64,000 bases of DNA from a bacterium. GTDB taxonomy: Bacteria; CG2-30-53-67; CG2-30-70-394. Below are positions 1-64,000 of this stretch, in pieces. The translations under genes and the position numbers were made by a program. Each line of letters starts with the position of its first letter. The first letter of the stretch is position 1. The stretch spans positions 1 to 64,000 of the forward strand of contig JAJRSX010000183.1 of the NCBI GenBank assembly GCA_024278555.1, given 5' to 3'. A model generated the notes under the pieces. It was not told where the DNA came from, ran no database searches, and was given only the letters and a program-made list of their open reading frames with translations.

Positions 1-2
1 CC

Positions 3-1442
3 TACACCTGGAGCGCCACCGCCGGCACCCCCACCAGCGGCAGCGGCGCCACCTTTACCTGGACCGCGCCGGCCACGCCGCAGACGGCGACGGTCACCGT
101 GACGGTGGCCGACGGCCGCGGCGGCGAGAGCCATCGCGACCTCGCGGTGGTGGTGGGAGGCGGCGTCGGCGGCTCCTCCCTGCGGGTGACGGTGCGCGAC
201 ACCCCAAAGAGCAACCAGCCGGTGGCCGGGGTCCACGTGATCCTCTACAACGCGGACAACAAGACCTTCGATGCCGCCAACCACAAGACCACCGACGCCC
301 AGGGGGTGGCCGACTTCGGCGACATCGGCCGCACCCGCGCCACCCTCGGCTTCGCCTATGAGAAGGGGAGCGGGGCGCAGGCGAGCCGCTCCATCGAGCT
401 CTTTGTCGACGTCTTGGTGGGGGAGGTCGTCTATTACGTGGACATCAACCCGGAGGATCCGGAGTGCACCTCGCCGACGGTCACCATTAACATCACCCCG
501 GCGACGAGCTGGTTCCGGATCGAGCCCTTCAGTTGGCAGGTGGTGCAGCCGGCCACGGTTCCGGTCTGCAGCGGCGACCTCCAGGAGGACGACGGCCTTC
601 TCTCCATCCTGGTCCTCGCCGGCGACCTCTCCTCGGGGATTACCTCTTACGGCTTCCTCCCCGATCAGACGGTGGTCGACGGCGCCACCTACACGGTCGA
701 CGCAACGCGAACGCCGACCACGGTGAGTTGGTCCACCGACCCGGACACCCCCCTCGTCAGCCTCTCGGTTTCCGGTACCCGTCAGGGGGTGGAGTACGCC
801 AACCTGGCGTCGGACTTCTCGGGAGCGGCGAGCGGCATCCTCGCGGTGCCGACCGACTTCCCGGTGGATCACCACTGGGTGGAGGGGACTGCGGGCGATT
901 TCAGCACCACCCTGCGCATTGGCCGCAAGCAGTACACCCCGTTGCCCGCCACCGTCACCGTGCCGGTGCCGGACTACGACATCTCCAGCCTCACCTACGA
1001 CGCCGCCACCCACACCTTTGCCTGGACCGTGGGCGGCACCACCCCGCGCGATGTCCTGGTCGCGAACGGGAGCTACCATCCCGCGAACAGCCCGGCCACC
1101 GAGTGGACCGTGGCCATGGTCGGGGACGCCACCGGTTTCCAGTTCCCCGACCTGCCGTCGCCCGTCGACACCTGGGTCGACCTCACCGCCTTTGACGGCG
1201 AGGTGAATGCGGCGATGCTCACGGTCCTCGACGCGGACAACATCACCGACTTCGACAACGCCTGGACCCTCCTCAACGCCGGCATCGACCCGGATGATCA
1301 GGCTACCGTCTTCTTCACCGGCATCCGTCAGGTGGTCTCTGGGGGCGGGCCGGCCGCCGCCTCGGTGCGCACCAGCGCCGTGGTCCAGCCCACGCCGCGG
1401 CCCGACCCCATGGCCGCCTTCAAGGGGCTGTTGCGGCGGTAG
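3..1442 (+). CDS. Secreted Ig/PKD-like domain protein, 3' part only
   Basis: The frame is open from the window edge, so the 5' end is missing; 479 residues are visible. The first codons read as a beta-rich segment (YTWSAT...TFTWTAPATPQTATVTVTV) like the end of a PKD or bacterial Ig fold. Next comes a segment resembling a carboxypeptidase-regulatory/Ig-like insert (residues about 60-115), then a Thr/Val/Asp-rich beta-type region with no recognised catalytic motif. No membrane anchor or sorting signal is visible at the C-terminus. A strong terminator follows. The protein is probably extracellular; its function is unknown. Confidence 0.75.
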   Translation, partial: YTWSATAGTPTSGSGATFTWTAPATPQTATVTVTVADGRGGESHRDLAVVVGGGVGGSSLRVTVRDTPKSNQPVAGVHVILYNADNKTFDAANHKTTDAQGVADFGDIGRTRATLGFAYEKGSGAQASRSIELFVDVLVGEVVYYVDINPEDPECTSPTVTINITPATSWFRIEPFSWQVVQPATVPVCSGDLQEDDGLLSILVLAGDLSSGITSYGFLPDQTVVDGATYTVDATRTPTTVSWSTDPDTPLVSLSVSGTRQGVEYANLASDFSGAASGILAVPTDFPVDHHWVEGTAGDFSTTLRIGRKQYTPLPATVTVPVPDYDISSLTYDAATHTFAWTVGGTTPRDVLVANGSYHPANSPATEWTVAMVGDATGFQFPDLPSPVDTWVDLTAFDGEVNAAMLTVLDADNITDFDNAWTLLNAGIDPDDQATVFFTGIRQVVSGGGPAAASVRTSAVVQPTPRPDPMAAFKGLLRR

Positions 1443-1468
1443 CCGCTTCGCGGGCGGCCACCTGAACC

Positions 1469-1498
1469 GGGGGGCGGCAGGAGGCCGCCCCCCTTTTT
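1469..1498 (+). terminator. Rho-independent terminator
   Basis: A 10-bp perfect stem (GGGGGGCGGC at 1469-1478 pairing with 1484-1493), a 5-nt loop and a T5 run at 1494-1498. It ends the preceding secreted-protein transcript. Confidence 0.85.
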
Positions 1499-1552
1499 GG
1501 TCGGCCGCCGCCCGCCGGGGGCGAGGTGGGCGGCCCCGCCGCCTGTTCGCGC

Positions 1553-1921
1553 CTACTCGAAGGGGAGGCGGAGGAGGCCCACGGTGTAGGTGAGGCCGTG
1601 GTCGGTCGGTTGCACCGCCGGGGTGGGGAGGGCGAGCTTGACCGCGCCGTGGTCGATCTCCACCACGCTCTGGCTGTCGGCGATGCCGAAGAGGGCACCG
1701 GCCACCGTGCCGAGCAGGAGGCCGGTGCCGATCTTGGCGCCGGCGTCGTTCTGGTCGATGAGCCACGCGGCGCCGCCGACGATCCCGCCGATGGCGCTGC
1801 CGTAGAGGGCGTCGGAGAAGACGACCTCGCCGCGGGTGTCGGCGCCGGCGTCGGCGCGGGTGGGGAGGGTGGTGATGGCGCAGGCGACGGCCATCGTGAT
1901 GGCGGCGATCTTGTGGTGCAT
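1553..1921 (-). CDS. Small exported glycine-zipper-like protein
   Basis: A 122-residue protein with a clear Sec signal peptide (MHHKIAAITMAVACAITTL..., cleavage likely after ADA). The ATG at 1921 is preceded by a GGAGAGGAG ribosome site. The mature part has a Gly/Ala-rich segment (YGSAIGGIVGGAAWLID, then GTGLLLGTVAGALFGIADS) spaced like a glycine zipper. Such segments are common in small outer-membrane or periplasmic proteins. There is no lipobox and no enzyme motif. It faces the previous gene convergently. Function unknown; a longer start at 2182 is less likely because it would lack a signal peptide. Confidence 0.6.
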   Translation of the reverse strand: MHHKIAAITMAVACAITTLPTRADAGADTRGEVVFSDALYGSAIGGIVGGAAWLIDQNDAGAKIGTGLLLGTVAGALFGIADSQSVVEIDHGAVKLALPTPAVQPTDHGLTYTVGLLRLPFE

Positions 1922-2061
1922 GGTGGGCTCCTCTCCGTCGCCGTCCGTGGGATCGGACGGTCCGGGCGCACGGTAGCAGATCGGCGCGGCCCCCTGGCCC
2001 CTCTGGTCCAGCCGGTGCCGGCGGGTACGATCTCCCCCAGATACCCCTTTCGGAGCGCCAC

Positions 2062-2844
2062 GTGCTCGCCCTCCTCTCCCCCGCCAAGTCCCTCGACCCG
2101 TCGCCGCCGCCGGTGGCTCCGACCCGGCCCACCCTGATGGCGGAGACCGAGGTGCTCGTGGGGGTCGCCCGACGCCTGTCACAGGGAGAGATCAAGAGGC
2201 TCATGAAGGTGAGCGACCCCCTCGCGCGGCTCACCTTTGATCGCTTCCACGGCTTCACTCTCCCCTTTGATAACACCAACGCGACGCCGGCGGCGTTCAC
2301 CTTCGACGGCGCGGTCTACCGGGGGCTCGGGGCGCGGACCCTCTCGGCGGCGGATCTCGCCTGGGCCCAGGACCACCTGGGGATCCTCTCGGGCCTCTAC
2401 GGCCTCCTGCGGCCCCTGGATCTCATCCAGCCGTACCGCCTGGAGATGGGGACGCGGCTGCAGACGGGGCGCGGGGCGAACCTCTACGCCTTCTGGGGCG
2501 ATCGGATCACCGCCCGGATCAACGAGCGCGTCGCCGGCCACGCCGATCCCACGGTGGTGAACCTGGCGAGCATCGAATATTTCAAGGCGGTGCAGCCCAA
2601 GGGGCTCGCCGGGGGGCTGGTCCACTGCATCTTCGAGGAGTGGGAGGGGAGCCCGGATCGGGGGCGGGTCCTCGCGGTCCACGCCAAGCGCGCCCGCGGC
2701 CTGATGGCGCGCTACCTCGTGGAGCAGCGGATCGACCGCGCCGAGGGGCTCAAGGGGTTCGTGGCCGAGGGGTACCGCTTCCAGCCCGGCCGCTCCACCG
2801 GCGGGCGGTGGGTCTTTTCCCGAGAGCGCCGGCCGGCGGGGTGA
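2062..2844 (+). CDS. yaaA: Peroxide stress protein YaaA (UPF0246/DUF328)
   Basis: 260 residues, the normal family length, starting at GTG 2062. The family hallmarks are visible: N-terminal LLSPAKSLD, FNGAVYRGL-like FDGAVYRGLGA, LSGLYGLLRPLD with PYRLEMGT, VNLASIEYFKAV, and a C-terminal KRARGLMARYLV...FVAEGYRF. In E. coli, YaaA limits intracellular free iron during H2O2 stress and binds DNA; that role is known for the family and not shown here. It stands alone between a divergent small exported-protein gene and the Rrf2 regulator gene. Confidence 0.93.
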   Translation: MLALLSPAKSLDPSPPPVAPTRPTLMAETEVLVGVARRLSQGEIKRLMKVSDPLARLTFDRFHGFTLPFDNTNATPAAFTFDGAVYRGLGARTLSAADLAWAQDHLGILSGLYGLLRPLDLIQPYRLEMGTRLQTGRGANLYAFWGDRITARINERVAGHADPTVVNLASIEYFKAVQPKGLAGGLVHCIFEEWEGSPDRGRVLAVHAKRARGLMARYLVEQRIDRAEGLKGFVAEGYRFQPGRSTGGRWVFSRERRPAG

Positions 2845-3068
2845 TCCGGTGCGGCGGCTCTTGGCGTTCTTGGCCTCTTCGCGGTGATCCCGCTTCCCGC
2901 TCCGCACAATATCGATCACCACCACCGGCGACGCCGATCCCCGGCCACGCTCTCTATGCGCTTCCCGTTCCATGGCCGGGACACCGCCTCCCTTCGTGTC
3001 CTTCGTGGTCGTTGTGGTTTTGTCTGTAGGACAGACGGAACCGACGATCGTGGCTCCGTGCTGACTAT

Positions 3069-3097
3069 TTGACAGGTTCCTCCCGGGTTGTTAATAA
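3069..3097 (+). promoter_or_regulatory. Sigma-70-type promoter of the Rrf2 gene
   Basis: TTGACA at 3069-3074, a 17-nt spacer and TAATAA at 3092-3097, close to consensus in both boxes. Transcription would start near 3104. The promoter overlaps the most upstream possible start codon (TTG 3069), which rules that start out and supports the ATG at 3141. Confidence 0.75.
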
Positions 3098-3140
3098 AGA
3101 CTCGCTTGTCCGAAATGCCTACGCGGGACGCGCCCTCCAA

Positions 3141-3578
3141 ATGGTCCTCTCCAAGTCGTGTGATTACGGCCTCCGTGCCGCGGTCTATGTGGCCGCCCAT
3201 GGGGACGGCCGCTTTGTCCCGATCGGGGAGATCGCGGAGGCGTTGGGCGTCTCTTTCCACTTTCTCACCAAGGCGTTGCAGCGGTTGAGCCAGCACCGGA
3301 TCTTGACCTCCTCGCGCGGTCCCAAGGGGGGGGTCGCCCTGGCGCGGCCGGCGGAGGCGATCTCCGTGCGTGAGGTGGTCCTCGCCGTGGACGGGGACGA
3401 CCTCTTCGAGCGGTGCGTCCTCGGTCTCGACCACTGCGGCGACGACCACCCGTGCCCCCTCCACGGCCAGTGGAAGGCGGTGAAGGCGGAGATGGAGCGC
3501 ATCTTCACGGAGACCAATCTGCGGCTCCTGGCCGAGAGGATGGAGGTCGGCGGGATGCGGCTGACCAATCTCGGCTGA
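3141..3578 (+). CDS. Rrf2-family Fe-S transcriptional regulator
   Basis: 145 residues. An N-terminal winged helix (MVLSKSCDYGLRAAVYVA ... FLTKALQRLSQHRILTSSRGPKGG) is followed by a cysteine cluster C-x6-C-x5-C (RCVLGLDHC, DDHPCPLH) of the kind that ligates a [2Fe-2S] or [4Fe-4S] cluster in IscR, NsrR and RirA. The start at 3141 is set by the promoter just upstream. The gene lies immediately before the nos operon in the same direction, so it is a candidate NO- or redox-responsive regulator of N2O reduction. That link is inferred from position only; iron or Fe-S homeostasis is the alternative. Confidence 0.88.
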   Translation: MVLSKSCDYGLRAAVYVAAHGDGRFVPIGEIAEALGVSFHFLTKALQRLSQHRILTSSRGPKGGVALARPAEAISVREVVLAVDGDDLFERCVLGLDHCGDDHPCPLHGQWKAVKAEMERIFTETNLRLLAERMEVGGMRLTNLG

Positions 3579-3682
3579 GCCACCCACCACTGAAATGCCA
3601 ACTATAGTGGAGTTTTGACGCCGTAACGGAGGAGCGCCGGTGCGCTCGGGGCGGTTACCCCAACCAGAGGAGGAAGGTGCGT

Positions 3683-3748
3683 ATGAGATCGGTTGAAGGA
3701 GGTACGTGCTCGGATGTTTTTACCCCCAGAGGAGGAGTACACCCATGA
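3683..3748 (+). CDS. Short leader ORF coupled to the cytochrome gene
   Basis: A 21-codon frame (begins MRSVEGG, ends GGVHP) starts with ATG 3683 after a strong AGAGGAGGAAGG site. Its TGA (3746-3748) overlaps the cytochrome ATG (3745-3747) as ATGA. The cytochrome has its own GAGGAGGAG site inside this frame. The arrangement looks like translational coupling or a leader peptide, but could be chance; no homologue is recognised. Confidence 0.4.
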   Translation: MRSVEGGTCSDVFTPRGGVHP

Positions 3749-4536
3749 GAACGACCGTTGGTTCGCTGTTGGTAATGTTGTTGGGTGCGGTGTTGGAGGT
3801 GGTGCCCGCCACCGCCGTGGCCGCGGATGCCAAGCTGGTGGCGCAAGGCAAGGAGGTCTACACCGCCCACTGTGTCCTCTGCCACGGTGAGAAGGGTGAT
3901 GGAAAGGGGCTCACCGGGATCATCGCCCGCTACCAGAAGCACGGGGTGGTGATTCAGCTCTACCCGCGCGACTTCACCGCCGGGATGTTTAAGTTCCGCA
4001 CCACCCCCACCGGCTACCTGCCCACGGACGCCGATCTGCTGAAGACGGTCACCGAGGGGATCCTGCGCTCGGGTATGCCGTCCCACGAGGATGTCTCCCT
4101 GGCAGATCGCAAGGCGGTGATCGCCTACATCAAGACCTTCTCGCCGCGGTGGACCGAGGAGGAGCCGGGTGAGCCGATCAAGATCGGCAAGGTGCCCTCC
4201 TACGTGGGGACCGCCGCCTCGGTGAAGCGGGGCAAGGAGCTCTACAAGAAGGTGGGCTGCTTCCAGTGTCACGGTCTGAGCGGCAAGGGCGACGGTCCCT
4301 CGTCGGCCACCCTGAAGGATGCATGGGGCGACGCGATCCTCCCCTTCGATTTCACCTCGGGTGCCTTGAAGATGGGGTCGGGGCCGGTCGACATCTACCG
4401 GACCTTCGTTACCGGCCTTGACGGGACCCCGATGCCGTCGTACGAGGAGTCGCTGAGCGAGAAGCAGCGGTGGGATATCGTCTCCTACTGCCTCGCGGTG
4501 ATGCAGCAGGGGAAGCCTCACCTCGCCGAGCGGTGA
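3745..4536 (+). CDS. Periplasmic di-haem cytochrome c of the nos operon
   Basis: 263 residues. A Sec signal peptide (RTTVGSLLVMLLGAVLEVV...) is followed by two cytochrome c domains with haem sites CVLCH (residue about 50) and CFQCH (about 175). Candidate distal Met ligands are in GMPSHED and TPMPSYEE. The gene precedes nosZ by 56 bp on the same strand. Cytochromes c donate electrons to the CuA site of NosZ, so this is the likely direct donor or a quinol-to-NosZ relay. That role follows from position and domain content. Confidence 0.88.
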   Translation: MRTTVGSLLVMLLGAVLEVVPATAVAADAKLVAQGKEVYTAHCVLCHGEKGDGKGLTGIIARYQKHGVVIQLYPRDFTAGMFKFRTTPTGYLPTDADLLKTVTEGILRSGMPSHEDVSLADRKAVIAYIKTFSPRWTEEEPGEPIKIGKVPSYVGTAASVKRGKELYKKVGCFQCHGLSGKGDGPSSATLKDAWGDAILPFDFTSGALKMGSGPVDIYRTFVTGLDGTPMPSYEESLSEKQRWDIVSYCLAVMQQGKPHLAER

Positions 4537-4592
4537 CCGTGGCGCTCCCCAATCGAACCTGAGCCCCAAGTACGAAACGCAAGGAGATCCTG

Positions 4593-6422
4593 ATGTCTAA
4601 ATATTGGTTGCCAAAAACGCTGCGCTCTCGGCGTGGCATTCTGTTTACCTTCTTGACCGCTTCGATTGCGACGGCGCTGGTGGTGGGCATCGTGTCCGTC
4701 CCCAGCCTCGTAGAGGCAAAAAAGAACAAGCTGCGCACCGAGGTCCACCCCGGCGAGCTCGACGACTACTACGGCTTCTTCAGCGGTGGCCACTCGGGCG
4801 AGGTGCGGGTCCTCGGCCTGCCCTCCATGCGGCTCTTGAAGCGCATCGCGGTGTTCAACGTCGACACCGGCAGCGGCTGGGGGATCACCAACGAGAGCAA
4901 GGCGATGATGGGCGGGATGATCGTCGGCGATACCCACCACTGCCACGGCTCCTACAAGGACGGGACTTACGATGGCAAGTATCTGTGGGTCAACGACAAG
5001 GCGAACAACCGCCTCGCCCGCATCCGGCTGGATCTCATGGAGACGGACTCGATCATCAAGATCCCCCACGTCCAGGGGACCCACGGCACCTTCCCGCAGC
5101 GCTACCCGCAGACCGACTGGGTGGTGGTGAACAGTGAGTTCCGGACCCCGGTGGACAACGAGGGCAAGGGGAACTTCGAGGATCCGTCCACCTACGGCGG
5201 TGTCCACACGATCGTCGATGCCCACAAGATGGAGGTGATCGCCCAGGTGATCGTGCCGTGCAACCTCGACCTCGCCGGCACCGACTACCAGGGCAAGTAC
5301 TCCTTTGCCACCTCCTATAACTCCGAGGGGGGCGCCACCATCTCGCAGATGCTCGCCAGGGATCGGGACTGGCTGGTGGTCTTTAACTGGGACGCGATCA
5401 AGCAGGCTCTGAAGAAGGGGAGCTACAAGGTGGTGGACGGGGTGAAGATGCTCGACGGCAAGCCGGGCACCGGCCTCGCGATCTACATCCCGATCCCCAA
5501 GAATCCGCACGGGGTGAACATCAGCCCGGACGGCAAGTACGCGATCGCCTCGGGCAAGGTCTCGCCGACCGCGAGCGTCATCGCCATTGACAAGCTCGCC
5601 GACGCCTTCGCCGGCAAGATCAAGCCGAAGGACTGCATCGTCGCCGAGCCGCAGATCGGCCTCGGGCCGCTGCACACCACCTTCGACGGCCGCGGCAACG
5701 CCTACACCTCGCTGTTCATCGACAGCCAGATCGTCAAGTGGAATATCCAGAAGGCGATCGACCTCTACCAGCACCCGAAGGAGGGGGATACGGCGGTGGT
5801 CGACCGCCTCGACATCCACTACCAGGTGGGCCACACCATGGCGTCGATGGCCGAGACCAAGGAGGCGGACGGCAAGTTCCTGGTGTCGCTGAACAAGATC
5901 TCCAAGGACCGCTTCCTCAACGTCGGCCCCCTGAAGCCGGAGAACGACCAGCTCGTCGACATCTCCGGGAAGAAGATGCGGTTGATCGAGGACGAGCCCT
6001 CCTACGTGGAGCCCCATGACTGCATCATCGTCCGCCGCGACCTCGTCGAGCCGCACGTCCTCGATCGGGCGGTGATGGATGAGCACCCCCTGGCGGTGCA
6101 CAAGAACGCCATTGAGCGCGACGGCAACAAGGTGACCGTCCACCTCACCGCCAACGCCCCGGTCTATGGGATGCAGAAGGTTGAGGTAAACGAGGGGGAT
6201 GAGGTGACCTTTATCGTCACCAACCACGATGAGATCCCCGACCTCTCCCACGGCTTCTGCATCTCCGAGTACAACATCAACTTCGTGGTCGGCCCCTTCC
6301 AGACGAAGTCGGTGACCTTCACCGCCGACAAGCCGGGGATGTACTGGATTTACTGCACCAACTTCTGCCACGCCCTTCACTTGGAGATGCGTCTCCGCCT
6401 CTTGGTGAAGGCGAAGGCGTGA
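4593..6422 (+). CDS. nosZ: Nitrous oxide reductase NosZ
   Basis: 609 residues, close to the usual NosZ length. It reduces N2O to N2 in the periplasm. CuZ-site histidine motifs are present (GDTHHCHGSYKDGTYDG, HGTFPQRYPQ, NPHGVNISPDGKY, EPHDCI), with KDRFLNVGPLKPENDQL. The C-terminal cupredoxin domain carries the CuA site CTNFCHALHLEM with an upstream His in DLSHGFCI. The signal peptide contains SRRGIL, an imperfect twin-arginine motif, which with the EPHDCI segment and the NosR partner favours the clade I (Tat) form. Clade assignment by eye is tentative. An RBS (AAGGAGAT) precedes the ATG. Confidence 0.96.
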   Translation: MSKYWLPKTLRSRRGILFTFLTASIATALVVGIVSVPSLVEAKKNKLRTEVHPGELDDYYGFFSGGHSGEVRVLGLPSMRLLKRIAVFNVDTGSGWGITNESKAMMGGMIVGDTHHCHGSYKDGTYDGKYLWVNDKANNRLARIRLDLMETDSIIKIPHVQGTHGTFPQRYPQTDWVVVNSEFRTPVDNEGKGNFEDPSTYGGVHTIVDAHKMEVIAQVIVPCNLDLAGTDYQGKYSFATSYNSEGGATISQMLARDRDWLVVFNWDAIKQALKKGSYKVVDGVKMLDGKPGTGLAIYIPIPKNPHGVNISPDGKYAIASGKVSPTASVIAIDKLADAFAGKIKPKDCIVAEPQIGLGPLHTTFDGRGNAYTSLFIDSQIVKWNIQKAIDLYQHPKEGDTAVVDRLDIHYQVGHTMASMAETKEADGKFLVSLNKISKDRFLNVGPLKPENDQLVDISGKKMRLIEDEPSYVEPHDCIIVRRDLVEPHVLDRAVMDEHPLAVHKNAIERDGNKVTVHLTANAPVYGMQKVEVNEGDEVTFIVTNHDEIPDLSHGFCISEYNINFVVGPFQTKSVTFTADKPGMYWIYCTNFCHALHLEMRLRLLVKAKA

Positions 6423-6448
6423 GCAGAGCCCTGGCGGGATAGCTGTTT

Positions 6449-6479
6449 GGGGTGGCCGGTCGGTGGGGCCGGCCACCCC
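6449..6479 (+). terminator. Stable hairpin between nosZ and nosR-nosD
   Basis: An 11-bp perfect stem GGGGTGGCCGG / CCGGCCACCCC around a 9-nt loop, with no T run. It could be a partial terminator or a 3' stabiliser that lets nosZ be expressed above the distal genes. Confidence 0.6.
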
Positions 6480-6525
6480 TCCCGCCTCCTTGGTGACGGT
6501 CTCTCCCTAACGCGGAAGGTCTCTC

Positions 6526-9500
6526 TTGTATCGCCAGTCCATACGAAGCCTCTTCATTCTCGCCGTACTCGCTCTGGTAGTGCTTGCCCGGGCGGCGTCG
6601 GCGCAGATCCTCTTTGGCGAGAAAAAGTACCCGTACGAGCTCGGTGACGTCCTCCCGGGCGCCGCGGAGTTCGTCGAGCAGGAGGGGTACTGGGAGGCGT
6701 ATGGGGCGGGCGGCAAAGGCGGCGACCCGGTGGGGTACGTCTTCCTCTCCGACAACCTGGTGGAGATCCCGGGCTACTCGGGCCACACCCTGAACACCTT
6801 GGTGGGGCTCGATCCCACCGGCAAGCTCACCGGCGTAAAGATCGTCAGCCACGCCGAGCCGATCGTCCTCATCGGCCTGGACGAGCAGGTGATCCTCGAC
6901 TTCGTCGCCCAGTACCCGGGCCATGACATTCGCGACCGGATCCTTATCAGCAACACCCCGAAGAGCGGCTACGTGACCGTGGACGGGATCAGCGGCGCCA
7001 CGGTCACCGCGGTGGCGGAGAACGCCACCATCCTCAAGGCGGCGCGGACCGTGGCCAAGCAGGTGGGGATCGTCAAGGCGTCGGAGGTGCGTAGCCGCCG
7101 CCCCGCACCGGACTACCGCCCCCTCGACTGGCCGGCGCTGGTGGCGAACAAGGCGATCGGCCACCTCTCCCTCACCCCGGAACAGCTCCACCGCAGTGGC
7201 GACGACTCCACCCTCGACCTCTACTACGCGATCCTCGACGCCCCGGCGATCGGCCGGAATCTCCTCGGAGAGCGCTACTTCAAGATCGTCCAGGAGCGGG
7301 TGGCGCACGATGGGGGGTGCGCCCTCTTCATCGGCGCCCGCGGCCCGGTCTCCTTCAAGGGGGCGGGGTTTGCCCGCGGCGGCGTCTTCGACCGCTTCTC
7401 CCTGGAGCAGCAGGGCGACCTCTTCGTCTTCAAGGACATGGATTACGTCAACCACTTCGACCTCCCCATCGAGGGCGGCGTGGAGCTCCATGAGGGGGGG
7501 GTCTTCTACATGAAGAACCCCGACTTCGATCCCGCCCAGCCCTTCACCTTCCACCTCACCCTCCCGTACCGGGTGGGGGACAAGAAGGAGTACGCCACCT
7601 TCCTGAGCGACTACGAGCTGCCCGCCGATTTTGTCGAGGAGGAGGTCCCCTTCTGGGTGACCCGCTGGCACGAGGCGCAGATGGAGGCGGCGGGTCTCGG
7701 CCTCTTCCTGATCGCGGCGGCCGCCCTCTTCACCTTCCGCCGCCGCCTCCTGCCGTACCGCAAGTGGTTCCACCGGTCCATCGCGGTGGTGGCGGTGGTG
7801 TGGGTCGGCCTGCTGATGCATGCGCAGCCCTCCACCACCCAGATCCTCACCCCGGTCAACGCGGCGGTGCGCGGCAAGTTCCCCTTCGAGATCTTCCTCT
7901 CCGAGCCGCTGATCTTCTTGTTCTGGATCGCGATCCTCCTCTCCCTGCCCCTGTGGGGACGGGGCTTCTTCTGCGGCTGGCTCTGCCCCTACGGGGCGCT
8001 TTTGGAGCTCCTCACCACCGTGTGGCACAAGGTCGCACCCAAGCGGCTGGTGCGGCGCATCGATCGATGGGATCCGGGGCGCCTGTGGCGGTGGGGTAAG
8101 TACGCCACCTTCCTGGTGATCCTCGCGGTGGCCTTCGCCTCCCTGCCGGCGGCGGAGATGCTCGATGAGGTGGAGCCGTTCAAGACCTTCATCCTGCGCC
8201 TCGTGCGTCCGTCCCACTTCGTCGCCTACTTTGTCGTGGTCACCGTCGGTTCGATGGTCGTCTACCGCGCCTTCTGCCGCTTCCTCTGTCCCCTCGGCGG
8301 GGCGCTGGCCCTGGTCTCCTTCAAGCCTCTCGACAAGCTGAAGCGGTACGAGCACTGCGGGACGTGCCACATCTGCTACAAGGGGTGTGAGCCGAAGGCG
8401 ATCTCTCACGAGACCGGCCGAATTGACTACCGCGAGTGCCTCCACTGCTGGGACTGCCAGTCCACCGGTGAGGACCCCGCCCGCTGCCCGGAGCTGATCA
8501 CCGCGGCCAAGAAGGGGCGGCCGGTGCGCCTCATGCTCCGCGCCTCGATCCTGGCGCTGTGCCTCGTCGCCACCACCGCGAGCGCGCGCACCTGGCAGGT
8601 GGCGCCCGAGGGGCGCCCGCTTGCCAAGACGCTGGCGGCGGCCGCCGACGGTGACACCGTCGAGGTGGCCGCCGGTCTCTACCGCGGCAACTTCGTGGTG
8701 GCGACGCGGATCACCCTCCACGGCGCCGACGGCGCGATCCTCGACGCCGGCGGTACGGGCCACGTCCTCGGGATCCAGGCGGCGGGGGTGGTGGTGGAGG
8801 GGCTCACCCTGCGCAACAGCGGCACCAATTCGGAGCGCTCCGACTCGGGGATCTTTCTGGCGCAGTTGGCCGCCGACGTGCGCCTCCTGCACAACCGGGT
8901 GGAGCACTGTTGGTTCGGGATCTGGATCCACGGCAGCCCGCGGCCGGTGCTCATCGGCAACCGCATCGAGGGGATGGCGGAGATGCGGGTGAACGATCGG
9001 GGCGACGGGATCCACCTGTGGGACGTGGACGGCGCCGAGATCCGCGACAACACGGTCGTTGACAGCCGCGACGGCATCTACATGGAGCTGAGCCGCAACT
9101 GCCGGATCGTCGGTAACACCATCGAGCGCTCCCGCTACTCGATCCACACCATGTGGTGTGACGGCAGCGCTTACAACGAGAACGTGGCGCGGGGCAACTA
9201 TGTGGGGCTCGCCCTGATGTTCTCCAAGGGGATCGAGGCGCGCGGCAACACCCTCTACGACAACCGCACCCACGGCATCCTCCTGGTCCAGGATACGCGC
9301 AGCGAGATCGTCGACAACCGCCTGATCTCCAACACCAAGGGGCTGTTCGTCTACAACTCCCTCTACAACAAGATCCGCGGCAACCTGGTCGCTCGCAACC
9401 ACCTCGGGATGCACTACTGGGGCGGCTCGGAGGACAACGAGGTCAACGACAACGCCTTCATCGACAACGAGATCCAGGTAAAGTTCGTCGCCTCTCGCGA

Positions 9501-9837
9501 CCAGCGGTGGGACGGCAACTACTGGAGCGACTACCTCGGCTGGGACATCGACCGCGACGGCCGCGGCGACGCCCCGTACCTGTCGAACACCCTGGTGGAC
9601 TCCCTCCTGTGGAGGTACCCGGCGGCGAAGCTCCTGCTCACCAGCCCCGCCTTCCAACTCCTGGCGGCGGCGGAGCGCGCCTTCCCGGTGATCGCGGTGC
9701 CCAAGGGTGAGGACCGGTCGCCGCGCATGGCGCCGATGTTTGTCGACTGGCAGGGAACCCTCGACCGTTACCCGGAGGTGGCCCACCGGTACTACGGTCA
9801 CCTCTCGAAGCTGCCCCATATTCCTGGGGGGCACTAA
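6526..9837 (+). CDS. NosR-NosD fusion protein
   Basis: One uninterrupted frame of 1103 residues, starting at TTG 6526 after GGAAGG. Residues 1-669 are NosR: signal peptide, periplasmic FMN-binding domain with the flavinylation motif SGATVT (156-161), about five membrane segments containing FCGWLCPYGAL and FCRFLCPLGG, and a polyferredoxin tail with CGTCHICYKGC and CLHCWDCQ. Residues 670-1103 are NosD: an internal signal-like segment (MLRASILALCLVATTASA) and then right-handed beta-helix repeats. NosR feeds electrons for N2O reduction and NosD helps build CuZ; they are normally separate proteins. An internal ATG at 8533 could still yield free NosD. No stop separates the two halves, and a lost stop or a sequence error cannot be excluded. 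Confidence 0.9.
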   Translation: MYRQSIRSLFILAVLALVVLARAASAQILFGEKKYPYELGDVLPGAAEFVEQEGYWEAYGAGGKGGDPVGYVFLSDNLVEIPGYSGHTLNTLVGLDPTGKLTGVKIVSHAEPIVLIGLDEQVILDFVAQYPGHDIRDRILISNTPKSGYVTVDGISGATVTAVAENATILKAARTVAKQVGIVKASEVRSRRPAPDYRPLDWPALVANKAIGHLSLTPEQLHRSGDDSTLDLYYAILDAPAIGRNLLGERYFKIVQERVAHDGGCALFIGARGPVSFKGAGFARGGVFDRFSLEQQGDLFVFKDMDYVNHFDLPIEGGVELHEGGVFYMKNPDFDPAQPFTFHLTLPYRVGDKKEYATFLSDYELPADFVEEEVPFWVTRWHEAQMEAAGLGLFLIAAAALFTFRRRLLPYRKWFHRSIAVVAVVWVGLLMHAQPSTTQILTPVNAAVRGKFPFEIFLSEPLIFLFWIAILLSLPLWGRGFFCGWLCPYGALLELLTTVWHKVAPKRLVRRIDRWDPGRLWRWGKYATFLVILAVAFASLPAAEMLDEVEPFKTFILRLVRPSHFVAYFVVVTVGSMVVYRAFCRFLCPLGGALALVSFKPLDKLKRYEHCGTCHICYKGCEPKAISHETGRIDYRECLHCWDCQSTGEDPARCPELITAAKKGRPVRLMLRASILALCLVATTASARTWQVAPEGRPLAKTLAAAADGDTVEVAAGLYRGNFVVATRITLHGADGAILDAGGTGHVLGIQAAGVVVEGLTLRNSGTNSERSDSGIFLAQLAADVRLLHNRVEHCWFGIWIHGSPRPVLIGNRIEGMAEMRVNDRGDGIHLWDVDGAEIRDNTVVDSRDGIYMELSRNCRIVGNTIERSRYSIHTMWCDGSAYNENVARGNYVGLALMFSKGIEARGNTLYDNRTHGILLVQDTRSEIVDNRLISNTKGLFVYNSLYNKIRGNLVARNHLGMHYWGGSEDNEVNDNAFIDNEIQVKFVASRDQRWDGNYWSDYLGWDIDRDGRGDAPYLSNTLVDSLLWRYPAAKLLLTSPAFQLLAAAERAFPVIAVPKGEDRSPRMAPMFVDWQGTLDRYPEVAHRYYGHLSKLPHIPGGH

Positions 9838-9841
9838 TCCA

Positions 9842-9995
9842 AGGGAGGTAGGGATTAGGGATGTAGGAAAATAGGGGAGGACAGCCCTTCGGGCTGATAA
9901 ATATGCTGATGGAAGCCACCCACAAAACAATCATCGTCGGCCGCAGGCCGGCACCACCCCGATCTCCCTCACCCCTCACCCCTAACCCCTAAACC
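9842..9995. repeat. Intergenic hairpin element, copy 1
   Basis: The gap between nosR-nosD and nosF has a G-rich left arm (TAGGGATTAGGGATGTAGG) and a C-rich right arm (CCCTCACCCCTAACCCCT) flanking two small palindromes, AGCCCTTCGGGCT and CGGCCGCAGGCCGG. A similar plan in the opposite order occurs at 29641-29800. It looks like a mobile intergenic repeat, without coding potential. Confidence 0.5.
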
Positions 9996-10039
9996 ATGTC
10001 CATTGAGCAAATAGAGGCACCTCGTTTCGGGAGCACCCC

Positions 10040-10930
10040 ATGATCCGTCTCGAAGCGGTCTCCAAGCGGTACGGCGAGCAGGTCGCCCTGCGCGCCATCG
10101 ATCTGGAGATCCACCGGGGGGAGTGGCTCGGACTCTTCGGCCACAACGGCTCGGGCAAGTCGACCCTCCTGCGCCTGCTGCTCGGCCTCACCCGCCCGAC
10201 CACCGGGAGCCTGCTCATCGACGGCAAGGCGCCGAGCCCGGCCGGGTGGCGCCGCCTGCGCGAGCGCATCGGCTTCATGCCGGAGCGCATCGCCTTCTAC
10301 GACCACCTCACCGGCCGCGAGATCCTCGCCTATTTCGGCCGCCTGCGCGGCGTCGGCGGGGAGCGGGTGGCGGCGGTCCTGGAGCAGGTGGGGCTGGAGG
10401 CGGCGGCGGATCGGCGGTTGGCGGGCTACTCCAAGGGGATGCGCCAGCGTCTCAACCTCGGCCAGGCCCTCCTCGGCGATCCCGAGATCATCTTCGCCGA
10501 TGAGCCGGTGGAGGGGCTCGACCCCCAGGGGGTACGCGCCTTCTTCGACCTCCTCCACGCCGGGCGGGTGGAGACGGTGGTGATGTCGTCGCACCGGCTG
10601 GCCGAGTGTAGCCACCGGGTCGACCGTATCTGCGTCCTCAACCAGGGGGAGGTGCGGGCACTCGGGTCGGTGGAGGAGCTCAGTCGCGACCTCCACCCCC
10701 CGGTCCACGTCCACGTCTACCCCTCCGAGTCCGCCAACGGCTCCCTCCAGACTACCCTCACCAATCTCGGCGCCACCGACGTGTCGATGCACCAGGGGGC
10801 GTGGGTGGCGGAGGTAGCGCAGGGGTCGAAGGTCGCATTCCTCGCCGGTCTGGCGGGGTGTCAGCCGCAGATCCGCCACCTCCACATCGAGGAGCCGAGC
10901 CTCGAGGAGCTCTACTTTGAACACGAGTGA
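10040..10930 (+). CDS. nosF: ABC transporter ATPase NosF
   Basis: 296 residues. Walker A GHNGSGKST, ABC signature YSKGMRQRL (a variant of LSGGQ that is usual in NosF/CcmA-type ATPases), Walker B EIIFADEP, and H-loop SSHRL. It powers the NosDFY complex needed to assemble the CuZ centre of NosZ. Its last 14 nt overlap nosY, so the two are translationally linked. Confidence 0.93.
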   Translation: MIRLEAVSKRYGEQVALRAIDLEIHRGEWLGLFGHNGSGKSTLLRLLLGLTRPTTGSLLIDGKAPSPAGWRRLRERIGFMPERIAFYDHLTGREILAYFGRLRGVGGERVAAVLEQVGLEAAADRRLAGYSKGMRQRLNLGQALLGDPEIIFADEPVEGLDPQGVRAFFDLLHAGRVETVVMSSHRLAECSHRVDRICVLNQGEVRALGSVEELSRDLHPPVHVHVYPSESANGSLQTTLTNLGATDVSMHQGAWVAEVAQGSKVAFLAGLAGCQPQIRHLHIEEPSLEELYFEHE

Positions 10931-11753
10931 CCAGGTCCTGGCCATCGCCCGCAAGGAGCTCACCGACCGCCTCCGCAACCGGTGGGTGTGGACGGTCTCC
11001 GCCCTCCTCTTCCTCTGTACCGTGGTGATCGCCCTCTTCGGCGCCGCACCGGTGGGGGTGGTGGGCAACAAGGGGGCGGGTGCGGCCATGGCGAGCCTGA
11101 TGAACCTGGTGGCCTACCTGGTGCCGCTCATCGCCCTCATCCTCGGCTGCGGGGCGATCATCGACGAGAAGCAGCGCGGCACCCTCGACCTCATCCTCGT
11201 CTACCCCCTGTCGCCGCGGGCCTACTTCGCCGGCACCTTCCTCGGCTTCACCCTCGCCCTGGCCATCGCGGTGGTGGTGGGCTTCGCCCTCTCCGGCCTG
11301 CTGCTCGTCTTCTGGGTGGGGGTCCCCGCTGTCGAGTACCTCACCCTCACCGCGCTGGCCCTGCTCCTCGGGACGGCCTTCCTCGCCCTGTCGTTTTTCG
11401 TCTCCCTCCTGTCGCGCGAGCGCGGCCGGGCGATCGCCTCGTCCGTCTTCCTGTGGATCTTCGCGATCTTTGTCTTCGACCTGATCCTCGTGGGGATCCT
11501 GGTCCTCTCCGGCGGCAAGGTGCCCGCCTCCCTCTTCGGGGCGCTGCTCCTCGCCAACCCGGCCGACTGCTTCCGGATCCTCTGCTTCCAGTGGATCGGC
11601 AGCGCCGCCACCCCCCTCGGGCTGGCCTCGGTTGCCCCGGCGGGGCTGCCGGCGCCGCTCCTCCTGGTGATCCTCGCCTTCTGGGTAGTGGTCCCGGTGG
11701 TGGCGAGCTACTGGCTCTTTCAACGTCGCGTCGACCGTGACGCGCTGGTGTGA
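10917..11753 (+). CDS. nosY: ABC-2 type permease NosY
   Basis: 278 residues with about six hydrophobic segments typical of NosY (for example LMNLVAYLVPLIALILGCGAI, and LDLILVYPLSPRAYFAGTFLG in the conserved cytoplasmic loop). It starts at TTG 10917 inside the end of nosF, with GAGGAG 8 nt upstream. It is the membrane partner of NosF and NosD in CuZ maturation. Confidence 0.92.
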   Translation: MNTSDQVLAIARKELTDRLRNRWVWTVSALLFLCTVVIALFGAAPVGVVGNKGAGAAMASLMNLVAYLVPLIALILGCGAIIDEKQRGTLDLILVYPLSPRAYFAGTFLGFTLALAIAVVVGFALSGLLLVFWVGVPAVEYLTLTALALLLGTAFLALSFFVSLLSRERGRAIASSVFLWIFAIFVFDLILVGILVLSGGKVPASLFGALLLANPADCFRILCFQWIGSAATPLGLASVAPAGLPAPLLLVILAFWVVVPVVASYWLFQRRVDRDALV

Positions 11754-11781
11754 TTTGTGGTTCCTCTTTAAGGAGAAGTCG

Positions 11782-12420
11782 ATGTTCACAGACGCGTGGG
11801 TGGTGGCGACGGCGCTGTTGTTGGTGGCGGTGGGTGGGGCGGAGGCCGGCGAGCTCCACGGCCGGATCGCCACCCCGAGCTGGGGTACGGCGGTGGTGTG
11901 GGTGGAGGGGGTCAAGGGCGACGTACCGCACCAGGAGACCCCCCTCACCCACGTCCGCGGCGGCAAGTTCCGTCCGCACGTGGCGATCGGCTTCGTGGGC
12001 AACGACTTCGTCTTCCGCAACAAAGACAACCGGATGCACAACATCCACCTCAACCTCCGCCTCGCCCGCCACGAGGCGGTCTCGGGTCGATCGCTCCTCT
12101 ATGGGGCCACCCTCTACAACATCGCCCTGCCGGCGGGGAGCAAGTCGGTGCGGCGGCCGATCAAGGAGAGCTTTCGCTACCGTGACGAGACCGGCTTCAT
12201 CGAGGTGACCTGCGACCCGCACCCGCGCGAGCGGGCCTTCATCCTCGTCTTCGCCCACCCCTTCGCGGCGGTGACCGCGGAGGACGGCACCTTCTCCATC
12301 CCTGGCGTCCCCGCGGGGCGCCACCCGGTGCGCTACTGGCAGGGAGGGAAGGTGGCCGACGGGGGGGTGGTGGAGGTGGGCGCGTCGGGGGTGACGGAGG
12401 TGGTGGTGGGCAAGGAGTAG
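11782..12420 (+). CDS. Exported cupredoxin-like protein of the nos operon
   Basis: 212 residues with a Sec signal (VVATALLLVAVGGAEA) and an AAGGAGA site before the ATG. The core resembles the plastocyanin-like proteins often called methylamine-utilisation proteins: GKFRPHVAIGFVGNDFVFRN, then DNRMHNIH (candidate copper His) and FIEVTCDPHPRERAFI (Cys and His ligands). A C-terminal carboxypeptidase-regulatory-like strand set (DGTFSIPGVPAGRHPVRYW) follows. It lies 28 bp after nosY. A copper-delivery or electron-transfer role is inferred; the metal and partner are unknown. Confidence 0.75.
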   Translation: MFTDAWVVATALLLVAVGGAEAGELHGRIATPSWGTAVVWVEGVKGDVPHQETPLTHVRGGKFRPHVAIGFVGNDFVFRNKDNRMHNIHLNLRLARHEAVSGRSLLYGATLYNIALPAGSKSVRRPIKESFRYRDETGFIEVTCDPHPRERAFILVFAHPFAAVTAEDGTFSIPGVPAGRHPVRYWQGGKVADGGVVEVGASGVTEVVVGKE

Positions 12421-12427
12421 CTCGGTC

Positions 12428-13015
12428 GTGGGGCGGGTGAGGCGGATGGTGGCGGCGGCCGGGCTGGCTGTCGTGACCCTGATCGGGAGCGGGGCCGGGC
12501 GTGCTTCCGCGGCGCCCCTGCAGCCTTCCGCGGCGTCCCTGCCACGCTTTGCGCTGCCCAACTGGGACGGCCGGGTGGTGACCAACGACGCCCTCCTCGG
12601 GCAGCGCGCCATCCTCGTCTTCACCTACGCCAAGTGCGTGGTCGGCTGCCCCACGGTCACCTTTCGTCTCAAGGGGCTCGACGACGAGCTCGGCCACCCG
12701 TCGGACCTCCGCTTCGTGCTGATCTCGGTCAACCCCGCCATCGACACCGCGGAGGAGGTCCTGCGTCACTTCCACACCTGCGACATCGACCCGCAGCGCG
12801 ATCCCCGCTGGCTTTTTCTCGGCGGGAGCGAGCAGCAGGTCGCACCGGTCCTGGCGGAGTACGGCATCGTGGTGAAGCATACGGCCACCCCTCTGGGGGA
12901 CCTCATCAAGCACACCATCAAGGTGGTGGTGGTCGGCCCCGACGGGCGGCCGACAGCCACCTTTTCCACCTACCAGTGGGATTCAGAGGAGATGCGCCAT
13001 GCCCTTGGCCTGTGA
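12428..13015 (+). CDS. SCO1/SenC-family copper chaperone
   Basis: 195 residues, GTG start 12 nt after GGAG, with an N-terminal hydrophobic export signal. It has a thioredoxin-like fold with the SCO copper site: CVVGCP (CxxxCP) and the distal His in DLIKHTIKVVVVGPDG. SCO proteins deliver copper to CuA sites; next to nosZ the natural client is the NosZ CuA centre rather than cytochrome oxidase. That target is inferred from context. It overlaps the next gene by 17 nt. Confidence 0.9.
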   Translation: MGRVRRMVAAAGLAVVTLIGSGAGRASAAPLQPSAASLPRFALPNWDGRVVTNDALLGQRAILVFTYAKCVVGCPTVTFRLKGLDDELGHPSDLRFVLISVNPAIDTAEEVLRHFHTCDIDPQRDPRWLFLGGSEQQVAPVLAEYGIVVKHTATPLGDLIKHTIKVVVVGPDGRPTATFSTYQWDSEEMRHALGL

Positions 13016-14069
13016 CCGCGACGCGGACGGAACCCTCGACCGGCGGGCCTTCCTGCGCCTGGCCGGATACGGCAGCCTCACCCTCCTCGGTGGTCCGCTC
13101 CTGCCGCGCCGCGCCGCCGCGGCGGTGGACCCGGCGGCGGTCACCCGGATGGAGATCGAGGTGAGCTACCGCACCGAGGTGCGGAGCCTGCCCAGCGACG
13201 CGGAGCGGCTTCACCTCTGGATGCCCCTGCCGCCGGCGACGCCGAGCCAGGAGGTCCACGACCTCACCGTGCAGGCGTCGCTCCCCCACGAGGTGCGCAG
13301 CGAGCCGCTGTTTGGCAACCGGATGGTCTACGTCGCCAGCGGTCGCACGCCGAGCCGCTTCACGGTCGAGGCGCGCTATCGGATCGTGCGCCACCGGGCT
13401 ACGGTGGAGTCGGCGGCGCTGTCACCAGCGGCGACGAAGCGTTACCTCCGCCTGCCGGGGAGGATGCGGGTCACCCCCGAGATCGACGCCTTCGCCCGCA
13501 AGGCGATCGGGGGGGCGAACGAGCCGACGCAGGTCGCCCGACGGGTCTATGACGCCCTCATCGACTACCTCACCTACGACAAGCAGATCGCCGGCTGCGG
13601 CACCGGCGACACTGCCTGGATCATGAAGAGCCGGCGCGGCAAGTGCAGCGACTACCACGCCCTCTACACCGCCATCCTCCGTTCGCGAGGGATCCCGGTG
13701 CGCTGGGAGCAGGGCTTCCCCCTCCCGTACCCCACCGCCGGAGTCCGGGCACACGGCAAGCTGGCGGGTGATTGCACCGGCGCCCACTGCTGGGTGAGCT
13801 TCCATGATCCGGCGCGCGGCTGGGTGCCGGTGGACTGCTCCGAGGCGGACAAGCACCCCGAGCTGCACGACTTCTTCTTCGGCCACCTCACCCCGAACCG
13901 CTTCCAGATCTCCGAGGGGCGCTCCATCACCCTCAGCCCCGCCCAGGGGGGAGAGCCGCTGCCCGACTTCGCCTTCGCCTACGTCGAGGCGGACTCCATT
14001 CCGCTGATCTACCCGGCGAACTACGAGAACCTCGTCCGCTTCCGGGTTACCCGGATGGAGACCGCATGA
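12999..14069 (+). CDS. Tat-exported transglutaminase-like protein
   Basis: 356 residues. The N-terminus carries a twin-arginine signal (DRRAFLRLAGYG ... LLPRRAAAA). The C-terminal half is a transglutaminase-core domain with the catalytic triad visible: Cys in RRGKCSDYHALYTAILRSRGIPVR, His in GAHCWVSF and Asp in WVPVDCSEADK. Bacterial proteins of this family are mostly proteases or of unknown activity. It is embedded in the nos operon with overlaps on both sides, so a role in NosZ maturation or quality control is possible but unproven. Confidence 0.85.
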   Translation: MPLACDRDADGTLDRRAFLRLAGYGSLTLLGGPLLPRRAAAAVDPAAVTRMEIEVSYRTEVRSLPSDAERLHLWMPLPPATPSQEVHDLTVQASLPHEVRSEPLFGNRMVYVASGRTPSRFTVEARYRIVRHRATVESAALSPAATKRYLRLPGRMRVTPEIDAFARKAIGGANEPTQVARRVYDALIDYLTYDKQIAGCGTGDTAWIMKSRRGKCSDYHALYTAILRSRGIPVRWEQGFPLPYPTAGVRAHGKLAGDCTGAHCWVSFHDPARGWVPVDCSEADKHPELHDFFFGHLTPNRFQISEGRSITLSPAQGGEPLPDFAFAYVEADSIPLIYPANYENLVRFRVTRMETA

Positions 14070-14575
14070 CCTCCCGTTGTGCCAGGACCCTCGCCCCGAT
14101 CCTCGCCGGCCTCCTCCTTCTCGGGGGAGTGGCCGAGGCGAAGGTCGCCAGGGTCGGTGAGCCGCCGCCCCTCTTCGCCCTGAAGGACGAGCAGGGGAGG
14201 ATGCACCGCCTCCAGGACCTCCTCGGCAAGCCGATCATCCTCTACTTCACCCAGAACATGTGCCACTACTGCACCCAGGTGATCGGCTTCCTGAAGCGGG
14301 CCAACGCCGCCTATGGGGACCGGGGGCTTACCATCCTCACCCTCAACGTCTGGGCGGACAGCCCCAAGTACATCCGCCGCTACCGGGAGCAGTTTGGCCT
14401 GCCGTTCACCATGCTCCGCGGCAAGGACCGGGACCTCCTGCGGGGCTACGAGGTGAACTACGTCCCGATCATCGTCTTCATCGGCCGCGACGGCCGGATC
14501 CACCGCATCTTCGACCACTACATCCTCCCGGCCGACTTCGAGGCGAGCGTCCGGGAGATCGTGGAGGGGAAATGA
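14066..14575 (+). CDS. TlpA/redoxin-type thiol protein
   Basis: 169 residues with a signal peptide (TLAPILAGLLLLGGVAEA) and a thioredoxin-like domain of the AhpC/TSA-TlpA class. The active site is MCHYC (CxxC) in IILYFTQNMCHYCTQVIGFL, and the cis-Pro region is NYVPIIVFIGRDGRI. It starts 4 nt inside the previous gene and ends in an ATGA overlap with the next. It is probably a periplasmic disulfide reductant keeping copper-site cysteines (SCO, CuA) reduced, as TlpA does for oxidases; this is inference. Confidence 0.87.
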   Translation: MTSRCARTLAPILAGLLLLGGVAEAKVARVGEPPPLFALKDEQGRMHRLQDLLGKPIILYFTQNMCHYCTQVIGFLKRANAAYGDRGLTILTLNVWADSPKYIRRYREQFGLPFTMLRGKDRDLLRGYEVNYVPIIVFIGRDGRIHRIFDHYILPADFEASVREIVEGK

Positions 14576-14790
14576 CCGCCTGCCCGCTGCCCGCCCTGAG
14601 AGGTCCCCGCCTCGCCCTCGCCACCCTGCTCATGGCCCTGGCCGCCGCCGCCGGCCTCACCGCCTGTCACGGCGACACCGAGGTCCACGCCGCCTACATG
14701 TGCCCCATGGAGTGCGAGGGCGACAAACGCTACCCCGAACCGGGAACCTGCCCCGTCTGCGGCATGGACCTGGTGGAGGTGCAGCAGTAG
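14572..14790 (+). CDS. Small heavy-metal-binding lipoprotein
   Basis: 72 residues, starting in the ATGA overlap with the redoxin gene. A hydrophobic signal ends in a lipobox LTAC (Cys 32). The mature part is a compact metal-binding domain with YMCPMECEGDKRYPEPGTCPVCGMDLV, the heavy-metal-binding domain found at the ends of copper efflux proteins. It is the last gene of the nos operon and may take the place of the lipoprotein copper chaperone NosL, which I do not find. That replacement idea is inference. Confidence 0.82.
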   Translation: MTACPLPALRGPRLALATLLMALAAAAGLTACHGDTEVHAAYMCPMECEGDKRYPEPGTCPVCGMDLVEVQQ

Positions 14791-14910
14791 GCCGACGGGG
14801 GGGGCGCAGGAGGCATGCGTCACAGTGGCGAGGGAGGTCGTGGGCTGGAATGCGGGGCTCGCGCGAAGGCGCGAAGGGCGGTGGGGCCGATGGGTGGGGT
14901 GCCTCCGCTC

Positions 14911-15077
14911 TAGGAGTCTGTCGGACTTTGGCGATCGTCGCGAGGGGAAGCGGGCCCGAGTTCGGATTGTGACCCGTTCGAGGAGCATAGTGGGCCTATG
15001 CGACGAAGAACGGGGCGCGATCCGGGCCGAGATCCGCTTTCCCGCAGTAGATCGGGCCAAAATCCGACAGACTCCTG
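14911..15077. repeat. MITE-like element, copy A
   Basis: 167 bp bounded by near-perfect inverted ends TAGGAGTCTGTCGGACTT and its complement (ATCCGACAGACTCCTG at the right). The inner sequence (GATCGTCGCGAGG..., CCCGCAGTAGATCG) recurs at 42484-42648 and 50436-50620 in the opposite orientation. There is no transposase, so this is a non-autonomous element. It sits between the nos and cas operons. Confidence 0.8.
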
Positions 15078-15247
15078 GGGCTGGGGATTGGGCTGGGGCT
15101 TGAAAGGGGGGGCCAGTTACAAGGGCGCGAAGAGGGGGAGATCCTCCCCGTGATATGGGAGGGGTGGGGGGAGTAGGGTGGGGAGATTGGAGGTGGAGGC
15201 GGGGGCTGAGGGGCAGCGGATGGGGCAGGGCGGACAGGGGTGGTGAT

Positions 15248-17661
15248 ATGGGGTGCGAGAGCTTTGATGGATTGTTCCGGCGGGCCACTGGCTTCGAGGA
15301 GCCATTCGGCTATCAACAGCGACTTGCCTGCGATTACGGGGCGGACGATTTCCCGGAGCTGGTGGATGTTCCCACCGGGTTGGGCAAGACGGCGGCAGTG
15401 GTGTTGGCGTGGCTGTGGCGGCGCCGGTTTCATCCGGATCGCGCGGTGCGCAACGCGACTCCACGGCGCTTGGTCTATTGCCTCCCGATGCGGGTGTTAG
15501 TGGAGCAGACCCACGACAACGTTGTCGCGTGGCTGGACCGTCTCGGCCTTCACGGCGAAGCGGGAGAGGGCAAGGTCTCCGTTCATCTCCTCATGGGCGG
15601 CGAGGACGACCTCCGTTCGTGGGCGGACTACCCCGAGGAGGAGATGGTCCTCATCGGTACCCAGGACATGTTGCTCTCTCGGGCACTGATGCGCGGCTAC
15701 GGTATGAGCCGCTACCAATGGCCAGTCCACTTTGCCCTCCTGCACAACGATGCCCTGTGGGTTCTGGATGAGGTGCAGCTCATGGGGCCGGGGCTGGCCA
15801 CCGCCTGCCAGCTTGAAGGGTTGCGGCGACGTCATGCGACAGCGCGGCCGGCGGCGACTCTGTGGGTTTCCGCTACCTTGCACCGTGACTGGCTCAGCAC
15901 GGTCGATCTGCGGCCTCATCTGGACGGCTTCTCCATCCACCGAGTGAGCGGCGAGGAGATTGGTCACGACGCCATCCGAGAACGGTGTGAGGCGACAAAG
16001 ACGATCGCGGCGGCATCTGTGAGTGCCCCAGCGCAGGCGGCTACACAGGCGGGTACACGCGCCTACGTTCAGGCCCTCGTCGAAGAAGTTGCCGCTCGAC
16101 ACAAGCCTGGCTCCACCACCCTGGTTGTGGTCAACACCGTGGGCCGAGCGCAGGCGGTGTACACCGCCCTCGGCAAGGCAGGTGTTACGGCGGACCGGTT
16201 GCTGGTCCACGGCCGATTTCGTCCGTCAGAGAGGCGGCGTGCAAACGAAGCTCTGCGTGAGGAGCCGGGCCACGACGGTCGCATCATCGTTGCCACCCAG
16301 GCAGTGGAAGCGGGGGTCGACCTCACCAGCCGCACCCTCTTCACCGAGCTTGCGCCGTGGTCTTCCCTGGTTCAGCGGTTCGGTCGCTGCAATCGGTACG
16401 GAGAAGAGGCGGAGGCACACATCTATTGGATCGATCTCGATGAGACCAAGCTCGCCCCGCCGTATGAGGCCGAAGAGCTGGCGCGGGCGCGCGCGGTGGT
16501 GGAACAGCTTTCCAGTGCTAGCCCAGTGGACCTGCCCCCGGTCTCCGGCGACCGGCCCCTCTACCCGGTCCTGCGCGACAAGGACCTCCTCGACCTCTTC
16601 AATACCGACTCCGACCTGTCGGGCTTCGATGTCGATGTCTCCCCCTACATCCGCGACGCCCAGACCACCGACCTGCGTGTCTTCTGGCGCGACCTTTCCG
16701 CCGGCGTGGACGGCCAGCCGCGGCCGGAACGCGACGAGCTCTGCACCTGCCCGGTGGGGGAGGTGGCGGCATACCTCAAACGGATCGCCAAGGATGGCGG
16801 CCGTGTCTACCTCTGGGATGGGCTCGGCGAGCGGTGGGCTCCCCTGTCCGGGCGGCCCCGCCCCGGCGTGGTCCTGATGCTCGATGCCGCCCGTGGCGGT
16901 TACGACGAGGGGCTCGGTTTCGCCAGTGGAGCGAAGAGGCCGGTGGCTCCCGTGGTGTCGCCCGACGTTTCGGTTCCGGAGACTTACGGTGGAGACACAC
17001 GTAGCCACCTCACTGAACCGATCCCTCTCACGGATCACATCGGCCACGTAGCAGCGGTGACAGCCCAACTTGGTCGGGTGGTCGGGGCCGATGGAGACAC
17101 TGAAGCCGTGTGCCGGGCCGCTGCCTGGCACGACGTGGGCAAGGCCCACGAGGTGTTTCAGCAGACCCTGACCCGTTGCCCACGGATGACCGACCGCCCC
17201 GGCGGTCCGTGGGCCAAATCACCCTGTGGTGGTCGCCACGCCCGCCCCTACTTCCGCCACGAGCTCGCCTCGGCCCTTGCCTGGCTCGCCCACCATGGTG
17301 ACGAACCAGAGGCCGACCTGGTCGCGTACCTCATCGCCGCCCACCACGGGCGGGTGCGCATGGGGATTCGTGCCCTGCCCGGCGAGAAAGAGCCGCCTGG
17401 GCCCGGTCGCCGTTTTGCCCGCGGCATCTGGGAAGGTGACGACCTGCCGGCGCTCGTGCTCAACGACGGCGAGAGACTGCCGGCCATCCGGCTTGACCTC
17501 CACCTGATGGAGCTAGGCACCGGGCCTCAGGGCCATTCATGGACAGCTCGCACCCAGGGACTGCTGGCGCGCTTCGGTCCCTTCCATCTCGCCTGGCTAG
17601 AGAGCCTGGTGCGCGTCGCCGACTGGCGCGCCTCGCGCGTCGAGCAGGAGGAGGAGCTGTC

Positions 17662-17665
<4 letters not shown>
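15248..17665 (+). CDS. cas3: Type I-G Cas3 helicase-nuclease (helicase then HD)
   Basis: 805 residues. The SF2 helicase domain comes first: Walker A VPTGLGKTAA (about residues 41-50), DEVQ box (VLDEVQLMG), SATL-type motif WVSATLHRD, ATQAVEAGVDL and QRFGRCNR. The HD nuclease domain is at the C-terminus (AAAWHDVGKAHEVFQ, near residue 628, and LIAAHHGRVR). This inverted order, compared with ordinary HD-helicase Cas3, is the mark of type I-G (formerly I-U, GSU0051-like). It degrades the target DNA strand after Cascade binding. Upstream in-frame codons are Gly/Trp/Arg-rich with no ribosome site, so ATG 15248 was chosen. Confidence 0.94.
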
Positions 17666-20771
<3,106 letters not shown>

Positions 20772-20772
20772 G

Positions 20773-22299
20773 ATGGTCGCCATTGCCTTCCGCTTCCCTG
20801 GGGGGCGCTACCACGCCACCCCCTGGGGACGCCATGTGAACGAGGCGGCAGTGGCGTGGCCGCCGGAGCCGTGGCGCATCGTCCGCAGCCTCATCGCCAT
20901 CTGGCACCGCAAGACCGACCACGACGTCTATTCCGAGGAGGCGCTGACCTCGCTGCTCGCGGCGCTGGCGCGGGGGGAGCCGGTCTACCGTCTCCCCGAA
21001 GCAACCCATGCCCACACTCGCCACTACATGCCTGTGCGCTCGGGTCGGCAGGACAAGAACACCTTGATCTTCGACGCCTTCGTTCGTTTGGCGCCTGAGG
21101 CCGAGTTGGTGGTGGCCTGGCCCTCTGTCGACCTCGACGCCAACCAAACCACGCTCCTCGACGCCCTCCTCACACCCCTCGGTTATCTCGGGCGCGCCGA
21201 GAGCTGGGTGGAGGCTCGGCGGCTGGAGGTGTGGGAGGGAGAACCTAACTGTGTCCCTGGAGAAGAATCTGTCGATCCGGAGACCGGCGAGATCCTCGGT
21301 GAACCGGTACTCCTCCATCTGCCACAGACTCCCGATGACTATCACCAGTTTCGCGTGCGAATGCTGGCAGGGCTTGAAGACTGCGAGTTGAAGCCACGAG
21401 AGCGCCAACGCGTCGAGGCGACCCTCCCCGAGGCGTGGCTCGCGGCGGTCTCGCTGGATACCTCCGACCTCCAGGCTGCCGGTTGGAGCGCGCCTCCGGC
21501 CGCGCGGCTCGTCCACTACCTGCGTCCTGAGACGGCTCTCCAGCCCATGGCCTCTCCCCAACCAAAACCGTCTCGCCCGTCAGCCGCCCCCACCACCGCT
21601 CGCTTCGCCCTTTACGGCCGCCCCCTGCCGCCCATGGAAGATGCGGTGAAGGTGGGTGAGTGGCTGCGATGGGGGATCATGGGTAAGGCAAAACGGCTGT
21701 TGGGAGAGAATCGCATTCCACCGGAACTTGCCGGCCACAACGGCGGTCGCCCCGCCGAGGGACACGGTCATGCCTTTTTTCTCCCCGAGGACGTGGACGG
21801 CGACGGCCGTATCGACCACGTCGCCATTCACGTCCCCGGTGGGCTGTCGCCAGACGGATGCCGAGTGGTGGCCGCGTTGCGCCGTTTGTGGACGCGGGAG
21901 GGGCACGAGTGGCAGATCATTCTCGAAGCCCTGGGTGATGGGCCAGCGCTGGCGACGGCCACGCCACTGTTCGGCGAGAATCAGACCTGGCTTTCCGTCA
22001 CCCCCTACCTACATCCGTGGCACGTGAAGAGGCGGTTCACTGTGGCGGACCAACTCCTCCGGGAGTGCGGCGAGCGGGGTCTTCCCGAGCTGTCGACGGT
22101 TGAGGCGATCCCCACGGTGCAGGTCGGTTCCCGCTCTCGCCACGCCGTCCACTTCCACCGCTTCCGCGCTAAGCGCGGTCTCACCCAGCCGGACACCCAC
22201 GGCTCTTTCTGGCGCCTCACCTTCGCCGAGCCCATCACCGGCCCCCTCGCCCTCGGCTTCGCCTGCCACTTCGGCCTCGGTCTGTTTCGCCCCGAGTAG
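20773..22299 (+). CDS. csb2: Csb2 (Cas5-Cas6 fusion, type I-G)
   Basis: 508 residues, ATG one base after the csb1 stop. The N-terminal half has the Cas5-like opening VAIAFRFPGGRYHATPWGRHVNE and EPWRIVRSLIAIWHRK. The C-terminal half has the Cas6-like Gly-rich end FAEPITGPLALGFACHFGLGLF and His candidates (GHAFFLPEDVDGDGRIDHVAIHVPGG) for crRNA cleavage. It processes the pre-crRNA and caps the effector. This is the GSU0054-type fusion that defines type I-G. Confidence 0.93.
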   Translation: MVAIAFRFPGGRYHATPWGRHVNEAAVAWPPEPWRIVRSLIAIWHRKTDHDVYSEEALTSLLAALARGEPVYRLPEATHAHTRHYMPVRSGRQDKNTLIFDAFVRLAPEAELVVAWPSVDLDANQTTLLDALLTPLGYLGRAESWVEARRLEVWEGEPNCVPGEESVDPETGEILGEPVLLHLPQTPDDYHQFRVRMLAGLEDCELKPRERQRVEATLPEAWLAAVSLDTSDLQAAGWSAPPAARLVHYLRPETALQPMASPQPKPSRPSAAPTTARFALYGRPLPPMEDAVKVGEWLRWGIMGKAKRLLGENRIPPELAGHNGGRPAEGHGHAFFLPEDVDGDGRIDHVAIHVPGGLSPDGCRVVAALRRLWTREGHEWQIILEALGDGPALATATPLFGENQTWLSVTPYLHPWHVKRRFTVADQLLRECGERGLPELSTVEAIPTVQVGSRSRHAVHFHRFRAKRGLTQPDTHGSFWRLTFAEPITGPLALGFACHFGLGLFRPE

Positions 22300-22358
22300 C
22301 CTCATCTTCTCGGTAACCTCCATGCCCTCCCTCGCTTCGTGGTGAAAAGACCGTGTAA

Positions 22359-22667
22359 ATCCTTCACGACTACGAGGGTCGGTCCATCCGCCTGACGGAC
22401 GAGCGCCTCGCCCATGTCTTGGAGCATCCGGAGATGGTCGGGATGGAGGCGGCGACCGAGGAGACCTTGGTGAAGCCGGAAGCGGTGGTCGGGTCGTTCA
22501 GCGACGAGACAGCCCATCTGTACTACCGTTTCTATGTGGGTACCCGGGTCGGCGATAAGTACGTTTGTGTGGTGGTCAAGGTCGTTTCGGACGACGCCTT
22601 TGTGCTGACCGCGTATCTCACGGACAAGACGAAGAAGGGAACGCAGATATGGCCAAACGAAACGTGA
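22359..22667 (+). pseudogene. Toxin-like small protein, 5' end interrupted by TAA
   Basis: The open frame reads ILHDYEGRSIRLTDERLAHVLEHPEM ... AHLYYRFYVGTRVGDKYVCVVVK ... VLTAYLTDKTKKG, resembling small proteins that usually sit before DUF2283 genes. The homologous reading continues upstream (GEKTV) across a TAA at 22356-22358, so a normal ATG start is cut off. ATG 22419 would give an 82-residue product lacking the first strand. It overlaps the DUF2283 gene by 19 nt. It may be an inactivated toxin or a gene using a late start. Family recognition is by pattern memory only. Confidence 0.5.
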
Positions 22668-22849
22668 AGATCTGGTACGACGCCGAAGGGGATTACCTGG
22701 AGGTGATCTACGATCAGCGGTCGGGCTATTTCCGTGAAACGGCTGCCGACCAGGTGACGGAGAAGGTGGATGAGGAGGGGGAGATTCTCGGGTTCTCCGT
22801 GTTACGGGTGAGCTCGTTGACGCGGAGCCCCCTGGAGGTGGCGCTCTGA
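22649..22849 (+). CDS. DUF2283 protein, antitoxin-like partner
   Basis: 66 residues, ATG 22649. It contains the DUF2283 pattern KIWYDAEGDYLEVIYDQ ... ETAADQVTEKVDEEGEILGFSVL, ending SLTRSPLEVAL. DUF2283 proteins commonly pair with a small upstream gene in toxin-antitoxin-like cassettes; the start overlaps that upstream frame here. It is located inside the cas operon between csb2 and cas4-cas1. Confidence 0.75.
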   Translation: MAKRNVKIWYDAEGDYLEVIYDQRSGYFRETAADQVTEKVDEEGEILGFSVLRVSSLTRSPLEVAL

Positions 22850-22874
22850 CGTCTCGCCGACGTGGGGCCGTAGG

Positions 22875-23075
22875 ATGATTGTGAAAATCACCTACGACAA
22901 AGAGGCGGACGCCCTCTACATTCGGCTGCTCGATGGGCATCACGAGTGCCGGAATCTCGGAAGATCGAGTGTCCGATGGCCAGGTAGCTTGGGTCCCGGG
23001 TGTGTCCGTCGCGCGAGTCGTTCAGTCGCGGCCAGGTCCGTGCCGATCCGTAGAGAACTTTGTTTCTTTCGGTGA
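22875..23075 (+). pseudogene. Truncated second DUF2283 gene
   Basis: It opens with a good DUF2283 start (MIVKITYDKEADALYIRLLDG) but after about residue 22 becomes Arg/Ser-rich and unlike the family, with no matching continuation in other frames. It is probably a decayed duplicate of the preceding gene. It ends just before cas4-cas1. Confidence 0.5.
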
Positions 23076-23084
23076 GGTGCGGAA

Positions 23085-24830
23085 ATGGAAGCTGCCGACT
23101 CTGATGGCCGTGCGGGACGGGCGGGTGGGCCCGCGTCTCCCCCGCAGATCCCGGTGCGGATGCTCAACGAGTTCACCTACTGCCCGCGGTTGGGCTACCT
23201 CATGTGGGTCGACTCCGAGTGGGCGGATAGCCACCACACGGTGGAGGGACGGTGGCGCCACAAGCGGGTAGACAAGGCCCCGACCGAGGGGTTGCCCGAG
23301 GCAGACGGTACGCGCGATGAGCCGTTGCACGTGCGCTCGGTCAACCTGGGGAGTGAGCGGCTCGGCCTGGTGGCGAAGCTGGACGTGGTCGAGGCGGATG
23401 GCGAGACGGCCACCCCGGTGGACTACAAGCGAGGCAAGCGTCCCAAGGTCGAGGGTGGCGCGTATGACCCGGAGCGGGTCCAGCTCTGCGCCCAGGGGCT
23501 GTTGCTCCGCGAGCACGGTTATCGTTCGGAGGAGGGGGTCCTCTACTACGTCGGCTCGAAGGATCGGGTCACCGTCCCCTTCGATGATGACCTGGTCGCC
23601 TTGACCATGCGTCAGATCGAGCTCTTTGGGTTGGCGGCAGCGGCACCTCAGGCGCCGCCGCCGCTGGCCGACTCTCCCAAGTGTCCGTACTGCTCCCTGG
23701 TGGGAATTTGCCTGCCTGATGAGACCCGGATGCTGGCGCAAGAGACGACGGCGGATGCCGGCGACAACGGCAACGGCTCGAAGCCGGCACGCCATCGACC
23801 GCGACGTCTCCTGCCGGCGAGTGTCGATGCCCTGCCCCTCTACGTCACCACCCAGGGGGCATACGTGGGAAAGAAACAGGAGGTACTGGTGATCAAGGAA
23901 AAGGGCGCCGTGGTGGCGGATGCGCGTATTCGCCACACCTCACAGGTTGCCCTCTTCGGGAATGCTCAGGTCTCCACTCAGGCGCTGCGGGAGCTGTGCC
24001 GGAGGGGCATCCCGATCACCTACTTCTCCTCCGGCGGCTACTTCTACGGACTCAGCCATGGCATGAGCCACAAGAACGTGGGGTTGCGTATCGCCCAGTA
24101 CGACACCGCGCGCAGGCCATCCCGTTGTCTCGACCTTGCCCGCCGTTTCGTGGCCGGAAAGATTGCCAACAGTCGCACGCTCCTGCGTCGCAACCATCGG
24201 AGCAAGCCGGAGGCAGAGCTCCGAGCACTCGCCCAATTGTTGCAGGAGGCGGAGGGCGCTGCTTCACTTCAGACACTCCTCGGTGTCGAGGGAATGGCCG
24301 CCCGAACCTATTTCGGTCGCTTCGGCGATCTACTCCGTCCCCCGGCCGGTGGTGATCCGGGGTTCGATTTCGAGCACCGCAACCGCCGTCCCCCGAGGGA
24401 TCCGGTCAACGCCATGCTCTCCTTCGGCTACGCCCTCCTCACGCGTGATTGGACCGTGACCCTGCTTTCCGTCGGTTTCGACCCCTATCTCGGTTTCTAC
24501 CACCAGCCGCGCTACGGCCGTCCCGCCCTGGCGTTGGACATGATGGAGGAGTTCCGCTCGTTGATCGTCGACTCTGTAGTGATATCAGCCATCAATAACG
24601 GTGAGCTCGGGGAGCCCGACTTCGTTCACGCCACCGGCGCGGTTGCCATGAGCACTCGTGGTCGTAAGGCCTTTCTTGCTGCGTACGAGAGGCGTCTTGC
24701 CCAGGAGATTTCCCACCCCGTGTTTGGCTACCGTATCAGCTACAGGCGTATCTTTGAGGTACAAGCGAGACTACTCGCCCGAGTCATTCAAGGGGAAATT
24801 CCGGAGCTCCCCGCCTTTCGTCCGAGGTGA
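23085..24830 (+). CDS. cas4-cas1: Cas4-Cas1 fusion (spacer acquisition)
   Basis: 581 residues. The Cas4 part (about 25-215) has RMLNEFTYCPRLGYL, the nuclease motif TPVDYKRGKRP, ERVQLCAQGLLL, and the Fe-S cysteines CPYCSLVGIC. The Cas1 integrase part (from about 245) has LYVTTQGAYVGKKQEVLVI, the Glu in LSFGYALL context, HQPRYGRPALALDMMEEFR (metal His/Asp) and the ending IPELPAFRPR. The Geobacter I-G Cas4/1 fusion of this layout selects PAM-compatible prespacers and integrates them. It precedes cas2 by 2 nt. Confidence 0.95.
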   Translation: MEAADSDGRAGRAGGPASPPQIPVRMLNEFTYCPRLGYLMWVDSEWADSHHTVEGRWRHKRVDKAPTEGLPEADGTRDEPLHVRSVNLGSERLGLVAKLDVVEADGETATPVDYKRGKRPKVEGGAYDPERVQLCAQGLLLREHGYRSEEGVLYYVGSKDRVTVPFDDDLVALTMRQIELFGLAAAAPQAPPPLADSPKCPYCSLVGICLPDETRMLAQETTADAGDNGNGSKPARHRPRRLLPASVDALPLYVTTQGAYVGKKQEVLVIKEKGAVVADARIRHTSQVALFGNAQVSTQALRELCRRGIPITYFSSGGYFYGLSHGMSHKNVGLRIAQYDTARRPSRCLDLARRFVAGKIANSRTLLRRNHRSKPEAELRALAQLLQEAEGAASLQTLLGVEGMAARTYFGRFGDLLRPPAGGDPGFDFEHRNRRPPRDPVNAMLSFGYALLTRDWTVTLLSVGFDPYLGFYHQPRYGRPALALDMMEEFRSLIVDSVVISAINNGELGEPDFVHATGAVAMSTRGRKAFLAAYERRLAQEISHPVFGYRISYRRIFEVQARLLARVIQGEIPELPAFRPR

Positions 24831-24832
24831 CC

Positions 24833-25123
24833 ATGAAACGCGACTATCTTGTCACCTACGACATCTGCGACGACAGGCGTCTGCGCCGCACATTCGAGGC
24901 CGTAAAGGGTTTCGGCCTCCACCTGCAGTACTCGGTTTTTCTCTGCTCACTCACACAGCGGCAACACATGGAGCTGCTTGCAATCCTGGATGAGATCATC
25001 CACCATCGTGAAGATCAAGTGATGGTGATCGACCTTGGTCAATCCGGCTCGCGATTCAATCCCCGAATTGCCACACTCGGCAAACCCGGCCCGGATGCCA
25101 CCGACAAGCCCATCATCATTTGA
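24833..25123 (+). CDS. cas2: Cas2 adaptation protein
   Basis: 96 residues, ferredoxin-like fold with the Cas2 opening KRDYLVTYDICDDRRLRRTFEAVKGFGLHLQYSVFLCSL. An alternative GTG at 24827 would overlap the cas1 stop. It forms the core of the Cas1-Cas2 integrase and is the last cas gene before the array. Confidence 0.95.
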   Translation: MKRDYLVTYDICDDRRLRRTFEAVKGFGLHLQYSVFLCSLTQRQHMELLAILDEIIHHREDQVMVIDLGQSGSRFNPRIATLGKPGPDATDKPIII

Positions 25124-25306
25124 CAGCCCCTTCGAGCGGTCATGTGACGGGCCGGTCATGGCCACCTCTCGAAGCAGTAAGTTCTTTGATAATAAGGTGT
25201 TTTTGTAAGATTCAGGTCCTATCCCCCTGTGATGTTCATGCGTCTGCGTGACCGATCGATCCGATGCATGCAAGTTGCTGAGTCGAAAAAGAAAATCGAG
25301 CATGCT
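25124..25306 (+). promoter_or_regulatory. CRISPR leader region
   Basis: A 183-bp non-coding stretch between cas2 and the first repeat, more AT-rich than its surroundings (for example TTTGATAATAAGGTG near 25184-25198 and a TTTTTG run). Position and composition match a leader driving transcription and spacer insertion at the cas-proximal end. No exact promoter could be fixed. Confidence 0.65.
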
Positions 25307-26283
25307 ATTTCCGCAGCGTTAACGCTGCGGCCCCATTGAAGCTTGCGGATGATCTTGAACGCATGGCGACGCGGCAGATTTCCGCAGCGTTAACGCTGCG
25401 GCCCCATTGAAGCATTGCGACCTCCTCTTCAGAGCGCTTCTTTTTAGCGATTTCCGCAGCGTTAACGCTGCGGCCCCATTGAAGCAGCCCTCAGCGGGAG
25501 GGAGATTCGCAAGTTTTCCGGGATTTCCGCAGCGTTAACGCTGCGGCCCCATTGAAGCCAGGCGGGATTTGGTAGAAACGAATGAGGTCGTCACATTTCC
25601 GCAGCGTTAACGCTGCGGCCCCATTGAAGCGTGGCGTGGGTCACGGCGGCGGCGGTGCTCTGCCTCGTTACCGCAGCGTTAACGCTGCGGCCCCATTGAA
25701 GCCGAGGAGCGGCACAAAGACGGGCGCACGTTCTATTTTATTTCCGCAGCGTTAACGCTGCGGCCCCATTGAAGCCCGACCGCGACAGTCTCAGCACGCC
25801 CCGCGCGGCCATATTTCCGCAGCGTTAACGCTGCGGCCCCATTGAAGCTACGCAGTAGTCATAAGAGATCGACATCCCTAGCGTAATTTCCGCAGCGTTA
25901 ACGCTGCGGCCCCATTGAAGCCCACGTCCTTCGACATGGACTTCGTCGTTGAGTTGATTTCCGCAGCGTTAACGCTGCGGCCCCATTGAAGCTCTAGGGC
26001 TGCTTTCGACGAGGTTCTGAAACTCCTCGCATTTCCGCAGCGTTAACGCTGCGGCCCCATTGAAGCGATCCATTGATTCCCACCCATGAGATTGCTCCAT
26101 CTCATTTCCGCAGCGTTAACGCTGCGGCCCCATTGAAGCTCCAGCGGCAAGGTGGGGGACGGAGTCTACGGGTATGATTTCCGCAGCGTTAACGCTGCGG
26201 CCCCATTGAAGCACCCACTTCACTTCCCCCGCCACGGTTTTTTTGGTATTTCCGCAGCGTTAACGCTGCGGCCCCATTGAAGC
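25307..26283 (+). CRISPR. CRISPR array, 14 repeats and 13 spacers (type I-G)
   Basis: The 36-nt repeat starts ATTTCCGCAG and ends CCCCATTGAAGC. Repeats begin at 25307, 25378, 25450, 25523, 25595, 25667, 25740, 25813, 25886, 25957, 26031, 26104, 26177 and 26248. Spacers are 35-38 nt. Thirteen repeats are identical; the sixth (25667) differs at positions 1 and 4 (GTTA instead of ATTT). The repeat contains the perfect 20-bp palindrome CCGCAGCGTTAACGCTGCGG. The GAAGC 3' end, the adjacent cas2 and the leader set transcription on the plus strand. Spacer targets cannot be judged without a database. Confidence 0.99.
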
Positions 26284-26331
26284 GTAATGGGTTCGATGGC
26301 GTCGGCTATGTCGTCCGTTAAGGAGAGCGCC

Positions 26332-26562
26332 ATGGAAGTGGTCCATCTGATGGCCGACATCGAGGCTGATGGCCACCTGCATGTGGACATCCCCACGAAG
26401 CTCGCATCCGGCGCGGTGGAGGTGGTGGTGATCCAGCGCGCCGGCGGCAAGGCCGGCGCGAAGGTGGCCGGGTACGATTTCAGCGACATCACCGGCCACC
26501 TCCAGTGGCAGGGCGATGCTATTGCCGCCCGGCGAAGCCTTCCGGCCGGCTTCGTGATGTAG
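26332..26562 (+). CDS. Small antitoxin-like protein, orphan
   Basis: 76 residues. ATG 26332 follows TTAAGGAGAG. The N-terminal half is beta-rich (VHLMADIEADGHLHVDIPTKL...VEVVVIQ) and the end has GYDFSDITGHLQWQGDAIAARRSL, a tail like those of small antitoxins (DLxGxLxWxGDAxxxQR). No toxin gene follows. It begins 48 nt after the last CRISPR repeat. Function is inferred from resemblance only. Confidence 0.6.
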   Translation: MEVVHLMADIEADGHLHVDIPTKLASGAVEVVVIQRAGGKAGAKVAGYDFSDITGHLQWQGDAIAARRSLPAGFVM

Positions 26563-26599
26563 CTCCAGTCGTGTCGATTCGCGGCCGGCTTTCCCCTTC

Positions 26600-27088
26600 T
26601 CAGTAGCTCCGCGCCCCCGGGCCCTTTTGCCATGCCTTGAAGAGGGCGCGGCAGGCGGCGCGTTCGATGCCTTCTACCACCACCAGGGGGCTGCCGCCGA
26701 GGCGGGCGAGCTCTGCTGCCGGGAGGTGGAGCTCGTGGAAGCCGGCGGCGGCGGCGTCGGCGATGGTGGCGCCGAAGTAGAGGGTGCGGATCCGCGCCCA
26801 GTGGCTAGCGGCGAGGCACATGGGGCACGGCTCGCAGGTGGTGTAGAGGTCGCAGCCGGTGAGGTCGATCGTGGCCAGCGCCCGGCAGGCGGAGCGGATG
26901 GCGTTGATCTCGGCGTGGGCGGTGATGTCGGTGTCCTGCCAGACGGTGTTGTGGGCGCTCGCGACCACCTCGCCGTTGCGGGCGATGACGCAGCCGAAGG
27001 GGGTCTGGCCGGCGGCGATGGAGTCGCGGCAGGCGGCGATGGCACGTCCCATGAGGCGGGTGTGGACCGAGGCGGTAGAGGAGTCCAT
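26600..27088 (-). CDS. Nucleoside/guanine deaminase-like protein
   Basis: 162 residues of the cytidine/deoxycytidylate deaminase superfamily. Zinc site motifs are HAEINAIRSAC and TCEPCPMCLAA, with TPFGCVIARNGEVVA at the start. The WARI and FHELHLP features fit guanine deaminase or a general nucleoside deaminase rather than TadA. Substrate not determined. It is a single gene, convergent with the preceding small ORF. Confidence 0.85.
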   Translation of the reverse strand: MDSSTASVHTRLMGRAIAACRDSIAAGQTPFGCVIARNGEVVASAHNTVWQDTDITAHAEINAIRSACRALATIDLTGCDLYTTCEPCPMCLAASHWARIRTLYFGATIADAAAAGFHELHLPAAELARLGGSPLVVVEGIERAACRALFKAWQKGPGARSY

Positions 27089-27174
27089 GGGTGTCGTTGC
27101 GGCGGGTTTTTGGGGGTGGTAGCTTGCGGATCAATGATGTACGTGCGGGTCAACCAATCTGCTTGAGGCACGCC

Positions 27175-27580
27175 ATGCTCGATAAGACGGTTCGGGAGAT
27201 CATGTCCACCCAGGTATACACCGCGGAGCGTGACGAAATCCTCTTCGAGGTGGCGGCGCGCATGGCGAGCCACAACATCGGCGCGGTGGTGGTCACCGAG
27301 GGGGGGGGCGCCGGTGGGGATGTTCAGCGAGCGCGACCTCCTCAAGCGGGTGGTCTACCGCGATATCTCCGTCCACTCGTGCTACCTGGGCGAGGTGATG
27401 ACCCCGAAGGTGGAGTCGGTCTCCCCGGACGATGCGGTGCAGGCGGTGACCGAGCGGATGAAGCTGTATCGCCACCGCCACCTGCCGGTGGTGGAGGACG
27501 GCAACCTCGTCGGGATCGTGTCGCTGCGCGACCTCCTCGCCGCCTACACCGAGGCGTACGAGCAGATCGTCGCGGAGTAG
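27175..27580 (+). pseudogene. CBS-domain protein, frameshifted at a G9 run
   Basis: The product starts MLDKTVREIMSTQVYTAERDEILFEVAARMASHNIGAVVVTE (ATG 27175). It continues in the next frame as APVGMFSERDLLKRVVYRDISV ... LGEVMTPKVESVSPDD ... RHRHLPVVEDGNLVGIVSLRDLLAAY. Together these form a normal two-CBS protein of about 135 residues. The break is a run of nine G at 27300-27308; removing one G restores the frame. It is either a real +1 frameshift, a slippage-prone tract or a sequencing error. CBS pairs bind adenine nucleotides. Confidence 0.8.
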
Positions 27581-27600
27581 GAGCGGGCCATGCCCGCGAT
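27577..27600 (+). repeat. REP-type palindrome
   Basis: GTAGGAGC head followed by a GGGC-cat-GCCC stem and a GCGA tail, as in classical REP sequences. It includes the stop codon of the CBS gene. Confidence 0.65.
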
Positions 27601-27727
27601 CGGGGTGCTCCCGATCACGGGGGGGAGTAGGCCATCCCCGCGGACCGGACGGAGCCTCCTTTCCATTCCCTGTCTCTCCGATCGGGGGCGTGGCCCCCTC
27701 CTACCCCGATCCCGGCCTCCTACCCGG

Positions 27728-27756
27728 GTAGGAACCGGCGGGTCATACCCGCGACC
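27728..27756 (+). repeat. REP-type palindrome
   Basis: GTAGGAAC head, a GCGGGTCATACCCGC stem and a GCGA tail, similar to the copy 130 bp upstream. Both lie in the gap between the CBS gene and the ferredoxin gene, which holds no gene. Confidence 0.55.
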
Positions 27757-27828
27757 CCTGCGCTTCCCGCCGGGCAGGCGCAGGCCATGCACGCAATCCG
27801 GCCCTCGTGTCGGCGGCGTCTGCCGCGG

Positions 27829-28404
27829 CTACCCGGCGGTCGGCGGCTCGGGGCGTTGCGCGGCGATGACCTCGATCGCCCGTGGGGTGGTGGGGCAGAC
27901 AAAGGCGCAGGCGCCGCAGCCGGTGCAGCGGGTGGCCTCCACCGTGGGCAGGCCGAGGTTGCGCAGGTCGATGGCGGACTCGGGGCAGCGCTCTCGGCAC
28001 GACAGGCACATGGCGAAGCCGGCCTGGTTGAGGCAGTGGTCGGCGATGACCTCCGCGACCCCAGGGTCGGCCACGCCGCCCTCCACTCCGCGCTGCAGGG
28101 CGCCGCTGGGACAGGCGTCGGCGCAGGCGCGGCACCGCTCGCAGTAGCCGTCCACGAAGGCCATCCACGGGGTTCTGTCCACGGCCTCGCCGCGGCCGGT
28201 GACCGGCGCGAGGACGTTGTTCGGGCAGGCCTCGATACAGGCGTGGCACCGCTCACAGGTGTCCAGGAAGGCGGACTCGGGGAGGGCGCCGGGAGGGCGT
28301 ACCGGTGGCGGCAGGGGGGGCGTGTCGGGCTGCTCGGTGAGCCGTTGCCGCAGCCGCGAGAGGCCGCCGAGGAGGAGGTCGCGCCGGGTCCAGGTGGCAG
28401 CCAT
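27829..28404 (-). CDS. napF: NapF-like ferredoxin with four [4Fe-4S] sites
   Basis: 191 residues. The N-terminus has TRRDLLLGGLSRLRQ as in NapF. Four cysteine clusters are visible: CERCHACIEACP, CERCRACADACPSGAL, CLSCRERCPESAI and CTGCGACAFVCP. NapF is a cytoplasmic iron-sulfur protein that helps mature periplasmic nitrate reductase NapA. No other nap genes are in the window, so the symbol rests on domain plan alone. Confidence 0.8.
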   Translation of the reverse strand: MAATWTRRDLLLGGLSRLRQRLTEQPDTPPLPPPVRPPGALPESAFLDTCERCHACIEACPNNVLAPVTGRGEAVDRTPWMAFVDGYCERCRACADACPSGALQRGVEGGVADPGVAEVIADHCLNQAGFAMCLSCRERCPESAIDLRNLGLPTVEATRCTGCGACAFVCPTTPRAIEVIAAQRPEPPTAG

Positions 28405-28511
28405 GGTCAGCTTTCGTTGGTGTGCCGCGCGGCGCGCCGATGCCCCTCATTCCCCTCGTGCGCTTCGTGGTCTTCGTGGTTTTGGCCTCTCCCGATGTGG
28501 GAAGCCCGGCG

Positions 28512-29624
28512 TTACTCCTTCCCCTCGAAGAGCTCCTTCACCTTCTGGAAGAAGCCCTGGCCGCGCGGGTGGGTCTCTTCGCCGCTGATCCGGGCGAGCT
28601 CTTCGAGGAGCTCGCGCTGGCGGGGGGTGAGCTTGGTGGGGGTCTCGACGACGACCCGCACCAGCTCGTCGCCGACGCCGTGGCCGTGGACGTTGGGGAT
28701 CCCCTTGTGGCGCAGGCGAAAGACGGCGTCGGTCTGGGTGCCGGCGGGGATGTTGAGACTCTCCTCACCTTTGAGGGTGGGGACGCGGATCTCGGCGCCG
28801 AGGGCCGCCTGGCTGATGGAGATGGGGACCTCGCACAGGAGGTCGTCGCCGGAGCGGGAGAAGAGGGGGTGCTCCTTGACCACGATGATGACGTAGAGGT
28901 CGCCGCGGCCGCCGCCGTGGATGCCGCCCTCGCCCTCACCGCCGAGCCGGAGGCGGGTACCGGTCTCCACCCCCGGCGGCACCTTCACGGTGATCTGGCG
29001 GCTCTGCCGCACACGGCCGCTCCCCTTGCACCCGGGGCACGGGTCGGTGACCACCTGCCCCTCGCCGTTGCAGGCGGAGCAGGGGCGGGCGAGGGAGAAG
29101 AAGCCCTGCTGGTAGCGCACCTGGCCGCTGCCGCCGCAGGTGGGGCAGGGGCGGGCGCCGGCACCGCTCGTGCTGCGTCGGCCGCCGCACTCGCCGCACG
29201 TCTCCATGCGCGGTACCTCGACCGGGATCTCGGCACCGAAGGCGGCCTGTTCGAAGTCGATCTCGATGTCGAGCCGGAGGTCGGCGCCGCGCCTGGGCGC
29301 CTGGGCACGGCGCCGGCCCCCGCCGAAGAAGTCGCCGAAGATGTCCTCGAAGATGTCCGAGAAGCCGCCCCCGGCAAAGCCGCCCCCACCGCCGCCGTTG
29401 GCGCCGAGACCGGCGTGGCCGAACTGGTCGTAGCGGGCCCGTTTGTCCGGGTCGGAGAGGACCTCGTACGCTTCGCTCAGCTCCTTGAACTTGTGTTCCG
29501 CCTGCTCGTCGCCCGGGTTCTTGTCCGGGTGAAAGCGCATCGCCCCCTTGCGATAGGCGCGTTTGATCTCCGTCGGCGAGGCGTCGCGGGAGACGCCGAG
29601 GGTCTCGTAGTAGTCGGTGGGCAT
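28512..29624 (-). CDS. dnaJ: Chaperone DnaJ (Hsp40)
   Basis: 370 residues. J-domain with HPD in [11 protein letters not shown] (about 30-40), a Gly/Phe-rich linker with [14 protein letters not shown], four CxxCxGxG zinc repeats ([30 protein letters not shown]), and the C-terminal substrate-binding domains. It is the last gene of the minus-strand heat-shock cluster and partners DnaK. Confidence 0.97.
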
Positions 29625-29640
29625 GCGCTCGCTACGCTCG

Positions 29641-29800
29641 CGGGGATGGGGGGCGGGGGATGGGGGGTGAGGGGGTGGATGGCCGCTGCGCGGCCACCGA
29701 TGGCGTGTGGTGGATGGCTCTCATCGTCGTCTCACGTGGCCCGAAGGGCCAACCATTCCCCCATCCCTCACCCCCCATCCCCGGGACAGGATCGCATCCA
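29641..29800. repeat. Intergenic hairpin element, copy 2
   Basis: Between dnaK and dnaJ. GGGGATGGGGGGTGAGGG (left arm) has a perfect complement CCCTCACCCCCCATCCCC (right arm) about 90 bp away. Inside are TGGCCGCTGCGCGGCCA and GGCCCGAAGGGCC. The plan is shared with 9842-9995 in reverse. It may lower dnaJ expression relative to dnaK. Confidence 0.55.
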
Positions 29801-29844
29801 GGGAATGGAGAGCCGCCCCGGGGGGCGGTCAACCCCGGGCCGCT

Positions 29845-31761
<1,917 letters not shown>

Positions 31762-32003
31762 GCTCTCTCCTTGGTTCGTCGGTCGGATGCAAAAAGGTCT
31801 ACGGGGTCAATGCTTGAACGGGAGCGAGACGGTCATCCGCCGCTCCCGCAATGGAATATGGGGACGCTCGGGTGGAGGCGCTACCCCCCGGCTCGCGGCG
31901 CGAGTTCGGGGGCTCTCAGCTTTTCGTTTTCAGCAACCGGCTTTCAGCGCACGGCGCTTCGAGTCGACTCCGTAGGTGTCGCGTGGTCGTCGCCGGAAGG
32001 GGC

Positions 32004-32585
32004 TCACTTCCGGCACACCAACACCATCGACGGGCGCAGGAGGCGGTCGTGGAGGAGGTAGCCGCGTTGGAGCTCATCGGCCACCTGGCCCGCCTCCACC
32101 GTGTCCGAGGCGGTCTCGCCGACCGCCTCGTGGAGGTTCGGGTCGAAGGGGGCGCCCACCGCCTCGATCGGGGTGACCCCGTGGCGCTTGAGGGTGTCGA
32201 GGAGCAGCTTGAGGGTCATCTCCACCCCGGTCGCCAGGGCGGCGTCGGCGTCCGCCGCGGCACCCTCGTTGTGGTGGGCCAGGGCGCGTTCCAGGTTGTC
32301 CACCGACTCTAGGAGGTCGCGTGCCAGCTTCTCGTTGGCGTAGCGCATGAATTCCGCCTTCTCCCGGGCGGTACGCTTTTTGTAGTTGTCGAGCTCGGCG
32401 CTCACCCGCAGGAGCCGTTCGTAGGTCTCCCGGGCCTGGCGCTCGATCTCCTCCTCGCGCGACGGCGCGGTCTCGTCGTCGTTCACCGCGGTGACCTCGA
32501 TGTCCGGCATCCCCTCGGCGGCCACGTCGAGGGTCTCGGGGGTGAGGTCACTCTCTTCGTCACTCGGCTTTGGCTGGGTGCTCAT
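32004..32585 (-). CDS. grpE: Nucleotide exchange factor GrpE
   Basis: 193 residues: an acidic N-terminus, a long coiled coil (EEEIERQARETYERLLRVSAELDNYKKRTAREKAEFMRYANE) and a C-terminal beta wing (FDPNLHEAVGETASDTVEAGQVADELQRGYLLHDRLLRPSMVLV). It releases ADP from DnaK. Its ATG overlaps the hrcA stop by 4 nt. Confidence 0.97.
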   Translation of the reverse strand: MSTQPKPSDEESDLTPETLDVAAEGMPDIEVTAVNDDETAPSREEEIERQARETYERLLRVSAELDNYKKRTAREKAEFMRYANEKLARDLLESVDNLERALAHHNEGAAADADAALATGVEMTLKLLLDTLKRHGVTPIEAVGAPFDPNLHEAVGETASDTVEAGQVADELQRGYLLHDRLLRPSMVLVCRK

Positions 32586-33610
32586 ACGCCTTGTAGCTTC
32601 CTTTCCACCGTCCGTGAGGTGAACTCCACCAAGGGAATTACCCGCGAGTAGTCCATTCGCCGCGGGCCGATGACGCCGACCGCGCCCAGGACCCGCCCTT
32701 CGATACCGTACTTGGCCGCCACCACGCTGCAGTCCACGTTATTCCCGAGCAGGGTCTCGGCGCCGATGAAGACCTGCACCCCCTCCGCCTCCACCACCCG
32801 GTCGAGGATGGTGAGGAGGTTGCGCCGCTCCTCCAGGGCGGCGAGGAGCTCGCGGGCGCGGTCGATGTCGTCGAACTCCGGCTCGTCGAGGAGGGTGCTC
32901 GCTCCCTCCAGAAAGAGGAGGTGGGTCGCCGAATCGGCGGTCAGTTGCTCCTCGCGCACGGCCTCCATGATTAGGTGGTAGTAGACCTCTCGTGTCTTGT
33001 GCAGCTCCCGCTCCGCCCGCTGTCGTACCGCCTCCAGGGTGAGGCCGTGGAACTGCTCGTTGAGGTGGCGGGAGATGCGCGCCAGCTCCCTCTCCGAGAC
33101 GTCACGGTCGGTGTGGAAGATGCGATTCTGCACATAATTGGAACCGCTCACCAGGATGGCAAGGATGCGATGGCGGTCGAGACGGACGAGCTCGATGTGC
33201 TCCAGGACCGTCTCCCCGAGACACGGGGCGGAGACCAGCCCCACGTGGTGGGTGAGGCCGGAGAGGAGCCGGGAGGAGGAGGCGAGGAGCCCCTCCACCC
33301 CGTGGTCGGTGGGGGGGGCGGCGATGATCTTGCGCTCCGCCTCCGACGGCCCCTGGGTGGAGAGGAGGGTGTCGACGTAGAGGCGGTAGCCGAGGTCGGT
33401 GGGGACGCGACCGGCGGAGGCGTGGGGCTGGGTGATGAGGCCGATCTCGGCGAGGTCGGCCATCACGTTGCGCACCGTGGCGGCGCTCACCTTGATGCCG
33501 TGGCGGCGCACCACGGTGCGCGAGCTCACCGGCGCCGCGGTGACGATATAGTCCTGAACGATCGCCCTGAGGATCGCCTGGTCACGCGGCTCGATTTCTG
33601 GAGTCTCCAT
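32582..33610 (-). CDS. hrcA: Heat-shock repressor HrcA
   Basis: 342 residues from ATG 33610 (a TTG three codons upstream is possible). N-terminal winged helix ILRAIVQDYIVTAAPVSSRTV...VSAATVRNVMADLAEIGLITQPHASAGRVPTD, then a GAF-like middle and a conserved C-terminus (GVIGPRRMDYSRVIPLVEFTS). HrcA represses groE/dnaK operons at CIRCE sites. No CIRCE sequence is visible here, but a short palindrome lies just upstream of the start codon. Confidence 0.96.
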   Translation of the reverse strand: METPEIEPRDQAILRAIVQDYIVTAAPVSSRTVVRRHGIKVSAATVRNVMADLAEIGLITQPHASAGRVPTDLGYRLYVDTLLSTQGPSEAERKIIAAPPTDHGVEGLLASSSRLLSGLTHHVGLVSAPCLGETVLEHIELVRLDRHRILAILVSGSNYVQNRIFHTDRDVSERELARISRHLNEQFHGLTLEAVRQRAERELHKTREVYYHLIMEAVREEQLTADSATHLLFLEGASTLLDEPEFDDIDRARELLAALEERRNLLTILDRVVEAEGVQVFIGAETLLGNNVDCSVVAAKYGIEGRVLGAVGVIGPRRMDYSRVIPLVEFTSRTVERKLQGV

Positions 33611-33622
33611 GTTTTTCAATAA

Positions 33623-33635
33623 GTTACGACGTAAC
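33623..33635. promoter_or_regulatory. Palindrome before hrcA
   Basis: GTTACG-A-CGTAAC, a 6-bp inverted repeat with a 1-nt centre, 12 nt upstream of the hrcA ATG. It is placed like an operator; it does not match CIRCE. Confidence 0.35.
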
Positions 33636-33751
33636 CGGGGGATGGATCATCCTCGTGAAGAGGGTGGCCAGTCAAGCTCCCGGCCGCGACCGCGGAGGTC
33701 GCGTGCGGGGGAGAGGTACGGAATGGGGGGCCGCCTTTGACCTTCGAAGAG

Positions 33752-33839
33752 GTAGGAGCGAGCGCCCGCTCGCGATTCGGGGCGGAAGGCCCGGCCCGCT
33801 CCGGCGGGGCGGGCTCGCCGGCGGCAGCCGGCTCCTACC
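33752..33839. repeat. REPIN: two inverted REP palindromes
   Basis: GTAGGAGCGAGCGCCCGCTC (plus strand, 33752 on) faces an inverted copy ending GGCTCCTAC at 33838. Each unit has the GTAGGAGC head, a hairpin and a GCGA tail. It lies between hrcA and the lolD-like gene, in a gap with no gene. Confidence 0.7.
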
Positions 33840-33907
33840 GGGAAGGGGTCGCGCGGCAGGCCCCTTTTTTGACACGCCTCCGCTCCCCGGCGTACAAGCG
33901 TCGCCCC

Positions 33908-34582
33908 GTGGCGACCCTCCGTGCCGAGAATCTGTGTAAGCGCTTCGAGCGCGACGGTGCCGCCCTGGAGGTGCTCCGCGGGGTGGATGTGACCCTGGAG
34001 GCGGGGGAGTGCGTCTCCATTGTCGGCGTCTCGGGTGCCGGCAAGTCGACCCTGCTGCACTGCCTCGGCGGCCTGGAGCGGCCCACCCACGGGACCGTGT
34101 GGCTCGGCGACGACGACCTCTACCGCCTCCGCGACCGGCGTCGGGCGCAGCTTCGCAACCGCGAGGTCGGCTTTGTCTTCCAGTTTCACCACCTGCTCTC
34201 CGACTTCACCGCCCTGGAGAACGTCGCCATGCCCCTGCGGTTGGGGTCCGCCTCGGGGCGCCGGGCGGAGGCGCGGGCGCGGGAGCTTTTGGAGCGCGTC
34301 GGCCTCGGCGAGCGGGTCGAACACCGTCCCGGCGAGCTCTCCGGCGGCGAGCAGCAGCGGGTAGCGATCGCCCGTGCCCTGGCCTGCAAGCCGTCGATCC
34401 TCCTCACCGACGAGCCGACCGGCAACCTCGACGAGGAGACCGCTGACGCGGTCCACCAGCTCCTCCTGTCGCTCAACCGTGAGCTGCACACCACCCTGGT
34501 CTACGTCACCCACAACGCCGCCTTTGCCGCCACCGCCGAACGCCAGCTTCGTCTCCACCGTGGGCGGCTGGAGGCGGTGTAG
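33908..34582 (+). CDS. lolD: LolD-type ABC transporter ATPase
   Basis: 224 residues from GTG 33908. Walker A GVSGAGKST, Q-loop FQFHHLLSDFTALENV, signature LSGGEQQRVAIARAL, Walker B ILLTDEPTGNLD, H-loop VTHN. The FHHLL and TGNLDE features are those of LolD, the ATPase of the LolCDE complex that extracts lipoproteins from the inner membrane. lolC/lolE are not adjacent, so a MacB/FtsE-type relative is the alternative. A longer frame reaches 33737 but runs through the REPIN. Confidence 0.85.
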   Translation: MATLRAENLCKRFERDGAALEVLRGVDVTLEAGECVSIVGVSGAGKSTLLHCLGGLERPTHGTVWLGDDDLYRLRDRRRAQLRNREVGFVFQFHHLLSDFTALENVAMPLRLGSASGRRAEARARELLERVGLGERVEHRPGELSGGEQQRVAIARALACKPSILLTDEPTGNLDEETADAVHQLLLSLNRELHTTLVYVTHNAAFAATAERQLRLHRGRLEAV

Positions 34583-34612
34583 GGGTATGGCGGCTCGCAG
34601 TCGCCGGGACCA

Positions 34613-35572
34613 TCACGACGCGGCGGTGGGGCAGGGCGCCGGCCGGTCGATCTGCTCGGGGGCGAGCTCGGTGTAGTAGACGACTCGGTTTCTTCCTCCC
34701 TCCTTGGCGCGGTAGAGGGCGTCGTCGGCGCAGCGCAGCACTCCGCGCTGGCGTATTGCCGGGGCGAGATCGTCGCTGCTGATCACCCCGATGGAGAGGG
34801 TGATGGTGAGCGGGGTGCCGCCCTTCCACGGAATGGAGAGTTGTGCCACCCGTTCCCGTAGCCGCTCCGCGACCTGAACGGCGGTCTCGCGGTGGGCGTG
34901 GTCGAGGAGGATGACAAACTCCTCGCCGCCGATCCGACCCACCGAGTCCTCGGTCCGGGCCACATCGAGGAGGAGGTCGGAGAGCGACGTCAGGACCTGG
35001 TCGCCCGCCTCGTGGCCGTAGGTGTCGTTGATCCGCTTGAAGTGGTCGATGTCCGCCATGAGCAGGGCAAAGGGCTCCTGGCGACGGCGCCAGCGCGACA
35101 GGCGGCTGTTGATCTGGCCGCTGGTCGCCCGCCGGTTGCCGAGGCCGGTGAGGGGGTCGGTGAGGGCGAGGAGGCGGAGCCGGTCGTTTTCCTCCTTCAG
35201 CCTCAGGGCGGCACGGACCCGGGCGACCAGCTCATCGGGATCGAACGGCTTGGTGATGTAGTCGCTGGCGCCGAGGGCGAGGCCGTGGCAGACGCTCTCC
35301 GTGTCGTCCGCCCGGGCGGTGACGAAGATCACCGGGGTCAAGGCGGTCTCCAGGTTCCGTTGTAGGTGGCGGCAGACGTCGAAGCCGTCCATCTCCGGCA
35401 TGGCGACGTCGAGGAGGATCACGTCCGGCGGGTCTTGGATCGCCAGACGCAACCCCTCTTTGCCGCTACACGCCAGGATCGGGCAAAACCCCTCCTCCTC
35501 CAGGATCGCCTCCAGGAGCTCCCGGTTGGCGGCCCGGTCGTCGACCACCAGGATGCGCGGCCTCTCCCTCAT
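34613..35572 (-). CDS. Response regulator diguanylate cyclase (REC-GGDEF)
   Basis: 319 residues. Receiver domain with ILVVDDRAANRE, phospho-acceptor Asp in VILLDVAMPEMDG, VTARADD and Lys in YITKPFD. The GGDEF domain has DPLTGLGNRRA, MADIDHFKRINDTYGH and the active-site GGEEF (IGGEEFVILL). It makes cyclic di-GMP when phosphorylated, as in PleD/WspR-type proteins. Its ATG overlaps the stop of the kinase gene upstream (ATGA), so the pair forms a signalling operon. Confidence 0.93.
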   Translation of the reverse strand: MRERPRILVVDDRAANRELLEAILEEEGFCPILACSGKEGLRLAIQDPPDVILLDVAMPEMDGFDVCRHLQRNLETALTPVIFVTARADDTESVCHGLALGASDYITKPFDPDELVARVRAALRLKEENDRLRLLALTDPLTGLGNRRATSGQINSRLSRWRRRQEPFALLMADIDHFKRINDTYGHEAGDQVLTSLSDLLLDVARTEDSVGRIGGEEFVILLDHAHRETAVQVAERLRERVAQLSIPWKGGTPLTITLSIGVISSDDLAPAIRQRGVLRCADDALYRAKEGGRNRVVYYTELAPEQIDRPAPCPTAAS

Positions 35573-36738
35573 TGGGAGACCCCGTGGAGGGCCGGGGCGA
35601 ACGCCTCGTCGGTGGTCTGGGTCGCTGCCGCGGGCAGGTGGAGGGTGAAGGTCGACCCCTCTCCCACCCCGCTCACCACCTTGATCTCACCCCCGAGGAG
35701 GTGGGCGAGGCTGCGGGATACCGACAGGCCGAGGCCGGTCCCCTCGTGCTCGCGGGTGGAGGAGCCGTCCGCCTGGCGGAACTTGTCGAAGATGGTGGGC
35801 AGGGCGGCGGCGGGGATGCCGATGCCGGTGTCGTGGACCACGTAGGCGAGCCCCTCCGGCCCCTCGGCGACGGTGAAGGTGACCCGCCCCTCGCGGGTGA
35901 ACTTGATCGCGTTGCCGCCGAGATTCAGGAGGATCTGCTGGAGGCGCAGGGGGTCGGTGAAGAGGGTCGGCAGGTTGCTGTGGACCACCACCTCCAGATC
36001 GATGTCCCGCTCCTCGGCCAGGGGCAGGAGGGTCTCCACCGCCTGGGTGACGGCGGCGGCGGGATCGATCTCCTCCACCGTGATGGAGACCCTGCCGGCC
36101 TCGATCTTCGACAGGTCGAGGAGGTCGTTGATGACCGCCAGCAGGTGGGTGCCGTTCTCGTGGATGAGCTCCAGTTGGCGGAGCTGGCGGACGTCGCAGG
36201 TGCCGTGCGGGTTGCGTCGCAACAGGGCCGAGAAGCCGAGGATCGCGGTGAGCGGGGTACGCAGCTCGTGGGAGACGTTGGCGAGGAACTCCGACTTCAG
36301 CCGCACCGCCTCCACCGCCTCGTCGCGCGCCGCCTTCAGCTCGCTCTTCAGCCGCTCCCGCTCAATGGCGTAGCGGAGACACCGGCCAAGGGCGTGGCCG
36401 TTGATCGTCCCCTTCACCAGGTAGTCCTGGGCACCCTCCTGCACCGCTTGGAGCGCCAACTTCTCGTCGTTCAGGCTGGTAAGTACCACCAGGGGCACCC
36501 GGCCGGCGTGGCGTCGCACCCGGCGCACGCAGTCGAGGCCGTGGCCGTCGGGGAGGGTGAGGTCCTGGAGGACGACATCAATCTCGCCCCGGTTGAGCCA
36601 CGCCAACCCGTCGGCGAGGGTGTCGGCGTAGAGGAGGTGGTAGTTGTCGGCGCCACTCTCCGTCAGCAGCTCGCGGATGAGACGGGCATCACCGGGGTCG
36701 TCCTCTACCAGTAAGAGGGTGAGTGCTTCTTGCTCCAT
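35569..36738 (-). CDS. Hybrid REC-histidine kinase
   Basis: 389 residues. An N-terminal receiver domain (LLLVEDDPGDARLI, Asp in VVLQDLTLPDGHG, Lys in YLVKGTI) joins a HisKA domain with H-box FLANVSHELRTPL and an HATPase domain with N-box NLGGNAIKFT, DTGIGI and GTGLGLS. No sensor or membrane segment is present, so it is a soluble kinase taking its input from another phosphodonor. It probably phosphorylates the GGDEF regulator encoded immediately downstream. Confidence 0.93.
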   Translation of the reverse strand: MEQEALTLLLVEDDPGDARLIRELLTESGADNYHLLYADTLADGLAWLNRGEIDVVLQDLTLPDGHGLDCVRRVRRHAGRVPLVVLTSLNDEKLALQAVQEGAQDYLVKGTINGHALGRCLRYAIERERLKSELKAARDEAVEAVRLKSEFLANVSHELRTPLTAILGFSALLRRNPHGTCDVRQLRQLELIHENGTHLLAVINDLLDLSKIEAGRVSITVEEIDPAAAVTQAVETLLPLAEERDIDLEVVVHSNLPTLFTDPLRLQQILLNLGGNAIKFTREGRVTFTVAEGPEGLAYVVHDTGIGIPAAALPTIFDKFRQADGSSTREHEGTGLGLSVSRSLAHLLGGEIKVVSGVGEGSTFTLHLPAAATQTTDEAFAPALHGVSQ

Positions 36739-36962
36739 GTCTCACTCGTCGGTGAAAAATCACCGCTCATGAGCAAGAAACGGTCGATGTGAGAGGAAAT
36801 GTGTCCGCCTCGCCGCCGGCCGCGGCCGGCGCGGCACGCTTTGCTGGATTGCCCGATGGCGGAGGGGGATGTCGCGCGTCCCCCTCGCTGTCCGTGGAGG
36901 GCGGGCCGACGCCCGACCTCAGGCCGCAGGGTGCGTCCGATCTTCGCGTGAGACCGCCACGC

Positions 36963-37199
36963 CTACCGCTTCGGGGTCACCTTGGTCACCACCCCGTGGC
37001 GGCCGATCTCCTCGGCGCACGCCTGCGCGGAGGCCTCGTCGGGAAACTCGAAGAGGCGGAGCTGGGCGTCGAGGACGTCGAGGATCACCTGGTGGGCCTC
37101 TTCGTAGTCGATGCCCAGGTGCTTGGCGAGACACTCCCCCGCCGCCTTGGGCATGAGGTCGTCGGTGGTGGTGAAGAGGCGGAGCTGATAGGCGGACAT
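36963..37199 (-). CDS. Small conserved-looking hypothetical protein
   Basis: 78 residues with balanced composition and an alternating alpha/beta pattern: YQLRLFTTTDDLMPKAA, then CLAKHLGIDYEEAHQVILDVL, then LRLFEFPDEASAQACAEEIGRHG and VVTKVTPK. The ending suggests a small ferredoxin-like or L7/L12-tail-like fold. It lies 116 bp downstream of proS on the same strand. I do not recognise the family. Confidence 0.65.
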   Translation of the reverse strand: MSAYQLRLFTTTDDLMPKAAGECLAKHLGIDYEEAHQVILDVLDAQLRLFEFPDEASAQACAEEIGRHGVVTKVTPKR

Positions 37200-37315
37200 G
37201 GCAGGTAGGGGAGTGGGTGAGGGAAAACAGCGGCCCGGCAACAAAAGGGCGAACCGCGGGATTGTCCGCCGCTTCGGCTGCACGACGCAAACCGAGGTGG
37301 CGGCGCACCGGCGGG

Positions 37316-39022
37316 CTACGCGCACCGTTCGGTGAGCCACCCCACCGCCTGCTCCACCGCCACCTCGACCCGCTCGCCGGTGGCCCGCGCCTTGATCTCC
37401 ACCTTCCCCTCCTTCAGACCACGCGGTCCGACGGTCACGCAGTACGGCAGGCCGAGGAGGTCTCCGTCGTTGAACTTCACCCCCGGCCGCTCCTTGCGGT
37501 CGTCCACCAGGGGCTCGTGGCCGGCGGCGGTGAGCTCGCGCTCCATGGCTGCCGCGACCTCCAGGCTCGCCGCGTCGGTCTCGCGGATGAGGATGATCTC
37601 GACGGTGAACGGGGCGATCGGGACGGGCCAGACAATGCCGTTGTCGTCGTGGTTTTGCTCGATCGACGCGGCCATGGTGCGGCCGATGCCGATGCCGTAG
37701 CACCCCATCACCGCCGGCGTCTCCGCCCCCTCGGCGTTGAGGAAGGTGGCACCCATGGCCGCCGAGTACTTCGTCCCGAGCTTGAAGATGTGGCCGACCT
37801 CGATGCCGCGGGAGAGGTGCAGGGTGCCGGCGCAGCGCGGGCAGGGGTCGCCGTCGTCGGCGTTGATGAGGTCGGCGACGTTGTCGGTGGCGAAGTCGCG
37901 TCCCGGCTGCACCCCCGCAAGGTGGGTGTCCGCATGGTTGGCGCCGGTGACCGCCGTGGCCATCGCCGCCACCTCCCGGTCGACCCACACCGCCACGTCG
38001 CCGGCGAGCCCCACCGGCCCGGCGAAGCCGCACGGGGCGCCGGTGGCCGCCTCCACCTCTCCGTCGCTCGCCAGGGCGAGGTTGTCCGCGCCGAGGGCGT
38101 GGGCGAGCTTGATCTCGTTCACCTCCCGGTCGCCGCGTACCAACGCGGCGACGGTCTGCTCGCCGGCGCGGTAGAGCAGGGTCTTGATGAAGTCGGTGGG
38201 CTCCCGGTGCAGGAAGGCGGCGACCTCGTCGACCGCCTTCTTGTCCGGCGTCGCCACCGCCTCCGGGGCGGGGGCGTTGGCGGCGGGCGGTGTCGCCTCC
38301 GGGGCGCGGGCGGTCGCCTTCTCCTGGTTGGCGGCGTAGTCGCAGGTGTCGCAGGAGAGGATCGCGTCCTCTCCCGAGTCGGCCAGGACCATGAACTCGT
38401 GGGAGAAGGCGCCGCCGATGGCGCCGGAGTCCGCCTCCACCGGCCGGAAGCGGAGGCCGCACCGCTCGAAGATTCGGGTGTACGCGGCGTGCATCCGCTC
38501 GTAGGTGGCGGCGGCACCGGCGTCGTCGCGGTCGAAGGAGTAGCCGTCCTTCATGATGAACTCGCGGCCGCGCATGAGGCCGAAGCGGGGGCGGATCTCG
38601 TCGCGGAACTTCGCCTGGATCTGGAAGAGGTTCACCGGCAGCTGGCGCCATGAGCGGATCTGGGCGCGGACGATGTCGGTGATCACCTCCTCGTGGGTGG
38701 GCCCGAGGCAGAACTCGCGGTCGTGGCGATCGTGCATCCGCAGGAGCTCGCGGCCGTACTTGTCCCAGCGCCCCGACTGCTGCCACAGCTCCGCCGGCTG
38801 CACCGCCGGCATGAGGAGCTCCTGGGCGCCGGCGGCCACCATCTCCTCGCGGACGATGGCGGAGATCTTGGTGATCGACCGCAGGGCCAGGGGGAGGTAG
38901 GCGTAGATGCCCGCCGCCACCTTGTGGATCATCCCGGCGCGCAGCATCAGCCGGTGGCTGATGACCTCCGCCTCCGACGGGGTCTCACGGACGGTATTGA
39001 TCAGGGCGTGGCTGTAGCGCAT
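37316..39022 (-). CDS. proS: Prolyl-tRNA synthetase, bacterial type
   Basis: 568 residues with the full bacterial layout. Class II motif 1 and 2 regions (AGIYAYLPLALRSITKI; QIQAKFRDEIRPRFGLMRGREFIMKD), a YbaK-like editing insertion (about 240-380), motif 3 (CYGIGIGRTMAASIEQNHDDNGI) and an anticodon-binding domain at the end. It charges tRNA-Pro and is essential. Confidence 0.97.
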   Translation of the reverse strand: MRYSHALINTVRETPSEAEVISHRLMLRAGMIHKVAAGIYAYLPLALRSITKISAIVREEMVAAGAQELLMPAVQPAELWQQSGRWDKYGRELLRMHDRHDREFCLGPTHEEVITDIVRAQIRSWRQLPVNLFQIQAKFRDEIRPRFGLMRGREFIMKDGYSFDRDDAGAAATYERMHAAYTRIFERCGLRFRPVEADSGAIGGAFSHEFMVLADSGEDAILSCDTCDYAANQEKATARAPEATPPAANAPAPEAVATPDKKAVDEVAAFLHREPTDFIKTLLYRAGEQTVAALVRGDREVNEIKLAHALGADNLALASDGEVEAATGAPCGFAGPVGLAGDVAVWVDREVAAMATAVTGANHADTHLAGVQPGRDFATDNVADLINADDGDPCPRCAGTLHLSRGIEVGHIFKLGTKYSAAMGATFLNAEGAETPAVMGCYGIGIGRTMAASIEQNHDDNGIVWPVPIAPFTVEIILIRETDAASLEVAAAMERELTAAGHEPLVDDRKERPGVKFNDGDLLGLPYCVTVGPRGLKEGKVEIKARATGERVEVAVEQAVGWLTERCA

Positions 39023-39379
39023 GGCAGACCGAGGATAGAGGGATTCGAAGGCGCACAGGGAACCACGCCCGGCGGTCGCGGGCCAGATGTCACCTCACCC
39101 CATCATCGTCGGGTGAGGATCTCCCGCGTAGAGGCCAAGACGCAGAGGAGGCCTTCGCGGTCGATGCTGAAGCCGATCCCGCTCTGACGTGAGCCGTGGG
39201 CGACGGCCGCGCCGTCGCTCGATCTCCGATCCATTCCGGGAGTGTTTCATGGGTACCCTGCTTTTCGCGGGGGGCTCTGGCCGGCCGCCGCCACCGCTGC
39301 TCAGGATCCGCACCACATCCCCCCCCGGGCCTCATCGCCCGCCTGCACCGCACCGACCTCGAAAGAGGGTCGGGCCGGA
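39023..39379. other. Gap without a supported gene
   Basis: Upstream of proS and downstream of the dsrC-like gene. Several overlapping short frames exist in different phases on the minus strand, none with family motifs or a ribosome site. I see nothing functional beyond possible proS promoter sequence. Confidence 0.5.
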
Positions 39380-39415
39380 CCACCGGGAGAGGGGGCATCT
39401 CCCCTCTCCCGGTGG
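39380..39415 (-). terminator. Hairpin after the dsrC-like gene
   Basis: A 15-bp perfect stem (CCACCGGGAGAGGGG at 39380-39394 with 39401-39415) and a 6-nt loop, 10 nt past the stop of the minus-strand gene. There is no T run, so it is a likely but unusual terminator or 3' stabiliser. Confidence 0.6.
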
Positions 39416-39424
39416 CTCTCCTGC

Positions 39425-39829
39425 CTACCCGTCGATGCAGTCGTACGGCTTCGGCAGGCCGGCAAACTTGGTGCCCTGGAAGGCCGGCCCCTTGGGGAAG
39501 AGCTCGTACAGGTGGTCGCGGTCGAGCTTCTCGTCGCCCCACTCCGCGCGCAGGTGGCGCAAGAGGATGCGGACATTGGGGGAGATGAGGTACTCGGCGT
39601 AGTAGCGGCGCAGGTAGTCGAGGATCCGCCAGTGCTCCTCGGTGAGGGCAATCCCGTCGAGGTGGGCGAGGACCGCGGCGATCTCCGGCGTCCACTGGTC
39701 TCGCTTGAGCATGTAGCCGTCATGGTTGGTCTCGACGGTCATGCCGTGCATGGTGATCTCTTTGCCGTGCGGGGTCGGGCGGACGGTGACCTTGCCGGCG
39801 GGGGTGTTGAGCGTTGCGGTGGTGGACAT
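39425..39829 (-). CDS. DsrC/TusE-family sulfur-relay protein
   Basis: 134 residues. The family core is clear: DGYMLKRDQWTPEIAAVLAHLDGIALTEEHWRILDYLRRYYAEY and SPNVRILLRHL. It ends in KPYDCIDG, so a single Cys lies at residue 131, four from the end, where DsrC has its penultimate reactive Cys. The second DsrC Cys is absent, as in TusE-like members. DsrC/TusE proteins carry persulfides in sulfur metabolism or tRNA thiolation. The ATG follows GAGGAG, which overlaps the end of the SelW-like gene; the two form one unit. Confidence 0.88.
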   Translation of the reverse strand: MSTTATLNTPAGKVTVRPTPHGKEITMHGMTVETNHDGYMLKRDQWTPEIAAVLAHLDGIALTEEHWRILDYLRRYYAEYLISPNVRILLRHLRAEWGDEKLDRDHLYELFPKGPAFQGTKFAGLPKPYDCIDG

Positions 39830-39839
39830 GGCGGTCTCC

Positions 39840-40079
39840 TCAAGGTTGGGGGTTGTGTCCGAGGGCCTCGATCCGTGCCGCCACCTCCCCCTCTTCGGGA
39901 AAACGGCCCGTGGTGCGCTTGGAGAAGAGGAGCTCCCCGTTGACGGCCACCTCGAAAACCCCCCCGTTGCCGCGCACCAGCTCGGGGGTGGCTCCGAAAC
40001 GGTGCTCCAGCTCGGTCGCCAGCCTGGCGGCCCGGGGGCGGTAGTTTCACTGGCCGCAGTAGAGGATCTCGATCTTCAA
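39840..40079 (-). CDS. SelW/Rdx-family selenoprotein (in-frame TGA = Sec)
   Basis: The gene reads from TTG 40079 (GGAG 10 nt upstream) to TGA 39840, 79 residues, if the TGA at 40049-40047 is read as selenocysteine 11. The N-terminus is then KIEILYCGQ-U-NYRPRAARLA, the C-x-x-U redox motif of SelW-like Rdx proteins. The rest matches that family on both sides of the TGA: TELEHRFGATPELVRG, GGVFEVAVNGELLFSKRTTGRFP and EEGEVAARI. The frame is open, well conserved and properly placed after the TGA. A SECIS-like hairpin follows it. It sits 10 nt before the dsrC-like gene. A nonsense-mutated Cys form is the alternative; Sec machinery genes are not in the window. Confidence 0.85.
40017..40029 (-). promoter_or_regulatory. 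Bacterial SECIS-like hairpin
   Basis: Read on the minus strand, CGCCA-GGC-TGGCG forms a 5-bp stem with a GGC loop. The loop begins 22 nt after the UGA and starts with G, within the known bacterial SECIS limits (loop 16-37 nt from UGA, G among the first two loop bases). The stem is short. Confidence 0.65.
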
Positions 40080-40286
40080 GGGTTGGCTCCACGGTGGATC
40101 TCGGACTCGGTGTGGAGAAAACATACCAAAAAACATAGAGATTGTCCGTTGATCCCGTTGCAGTCCTACCTTGGCCTTCGAATTCTTGCCTGACTGAATT
40201 GCCTGGGGCATGGTGCCGACCCTTTGACCTCGTGTTGGTTTTGACCCATCTCTATAGTTTGCTGTGTCTAAAGGAGGGCCTCATCC

Positions 40287-42221
<1,935 letters not shown>

Positions 42222-42228
42222 CACCTTT

Positions 42229-42262
42229 GGGGCGGGAGAGAGGAGATCCTCTCTCCCGCCCC
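42229..42262 (+). terminator. Hairpin after acs
   Basis: A 15-bp perfect stem GGGGCGGGAGAGAGG / CCTCTCTCCCGCCCC with a 4-nt loop, 8 nt after the acs stop. No T run follows. Confidence 0.7.
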
Positions 42263-42292
42263 GGCAAATGCTGTCGATCGGGGGCGGGCGGT

Positions 42293-42406
42293 GACGGGGG
42301 GATCAACCGCACTCACCTGAAGCTCTACGTGGTGCGCAGCGGCGCCTTCGAGCTGGACAACAACGCCCAGGCCGCGGTGAAGCTGAAGTTCACCGGCCAT
42401 CTGTGA
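42293..42406 (+). pseudogene. 3' gene fragment, unrecognised
   Basis: A short frame with protein-like character, INRTHLKLYVVRSGAFELD then NNAQAAVKLKFTGHL and TGA, has no start codon or ribosome site. It follows the acs terminator directly. It looks like the tail of a gene whose body was lost, perhaps when the adjacent MITE-like element arrived. Source unknown. Confidence 0.35.
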
Positions 42407-42483
42407 TGCACCGCCTGCGGCAGCTCTTGCGCTGGAGCCGCACCCGGTGACAGTAGCGGGGGCTACTTGAGCCCGGCGTCGCC

Positions 42484-42648
42484 GGGAGCCTATCGAACCC
42501 ATGCACGATCTACTGCGGGAAAGCGGATCTCGGCCCGGATCGCGCCCCGTTCTTCGTTGCATAGGCCCGCGTAGCGCTCGAACGGGTCGCAATCCGGACT
42601 CGAGCCAACTTCCCCTCGCGACGATCGCATAAGTCCGACAGACTCCTA
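42484..42648. repeat. MITE-like element, copy B (inverted relative to A)
   Basis: 165 bp. The right end AAGTCCGACAGACTCCTA is intact; the left end (GGAGCCTATCGAACCC) has decayed. The inside matches copy C closely (CACGATCTACTGCGG, TCGGCCCGGATCGCGCCCCG). Confidence 0.75.
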
Positions 42649-42699
42649 GATCCTTAACCAGCTTGAGCCGAGTTTGTGAATATGCGATATATTGATTAG

Positions 42700-43440
42700 G
42701 TGCGCGGTGCGCCGGAGCCCTCGGGGGAGGGGAAGACAAAATTCGTGACCCGACCAGGAGAACAGCCCCCGGCGTTGTGCGCGCCAGCCGCCGAGTGGCG
42801 GCTGGCGCTTCCGTGGCGCCGTCTCGGTTCGATCCTCCGCCGCCTGTGCCCGTGCGTCCTCCTCCTCACCCTGTGGGGAACCGGAGCGGCGGTCGCCCAG
42901 GACCTGGGCAGAGACGGTGGCGTGGTGCAGAGCCAGAGCCTCGGCCCCGACCCCACCGTCGAGAGTCGTCTCGCCCTGCAAGAGCGAAGTCGCGACCTGG
43001 CGCGCTGGCAGCCCGGTGAGCGTGAAGGGTACTTCGATGAGCAGGATCGCCAGCACCAGGCGCGTCAGGTAAAGGGGTACTACCGCAAGATGGCCCTGCG
43101 GGCCCTACGCCGCTGGTCGGGCGACTGCTTCGGCTCCCTTCTTACCGACGACGGCATGCGCCTGCCGTGTCACCTCAACGGCGCCGGCACGGGCAGCGCC
43201 ACGGGGACGATGGCGCGGCTGGTGAACGACACCGACCTCGAGCTCCACTACGGCGACAGTGGAGCCTCCCTGTCGTTCGGCCGTGACCTCGACCTGGGTC
43301 GGATCGGTTGTCGCTCGGGTCGCCTGGAGGTGGATCCGGTGCGCGGCGAGGTGGAGTTGGGCGTCGACCTCGACCGCACCTCCCTGGCGTGGACCATGGG
43401 AAACGGCCAAATGCGTCTAAGCTGGTCGATCCCGTTTTAG
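42700..43440 (+). CDS. Exported hypothetical protein
   Basis: 246 residues from GTG 42700. A hydrophobic stretch at about 50-65 (LCPCVLLLTLWGTGAAVAQ) looks like a signal peptide, so the true start may be further in. The mature part has a charged helical region (SRDLARWQPGEREGYFDEQDRQHQARQVKGYYRKMALRALRRW), then Cys-containing, beta-rich sequence (SGDCFGSLL, GCRSGRLEVDPVRGEVELGVDLD). I do not recognise it. It lies 51 bp from MITE copy B and upstream of the FeeM-like genes. Confidence 0.6.
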   Translation: MRGAPEPSGEGKTKFVTRPGEQPPALCAPAAEWRLALPWRRLGSILRRLCPCVLLLTLWGTGAAVAQDLGRDGGVVQSQSLGPDPTVESRLALQERSRDLARWQPGEREGYFDEQDRQHQARQVKGYYRKMALRALRRWSGDCFGSLLTDDGMRLPCHLNGAGTGSATGTMARLVNDTDLELHYGDSGASLSFGRDLDLGRIGCRSGRLEVDPVRGEVELGVDLDRTSLAWTMGNGQMRLSWSIPF

Positions 43441-43718
43441 GGGATCCATCCGTAGGGTCGAGTAGCCGCTGAATCGTTCCCCCATCGAGGGGGCGATTTC
43501 GGCGATGCGCTTTTCCCCCCAATCCGTACCGTGTTTGCTCGCGGGTGGCTGGGGGAGACGACAGAGGTGGGGAGCCGCGGATGGCGTTGATCGTCTCCGT
43601 CCGGCACGCGCCGCCTTCCATGGGGTGGCGCAAATTGGATCACGTCCCTGCCGCGATGCACCGATAGGGGGAGTGATACCCGAACCACGGAAGTCTCACG
43701 AGGTGAAGAGCTAAATCG

Positions 43719-44549
43719 GTGAGTCACATGGCGAGGTCAGACACAGCGCCAGAGAGCACGACGGGGGCGGCAAAGTCCGGTGAGTCGGAGCGGCAGCGGG
43801 TCCCGTCTCGCCGGCGGATCCGAGGTCACCGCCTGTTGCAGGGGAGCGTCATGGCCCCCTTCGATCTCAAGGCCGCGGACTCCATTGAGGACGTCACGGC
43901 GGCGCTCTCCCTGGTTCACGACAGCTACGTCGAGCTCGGTCTCATCGATCCCCACCCGTCAGGACTGCGGCTGCTGCCCCACCACCTCCTCCCGGAGACC
44001 CGGGTCTTCCTCGCCCGCGAGCACGAAGAGGTGGTTGCCACCCTCACCCTCATCCCCGACACGGAGGCTGGCCTGCCGCTGGACTCGGCGTACCGGCAGG
44101 CTGCCGATGGGTTGCGGCTGGAAGGGCGAAGGATCGGTGAGATCTCCTGCCTGGCGCTTGCCCCTCGCTACCGTCGTCATGACGTCCTCCTCCATCTCTT
44201 CCGGATGATGCATGTCTGCGCCCGGGCCACTGGCCTCGACGACCTGTGCGTCGTCGTCGCCCCCAAACACGGCCGTTTTTATCAGCACATCCTGCTCTTT
44301 GAGCCGTACGGCGGCTTTGCCGAGCTCGACCACCTCAACGGTGCTCCGGCGCTCCTCTATCGCCAGGACCTGCGCACGATCGAGGAGACCACTCATGGGT
44401 ACTACGCCTCCTCGCCGGCTGCCGCGGACCTCTACCAGTTCTTCTTCGAAGAGGCGGCGACCGTCAGAGCACGGGCGACCGCCGGCCGCGGCTTGACCCC
44501 CGCGGAGGTCGAGACGCTCCTCATGGGCCATCCGGAGCTTCATATCTAG
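43719..44549 (+). CDS. FeeM-like N-acyl amino acid synthase, paralogue 1
   Basis: 276 residues. After a basic N-terminal extension (first 45 residues; an internal ATG at 43851 is possible), a GNAT-type fold resembles FeeM and the PEP-CTERM/exosortase-associated acyltransferases: ALSLVHDSYVELGLI, LLPETRVFLAREHEEVVATLTLIPDT, GRRIGEISCLALAPRYRR and VVVAPKHGRFYQHILLFEPYGG. These enzymes join long-chain acyl groups from acyl-ACP to amino acids. Substrate not known. The last codon TAG is the first bases of a solo MITE end. Confidence 0.75.
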   Translation: MSHMARSDTAPESTTGAAKSGESERQRVPSRRRIRGHRLLQGSVMAPFDLKAADSIEDVTAALSLVHDSYVELGLIDPHPSGLRLLPHHLLPETRVFLAREHEEVVATLTLIPDTEAGLPLDSAYRQAADGLRLEGRRIGEISCLALAPRYRRHDVLLHLFRMMHVCARATGLDDLCVVVAPKHGRFYQHILLFEPYGGFAELDHLNGAPALLYRQDLRTIEETTHGYYASSPAAADLYQFFFEEAATVRARATAGRGLTPAEVETLLMGHPELHI

Positions 44550-44560
44550 GAGTCTGTCGG
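44547..44560 (+). repeat. Solo end of the MITE-like element
   Basis: TAGGAGTCTGTCGG, identical to the terminal repeat of copy A, with no matching second end. It supplies the stop codon of the upstream gene, so an ancient insertion may have trimmed that reading frame. Confidence 0.55.
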
Positions 44561-44714
44561 TGGGCGCGTCGAGGGGGTGGGTGTCGGTGATTGACCGACG
44601 TTCGGTGTAGTAAAAACGCGACGGTATTGCCCGGCTGGGAGAGCGGAGGCGCTGGCGGTGTATGCCTTTCCAGCCACTTCCACGCCACCGCGCGAATACG
44701 GCGCTGTGAACCCC

Positions 44715-44730
44715 TGGCACGGTAATTGCT
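44715..44730 (+). promoter_or_regulatory. Sigma-54 promoter, exact consensus match
   Basis: TGGCACGGTAATTGCT matches TGGCACG-N4-TTGCW at every defined base. The GC of the -12 box lies 66 nt before the ATG of the second FeeM-like gene, so transcription would begin near 44740. Confidence 0.82.
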
Positions 44731-44793
44731 TCTTAACTAAAAGCTGCACCGCGGAACCCCTCCTAGTTCTTCCCTCCCCTCCTGGATATCTCG

Positions 44794-45615
44794 ATGGAGC
44801 TTTCCCTTGTCCCCCGTCAGGAGCGTCGCCACGCCCATTCCGTCGAAGAGGTGTGGAACGTCCACTTTGCCCGGAGCGACCACGATTTCGCCGAGGCCCT
44901 CAGGCTGGTCCAGTCGCGCTACGAGATGCGTGGCTACACCCCGGAGGGCCCGGAGCGGGCGGAACTGACCCTCTATCATGTCCTCCCCGAGACCCGGACG
45001 ATCTTGGTGAAGGCGCTGTCGCGTGTGCTCGCCACCGTTACCTTCGTTCCGGACTCGCCCCTCGGCCTGCCTGCCGAGCAGGTCTTCCGGGACGAGGTGG
45101 CCCCGTTGCGATCGGAGGGACGCCACCTCTCCGAGCTCTCCGCCCTGGCGGTGGCCGACCAGATCCGCATCGAGGATCGCCCCCACCTTTCCCGCTGGCT
45201 CTTCCACTCGATCGAGGCGCAGGTGCGTGGCGAGGGACGGGTCGATGACCTCCTGATCACCGTCAATCCGCGTCACGTCGCCTTCTATGATCGTCGACTC
45301 GGCTTCGAGGTGATCGCCGGACCGCGTCCCCATCCAAAAGTTCAGGGGGCGGATGCGGTGCTCATGCGCCTGCGGGCCGACGTCGACCGCACCCACCTCA
45401 CCTGGTGGGAGCGCGCCAAGGAAGAGAGCCAGGGGCTCATCGCCTCCCTGCTGGCGAATGATCCCGGCTGGACCTGGGACGACCACCGTCTCATCGACTG
45501 GGCCGACACCCTTCGCCTAGTGGCCAACGAGGTCACCCACACGGGTTGCGACTACCTCCGTCACCTCTTCCCGACCTTCCCCTGGCCGGAGGAGTGCGGC
45601 GCGCATCGCGGTTGA
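44794..45615 (+). CDS. FeeM-like N-acyl amino acid synthase, paralogue 2
   Basis: 273 residues of the same family as the gene at 43719: DHDFAEALRLVQSRYEMRGY, HVLPETRTILVKALSRVLATVTFVPDSPLGLP, GRHLSELSALAVAD and ITVNPRHVAFYDRRLGFEVIAG. The C-terminal tail is longer and helical. It has its own sigma-54 promoter, so it is regulated apart from paralogue 1. Its last 55 nt overlap the convergent patatin gene. Confidence 0.75.
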   Translation: MELSLVPRQERRHAHSVEEVWNVHFARSDHDFAEALRLVQSRYEMRGYTPEGPERAELTLYHVLPETRTILVKALSRVLATVTFVPDSPLGLPAEQVFRDEVAPLRSEGRHLSELSALAVADQIRIEDRPHLSRWLFHSIEAQVRGEGRVDDLLITVNPRHVAFYDRRLGFEVIAGPRPHPKVQGADAVLMRLRADVDRTHLTWWERAKEESQGLIASLLANDPGWTWDDHRLIDWADTLRLVANEVTHTGCDYLRHLFPTFPWPEECGAHRG

Positions 45616-46547
45616 GCCGCACCATGGCCCCGAGGTGGAGAGCTCCCTGGACCACCCTCGCCGCCCTCTGAGGGGTTGCTGAAGTGGTTTCTCAGCTTTA
45701 TCGGTAGGACGTCGAGGGTGGTCTGGTAGCCGCGTTGGACGAGCGCGCTCTTTTCTTCGACGGAGAGGTTGAGTTTGACCGGCGGTACCGTGCCGATGTC
45801 GATCAGGACCGTGTGGTTCCACGCCCAGGGGCCGAGCCTGCGGGTAGAGGTGGCGTAGGTAAAGGTGTCGGCGAGGAGGGAGAAGTAGTCCGCGAGGCGA
45901 AACCGTCGGGATGTGGGCGACGGGGGGCGGATGGCGGCCTCCACCTCGAAGGTGAAGGCGGGAGTCTCCTGCCGTTGTGTCTCGGTCAGTAAGATCTCGT
46001 TGGCGAGGATCTCTCCATCCACCAATACCGCTGCACCATATCGTTGGTAATCAAAGAGCACGGGGATCCCGGTGGAGAAACGCACCGCCCGTGCCACCCG
46101 TAGCTCGGGGGTGGTGTCCCGGGAGAAGACCACCGCTCGACGGAGGCGGATGTCGGTGGCTACCACCGCCAGATCGAGATCCAGGTCGCCGAAGGTGGCG
46201 CCGTGGAGCCGTTCGTCCAGCCATGCCTCGAAGGTCTTCCCCGAGCACATCCCGCCCCGTAAGAGGAGGCGGGGCGGGGTGAAGCGGACGAGGCTACGGA
46301 AGTCGGTTTCACACGCCCACTGTTCGATCTCGGTGGCCGTGGCGCCGGCGGCGAAGAGGGAGGCAACGATACTTCCTCCAGAGAGCCCCACCAGACGGTG
46401 GAATTCGACGCCCAACTCCTCCAGCGCCCGCAACACCCCCACATGGGCAGGAAAGCGGGTTCCACCGCCGCTCAGGATGGGGACAATTTCGCCACCACCC
46501 ACGGGAGGAGGCGGGGTAGCGGGAGCAGAGGTTGATGTCTTGGCCAT
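45561..46547 (-). CDS. Patatin-like phospholipase
   Basis: 328 residues. It has the oxyanion motif GGGTRFPAHVGVLRALEELG, nucleophile elbow GLSGGS, and the catalytic Asp in VLVDGEIL. There is no signal peptide or membrane anchor, so it may act in the cytoplasm or be exported by another route. It hydrolyses acyl lipids; the tail-to-tail overlap with an acyltransferase gene hints at linked acyl-lipid metabolism, but that is conjecture. Confidence 0.88.
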   Translation of the reverse strand: MAKTSTSAPATPPPPVGGGEIVPILSGGGTRFPAHVGVLRALEELGVEFHRLVGLSGGSIVASLFAAGATATEIEQWACETDFRSLVRFTPPRLLLRGGMCSGKTFEAWLDERLHGATFGDLDLDLAVVATDIRLRRAVVFSRDTTPELRVARAVRFSTGIPVLFDYQRYGAAVLVDGEILANEILLTETQRQETPAFTFEVEAAIRPPSPTSRRFRLADYFSLLADTFTYATSTRRLGPWAWNHTVLIDIGTVPPVKLNLSVEEKSALVQRGYQTTLDVLPIKLRNHFSNPSEGGEGGPGSSPPRGHGAAQPRCAPHSSGQGKVGKR

Positions 46548-46707
46548 CTTCGACGAGCCCCTTCGCTACCGGCAGAGGATGGTCGTGCGCGAATATAAGA
46601 TCAAATGCGAAATCCGCACGGGTTTGGGGAGCCACCGCGAACCGGGCGAGGAGCTGGGCCTTGGGGTCACTGTCGTCGACCGGACAGCGTAATGGTCGTT
46701 CAATACA

Positions 46708-47958
46708 TCATCGTTGGGCGTTTCGCCGGAGCTGCCGGCTGACGACCTGCTCAATGCGCTGCAAGGCCGGGTACTCACCCACCTGTTCCGTGAAGGCCTC
46801 GCGCACCGGCGCGAGCTGCTCCCGCAGACGGGTGGCCACTCCGCCCAACAGCCCCAGCAGGAACCGTGGCCTGATATCGCAGGCCCTTGCCAATGTCTCC
46901 CAGTGGGCGCGGGTGACGAGGCAGGGGTTGCGCTCGCCGCCGACATCGAGGGCCAGATGCTCATCGATGCGCTTGATGGCGCGGGTGCACACCAGATCGT
47001 AGAATGGCGCCAGCCGGATGCCCTCGTGTGGGTGATACAACAGGGCGAGATTCTTCGCGTGTCCATCCGAGTTACCGGCGAGCACGTTGAAGATCTGCCA
47101 GCGCAGCAGGTGCTGTGCGTCGATGGCCGGCTCGCTGGAGACCTCCCGCACCAGGCGATAGCACTGGGCAAAGGTCGGGCCACCATGTTCCTGGTACTTG
47201 TGCTCATGCCCATACCCCAGCGCCTGGCACAAATCCTCCTGGTGCAGCCGTTGCACCTCACCCTGTTCGTCGAAGAAACGGTCATAGCGACCAATTTCGG
47301 CAAACCGGTTCTCCCCGATGGTGTGCAGATGGATCTCCACCACGGGCAGGCCCACGGCAGCGGCAAGGTGCATGGTGAAGGTCTCGTAGGCAGGCACATG
47401 ACGGTAGTCGGCCAGCTCGAACTTCAGGATATGGCTGGAGGGTGCCTCGCCTCGGGGCAACCCGTAGCGGCCGTTTTGCAGCAACACCGGGCACTTGTTC
47501 TGGGCGCCGGCCAAGGACAGTCGTGGCCGCTCAACGGCGGGATCGGTCGTATAGATCTGGCCGCGCCGGGCGGCCAGACCGGCCAGATCCTCGTCGCTCA
47601 GGGGCCGGTAACGTCGCTCCCGCGAGGGAGCCCGATCCAGGGGTAGGATCGACAACGCGCCGGCGCACTCGCCGCCAATGGCGCGCAGCAGCTCGAAATC
47701 GGTGTTGGGCAGCTTGAGGTCGTGGACAATCTGGTCGCGGACGCCCCCCTCGGGCAGGAGATTGGCGAAGAAGCGATGGGCGATGGCCGCCTCGGGCGGA
47801 AACTCGCCGGTGGCCAGCGGCAGACTCTGGGAGATCGCAAATCCGCTCGTGATCCACTCGGTGTCGTACCGAAACCCCATCGCGCCGATGGCGTTGCGCC
47901 AGAGGGTGCCGACCCGGCGCCGTTCGTACCAGACGTGAAGCGAATCCAGGTCGCTCAT
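46708..47958 (-). CDS. hipA: HipA-type toxin kinase
   Basis: 416 residues. N-terminal HipA domain (VGTLWRNAIGAMGFRYD, LPEGGVRDQI), RLSLAGAQNKCPVLL, catalytic region FNVLAGNSDGHAKNLALLY (HipA catalytic Asp and Asn) and APFYDLVCTRA (metal Asp). HipA kinases phosphorylate proteins such as glutamyl-tRNA synthetase and cause growth arrest. It overlaps hipB by 4 nt, forming a toxin-antitoxin pair. Confidence 0.93.
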   Translation of the reverse strand: MSDLDSLHVWYERRRVGTLWRNAIGAMGFRYDTEWITSGFAISQSLPLATGEFPPEAAIAHRFFANLLPEGGVRDQIVHDLKLPNTDFELLRAIGGECAGALSILPLDRAPSRERRYRPLSDEDLAGLAARRGQIYTTDPAVERPRLSLAGAQNKCPVLLQNGRYGLPRGEAPSSHILKFELADYRHVPAYETFTMHLAAAVGLPVVEIHLHTIGENRFAEIGRYDRFFDEQGEVQRLHQEDLCQALGYGHEHKYQEHGGPTFAQCYRLVREVSSEPAIDAQHLLRWQIFNVLAGNSDGHAKNLALLYHPHEGIRLAPFYDLVCTRAIKRIDEHLALDVGGERNPCLVTRAHWETLARACDIRPRFLLGLLGGVATRLREQLAPVREAFTEQVGEYPALQRIEQVVSRQLRRNAQR

Positions 47959-48233
47959 GAGCTTGGCACGCGCTCGTCATCAGGCCGCGCCTCCGGTTGC
48001 CCGCGCGGCCGAACGATCACCTCCAGCCCCAAGGTGCGCAACGCCTTCAGCACCTTGCCGATCTCTGCGGTCTCCTTGCCCCGCTCGAGCTCGGAGAGAA
48101 ATCGCACACTCAGATTACCCAGCCCCGAGATCACCTCCAGGGTCAGCTTTCGTTGCTTGCGGTGGGCGCGCAGCAGGTAGCCGAGCTCCTCGATCGTGCG
48201 GATGGGGCCGTAAGGGAGATCTGTCTTGGGCAT
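47955..48233 (-). CDS. hipB: HipB-type antitoxin, HTH repressor
   Basis: 92 residues from ATG 48233 (a TTG at 48245 is also possible). Cro/C1-type helix-turn-helix: IEELGYLLRAHRKQRKLTLEVISGLGNLSVRFLSELERGKETAEIGKVLKALRTLGLEVIV. It neutralises HipA and represses the operon. The upstream region carries repeated CGTACG-like sites. Confidence 0.92.
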   Translation of the reverse strand: MPKTDLPYGPIRTIEELGYLLRAHRKQRKLTLEVISGLGNLSVRFLSELERGKETAEIGKVLKALRTLGLEVIVRPRGQPEARPDDERVPSS

Positions 48234-48250
48234 GTGCGCCCTCAAAAATG

Positions 48251-48360
48251 TACTGTACGGGAAAAACTAGCACGTACTATGGTCTGTTGCAACAAATTAT
48301 TACCGTACGTGAAAGTCGACGCCATCACTCCACGAAACAAGAGGAATTATTACGTACGAT
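48251..48360 (-). promoter_or_regulatory. Repeated operator-like sites before hipBA
   Basis: Four TACGTACG-like boxes: TACTGTACGGG (48251), CACGTACTAT (48271), TACCGTACGTG (48301) and TTACGTACGAT (48350). Two of them sit in near-identical ATTATTACCGTACG contexts. AT-rich DNA surrounds them. These are plausible HipB binding sites. Confidence 0.5.
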
Positions 48361-48455
48361 ACAAATATTGACCCTGGTGGATGAGCCCGTCGTGTCGCCC
48401 GATCGTCGATCCACGCCTCCCCCTGCCTGTGATCGGCTTCGCCGGCCGTCCCCGA

Positions 48456-49526
48456 TCACGGCCCCGCGAGGAAGCTCGCCGCCGGCCGCCGCAGGCTTCG
48501 GGCGCGGGCGGGGGGGCCGTGGCCGACGCGAAAGAGGAGGACCATGGCGCTCGCCTCGTCCACCGGGAAGAGGCCGCGAAGCAGCTTCCACGCCTCCTCC
48601 AGCCAGCGCCGCTGGCGACCGTCGAAGGCGTCCGGGCCGTGGCGCAGAAGCCGGCGGATGAAGAGGGTGGCGACGGTCATCGGCTGGAAACGGATCGACT
48701 CGGCAGTGGCGGCGAGCCAGATGCGTTCCATCGCCCTCCCCCCCTTGAGAAAGGTGGTCTCCCCCTCCTGTGGTGACCACAGGAGCCCGATCGCCGGGGC
48801 GGAGACGGCCAGACGGGTGGTGGGGAGGGTGAGGCCGCGATAGGCGCCCAGGCGGTTGAGGGCGGCCATACGCGGCCACGGTCGCACCGCCTTCAGAAAG
48901 GGGCCGGCGAAGGGGCCCGCCTCCAGGGTAGGGATCGCCATGCCGTCGCGGGTCGCCTCCGCCTCGGCGCGGGAGAAGCGCAGCTCCGCCATGAGCGACT
49001 CGTGGGCGAGCGGATGGGTGTAGCGGACCCAGTCGGCGAGGCGGATCACATGGCAAATCTTCGAGAGCGCTGCCTGCTCCGTGAGCCAGGTGAGGGTCGT
49101 GTCGGAGGTGGCGGCATCCGCCACCTGGTTCGCCAGCCAGTCGGCAGGCAACGGCCGCCGGTCGAAGGGCCGCCGGTTCACGCACCGCCCGGGGATCGCC
49201 GCGGCGAGCGGCGAGTCAAGAGGCTCTGCGGGCTCGAAGGTCAGGCGCGCCACCGGCCCCTCCCCCCCCTCGGGCCACCATGCCATCTCGGCGCCAAACC
49301 CCCGCGCCCCTGCCTCCAGCTCGACGTTGGCCGCCACGGCGCCCGCCGAGGCCAGCGCCCCGACTCGGTCTACCTCGAAGAAGTTGTCGCTCCGCTCAGC
49401 GTCCAAGAAGAGGTAGAGGCTCTCTCCCTGCCACCGGAACCGCCACGGCTGCGAGTTGTCCCCCGACGGGGCGCGTATCGCCGCCGCCAGGAGGGCTTGC
49501 CGGGTCGCCTCGTCCATTCCCGTCAT
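48456..49526 (-). CDS. Nitroreductase-family (Acg-like) FMN protein
   Basis: 356 residues. The start ATG 49526 overlaps the stop of the ThiF-like gene (ATGA). The N-terminus RQALLAAAIRAPSGDNSQPWRF is the FMN-binding opening of nitroreductases; RPFDRRPLP and the late SIRFQPMTVATLF are also typical. The length and two-part layout resemble Acg-type proteins. Substrate unknown. Coupling to an E1-like enzyme suggests a joint modification pathway, not identified. Confidence 0.8.
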   Translation of the reverse strand: MTGMDEATRQALLAAAIRAPSGDNSQPWRFRWQGESLYLFLDAERSDNFFEVDRVGALASAGAVAANVELEAGARGFGAEMAWWPEGGEGPVARLTFEPAEPLDSPLAAAIPGRCVNRRPFDRRPLPADWLANQVADAATSDTTLTWLTEQAALSKICHVIRLADWVRYTHPLAHESLMAELRFSRAEAEATRDGMAIPTLEAGPFAGPFLKAVRPWPRMAALNRLGAYRGLTLPTTRLAVSAPAIGLLWSPQEGETTFLKGGRAMERIWLAATAESIRFQPMTVATLFIRRLLRHGPDAFDGRQRRWLEEAWKLLRGLFPVDEASAMVLLFRVGHGPPARARSLRRPAASFLAGP

Positions 49527-50353
49527 CCGAGTTTCCGACGCAGGTACCACAGCTTCGCCCGCTGGATCGGGTTGCGGTTGCCCCACGGCATTACCCCCTT
49601 CTTGTAGATCCTGCAGTAGGGATCGAACTGGAAGTAGCGGGGTGCGCAGGGCGGCCGGCCGCGCTTGAGGAGGATTCGGATCGCCTCGGTGGCCGCCATG
49701 CCGGCGCACAGGTCTGTGGCCAGCGCCAGCGAAGGCCCCTTGCCCGAGCGCAGGTCCACGTGGCCGAGGTCCATGTAGGCGAGCTGGGTTGCCCGGGGGG
49801 TGAGGCCGAGGGCGAAGCGGAGGCGTTGATCGAACACCTCCTGCCCATCGTGAATGTCGAAGTAGTCATCGAAGGTGGTCCCGCGGGGGTCAAACACCAG
49901 CATGGCGCAAGAGAAGCCGATGGGCCCCGCGGTGATTACGTAGATGCCACGCTCAGCGGCCTCCCGGAAGAGGAGTCGCCTGGCGTCGAGGGCGAAGAAG
50001 TCGAGTCCGTCCACCACCAGATCCACGCCGTCGAGGAAGGCATCGATGTTCCCCGCGTGGATCCCCTCGGGAAAGGAGACCACCTCCGACTCCGGGTTGA
50101 TCTTCGCCACCCACTCCGCCATCACCTCCACCTTCGCCCGTCCTACCGTATCCACGCTTGCCCCGAATTGGCGGTTGAAGTTCGCCTCCTCGAAGAGGTC
50201 GAGGTCGGCAAGGTGGAAGCGGCCGATCCCGAGGCGTGCGAAGGTGGCGGTGTGGATGCCACCGACCCCACCGAGACCTGGGATCGCGATGCATCGTGTC
50301 GCGAGCAATTGCTGCTCCACCTCATCGATCAGGCCACGATTGCGAGAGTACAC
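49523..50353 (-). CDS. ThiF/MoeB/HesA-family E1-like adenylyltransferase
   Basis: 276 residues from GTG 50353. Rossmann ATP-binding site AIPGLGGVGGIHTATFARLGIGRFHLADLDLFEEANFNRQFGA, then VDLVVDGLDFFALDARR, with conserved Arg/Asp positions of the family. No CxxC zinc pairs and no obvious catalytic Cys for a ubiquitin-like partner are seen, and no ubiquitin-like gene is near. It is probably an adenylating enzyme acting with the nitroreductase encoded in overlap downstream. Confidence 0.85.
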   Translation of the reverse strand: MYSRNRGLIDEVEQQLLATRCIAIPGLGGVGGIHTATFARLGIGRFHLADLDLFEEANFNRQFGASVDTVGRAKVEVMAEWVAKINPESEVVSFPEGIHAGNIDAFLDGVDLVVDGLDFFALDARRLLFREAAERGIYVITAGPIGFSCAMLVFDPRGTTFDDYFDIHDGQEVFDQRLRFALGLTPRATQLAYMDLGHVDLRSGKGPSLALATDLCAGMAATEAIRILLKRGRPPCAPRYFQFDPYCRIYKKGVMPWGNRNPIQRAKLWYLRRKLG

Positions 50354-50435
50354 GGGCGGTCCGGGGTGGCGGGGGTGTTGCCTGGAGGCTCCCAGGGGAG
50401 GAGGGGAGAGGCTACGGCAAGAGGTCGATGATCAC

Positions 50436-50620
50436 TAGGAGCCTGTCGGACTTATGCACGATCTACTGCGGAAAAGCCGATCTCGGCCCGGATCGCGCCC
50501 CGCTCTTCGTTGCATCGAATCGCGGGCAGGAGCCCGCTCCTACCGCTCCTCGAACGGGTCGCAATCCGGACTCGAGTCCGCTTTCCGTCGTGACGATCGC
50601 ATAAGTCCGACAGACTCCTA
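50436..50620. repeat. MITE-like element, copy C
   Basis: 185 bp with ends TAGGAGCCTGTCGGACTT and AAGTCCGACAGACTCCTA, the best-preserved pair. Relative to copy B it contains an extra REP palindrome at 50520-50543 (GCGGGCAGGAGCCCGC followed by TCCTAC), so one repeat family has inserted into another. Confidence 0.82.
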
Positions 50621-50632
50621 GATCGGCAACGT

Positions 50633-51937
50633 CTAGGAATCAACCGCCAGCCGGTAGTACGCCTTCTGGTAATCGACACGGGTGGGGCGGAGTTCCATGG
50701 CGCGGCGGTACTCGCGCATCGCCGCGGCACGGTCTCCTTGAAGCTCGTAACACTTCCCGAGCCAGTAGGCGGCGCTGCCACTTTTCGGCTTGCCTGCGAC
50801 CCGGCCTTCGGCGATCCGCAGGGCACGCCGCAGGTGGATCTCGGAGCTTTTCGCATTTCCGAGCTGTCGGTAGCTCCGTGCCAGGGAGAGGTTGGCGGAG
50901 ACGCTCTCGCGCCCCCGTTCTCGCTTTTTCGCGATGCGTTTGAGGTCGAGGGTGATCGCCTGGACGAGGTACTTGCGGGCCACCTCTTTGTCGCCCAGGT
51001 GGCTGTAACAGTTGGCGAGCTTCCGGAGGATGGAGCACCGATCCGGCTCCTGGTCATGGACCCGGCCGTAAAGATCGGCCGCCGTTTCCCACCGCTGGTA
51101 GCGCTCGTAGCGTCCGGCGAACTTCTCGAAGCCGTTGCTGATTCGGTTGTCGATTCGTGCCCGGCCCTGGGGGGTGGCGTACGAGCCGTAGGTGGAGGCA
51201 GCGGCGAGAAGCGCCACCACCGCCACCGCGCCGGCGAGACGGGCGGTCAGGCCGACGGAGCTCCTCCCGGCACCCCCCTCTGTCTCGGTGGCGGCGTGGC
51301 CACGGTGGTCGTGCCAGTAGGTGATGGCCATGAGGGCGAGGGCGCACGAGATCAGCACCTCGGCGAGCTCTGCCTCGTTGAAGTGGAGGGGGCCGAGCTC
51401 GAGGACCGCCGCGGTGACGAAGAAGGGCCACAGGTGCGGGTGCGGCGGTGCCACCCCCAGGCGGTCAAGCCAGGCCGCCGGCGGGAATCGTAGGCGCACG
51501 GCAAAGGGGTAGATGGCGCCGTAGAGGACCATCCCGGCCGCCATCAGGTACTCGATGGCCTGTTTGAGCGGGGTCGCGATGGGACCGGTGAAAAGGTTGT
51601 GGAGGTTGGCCTCGTGCTGGAGGTTGTGTTCCTGGAGCAGGGTGGGGGTGGCGAAGGAGAAGATGCGCTGGCCCCAGGAGATCTCCTCTCCCGAGACGTA
51701 GAAGAGAGACACGGCGAGGAGGGCGAAGTACCACCGGTAGGGGGAGCGCACCCGGGCGAGTCGGAGGGCGAAGAGGAAGGCGGTGGCGAAGAACCAGAAC
51801 TGTGCCCACTCGCCGACGAGATCCTCGTAGGTCGCCCACAGGTAGGCGATCGTGAAGTAGGCCGCGAGGACCCCGTACAGGGTGACGATCGCGGCAAAGA
51901 GGAGGTAGACGAAGAGGACGGAGCTGCGTCGATTCAT
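50633..51937 (-). CDS. Multi-spanning membrane protein with TPR C-terminus
   Basis: 434 residues. The first 260 contain about seven hydrophobic segments (for example VLFVYLLFAAIVTLYGVLAAY, AQFWFFATAFLFALRLA, YFALLAVSLFYVSGEEISWGQ). Residues 280-434 form tetratricopeptide-type helices (ADLYGRVHDQEPDRCSILRKLANCYSHLGD; AAYWLGKCYELQGDRAAAMREYRRAMEL). The EEISWGQR segment recurs in integral membrane proteins of unknown function. A sigma-54-like promoter lies just upstream. It may scaffold envelope or polysaccharide functions; unproven. Confidence 0.78.
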   Translation of the reverse strand: MNRRSSVLFVYLLFAAIVTLYGVLAAYFTIAYLWATYEDLVGEWAQFWFFATAFLFALRLARVRSPYRWYFALLAVSLFYVSGEEISWGQRIFSFATPTLLQEHNLQHEANLHNLFTGPIATPLKQAIEYLMAAGMVLYGAIYPFAVRLRFPPAAWLDRLGVAPPHPHLWPFFVTAAVLELGPLHFNEAELAEVLISCALALMAITYWHDHRGHAATETEGGAGRSSVGLTARLAGAVAVVALLAAASTYGSYATPQGRARIDNRISNGFEKFAGRYERYQRWETAADLYGRVHDQEPDRCSILRKLANCYSHLGDKEVARKYLVQAITLDLKRIAKKRERGRESVSANLSLARSYRQLGNAKSSEIHLRRALRIAEGRVAGKPKSGSAAYWLGKCYELQGDRAAAMREYRRAMELRPTRVDYQKAYYRLAVDS

Positions 51938-51969
51938 GGCGAGGCTCGTGTCGGTGGGCGTACCGCCAT

Positions 51970-51985
51970 TGCACCACGGGTGCCG
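51970..51985 (-). promoter_or_regulatory. Sigma-54-like promoter of the membrane-TPR gene
   Basis: The minus strand reads CGGCACCCGTGGTGCA: GG and GC at the required spacing and GGCAC intact, with three departures from consensus. It lies 33 nt before the ATG, an ideal distance. Confidence 0.55.
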
Positions 51986-52055
51986 CGGGTGGCGGAACCC
52001 GCTGATCGAAGATCAATCGCCGTGGGCTTTTGCCGGCAGGCTGCAATCCAGGCCG

Positions 52056-52085
52056 AAAAAAAAGAGGCCCGCCGGAGCGGGCCTC
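52056..52085 (-). terminator. Rho-independent terminator of the giant repeat-protein gene
   Basis: On the minus strand GAGGCCCGC-tccg-GCGGGCCTC followed by eight T. A second hairpin, 13-bp stem at 52097-52129, precedes it directly after the stop codon. Confidence 0.9.
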
Positions 52086-52148
52086 TGAAGGGTGCGAAGG
52101 AGGCGGGGCAACGTACGCCCCGCCTCCTTGGTGTGATCTCCCCGGCGG

Positions 52149-55100
52149 CTACTTCACCGGGCAGAGGGGACCACCGTTACGGCTGTCGCCATCGACGACC
52201 TCGAAGTCACCGCGCACCAGTCCCGGGCCGATCGGCTGGGAACAGCTCGTGTGGATCTTGGCGTGGAACTTTCCCTCCACGTAGATCTTGATCTCGGTGC
52301 CGAGGGTGCCCTTCTTGTCGTTCCCCACCAGGTTGATCAGGTCGCCCGGGACAACCGTGTCCTGGAAGACGCGGCTCCCCTTCTTCTGCTGCACCTCGAC
52401 AAACGCCGCGGTGGCGCCGTTGTAGCGCAGGGTCAGGTTGGTCACCCTGCCGTCGCAGCCGCAGGCGGCCGGCGGAGTGGACGGCGGCTCAGGCATGGCG
52501 ACATCTTCGGAGTCGCTGTCGCCGTCGCCGTTCGAATCCTCGCCGGAATCACTGTCCGAATCGGGGCAACCGGAGAGGGCCGCCTCGGAGTCGCTGTCGC
52601 CGTCGCCGTTGGTGTCGATCCCGGAGTCGCTGTCCGAGTCCCCCGCGCTGCTCGTACCGCAGGGCGAGTCCACCGGGCAGAGGAGCGAGAACTCACGGCT
52701 CGCACCGTCGACCACCTCGAAGTCACCACGGATCAGCCCCGGCCCGATGGGCTGCGAGCAGCTCGTGTGGATCTTCGTCTGCAGCTCACCGTTGACGTAG
52801 ACCTTGATCTCCGTCCCCAGAGTGCCCTTCTTGTCGGTGCCGGTGAAGGAGAAGCTCATATTCGGATCGACATCCCCCTCGAAGACGACCGTGTGGTCCT
52901 TTTTCTCCTCCACGCGGATCGCCGCGGTGGCGCTACCGAGGTAGCGCAGGGTGAGGGAGGTCACCTTGCCCTCACAGCCACAGGGCTCTTCGGGCGGAGT
53001 CTGCTGGCAGGTGACCGTGGCCGTGTCCGTCGCCTCACACACGGCACCGGTGGCCAAAGAGCCGGTCGCCGTTACCGTGTTGGTGGTGTCGGCGCAGACG
53101 GAGGCTACCTTCGAGACCGTCTGGCTCTCGCCGGTCGCCAGCACCGGGATGGTGGCGACAACGCCCAGCTTGTCATCGACCACCTGCACGTTCGCCACCG
53201 GCGGCCCATTATTGGTCACCACGTAGGTGTAGGTGACGTTGTCGCCGGTGCAGGCGGGGGCCGGCGGAGGTGTCCCGCCGGTCGCTTCCGAGTCGGAGTC
53301 ACCATCGCCATTGGTGTCGATGCCGGAGTCGCTGTCCGAGTCGCCGGGGAGTGCCTCGGAGTCGCTGTCGCCGTCACCGTTGCGGTCGATGCCGGAGTCG
53401 CTGTCCGAATCGCCCGGGAGGGCTTCCGAGTCGCTATCGCCGTCACCGTCGCGGTCGATGCCGGAGTCGCTGTCGCTGTCGGCCGTGCTGCCGGAGACAT
53501 CCATAGCGCACAGCTTGCCGCCCTCCTTGCTCGATCCGTCGACCACTTCGAAATCGCCACTTACCAGCCCCGGACCGATGGGCTGCGAGCAGCTCGTGTG
53601 GATCTTCGTGTGCAGCGCGCCGTTGACGTAGATCTGGATCTCCGTGCCGAGGGTCCAGTGCTTGTCGGTGCCGATGAAGGAGAAGATCTCTCCCGGTGCC
53701 ACCGTACCGCTGAAGACCACGTCACCATCCTTTTTCTGCTGGACCGCGACAAAGGCCGGGTCGCTGCCGTTGTAGCGCAGGCTCAGCTCGGTCACCTTGC
53801 CCTCGCAGCCACACTCGGCCGGCGGCGGGGGGGGAGTCGTGCAGTCAACGACCTCGGGAGAGGCGGTCTTCACCACCGTCAGATCACACGTCTCGATGGT
53901 ACAGGTCGCCGAGCAGCCGTCACCGTTGATCGTGTTGCCGTCGTCGCACTCCTCGCCCACGTCGAGGATCCCGTCGCCGCAGGTGGGGTTCATGCAGTTG
54001 GCCTGGCAGCCGTCGCCATCGATATTGTTGCCGTCGTCGCACTGCTCGGGCGGAGTGAGGATGCCGTCGCCGCAGAACTCGTTGCCGCAGTTGGCGTTAC
54101 AACCGTCGCCGTTGACGTTGTTGCCGTCATCACACTGCTCACCCGGGTCGAGGATTCCGTCACCACAGGCGGGAAGCCTGCAATCGGCCTGGCAGCCGTC
54201 ACCGCTGATGTTGTTGCCGTCGTCGCACTGCTCGCCCGTGTCGAGGATGCCGTCACCGCAGAAGGGCAGGGAGCAATCGGCCTGGCAGCCGTCGCCGCTG
54301 ATGTTGTTGCCGTCGTCGCATTGCTCGCCGGCATCGACGATGCCGTCGCCGCAGACGGGCAGGGCGCAGTTGGCCTGGCAGCCATCGCCGTTGATGTTGT
54401 TGCCGTCATCGCACTGCTCGCCGGCATCGGGGATCCCATCGCCGCAGCGCGGGTTCATGCAGTCGGCCTGGCAGCCATCGCCGTTGATGTTGTTGCCGTC
54501 GTCACACTGCTCACCGGCATCGAGGATCCCATCGCCGCAGCGCGGGTTCATGCAATTGGCCTGGCAGCCGTCACCGTCGATGTTGTTGCCGTCGTCGCAT
54601 TGCTCGGGCGGAGTGAGGATGCCGTCGCCGCAGAACTCGTTACCGCAGTTGGCGTTACAGCCGTCGCCACTGATGTTGTTGCCGTCATCGCACTGCTCGC
54701 CGGCATCGAGGATCCCATCACCGCAGATGGGATACATGCAATTGGCCTGGCAGCCGTCACCGTCGATGTTGTTGCCGTCATCGCACTGCTCACCCGGGTC
54801 GAGATAACCATCGCCACAACGGGCGACCGTACAGTCGCTGTGACAGCCATCGGTCTCGACCAAGTTGCCGTCATCGCACTCCTCGCCGGGATCGACGATC
54901 CCGTCACCGCAGACCGGCACGGTGCAGTCATTTCGGCAACCGTCCGTATTGTCCATATTGCCGTCATCGCACTGCTCGCCGGCGTCGACGATCCCGTCGC
55001 CGCAGAAGGGCAAGGTGCAGTCGTTACGGCAGGCGTCAAAATTGTCCTGATTTCCGTCGTCGCACTCCTCGCCTGGATCGACGATGCCGTTACCGCAGAC

Positions 55101-56033
55101 AGGAGTAATGATAGGATAAACGATGACCGGATCATTGCTCGAGAAATACCATGGAGAGGTTTCGTCGCCACTGTTGAGTACAGCGTCGAAGCCCGCAAAA
55201 TCATTGTTTTGTTGCAACTCTGATGCCCCGACAAGATCCGTCAGTACCTGGGGAGTGGTGTCGCCAAGTTCGATCTCGTTCGGGTCATTCAAGCCGGAAA
55301 AGGCAAATCCGGTATTGTTCATGATGGCATTGAGTGCCAGTTGTGCATTGCCCACAAAGGCACCAAATGCGGCGTTAATGGGGACATGGCTATAGGCGAA
55401 TCCATCGCTCGGATCGTTGTCGGCGCCGGCCCCGCAGCTGAGCCAAAGGAGGCCGTCTGTTGCCTTGGCAACATCGTCCATGAGGTTGGCTACGGTGATC
55501 TCAGCGCCCCGTCCCGGGGCGGTTCCTTTGCCGTTTGTGGGTACCGTCCCGTTGAACTCAAAGGGCGTTGCTCCGGGTCCACTATCGTGCCAAATCCGGT
55601 ACATTTCTCCAGCAGCCAGGTCGAGCTTGCCGAAGGGATCGAACGTGGGCTGCCCAAGAGTCAGGTGAGGGTTGAGCCCGGGATTAGCAGAGAATGGATC
55701 TGGAGGTCCATCGATTGCGATGACCTTTTGTACAAAGTATCCGGTAAGCTGATCGGTTGCAGATTTAGTCCACGATGAAACGCCATTGGTGACGATCTCC
55801 TGGACATCGAGAATGCCAATAATGTGGTCACCGACCTCGATGGGAACTCCGGAAAACGGTGCTGAAAACAGGGTGCCATCGGCCTTGTAGAGCACTTCGA
55901 AATTCTTGAAAAAAATCTGGTTCGCGGCGTCAGGGACGAGCACTTGGGCAGAGACCGGGGTTGAGGTTGCCCCCATAGTCAGAAGAAACAACACGAGCAA
56001 CATGGAGCGGTTCGTTTTCTGGTTGATCCTCAC
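52149..56033 (-). CDS. Giant secreted protein with 13 Cys-rich repeats and Asp/Ser tracts
   Basis: 1294 residues from GTG 56033 (AAAGGA upstream). A signal peptide (SMLLVLFLLTMGATSTPVSAQ) leads into a roughly 280-residue domain, NQIFFKNFEVLYKADG ... DPFGKLDLAAGEM ... GDETSPWYFSSNDPVIV, shared with the PEP-CTERM protein at 61814-62833. Next come 13 tandem 31-residue Myxococcus-type repeats (CGDGILDxGEQCDDGNNxxGDGC). After them are three copies of a domain CGCEGKVTxLxLRYNG ... TLGTEIKIYVNG ... KIHTSCSQPIGPGLVxGDFEVVDG, one DUF11-like domain (DNVTYTYVVTNNGPP), and Asp/Ser tracts like DSDSDSGIDTNGDGDSDSE that may bind calcium. There is no sorting signal at the C-terminus. It is probably a surface or matrix protein. 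Confidence 0.88.
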   Translation of the reverse strand: MRINQKTNRSMLLVLFLLTMGATSTPVSAQVLVPDAANQIFFKNFEVLYKADGTLFSAPFSGVPIEVGDHIIGILDVQEIVTNGVSSWTKSATDQLTGYFVQKVIAIDGPPDPFSANPGLNPHLTLGQPTFDPFGKLDLAAGEMYRIWHDSGPGATPFEFNGTVPTNGKGTAPGRGAEITVANLMDDVAKATDGLLWLSCGAGADNDPSDGFAYSHVPINAAFGAFVGNAQLALNAIMNNTGFAFSGLNDPNEIELGDTTPQVLTDLVGASELQQNNDFAGFDAVLNSGDETSPWYFSSNDPVIVYPIITPVCGNGIVDPGEECDDGNQDNFDACRNDCTLPFCGDGIVDAGEQCDDGNMDNTDGCRNDCTVPVCGDGIVDPGEECDDGNLVETDGCHSDCTVARCGDGYLDPGEQCDDGNNIDGDGCQANCMYPICGDGILDAGEQCDDGNNISGDGCNANCGNEFCGDGILTPPEQCDDGNNIDGDGCQANCMNPRCGDGILDAGEQCDDGNNINGDGCQADCMNPRCGDGIPDAGEQCDDGNNINGDGCQANCALPVCGDGIVDAGEQCDDGNNISGDGCQADCSLPFCGDGILDTGEQCDDGNNISGDGCQADCRLPACGDGILDPGEQCDDGNNVNGDGCNANCGNEFCGDGILTPPEQCDDGNNIDGDGCQANCMNPTCGDGILDVGEECDDGNTINGDGCSATCTIETCDLTVVKTASPEVVDCTTPPPPPAECGCEGKVTELSLRYNGSDPAFVAVQQKKDGDVVFSGTVAPGEIFSFIGTDKHWTLGTEIQIYVNGALHTKIHTSCSQPIGPGLVSGDFEVVDGSSKEGGKLCAMDVSGSTADSDSDSGIDRDGDGDSDSEALPGDSDSDSGIDRNGDGDSDSEALPGDSDSDSGIDTNGDGDSDSEATGGTPPPAPACTGDNVTYTYVVTNNGPPVANVQVVDDKLGVVATIPVLATGESQTVSKVASVCADTTNTVTATGSLATGAVCEATDTATVTCQQTPPEEPCGCEGKVTSLTLRYLGSATAAIRVEEKKDHTVVFEGDVDPNMSFSFTGTDKKGTLGTEIKVYVNGELQTKIHTSCSQPIGPGLIRGDFEVVDGASREFSLLCPVDSPCGTSSAGDSDSDSGIDTNGDGDSDSEAALSGCPDSDSDSGEDSNGDGDSDSEDVAMPEPPSTPPAACGCDGRVTNLTLRYNGATAAFVEVQQKKGSRVFQDTVVPGDLINLVGNDKKGTLGTEIKIYVEGKFHAKIHTSCSQPIGPGLVRGDFEVVDGDSRNGGPLCPVK
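53889..55097 (-). repeat. 13 tandem 93-bp units encoding Cys-rich repeats
   Basis: Each unit encodes 31 residues beginning CGDG and containing GEQCDDGN and DGC-x3-C. The inner units (numbers 4-12) are nearly identical at DNA level. Units 5-6 and 11-12 share the variant pair NANCGNEF / ILTPPEQC, which points to duplication of a longer block. Confidence 0.9.
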
Positions 56034-56098
56034 GGTGGATTCCTTTCTGAAAGGGTACGGCTGGAAGGTGAACGAGAGAAGAGCCGGTACTTGGTTCT

Positions 56099-56224
56099 GG
56101 GAGTCTGTCGGACTCGGCCCGGAAGGGCTTCGTAACTCATTGAAACCATTGCGTTCGTGTTTCAGAATCCAATGATGCACTTTCAATGAAAACAAACCCA
56201 CATGGAGAAAATCCGACAGATGCT
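56099..56224. repeat. Degenerate MITE-like element
   Basis: The left end GGAGTCTGTCGGACT and the right end AAAATCCGACAGA resemble the family's inverted ends. The 126-bp inside is diverged. It lies just upstream of the giant gene. Confidence 0.5.
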
Positions 56225-56255
56225 CTCTGAAGTTGAACTCTCAATGTTCAATGCA

Positions 56256-56271
56256 TGCAAGTTTGATGCCG
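56256..56271 (-). promoter_or_regulatory. Weak sigma-54-like site for the giant gene
   Basis: The minus strand reads CGGCATCAAACTTGCA: the GG and GC cores are spaced correctly and the TTGCA box is perfect, but the -24 box has mismatches. It would give a leader of about 210 nt. Confidence 0.4.
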
Positions 56272-57424
56272 TGTGCCGCGAGCCCCCCTCTGTCGAGGGC
56301 GTTGTGGCGGAGTGAAACCCTGAAAAATTATATAGTTGCAGGCAGCGCCTTTGGTGCCGTCCGGGTCCATTGAGGGGGGCGCTGTCGCTAATAGATACAG
56401 ACAGCAGGAGTCGGGTCGCGAGTAAGTTGTAAACGCTGTGGACACTTTACCGCCGTGCTATTGCATGGATGATGCTGCATTTCTCGTGTTTACCGCTAGT
56501 TATGGGCGCAAAGCAGTTGTTTATTTCTTTGACAGTTCTCCTCCCGGAGTTTTCTGGATGAGACGGGCGCGGCACATACGGCACACCGAGAAGAGGGCGC
56601 CGGAGTCGGTCGAGTCGTGGTGGCGATTGGCGACGATACAAGAATTGTTGCCGCCGGCCGCCGAGGGTGGTTGCCGAGGGTGGTTGTCGTTCAACCATTG
56701 CGAGGCTCAAGATTTGTCACGCCCGGTTTCCCGGAGGTACGCGATAGTGGAGGATGTCCGGCCCATGGAGGTTTCGCAGATGAGCCACGTGCGGGGGCAG
56801 AGGGGGGCTTCGATCCCATCAATGGGCGCGGGGGCTGGCCGTGTGGCGACCGACGTGTTTTCCGGAGTCGCCGTGCTGCCGCGTCGATCGGCGGAGCCGG
56901 AGAGCCGGCGATGGGGGAATGCAATCGCTCCCCAGCTCTTGTCAGGGGGCTTTCGGACCTGGCCCCGATCTACTGCGAAAAGAGGGATTACGGACCCGGT
57001 CGCCATCCCGCCCTACGGCGCATGGGCCTCCTGCGTTCCGAGAAGGGGAGGCAACCCGGACTACGAACCCGTTTCACGTCGTGCCGATCGTCAGACCACA
57101 GCAGCCTCTTGGGCGAGCCACAGGTTACGGCGCCCAGGGACCCGGATGTGCCGAGCTGCCGTTCGGAAGGAGATACTGTCGTGCTCGAACGAGGAAAAAG
57201 TTCGTGAGGTAGCCGCTACACGGGTGAATGCTCTGGCCGATCCCCTCTAGATCTGAGATGGCTGCCAGCCGCTCACCATCAACACCCGCCTCATCGCCTA
57301 TGAGGAGAAGTAGATCGTTCGTGTGTGGATCTTCAGCCGTAGAGCCATATAACCCAATCCTGCGCGTCCATGAAGCTATCACTATACAGACGATCAGCTG
57401 AGTGATAGTGAAGGAGAACAAGGT
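56272..57424. other. Long intergenic stretch without a supported gene
   Basis: Frames of 120-270 codons cross this region in several phases, but they are Arg/Pro/Gly-rich, mutually overlapping, and lack ribosome sites and family motifs. Part of it (56948-57105) is a decayed MITE-like copy. The region looks like eroded DNA at the edge of the lower-GC block. Confidence 0.6.
56948..57105. repeat. Decayed MITE-like copy D
   Basis: Retains CGATCTACTGCGAAAA near the left and TTTCACGTCGTGCCGATCGT near the right, matching the inside of copies B and C. Both terminal repeats are worn (TCAGGGGGCTTTCGGACC at the left). Confidence 0.55.
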
Positions 57425-59074
57425 TTGACGAACTACAAACATTTCGACGTGTGCATCGTCGGCACCGGTGCTGCTGGAGGGATTTTGGCTCACGCACTAG
57501 TGCGCTCTGGTTTGCGTGTCGTTTCTCTGGAGCAGGGGGAAATTGTCAACCAGGATGAATTTCACAATGAACTAACCCCGGAGCAGAAAGGAAACTTCGG
57601 AATCACGAGGAACACCAAGTTTCCAGAAGTAGACCCGGACGTTCTTCAGCATGGTTTGTATGCGGGGCTGAGTACAAGGTCAACCTCTTCCGGGAGTGAG
57701 TCTGTTTTTAAGCAGTATCAAATCTACGCAGTAGGTGGTCTCCAGAATCTGTGGAGTGGCGTGAGTGTTAGATTTTCCCCGAGTGATTTCAGCACCAGAG
57801 TGCTTGGTCTTGAAGGACCTGATTGGCCGATTGACTACAAGGACATTGCGGATCATTACGAGGCTGTTGAGCGCCGTATCGTGGTCTGCGGTACACGAGA
57901 GAATCTCGCGGACATTCCGGATGGTAAGTTCATTCCTCCAAAGCCATTACGACCGCCAGATCTACTCGTTGCCGGTGCGATTGAGCGATGTTCCGGTGGC
58001 ACAGTGAAAGCAGTTCCATGCCGAAAGGCCGTGGAGACGCGGAAGGACAGGGGAAACGCATGTAGTAGCTGCGGGCACTGTTACGAGGGGTGTCAGCGTG
58101 GAAGTGTATATACATTCGGCAGCAGGCTGTTGCCGGAAATACAGAATAAAGAGAACTATCTGCTAAAGCAAAACGTAAAGGTCGTGGCGCTGCGCTGCGG
58201 AGCATCAAACGCCATCTGTGGCCTTGACTGTATAGATGTCAAGACGCTGCGTCGGTTCAGCGTAGAGGCAGGTCTATACATAATGTCTGCTGGCGCCATC
58301 GAAACGCCCCGGGTGCTGCTGAATTCGGAATCGTCTCGTTCGGGATGCGCAGTCGCAAACGGGTCTGGTCTGGTAGGACGGTATCTTCAGGATAACCCAA
58401 GCGTTATGTACGGCGGATCGTTGATGAAGTTGTGGGTACGAGGCGTACCATACGATGTCGGATATGGTGAGCACATGCTCATCTCTGGCGTCTTGGGAGA
58501 TGCGGGGGGCAGCGACGTCGACGAGGAATTTTCGGTATTTGGTCAGCTGTACCATGACTTCTGTAGGGAGCCGCTGTATTTGAAAGATATTTACTGGCTG
58601 CCATCGTGGTTGCGGTCGGTGGTCGCGAAAAAGATATTTGGGAGCACGATTGGTCTCGTGTTGTGGTCCTCGGCCGATCCATCAAGAGAAAACATGCTCA
58701 CTGTTTCAGACGAGCGGGACTGTTATGGGGTTCGTAAAGTTGATGTTTCTTACGGCTGCTCACAACTGGAGAGCGCAAGGATGGCGGTGCTGCGTAAATT
58801 CTCCAGACGCGTCATGAAAAGGGCATCGGCGTTGGTTTCTGTTGAGCTCCCGAGGCCTCCTGGTTCCGGTATCCACTATGTCGGAACGTGCCGTATGTCG
58901 GACGCGGAAGAACAAGGTGTCGTCGACAAGAACCTCAAGGCGCACAACCATCCAAACCTATATATTTGCGACGGTAGTGTCTTGCCAACATTACCCCCAA
59001 AACACTGCACACTGACGATAATGGCGCTCGCCGACAGGCTGGCAGAGCATCTGATATCCCTGCAGAAGGAATAG
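57425..59074 (+). CDS. GMC-family oxidoreductase with a Cys cluster
   Basis: 549 residues from TTG 57425 (AAGGAGAACAAGG upstream). FAD-binding DVCIVGTGAAGGILAHALVRSGLRVVSLEQG, GGLQNLWSGVSVRFSP, and the GMC C-terminal box GIHYVGTCRMSD ... LYICDGSVLPTLPPKHCTLTIMALADRLAE. An extra segment CSSCGHCYEGCQRGSVYTFGSRLLP could hold an Fe-S cluster, as in some glucose/sorbosone dehydrogenase relatives. It oxidises a sugar or alcohol; substrate unknown. Codon use is clearly less GC-rich than in genes outside the block, suggesting transfer. Confidence 0.88.
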   Translation: MTNYKHFDVCIVGTGAAGGILAHALVRSGLRVVSLEQGEIVNQDEFHNELTPEQKGNFGITRNTKFPEVDPDVLQHGLYAGLSTRSTSSGSESVFKQYQIYAVGGLQNLWSGVSVRFSPSDFSTRVLGLEGPDWPIDYKDIADHYEAVERRIVVCGTRENLADIPDGKFIPPKPLRPPDLLVAGAIERCSGGTVKAVPCRKAVETRKDRGNACSSCGHCYEGCQRGSVYTFGSRLLPEIQNKENYLLKQNVKVVALRCGASNAICGLDCIDVKTLRRFSVEAGLYIMSAGAIETPRVLLNSESSRSGCAVANGSGLVGRYLQDNPSVMYGGSLMKLWVRGVPYDVGYGEHMLISGVLGDAGGSDVDEEFSVFGQLYHDFCREPLYLKDIYWLPSWLRSVVAKKIFGSTIGLVLWSSADPSRENMLTVSDERDCYGVRKVDVSYGCSQLESARMAVLRKFSRRVMKRASALVSVELPRPPGSGIHYVGTCRMSDAEEQGVVDKNLKAHNHPNLYICDGSVLPTLPPKHCTLTIMALADRLAEHLISLQKE

Positions 59075-59108
59075 GTAATGACGGTGTCGCGCGTGGCGAG
59101 AGAATGTA

Positions 59109-60098
59109 ATGCTGTATGGTAAGATTCGCGGTTTGGATAAGCGGGCCTCGCGATTGGTCCTGGGTACGGATTCTCTGTGGCTGAATCCGTTTCATAGGGT
59201 TTTCGGTAGGTTAGAGAAATGTAGTTGTTTGAATATTCTCGATGTTGCAGTGGAGGTTGGTATTAACACGTTTGATACAGCCGCTGTGTACGGGAGTGAG
59301 CCGCTAATCGGGTCCTGGATCAGATCCAGAGGATGCCGTGACGAAGTTGTCGTTGTGACGAAGTGTGGTCACCCAAGCCTGATTACAGGTCGTTCGCGTA
59401 CCTCATTGCGGGCTGTCACTGCCGATATCCACAGGTCTCTCAGGCGGCTCGATCTTTCTGAGATAGATGTCTTGCTGATGCATTACGACGACGACGAAAT
59501 CGAGGTTTCCGAGATTGTCGGTTGGTTAGAGATGCACAGGGTCGCGGGGAATATTCGATGCTATGGGGTGTCGAATTGGGATGGTTATCGTATACGTGAG
59601 GCGCACAGGTGTGCGGCGGATAATGGTGCCAGCGGATTGGCGGCCGTCAGCGCGTACTGTGGCTTGGTTGAGTGGACGCAGCCAATGTGGCCGAAAGCCA
59701 AGAGCCTCGCGGGCAGGCAGGGAGAGGAGACTCTTGAATATTGCAGCCAGCATGGGATTTCCATCCTGGCGTGGTCCCCATTGTCTGCGGGCTACCTGTC
59801 TGGAAGGACAACCCACCCGAGAGGGTGGGTGAGGAAAAGGCGGTATTCTCAGGCGCAGCGGATTTTTGATTGTGAGGACAATAGAAAAATCCGACAGAGG
59901 GTCGAGACGCTGGCGGACCGGCACGGTGTCGGTAGTGCAGAGATCGTGCTTGCCTATTTGTTAGGGAGCAGAAAAGAGGTGTTTCCGATAATCGGTTGCG
60001 GGACCGCGGAACATATAAGAAGAAATGCAGCCGCGGTTTCGGTTGATCTCAGCATGGAAGAGATGCGCTGGCTTGATGTGCAGTCGGTTGATCTCTAG
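59109..60098 (+). CDS. Aldo/keto reductase family protein
   Basis: 329 residues, 34 bp after the GMC gene on the same strand. TIM-barrel AKR motifs: GINTFDTAAVYG (Asp and Tyr catalytic), VVVTKCGHPS (Lys), DVLLMHYDDDE (His), YGVSNWDGYRI and ILAWSPLSAGYLSG. It reduces or oxidises carbonyl/alcohol groups with NADP(H). With the GMC enzyme it may act on one sugar substrate. Composition is low-GC like its neighbour. Confidence 0.9.
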   Translation: MLYGKIRGLDKRASRLVLGTDSLWLNPFHRVFGRLEKCSCLNILDVAVEVGINTFDTAAVYGSEPLIGSWIRSRGCRDEVVVVTKCGHPSLITGRSRTSLRAVTADIHRSLRRLDLSEIDVLLMHYDDDEIEVSEIVGWLEMHRVAGNIRCYGVSNWDGYRIREAHRCAADNGASGLAAVSAYCGLVEWTQPMWPKAKSLAGRQGEETLEYCSQHGISILAWSPLSAGYLSGRTTHPRGWVRKRRYSQAQRIFDCEDNRKIRQRVETLADRHGVGSAEIVLAYLLGSRKEVFPIIGCGTAEHIRRNAAAVSVDLSMEEMRWLDVQSVDL

Positions 60099-60150
60099 GT
60101 TATTTCGGCTACCGTAGCAGTTGCTTGTCGTGCTAAGTCGTGTCGCCGTT

Positions 60151-60471
60151 TTACCTGTCCTTTGTGGGGGGGGGGGTCACGGCACAGGATTGCGCGAAGT
60201 CGTCAGAGGCGAAGTATATGTAGGTGAGAAAATAATGTAGTTTGTTTCGCTGCTTGCGCAACCTCCAGTTATTCGGTCGTAAAAGGGGGCCGAAGGCGCA
60301 TGGATGCTGGAGTTGCTCAAGTATGGTTCGAATTTGATCGTTGGACTCGGCTACAGCGGCGATAGTTGCGAGCTTCGGACGGAGACTTGTCCGGTAGGGG
60401 TTGCGTTCGATGGCTTCCTTCAGCACGGTGAGATGGAGGCTTTCGCGCTGTGGCGATGGGGAGTTGTCCAT
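60151..60471 (-). CDS. Small hypothetical protein after the glycosyltransferase
   Basis: 106 residues. ATG 60471 lies 9 nt past the stop of the glycosyltransferase gene, suggesting coupled translation. It reads as helical (LHLTVLKEAIERNPYRTSLRPKLATIAAVAESNDQIRTILEQLQ), then basic (WRLRKQRNKLHYFLTYIYF). A run of 11 G (60166-60176) near the 3' end could change the C-terminus by slippage. No family recognised. Confidence 0.5.
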   Translation of the reverse strand: MDNSPSPQRESLHLTVLKEAIERNPYRTSLRPKLATIAAVAESNDQIRTILEQLQHPCAFGPLLRPNNWRLRKQRNKLHYFLTYIYFASDDFAQSCAVTPPPTKDR

Positions 60472-60480
60472 TACAGTGCC

Positions 60481-61677
60481 CTACGGAGTGATGACCACGG
60501 TATCGGTGGTGGAGCGAAGTTCATAGCAGATTCCGCGCCAGCAGATCCTACGTGTTCCAAGGGAGTAGAGGGTGTTGATCAGGCTAAGTAATGAAGCGAT
60601 TGGCGCCGCGAACATGTAGTGAAATCGGAGGCGTGAAAGCTCTTCGTTTAGTTGGGGTAACAAGTTCTGAATGGGCTTTAAGAGAAGCGCCGCATTGGCG
60701 ATCTCCAGAGGGGCGAGGAGCAGGCACAGGGTACCGATTGCGGAGGTTTGCCCTCCATTGGTTACCCAAATCAACAGGCTGACGACGCCGTAGAAGAGTA
60801 GGAGGTTGGAGGCCGAGTGGGCAATTGCTGCGCCCCACCACAAGGGAGGGAAATAGACACGCGATATAACCGATTGACGGTTGGTAAACTCTATGGTGTC
60901 GGCGAGCGTGGAGGCTTCGTAGGAGACAGCAATGCAGGTCGGTACGAAGTGAAGTTGTAGCCCGAGTTCCCGTACGCCGAGAGTGAAGGGGAAATCATCG
61001 GAGACAGCGTACTCCCAGCGCTGGGCGATTCTTGCACGTCTGAATGTGTCGTACCGGATTGCCATTGCGCCGCCCCAGGCGAAGTTGCGTTTGGGGTCGA
61101 CCAAGAAGGGAAGGGCGCCGGCGTTCCACGTGCTTCGCAGGATGGAGCCGAGGGTGGGGCGAGGAGGGTGGTACCAGCGAAAGCCGGTGGTGGCGCCAAC
61201 TTGGGGGTTGGACAGGGGAACGATGAGCCGACGGACGAAGCCGGCATCGGGGCGAATGTCCGAGTCGAGGAAGACGAGGTATTCGGTGTCGTGGGGGGCC
61301 TCGCGCAGGGCAGCCAGTTGGTTGGTGAGTTTTTGTGCCCGTCTGTTGTTGACGCCGGCAACGATGAGTTGGGTATCAACCGTGGTGTCCTGCAGGAGTT
61401 TTTTGAGTGTCGAGTGGGCGGGATCCTCTGCGTGGGCGACGACAAAAATAAGATGTATGGACGGATAGTCTTGCTGGAGGAAGGCGCTGATGTTTTCTCG
61501 GAATCCCGGGTCCAGCCCCTTGCAGGGGATGATGAGAGTTGCCAGTCCATCGGGTGGTGTGGGGTCTTGCGTAGGGACGACTCGGATGCGACGGCGGAAG
61601 GAGAGTGTGAGAAGCAGGGGAATCGACCCCATGAGGAGGGTCAAGACCAGAGGGATCATACTCAGATGGATAGACAT
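60481..61677 (-). CDS. GT21-like glycosyltransferase (ceramide glucosyltransferase/HpnI type)
   Basis: 398 residues. An N-terminal membrane anchor (LSMIPLVLTLLMGSIPLLLTLSF), a GT-A domain with TLIIPCKGLDPGFRENISAFLQQDYPS, YLVFLDSDIRPDAGFVRRLI, SDDFPFTLGVRELGLQ and NRQSVISRVYF in place of QxxRW, then several C-terminal membrane segments. The pattern fits family 21 enzymes that glycosylate lipids at the inner membrane. It lies 136 bp from the terminator side of the PEP-CTERM gene, on the same strand. Confidence 0.85.
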   Translation of the reverse strand: MSIHLSMIPLVLTLLMGSIPLLLTLSFRRRIRVVPTQDPTPPDGLATLIIPCKGLDPGFRENISAFLQQDYPSIHLIFVVAHAEDPAHSTLKKLLQDTTVDTQLIVAGVNNRRAQKLTNQLAALREAPHDTEYLVFLDSDIRPDAGFVRRLIVPLSNPQVGATTGFRWYHPPRPTLGSILRSTWNAGALPFLVDPKRNFAWGGAMAIRYDTFRRARIAQRWEYAVSDDFPFTLGVRELGLQLHFVPTCIAVSYEASTLADTIEFTNRQSVISRVYFPPLWWGAAIAHSASNLLLFYGVVSLLIWVTNGGQTSAIGTLCLLLAPLEIANAALLLKPIQNLLPQLNEELSRLRFHYMFAAPIASLLSLINTLYSLGTRRICWRGICYELRSTTDTVVITP

Positions 61678-61754
61678 GGCGGCTTTCCGTGGCGTGCGAG
61701 TCAGACCGCGACACTGAAAGCCTTATCGGCGGATTTCTTCGACAGAGCAAAAAC

Positions 61755-61788
61755 AAAAAAGGAGGGGCGACCTTCGGGCCGCCCCTCC
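61755..61788 (-). terminator. Rho-independent terminator of the PEP-CTERM gene
   Basis: On the minus strand GGAGGGGCG pairs with CGCCCCTCC around a 10-nt loop, followed by six T (A6 at 61755-61760 on the plus strand). It is 25 nt past the stop codon. Confidence 0.88.
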
Positions 61789-61813
61789 TCGGGAACACAC
61801 GCTGTCGGGGTGA

Positions 61814-62833
61814 TTACCGCCGCTGCCGACGGGCGACGCCCGCCAGTCCAACGAGGCCGAGGCCCATGAGGATCACGGTGCCAGGCTCTGGAATGCCCGT
61901 GGGGGCGACAAGGACTGGATCGTTGGAGGCGAAGTACCAGGGAGACGTCTCGTCGCCCGTGCCCTGCCACGCACCGCCCATGAACGCACCGAGGTTCGCA
62001 TCGAATCCGGCGAAGTCGTTGTTCTGGGTGAGTTCGCTATTGCCTACCAGGTGGTATCCGGGAGCAACACTGCGGCCATCGGTTCCCACCTCGTTGGGGT
62101 CGACCAAGTCTCCCCACATGTAGCTGGGGACGTTAAGGATGTTGTCCATTGCAAGCCATGCTTCACCCGCGAAACCGCCAAAGGCGGAGGCAATGGGAAG
62201 ATGGCTGTAGGCGAAGCCGTCCGTGTCATCACCGTCGGCTCCGACGCCGAAGCTCAGCCAGGCGGTACCGTCGGTGGCCTTGTCCACATCGTCCTTCAGG
62301 TTGGCGGTCGTGACCTCGGCACCGAGGCCGGCACCCAGGCCCACGCCGTTAACCGGGACCGTGCCGTTGGACTCGAAGGGGGTGGCACCGGCGCCGCTGT
62401 CCACGTAGAACCGCATCATCTCGCCGGCAGCCAGATCCAGTTTGCCAAACGGGTCGAAATCAGACGTCCCAAGCTCAAGATGGGTGTCGGTCGGGCTCCC
62501 TGGCACCGGTGCGGTGCTTGTAATCTTCTGCACGAAGTAGCCGGAGAACTGGTCCGTATTGGATTTATTCCACGTAGTAACACCGTTGACCGTTATCTCC
62601 TGGACGTCAATGATCCCCACCAGATAGTCGCCGGCCTGCGCCTGGTGGCCGCCATGGGCCACCGCAAAGGGATCGGTCAGAAGATTCCCCGCTGAATCGT
62701 AGAGAACCTCGAAGTTCTTGAAAAAGATCTGGTTGTTGTTCCCGAACGAGAAGCTCGGCATGGCCTGGGCGGTGGTGCTCACCGCCAAACCTGCCGCCAG
62801 GGCGGCGGGTGCGAGGAATAGGTGTTTCTTCAT
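61814..62833 (-). CDS. PEP-CTERM sorted surface protein
   Basis: 339 residues from ATG 62833 (AAAGGAGAA upstream). A signal peptide (KKHLFLAPAALAAGLAVSTTAQA) is followed by a domain homologous to the start of the giant protein at 52149-56033 (NQIFFKNFEVLYDSAG, DPFGKLDLAAGEMMRF, DGTAWLSFGVGAD, SELTQNNDFAGFDANLG, GDETSPWYFASNDPVLV). It ends with a textbook PEP-CTERM signal: GIPEPGTVILMGLGLVGLAGVARRQRR. Exosortase cleaves such tails at PEP and passes the protein to the envelope or matrix. No exosortase gene is in the window. A sigma-54-like promoter is upstream. Confidence 0.93.
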   Translation of the reverse strand: MKKHLFLAPAALAAGLAVSTTAQAMPSFSFGNNNQIFFKNFEVLYDSAGNLLTDPFAVAHGGHQAQAGDYLVGIIDVQEITVNGVTTWNKSNTDQFSGYFVQKITSTAPVPGSPTDTHLELGTSDFDPFGKLDLAAGEMMRFYVDSGAGATPFESNGTVPVNGVGLGAGLGAEVTTANLKDDVDKATDGTAWLSFGVGADGDDTDGFAYSHLPIASAFGGFAGEAWLAMDNILNVPSYMWGDLVDPNEVGTDGRSVAPGYHLVGNSELTQNNDFAGFDANLGAFMGGAWQGTGDETSPWYFASNDPVLVAPTGIPEPGTVILMGLGLVGLAGVARRQRR

Positions 62834-62905
62834 GATGGTTCTCCTTTTGATGGGTTGTGGATCGCCCGTGGTTGGGAACTGCGATTGAGTGAATACACCC
62901 ACTCA

Positions 62906-62921
62906 TGCAGATTGCGTGCCA
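62906..62921 (-). promoter_or_regulatory. Sigma-54 promoter of the PEP-CTERM gene
   Basis: The minus strand reads TGGCACGCAATCTGCA: perfect -24 box TGGCACG, with CTGCA for TTGCA at -12 (one mismatch). It lies 73 nt before the ATG. Confidence 0.75.
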
Positions 62922-63208
62922 GGTCGTGGGTGAGTTTCGGGTTGTGCGTCGGAGTTGTTGTAACGCATTGGTATTATTAGATTTAGATGCGGTTCACTTG
63001 GGTGCGCGAAGGGCGAGACGCGATTTCTGCTCCCCGGCGATGGCCGCCGGAGAGGAAAAATTGGAAAGGATGTCGACATGTCTATCGGGAAAAATGGCGG
63101 GAGGTCTGTTAAAGCCTTAAAAATCAATGCGTTAGTGTGTGTAAAGGGAGTCGACATTGGCCTCAGTGTTGCTGACATGGGGGTGGGAACGACTTATTCC
63201 GCAAGGAG

Positions 63209-64000
63209 TTATGGTACGGCTGTCCGGGCTGCGGGAATCGTATGGCGCCGGGGGCGGAGGGTGACGAGGAGCGCCGGCAGGAAGAGCAGGTCCGCCACCA
63301 ACGCCGAGACCATGGTGGTCGCCGTGAGAAGGCCGAAGTGGACGACGGGCATAAAGGAGGAGACCACCAGGACCACGAAGGCGAAGAAGAGGACCACCGA
63401 GGTGGAGGCCATGGCGCGACCGCGCAGGAGCAGGGTGTGGCGGACGGCCTCGACGGCGTCGGCCCCCTTGGCCCGGGTGGTGCGGTACTCGGCGAGGAAG
63501 TGGACGGTGTCGTCCACGGCGATACCGATGGCCACCGCGGAGATCATCGCGGTGGCGGGGTTGAGGGGGATCCCCGCCCACCCCATGAGGCCGAGGTTGA
63601 GGAGGATCGGGAGGAGATTCGGTGGCATGGCGATGAGGCCGTCGCGTAGCGATCGGAAGATGACGGCCACCATGGCGAAGATGAGGAGACTGGCCAGGGC
63701 CAGGGATTGGATCTGGGCGCTCATGATGGCGTTGATGAGGTTGACGGCGAGGAGGGAGTGGCCCGTGGTGCGGGTTTGACTGGACAGGTCGAGGGTGGCG
63801 AGGTGCTCCTTTGTGGCCTCCACGAGCCCCTTGAGCTCGGCGACGCCGTGGACGTGGACGCGGGCGTTGAGGCTCGCCCAGCTCGCGTCGTCGGTGAGGA
63901 CGTCGCGGATGTCGTTGCCGTCGTAGAGGAGCATGTACTGGGCGATGAGGTCGGCTGAGTCAGGAAGGGTGGAGTGGGCCGGGTCGTCGTCGTGGAAGGC
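63209..64000 (-). CDS. RND/MMPL-family exporter, C-terminal part
   Basis: The frame is open to the window edge, so the N-terminus is missing; 263 residues are visible. It ends with the second membrane half of an RND-superfamily transporter: SLALASLLIFAMVAVIFRSLRDGLIAMPPNLLPILLNLGLMGW, NPATAMISAVAIGIAVDDTVHFLAEYR (conserved Asp pair) and VVLFFAFVVLVVSSFMP. The shape fits MMPL/hopanoid-transporter-like proteins rather than AcrB. It probably exports a lipid or hydrophobic compound. Confidence 0.85.
   Translation of the reverse strand, partial: AFHDDDPAHSTLPDSADLIAQYMLLYDGNDIRDVLTDDASWASLNARVHVHGVAELKGLVEATKEHLATLDLSSQTRTTGHSLLAVNLINAIMSAQIQSLALASLLIFAMVAVIFRSLRDGLIAMPPNLLPILLNLGLMGWAGIPLNPATAMISAVAIGIAVDDTVHFLAEYRTTRAKGADAVEAVRHTLLLRGRAMASTSVVLFFAFVVLVVSSFMPVVHFGLLTATTMVSALVADLLFLPALLVTLRPRRHTIPAARTAVP

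Follow-up and report, generated by a model that had tools for sequence, protein, structure and literature searches.

The occurrence of a TGA codon inside a short frame with features of the Rdx/SelW family raises the question of whether the codon ends the gene or encodes selenocysteine (Sec). The frame lies on the minus strand of the window, by which we mean the whole 64,000-nt stretch of contig JAJRSX010000183.1 analysed here, and the first-pass annotation had read it as one SelW-like gene running through the TGA at 40049-40047. Direct reading of the sequence and the family matches bear this out. From 40079 to 39840 the translation is LKIEILYCGQ-U-NYRPRAARLATELEHRFGATPELVRGNGGVFEVAVNGELLFSKRTTGRFPEEGEVAARIEALGHNPQP, followed by a terminal TGA, which gives 79 amino acids plus the stop, with a single in-frame TGA at residue 11 (Table 1). 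Translation most likely starts from TTG at 40079. When the TGA is translated as Cys, the Pfam Rdx profile (PF10262) matches the whole protein (E = 4.9e-22; residues 2-71, profile positions 1-73 of 74), as does the NCBIfam model NF041051, named 'SelT/SelW/SelH family (seleno)protein' (93.6 bits for a cut-off of 88). The part that follows the TGA matches Rdx on its own (1.4e-14), so the domain truly spans the in-frame codon; both Rdx matches are far beyond chance. No Pfam family was matched in the overlapping open reading frames at 39739-40092 (minus strand), 39726-40193 (plus strand), and 39242-39943 (plus strand). The locus is a clean example of a gene that a standard-code list of open reading frames splits or misses.

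Table 1. Features of the selW-like locus and its neighbours (positions in the window).
Feature	Position	Strand	Evidence
Predicted selW-like (Rdx family) selenoprotein gene	39840..40079	-	PF10262 4.9e-22; NF041051 93.6 bits; frame reading
Predicted Sec codon, in-frame TGA of the C-G-Q-U motif	40047..40049	-	TGA in 58/66 loci, TGC/TGT in the other 8
Likely ribosome-binding site (GGAG), 7 nt before the TTG	40087..40090	-	Direct sequence reading
Putative apical stem-loop of a bacterial SECIS, CGCCA-GGC-TGGCG	40017..40029	-	Stem covariation among 56 non-redundant Sec relatives
TusE/DsrC/DsvC family gene, starting 10 nt past the selW-like stop	39425..39829	-	PF04358 7.5e-36; TIGR03342 3e-36
Acetyl-CoA synthetase gene	40287-42221	divergent from the selW-like gene	

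We gathered related loci by similarity to the window protein and aligned them. Comparison with the 65 other loci places the TGA at the second redox position of a CxxU motif (CGQU), where the first-pass annotation had put it; at this exact position, each of the 66 readable loci, the window's own included, has either TGA or a codon for Cys. The 58:8 ratio of TGA to Cys codons is not a census, because the loci were found by their similarity to the window protein. They come from Pseudomonadota, Thermodesulfobacteriota, Bacillota, Chloroflexota, Planctomycetota, Verrucomicrobiota, and other phyla. The TGA form also goes together with selA: among the 193 genomes sampled, selA scored above its cut-off in 26 of the 27 with the TGA form vs 66 of the 166 others (Fisher p = 1.2e-8). 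The sole genome with the TGA form and no selA over the cut-off (G038) is 86% complete.

The genome that contains the window (G000; 3.06 Mb in 211 contigs, given as 100% complete and 0.68% contaminated) was searched for the four sel genes, as had been proposed at first pass. Far from lacking them, it has the full Sec machinery: selA (541 bits), selB (326 bits), selD (357 bits, around positions 5886-6809 of contig C210; locus L018 1501-2535), and selC, a tRNA-Sec gene (77.2 bits) whose anticodon is TCA. All of these gene tests indicate that the organism uses Sec. Its selD also encodes a selenoprotein, having an in-frame TGA at CAG-U-AS, the known Sec site of SelD. Since the selW-like gene and selD each have an in-frame TGA, at least two genes would use Sec in this genome. 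In the same genome, molybdopterin oxidoreductases, peroxiredoxin-like proteins, and CMD/AhpD proteins were screened as possible further selenoproteins, and none of the matches contained an in-frame TGA.

A bacterial SECIS requires a G at the start of its loop, 16-37 nt from the UGA (range as given by the first-pass annotation). The predicted hairpin has a GGC apical loop at 40024-40022, which opens with G and begins after 22 nt from the TGA, within this range. It had been described as a hairpin with a GGC loop starting 22 nt after the TGA; the hairpin and its loop are there, but the distance is true of the apical loop, and the 5-bp stem (CGCCA/TGGCG) starts at the 18th nt. Folding of the single sequence was dropped as evidence for a SECIS: its stability relative to shuffled sequences is not beyond chance (z = +0.78), and 16 of 60 synonymously recoded versions equalled the hairpin. 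We used covariation among relatives instead, and it is only through this comparison that the hairpin is significant.

In most of the Sec genes, the best hairpin has its loop start 21-22 nt past the TGA. Across six stem positions in 56 non-redundant Sec sequences, 292 of 336 cells are paired, vs a mean of 257 in 5000 permutations (sd 3.8, highest value 270; relatedness not corrected for) and no more than 179 when the partner is shifted along. The pair formed by nucleotides 18 and 30, both third codon positions, is made in 50 of the 56 sequences vs 32.4 expected, and it occurs as C-G, G-C, A-T, T-A, and T-G. When both codons are those of Ala (GCN), 36 of 40 sequences pair, a value that 0 of 20,000 shuffles reach, although these shuffles ignore relatedness. 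With the analysis restricted to Ala codons, the protein sequence cannot account for the pairing. Because several pair types occur in different phyla, the simplest reading is repeated compensatory change in the SECIS stem. The first base of the loop is G in 54 of the 58 Sec genes vs 4 of the 8 Cys genes.

What is observed here is the protein family, a TGA at the redox position, a genome with the Sec machinery, and a hairpin that is conserved and covaries. Together with the alignment of relatives, these observations support the first-pass reading of Sec insertion, and the in-frame TGA is almost certainly read as Sec. We infer that the mechanism is ordinary SelB/SECIS-dependent insertion, in which SelB carrying Sec-tRNA would bind the hairpin just past the UGA and the ribosome would insert Sec at that codon. 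The product would be a 79-residue protein with a thioredoxin fold and a CxxU centre, expected to be expressed and most likely to act as a thiol/selenol oxidoreductase. Judged from the sequences, the locus very probably encodes a working bacterial SelW-like selenoprotein, likely an oxidoreductase.

Two other readings of the TGA have to be weighed against Sec insertion. The gene could be a pseudogene, decayed from a Cys form of Rdx whose TGC or TGT became TGA, or the TGA could be a base-calling error in the assembly. Cys forms do exist, one of them in the same class, and the sister species lacks the gene. Against this, 57 other loci spread over many phyla have TGA at the same codon, the remainder of the frame is intact and typical of the family, the SECIS hairpin is in register, and the genome holds the full Sec machinery. 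We regard this reading as highly improbable; because the same codon is TGA in the 57 other loci, a base-calling error in particular is very unlikely. In the other reading, simple read-through places Trp or some other standard residue at the TGA, or the TGA is a real stop followed by a downstream restart. Low-level read-through is always possible, and nothing specific speaks for it here. The position is only ever TGA or a Cys codon in the 66 loci and never one for Trp, the TGA form tracks the presence of selA, and a product restarted past the TGA would lose the redox motif, all of which leaves this reading with a negligible share of the probability. Sec insertion is accordingly the reading that we retain below.

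The distribution of the gene within the host class is patchy. Among its eight genomes (G000-G007), the Sec form of SelW is found only in the window's genome, and the Cys form only in G007, which belongs to another family (locus L043, CNTC). No Rdx match was found in the six other genomes of the class, which include one other genome of the same genus, the sister species. selA is present in all eight genomes, so the gain or loss of the selW-like gene is independent of any loss of Sec decoding.

This exact type of bacterial selenoprotein was already known in 2005, and curated NCBI models cover it. SelW-like proteins were the most abundant family of the Sargasso Sea selenoproteome (48 genes, with CxxU), and the family was already known then (PMC1088965). 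They were again the most abundant in the GOS survey, with 427 Sec vs 56 Cys sequences (PMC2398784), and a survey of bacteria found them in Geobacter, Desulfotalea, Alkaliphilus, Symbiobacterium, and others (PMC1794560). The window gene shares with these proteins, described by Zhang and Gladyshev (PMC1088965, PMC2398784, PMC1794560), the CxxU motif, the Rdx/SelW family, and a SECIS immediately downstream; as among the relatives of the window gene, the Sec form outnumbers the Cys form. It differs only in its host lineage and in its TusE/DsrC-family neighbour.

The window protein matches the models of the SelT/SelW/SelH family (PF10262, NF041051, TIGR02174) over its whole length and above the curated cut-offs. 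Its closest solved relative, 2ojl, has Cys where the window protein has Sec; the solved relatives also include bacterial proteins, e.g., 2p0g. Mammalian selenoprotein W (2npb) belongs to the same family by sequence (3.8e-6), and its centre is CxxU, as in the window protein. Eukaryotic SECIS elements are located in the 3' UTR, whereas that of the window gene lies inside the coding region. The SelW-like family, the recoding mechanism, and the wide bacterial spread have all been described previously; the finding is sound and unremarkable. With it, one more bacterial lineage joins the users of Sec. What it offers more widely is the evidence from covariation for the SelW SECIS, together with the TusE/DsrC neighbour and the UxxU relatives described below.

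The TusE/DsrC-family gene is probably co-transcribed with the selW-like gene. Its product matches TIGR03342, with a score under the TusE equivalog cut-off; it keeps the C-terminal cysteine (KPYDCIDG), and the second cysteine of true DsrC is apparently missing. No such gene was found beside other selW-like relatives in the flanks examined, which were short in many cases. One could imagine that the SelW-like selenoprotein partners the adjacent protein, e.g., by reducing its conserved C-terminal cysteine or by passing electrons in a sulfur relay, an idea that we consider unlikely. If true, the pairing would supply a substrate for the bacterial SelW-like family.

A UxxU motif was reported previously in the GOS survey for a Prx-like family, not for SelW (PMC2398784). 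Two of the SelW-like loci gathered here have TGA at both redox positions, one from a Chloroflexi MAG and the other from the Verrucomicrobia assembly AG-313-K16 (L058 3001-3213 and L082 3001-3213), and their UxxU motifs read YUQQUNY and YUGMUNY. In each, the single hairpin would fall about 34 nt past the first TGA and 22 nt past the second, and could thus serve both codons.
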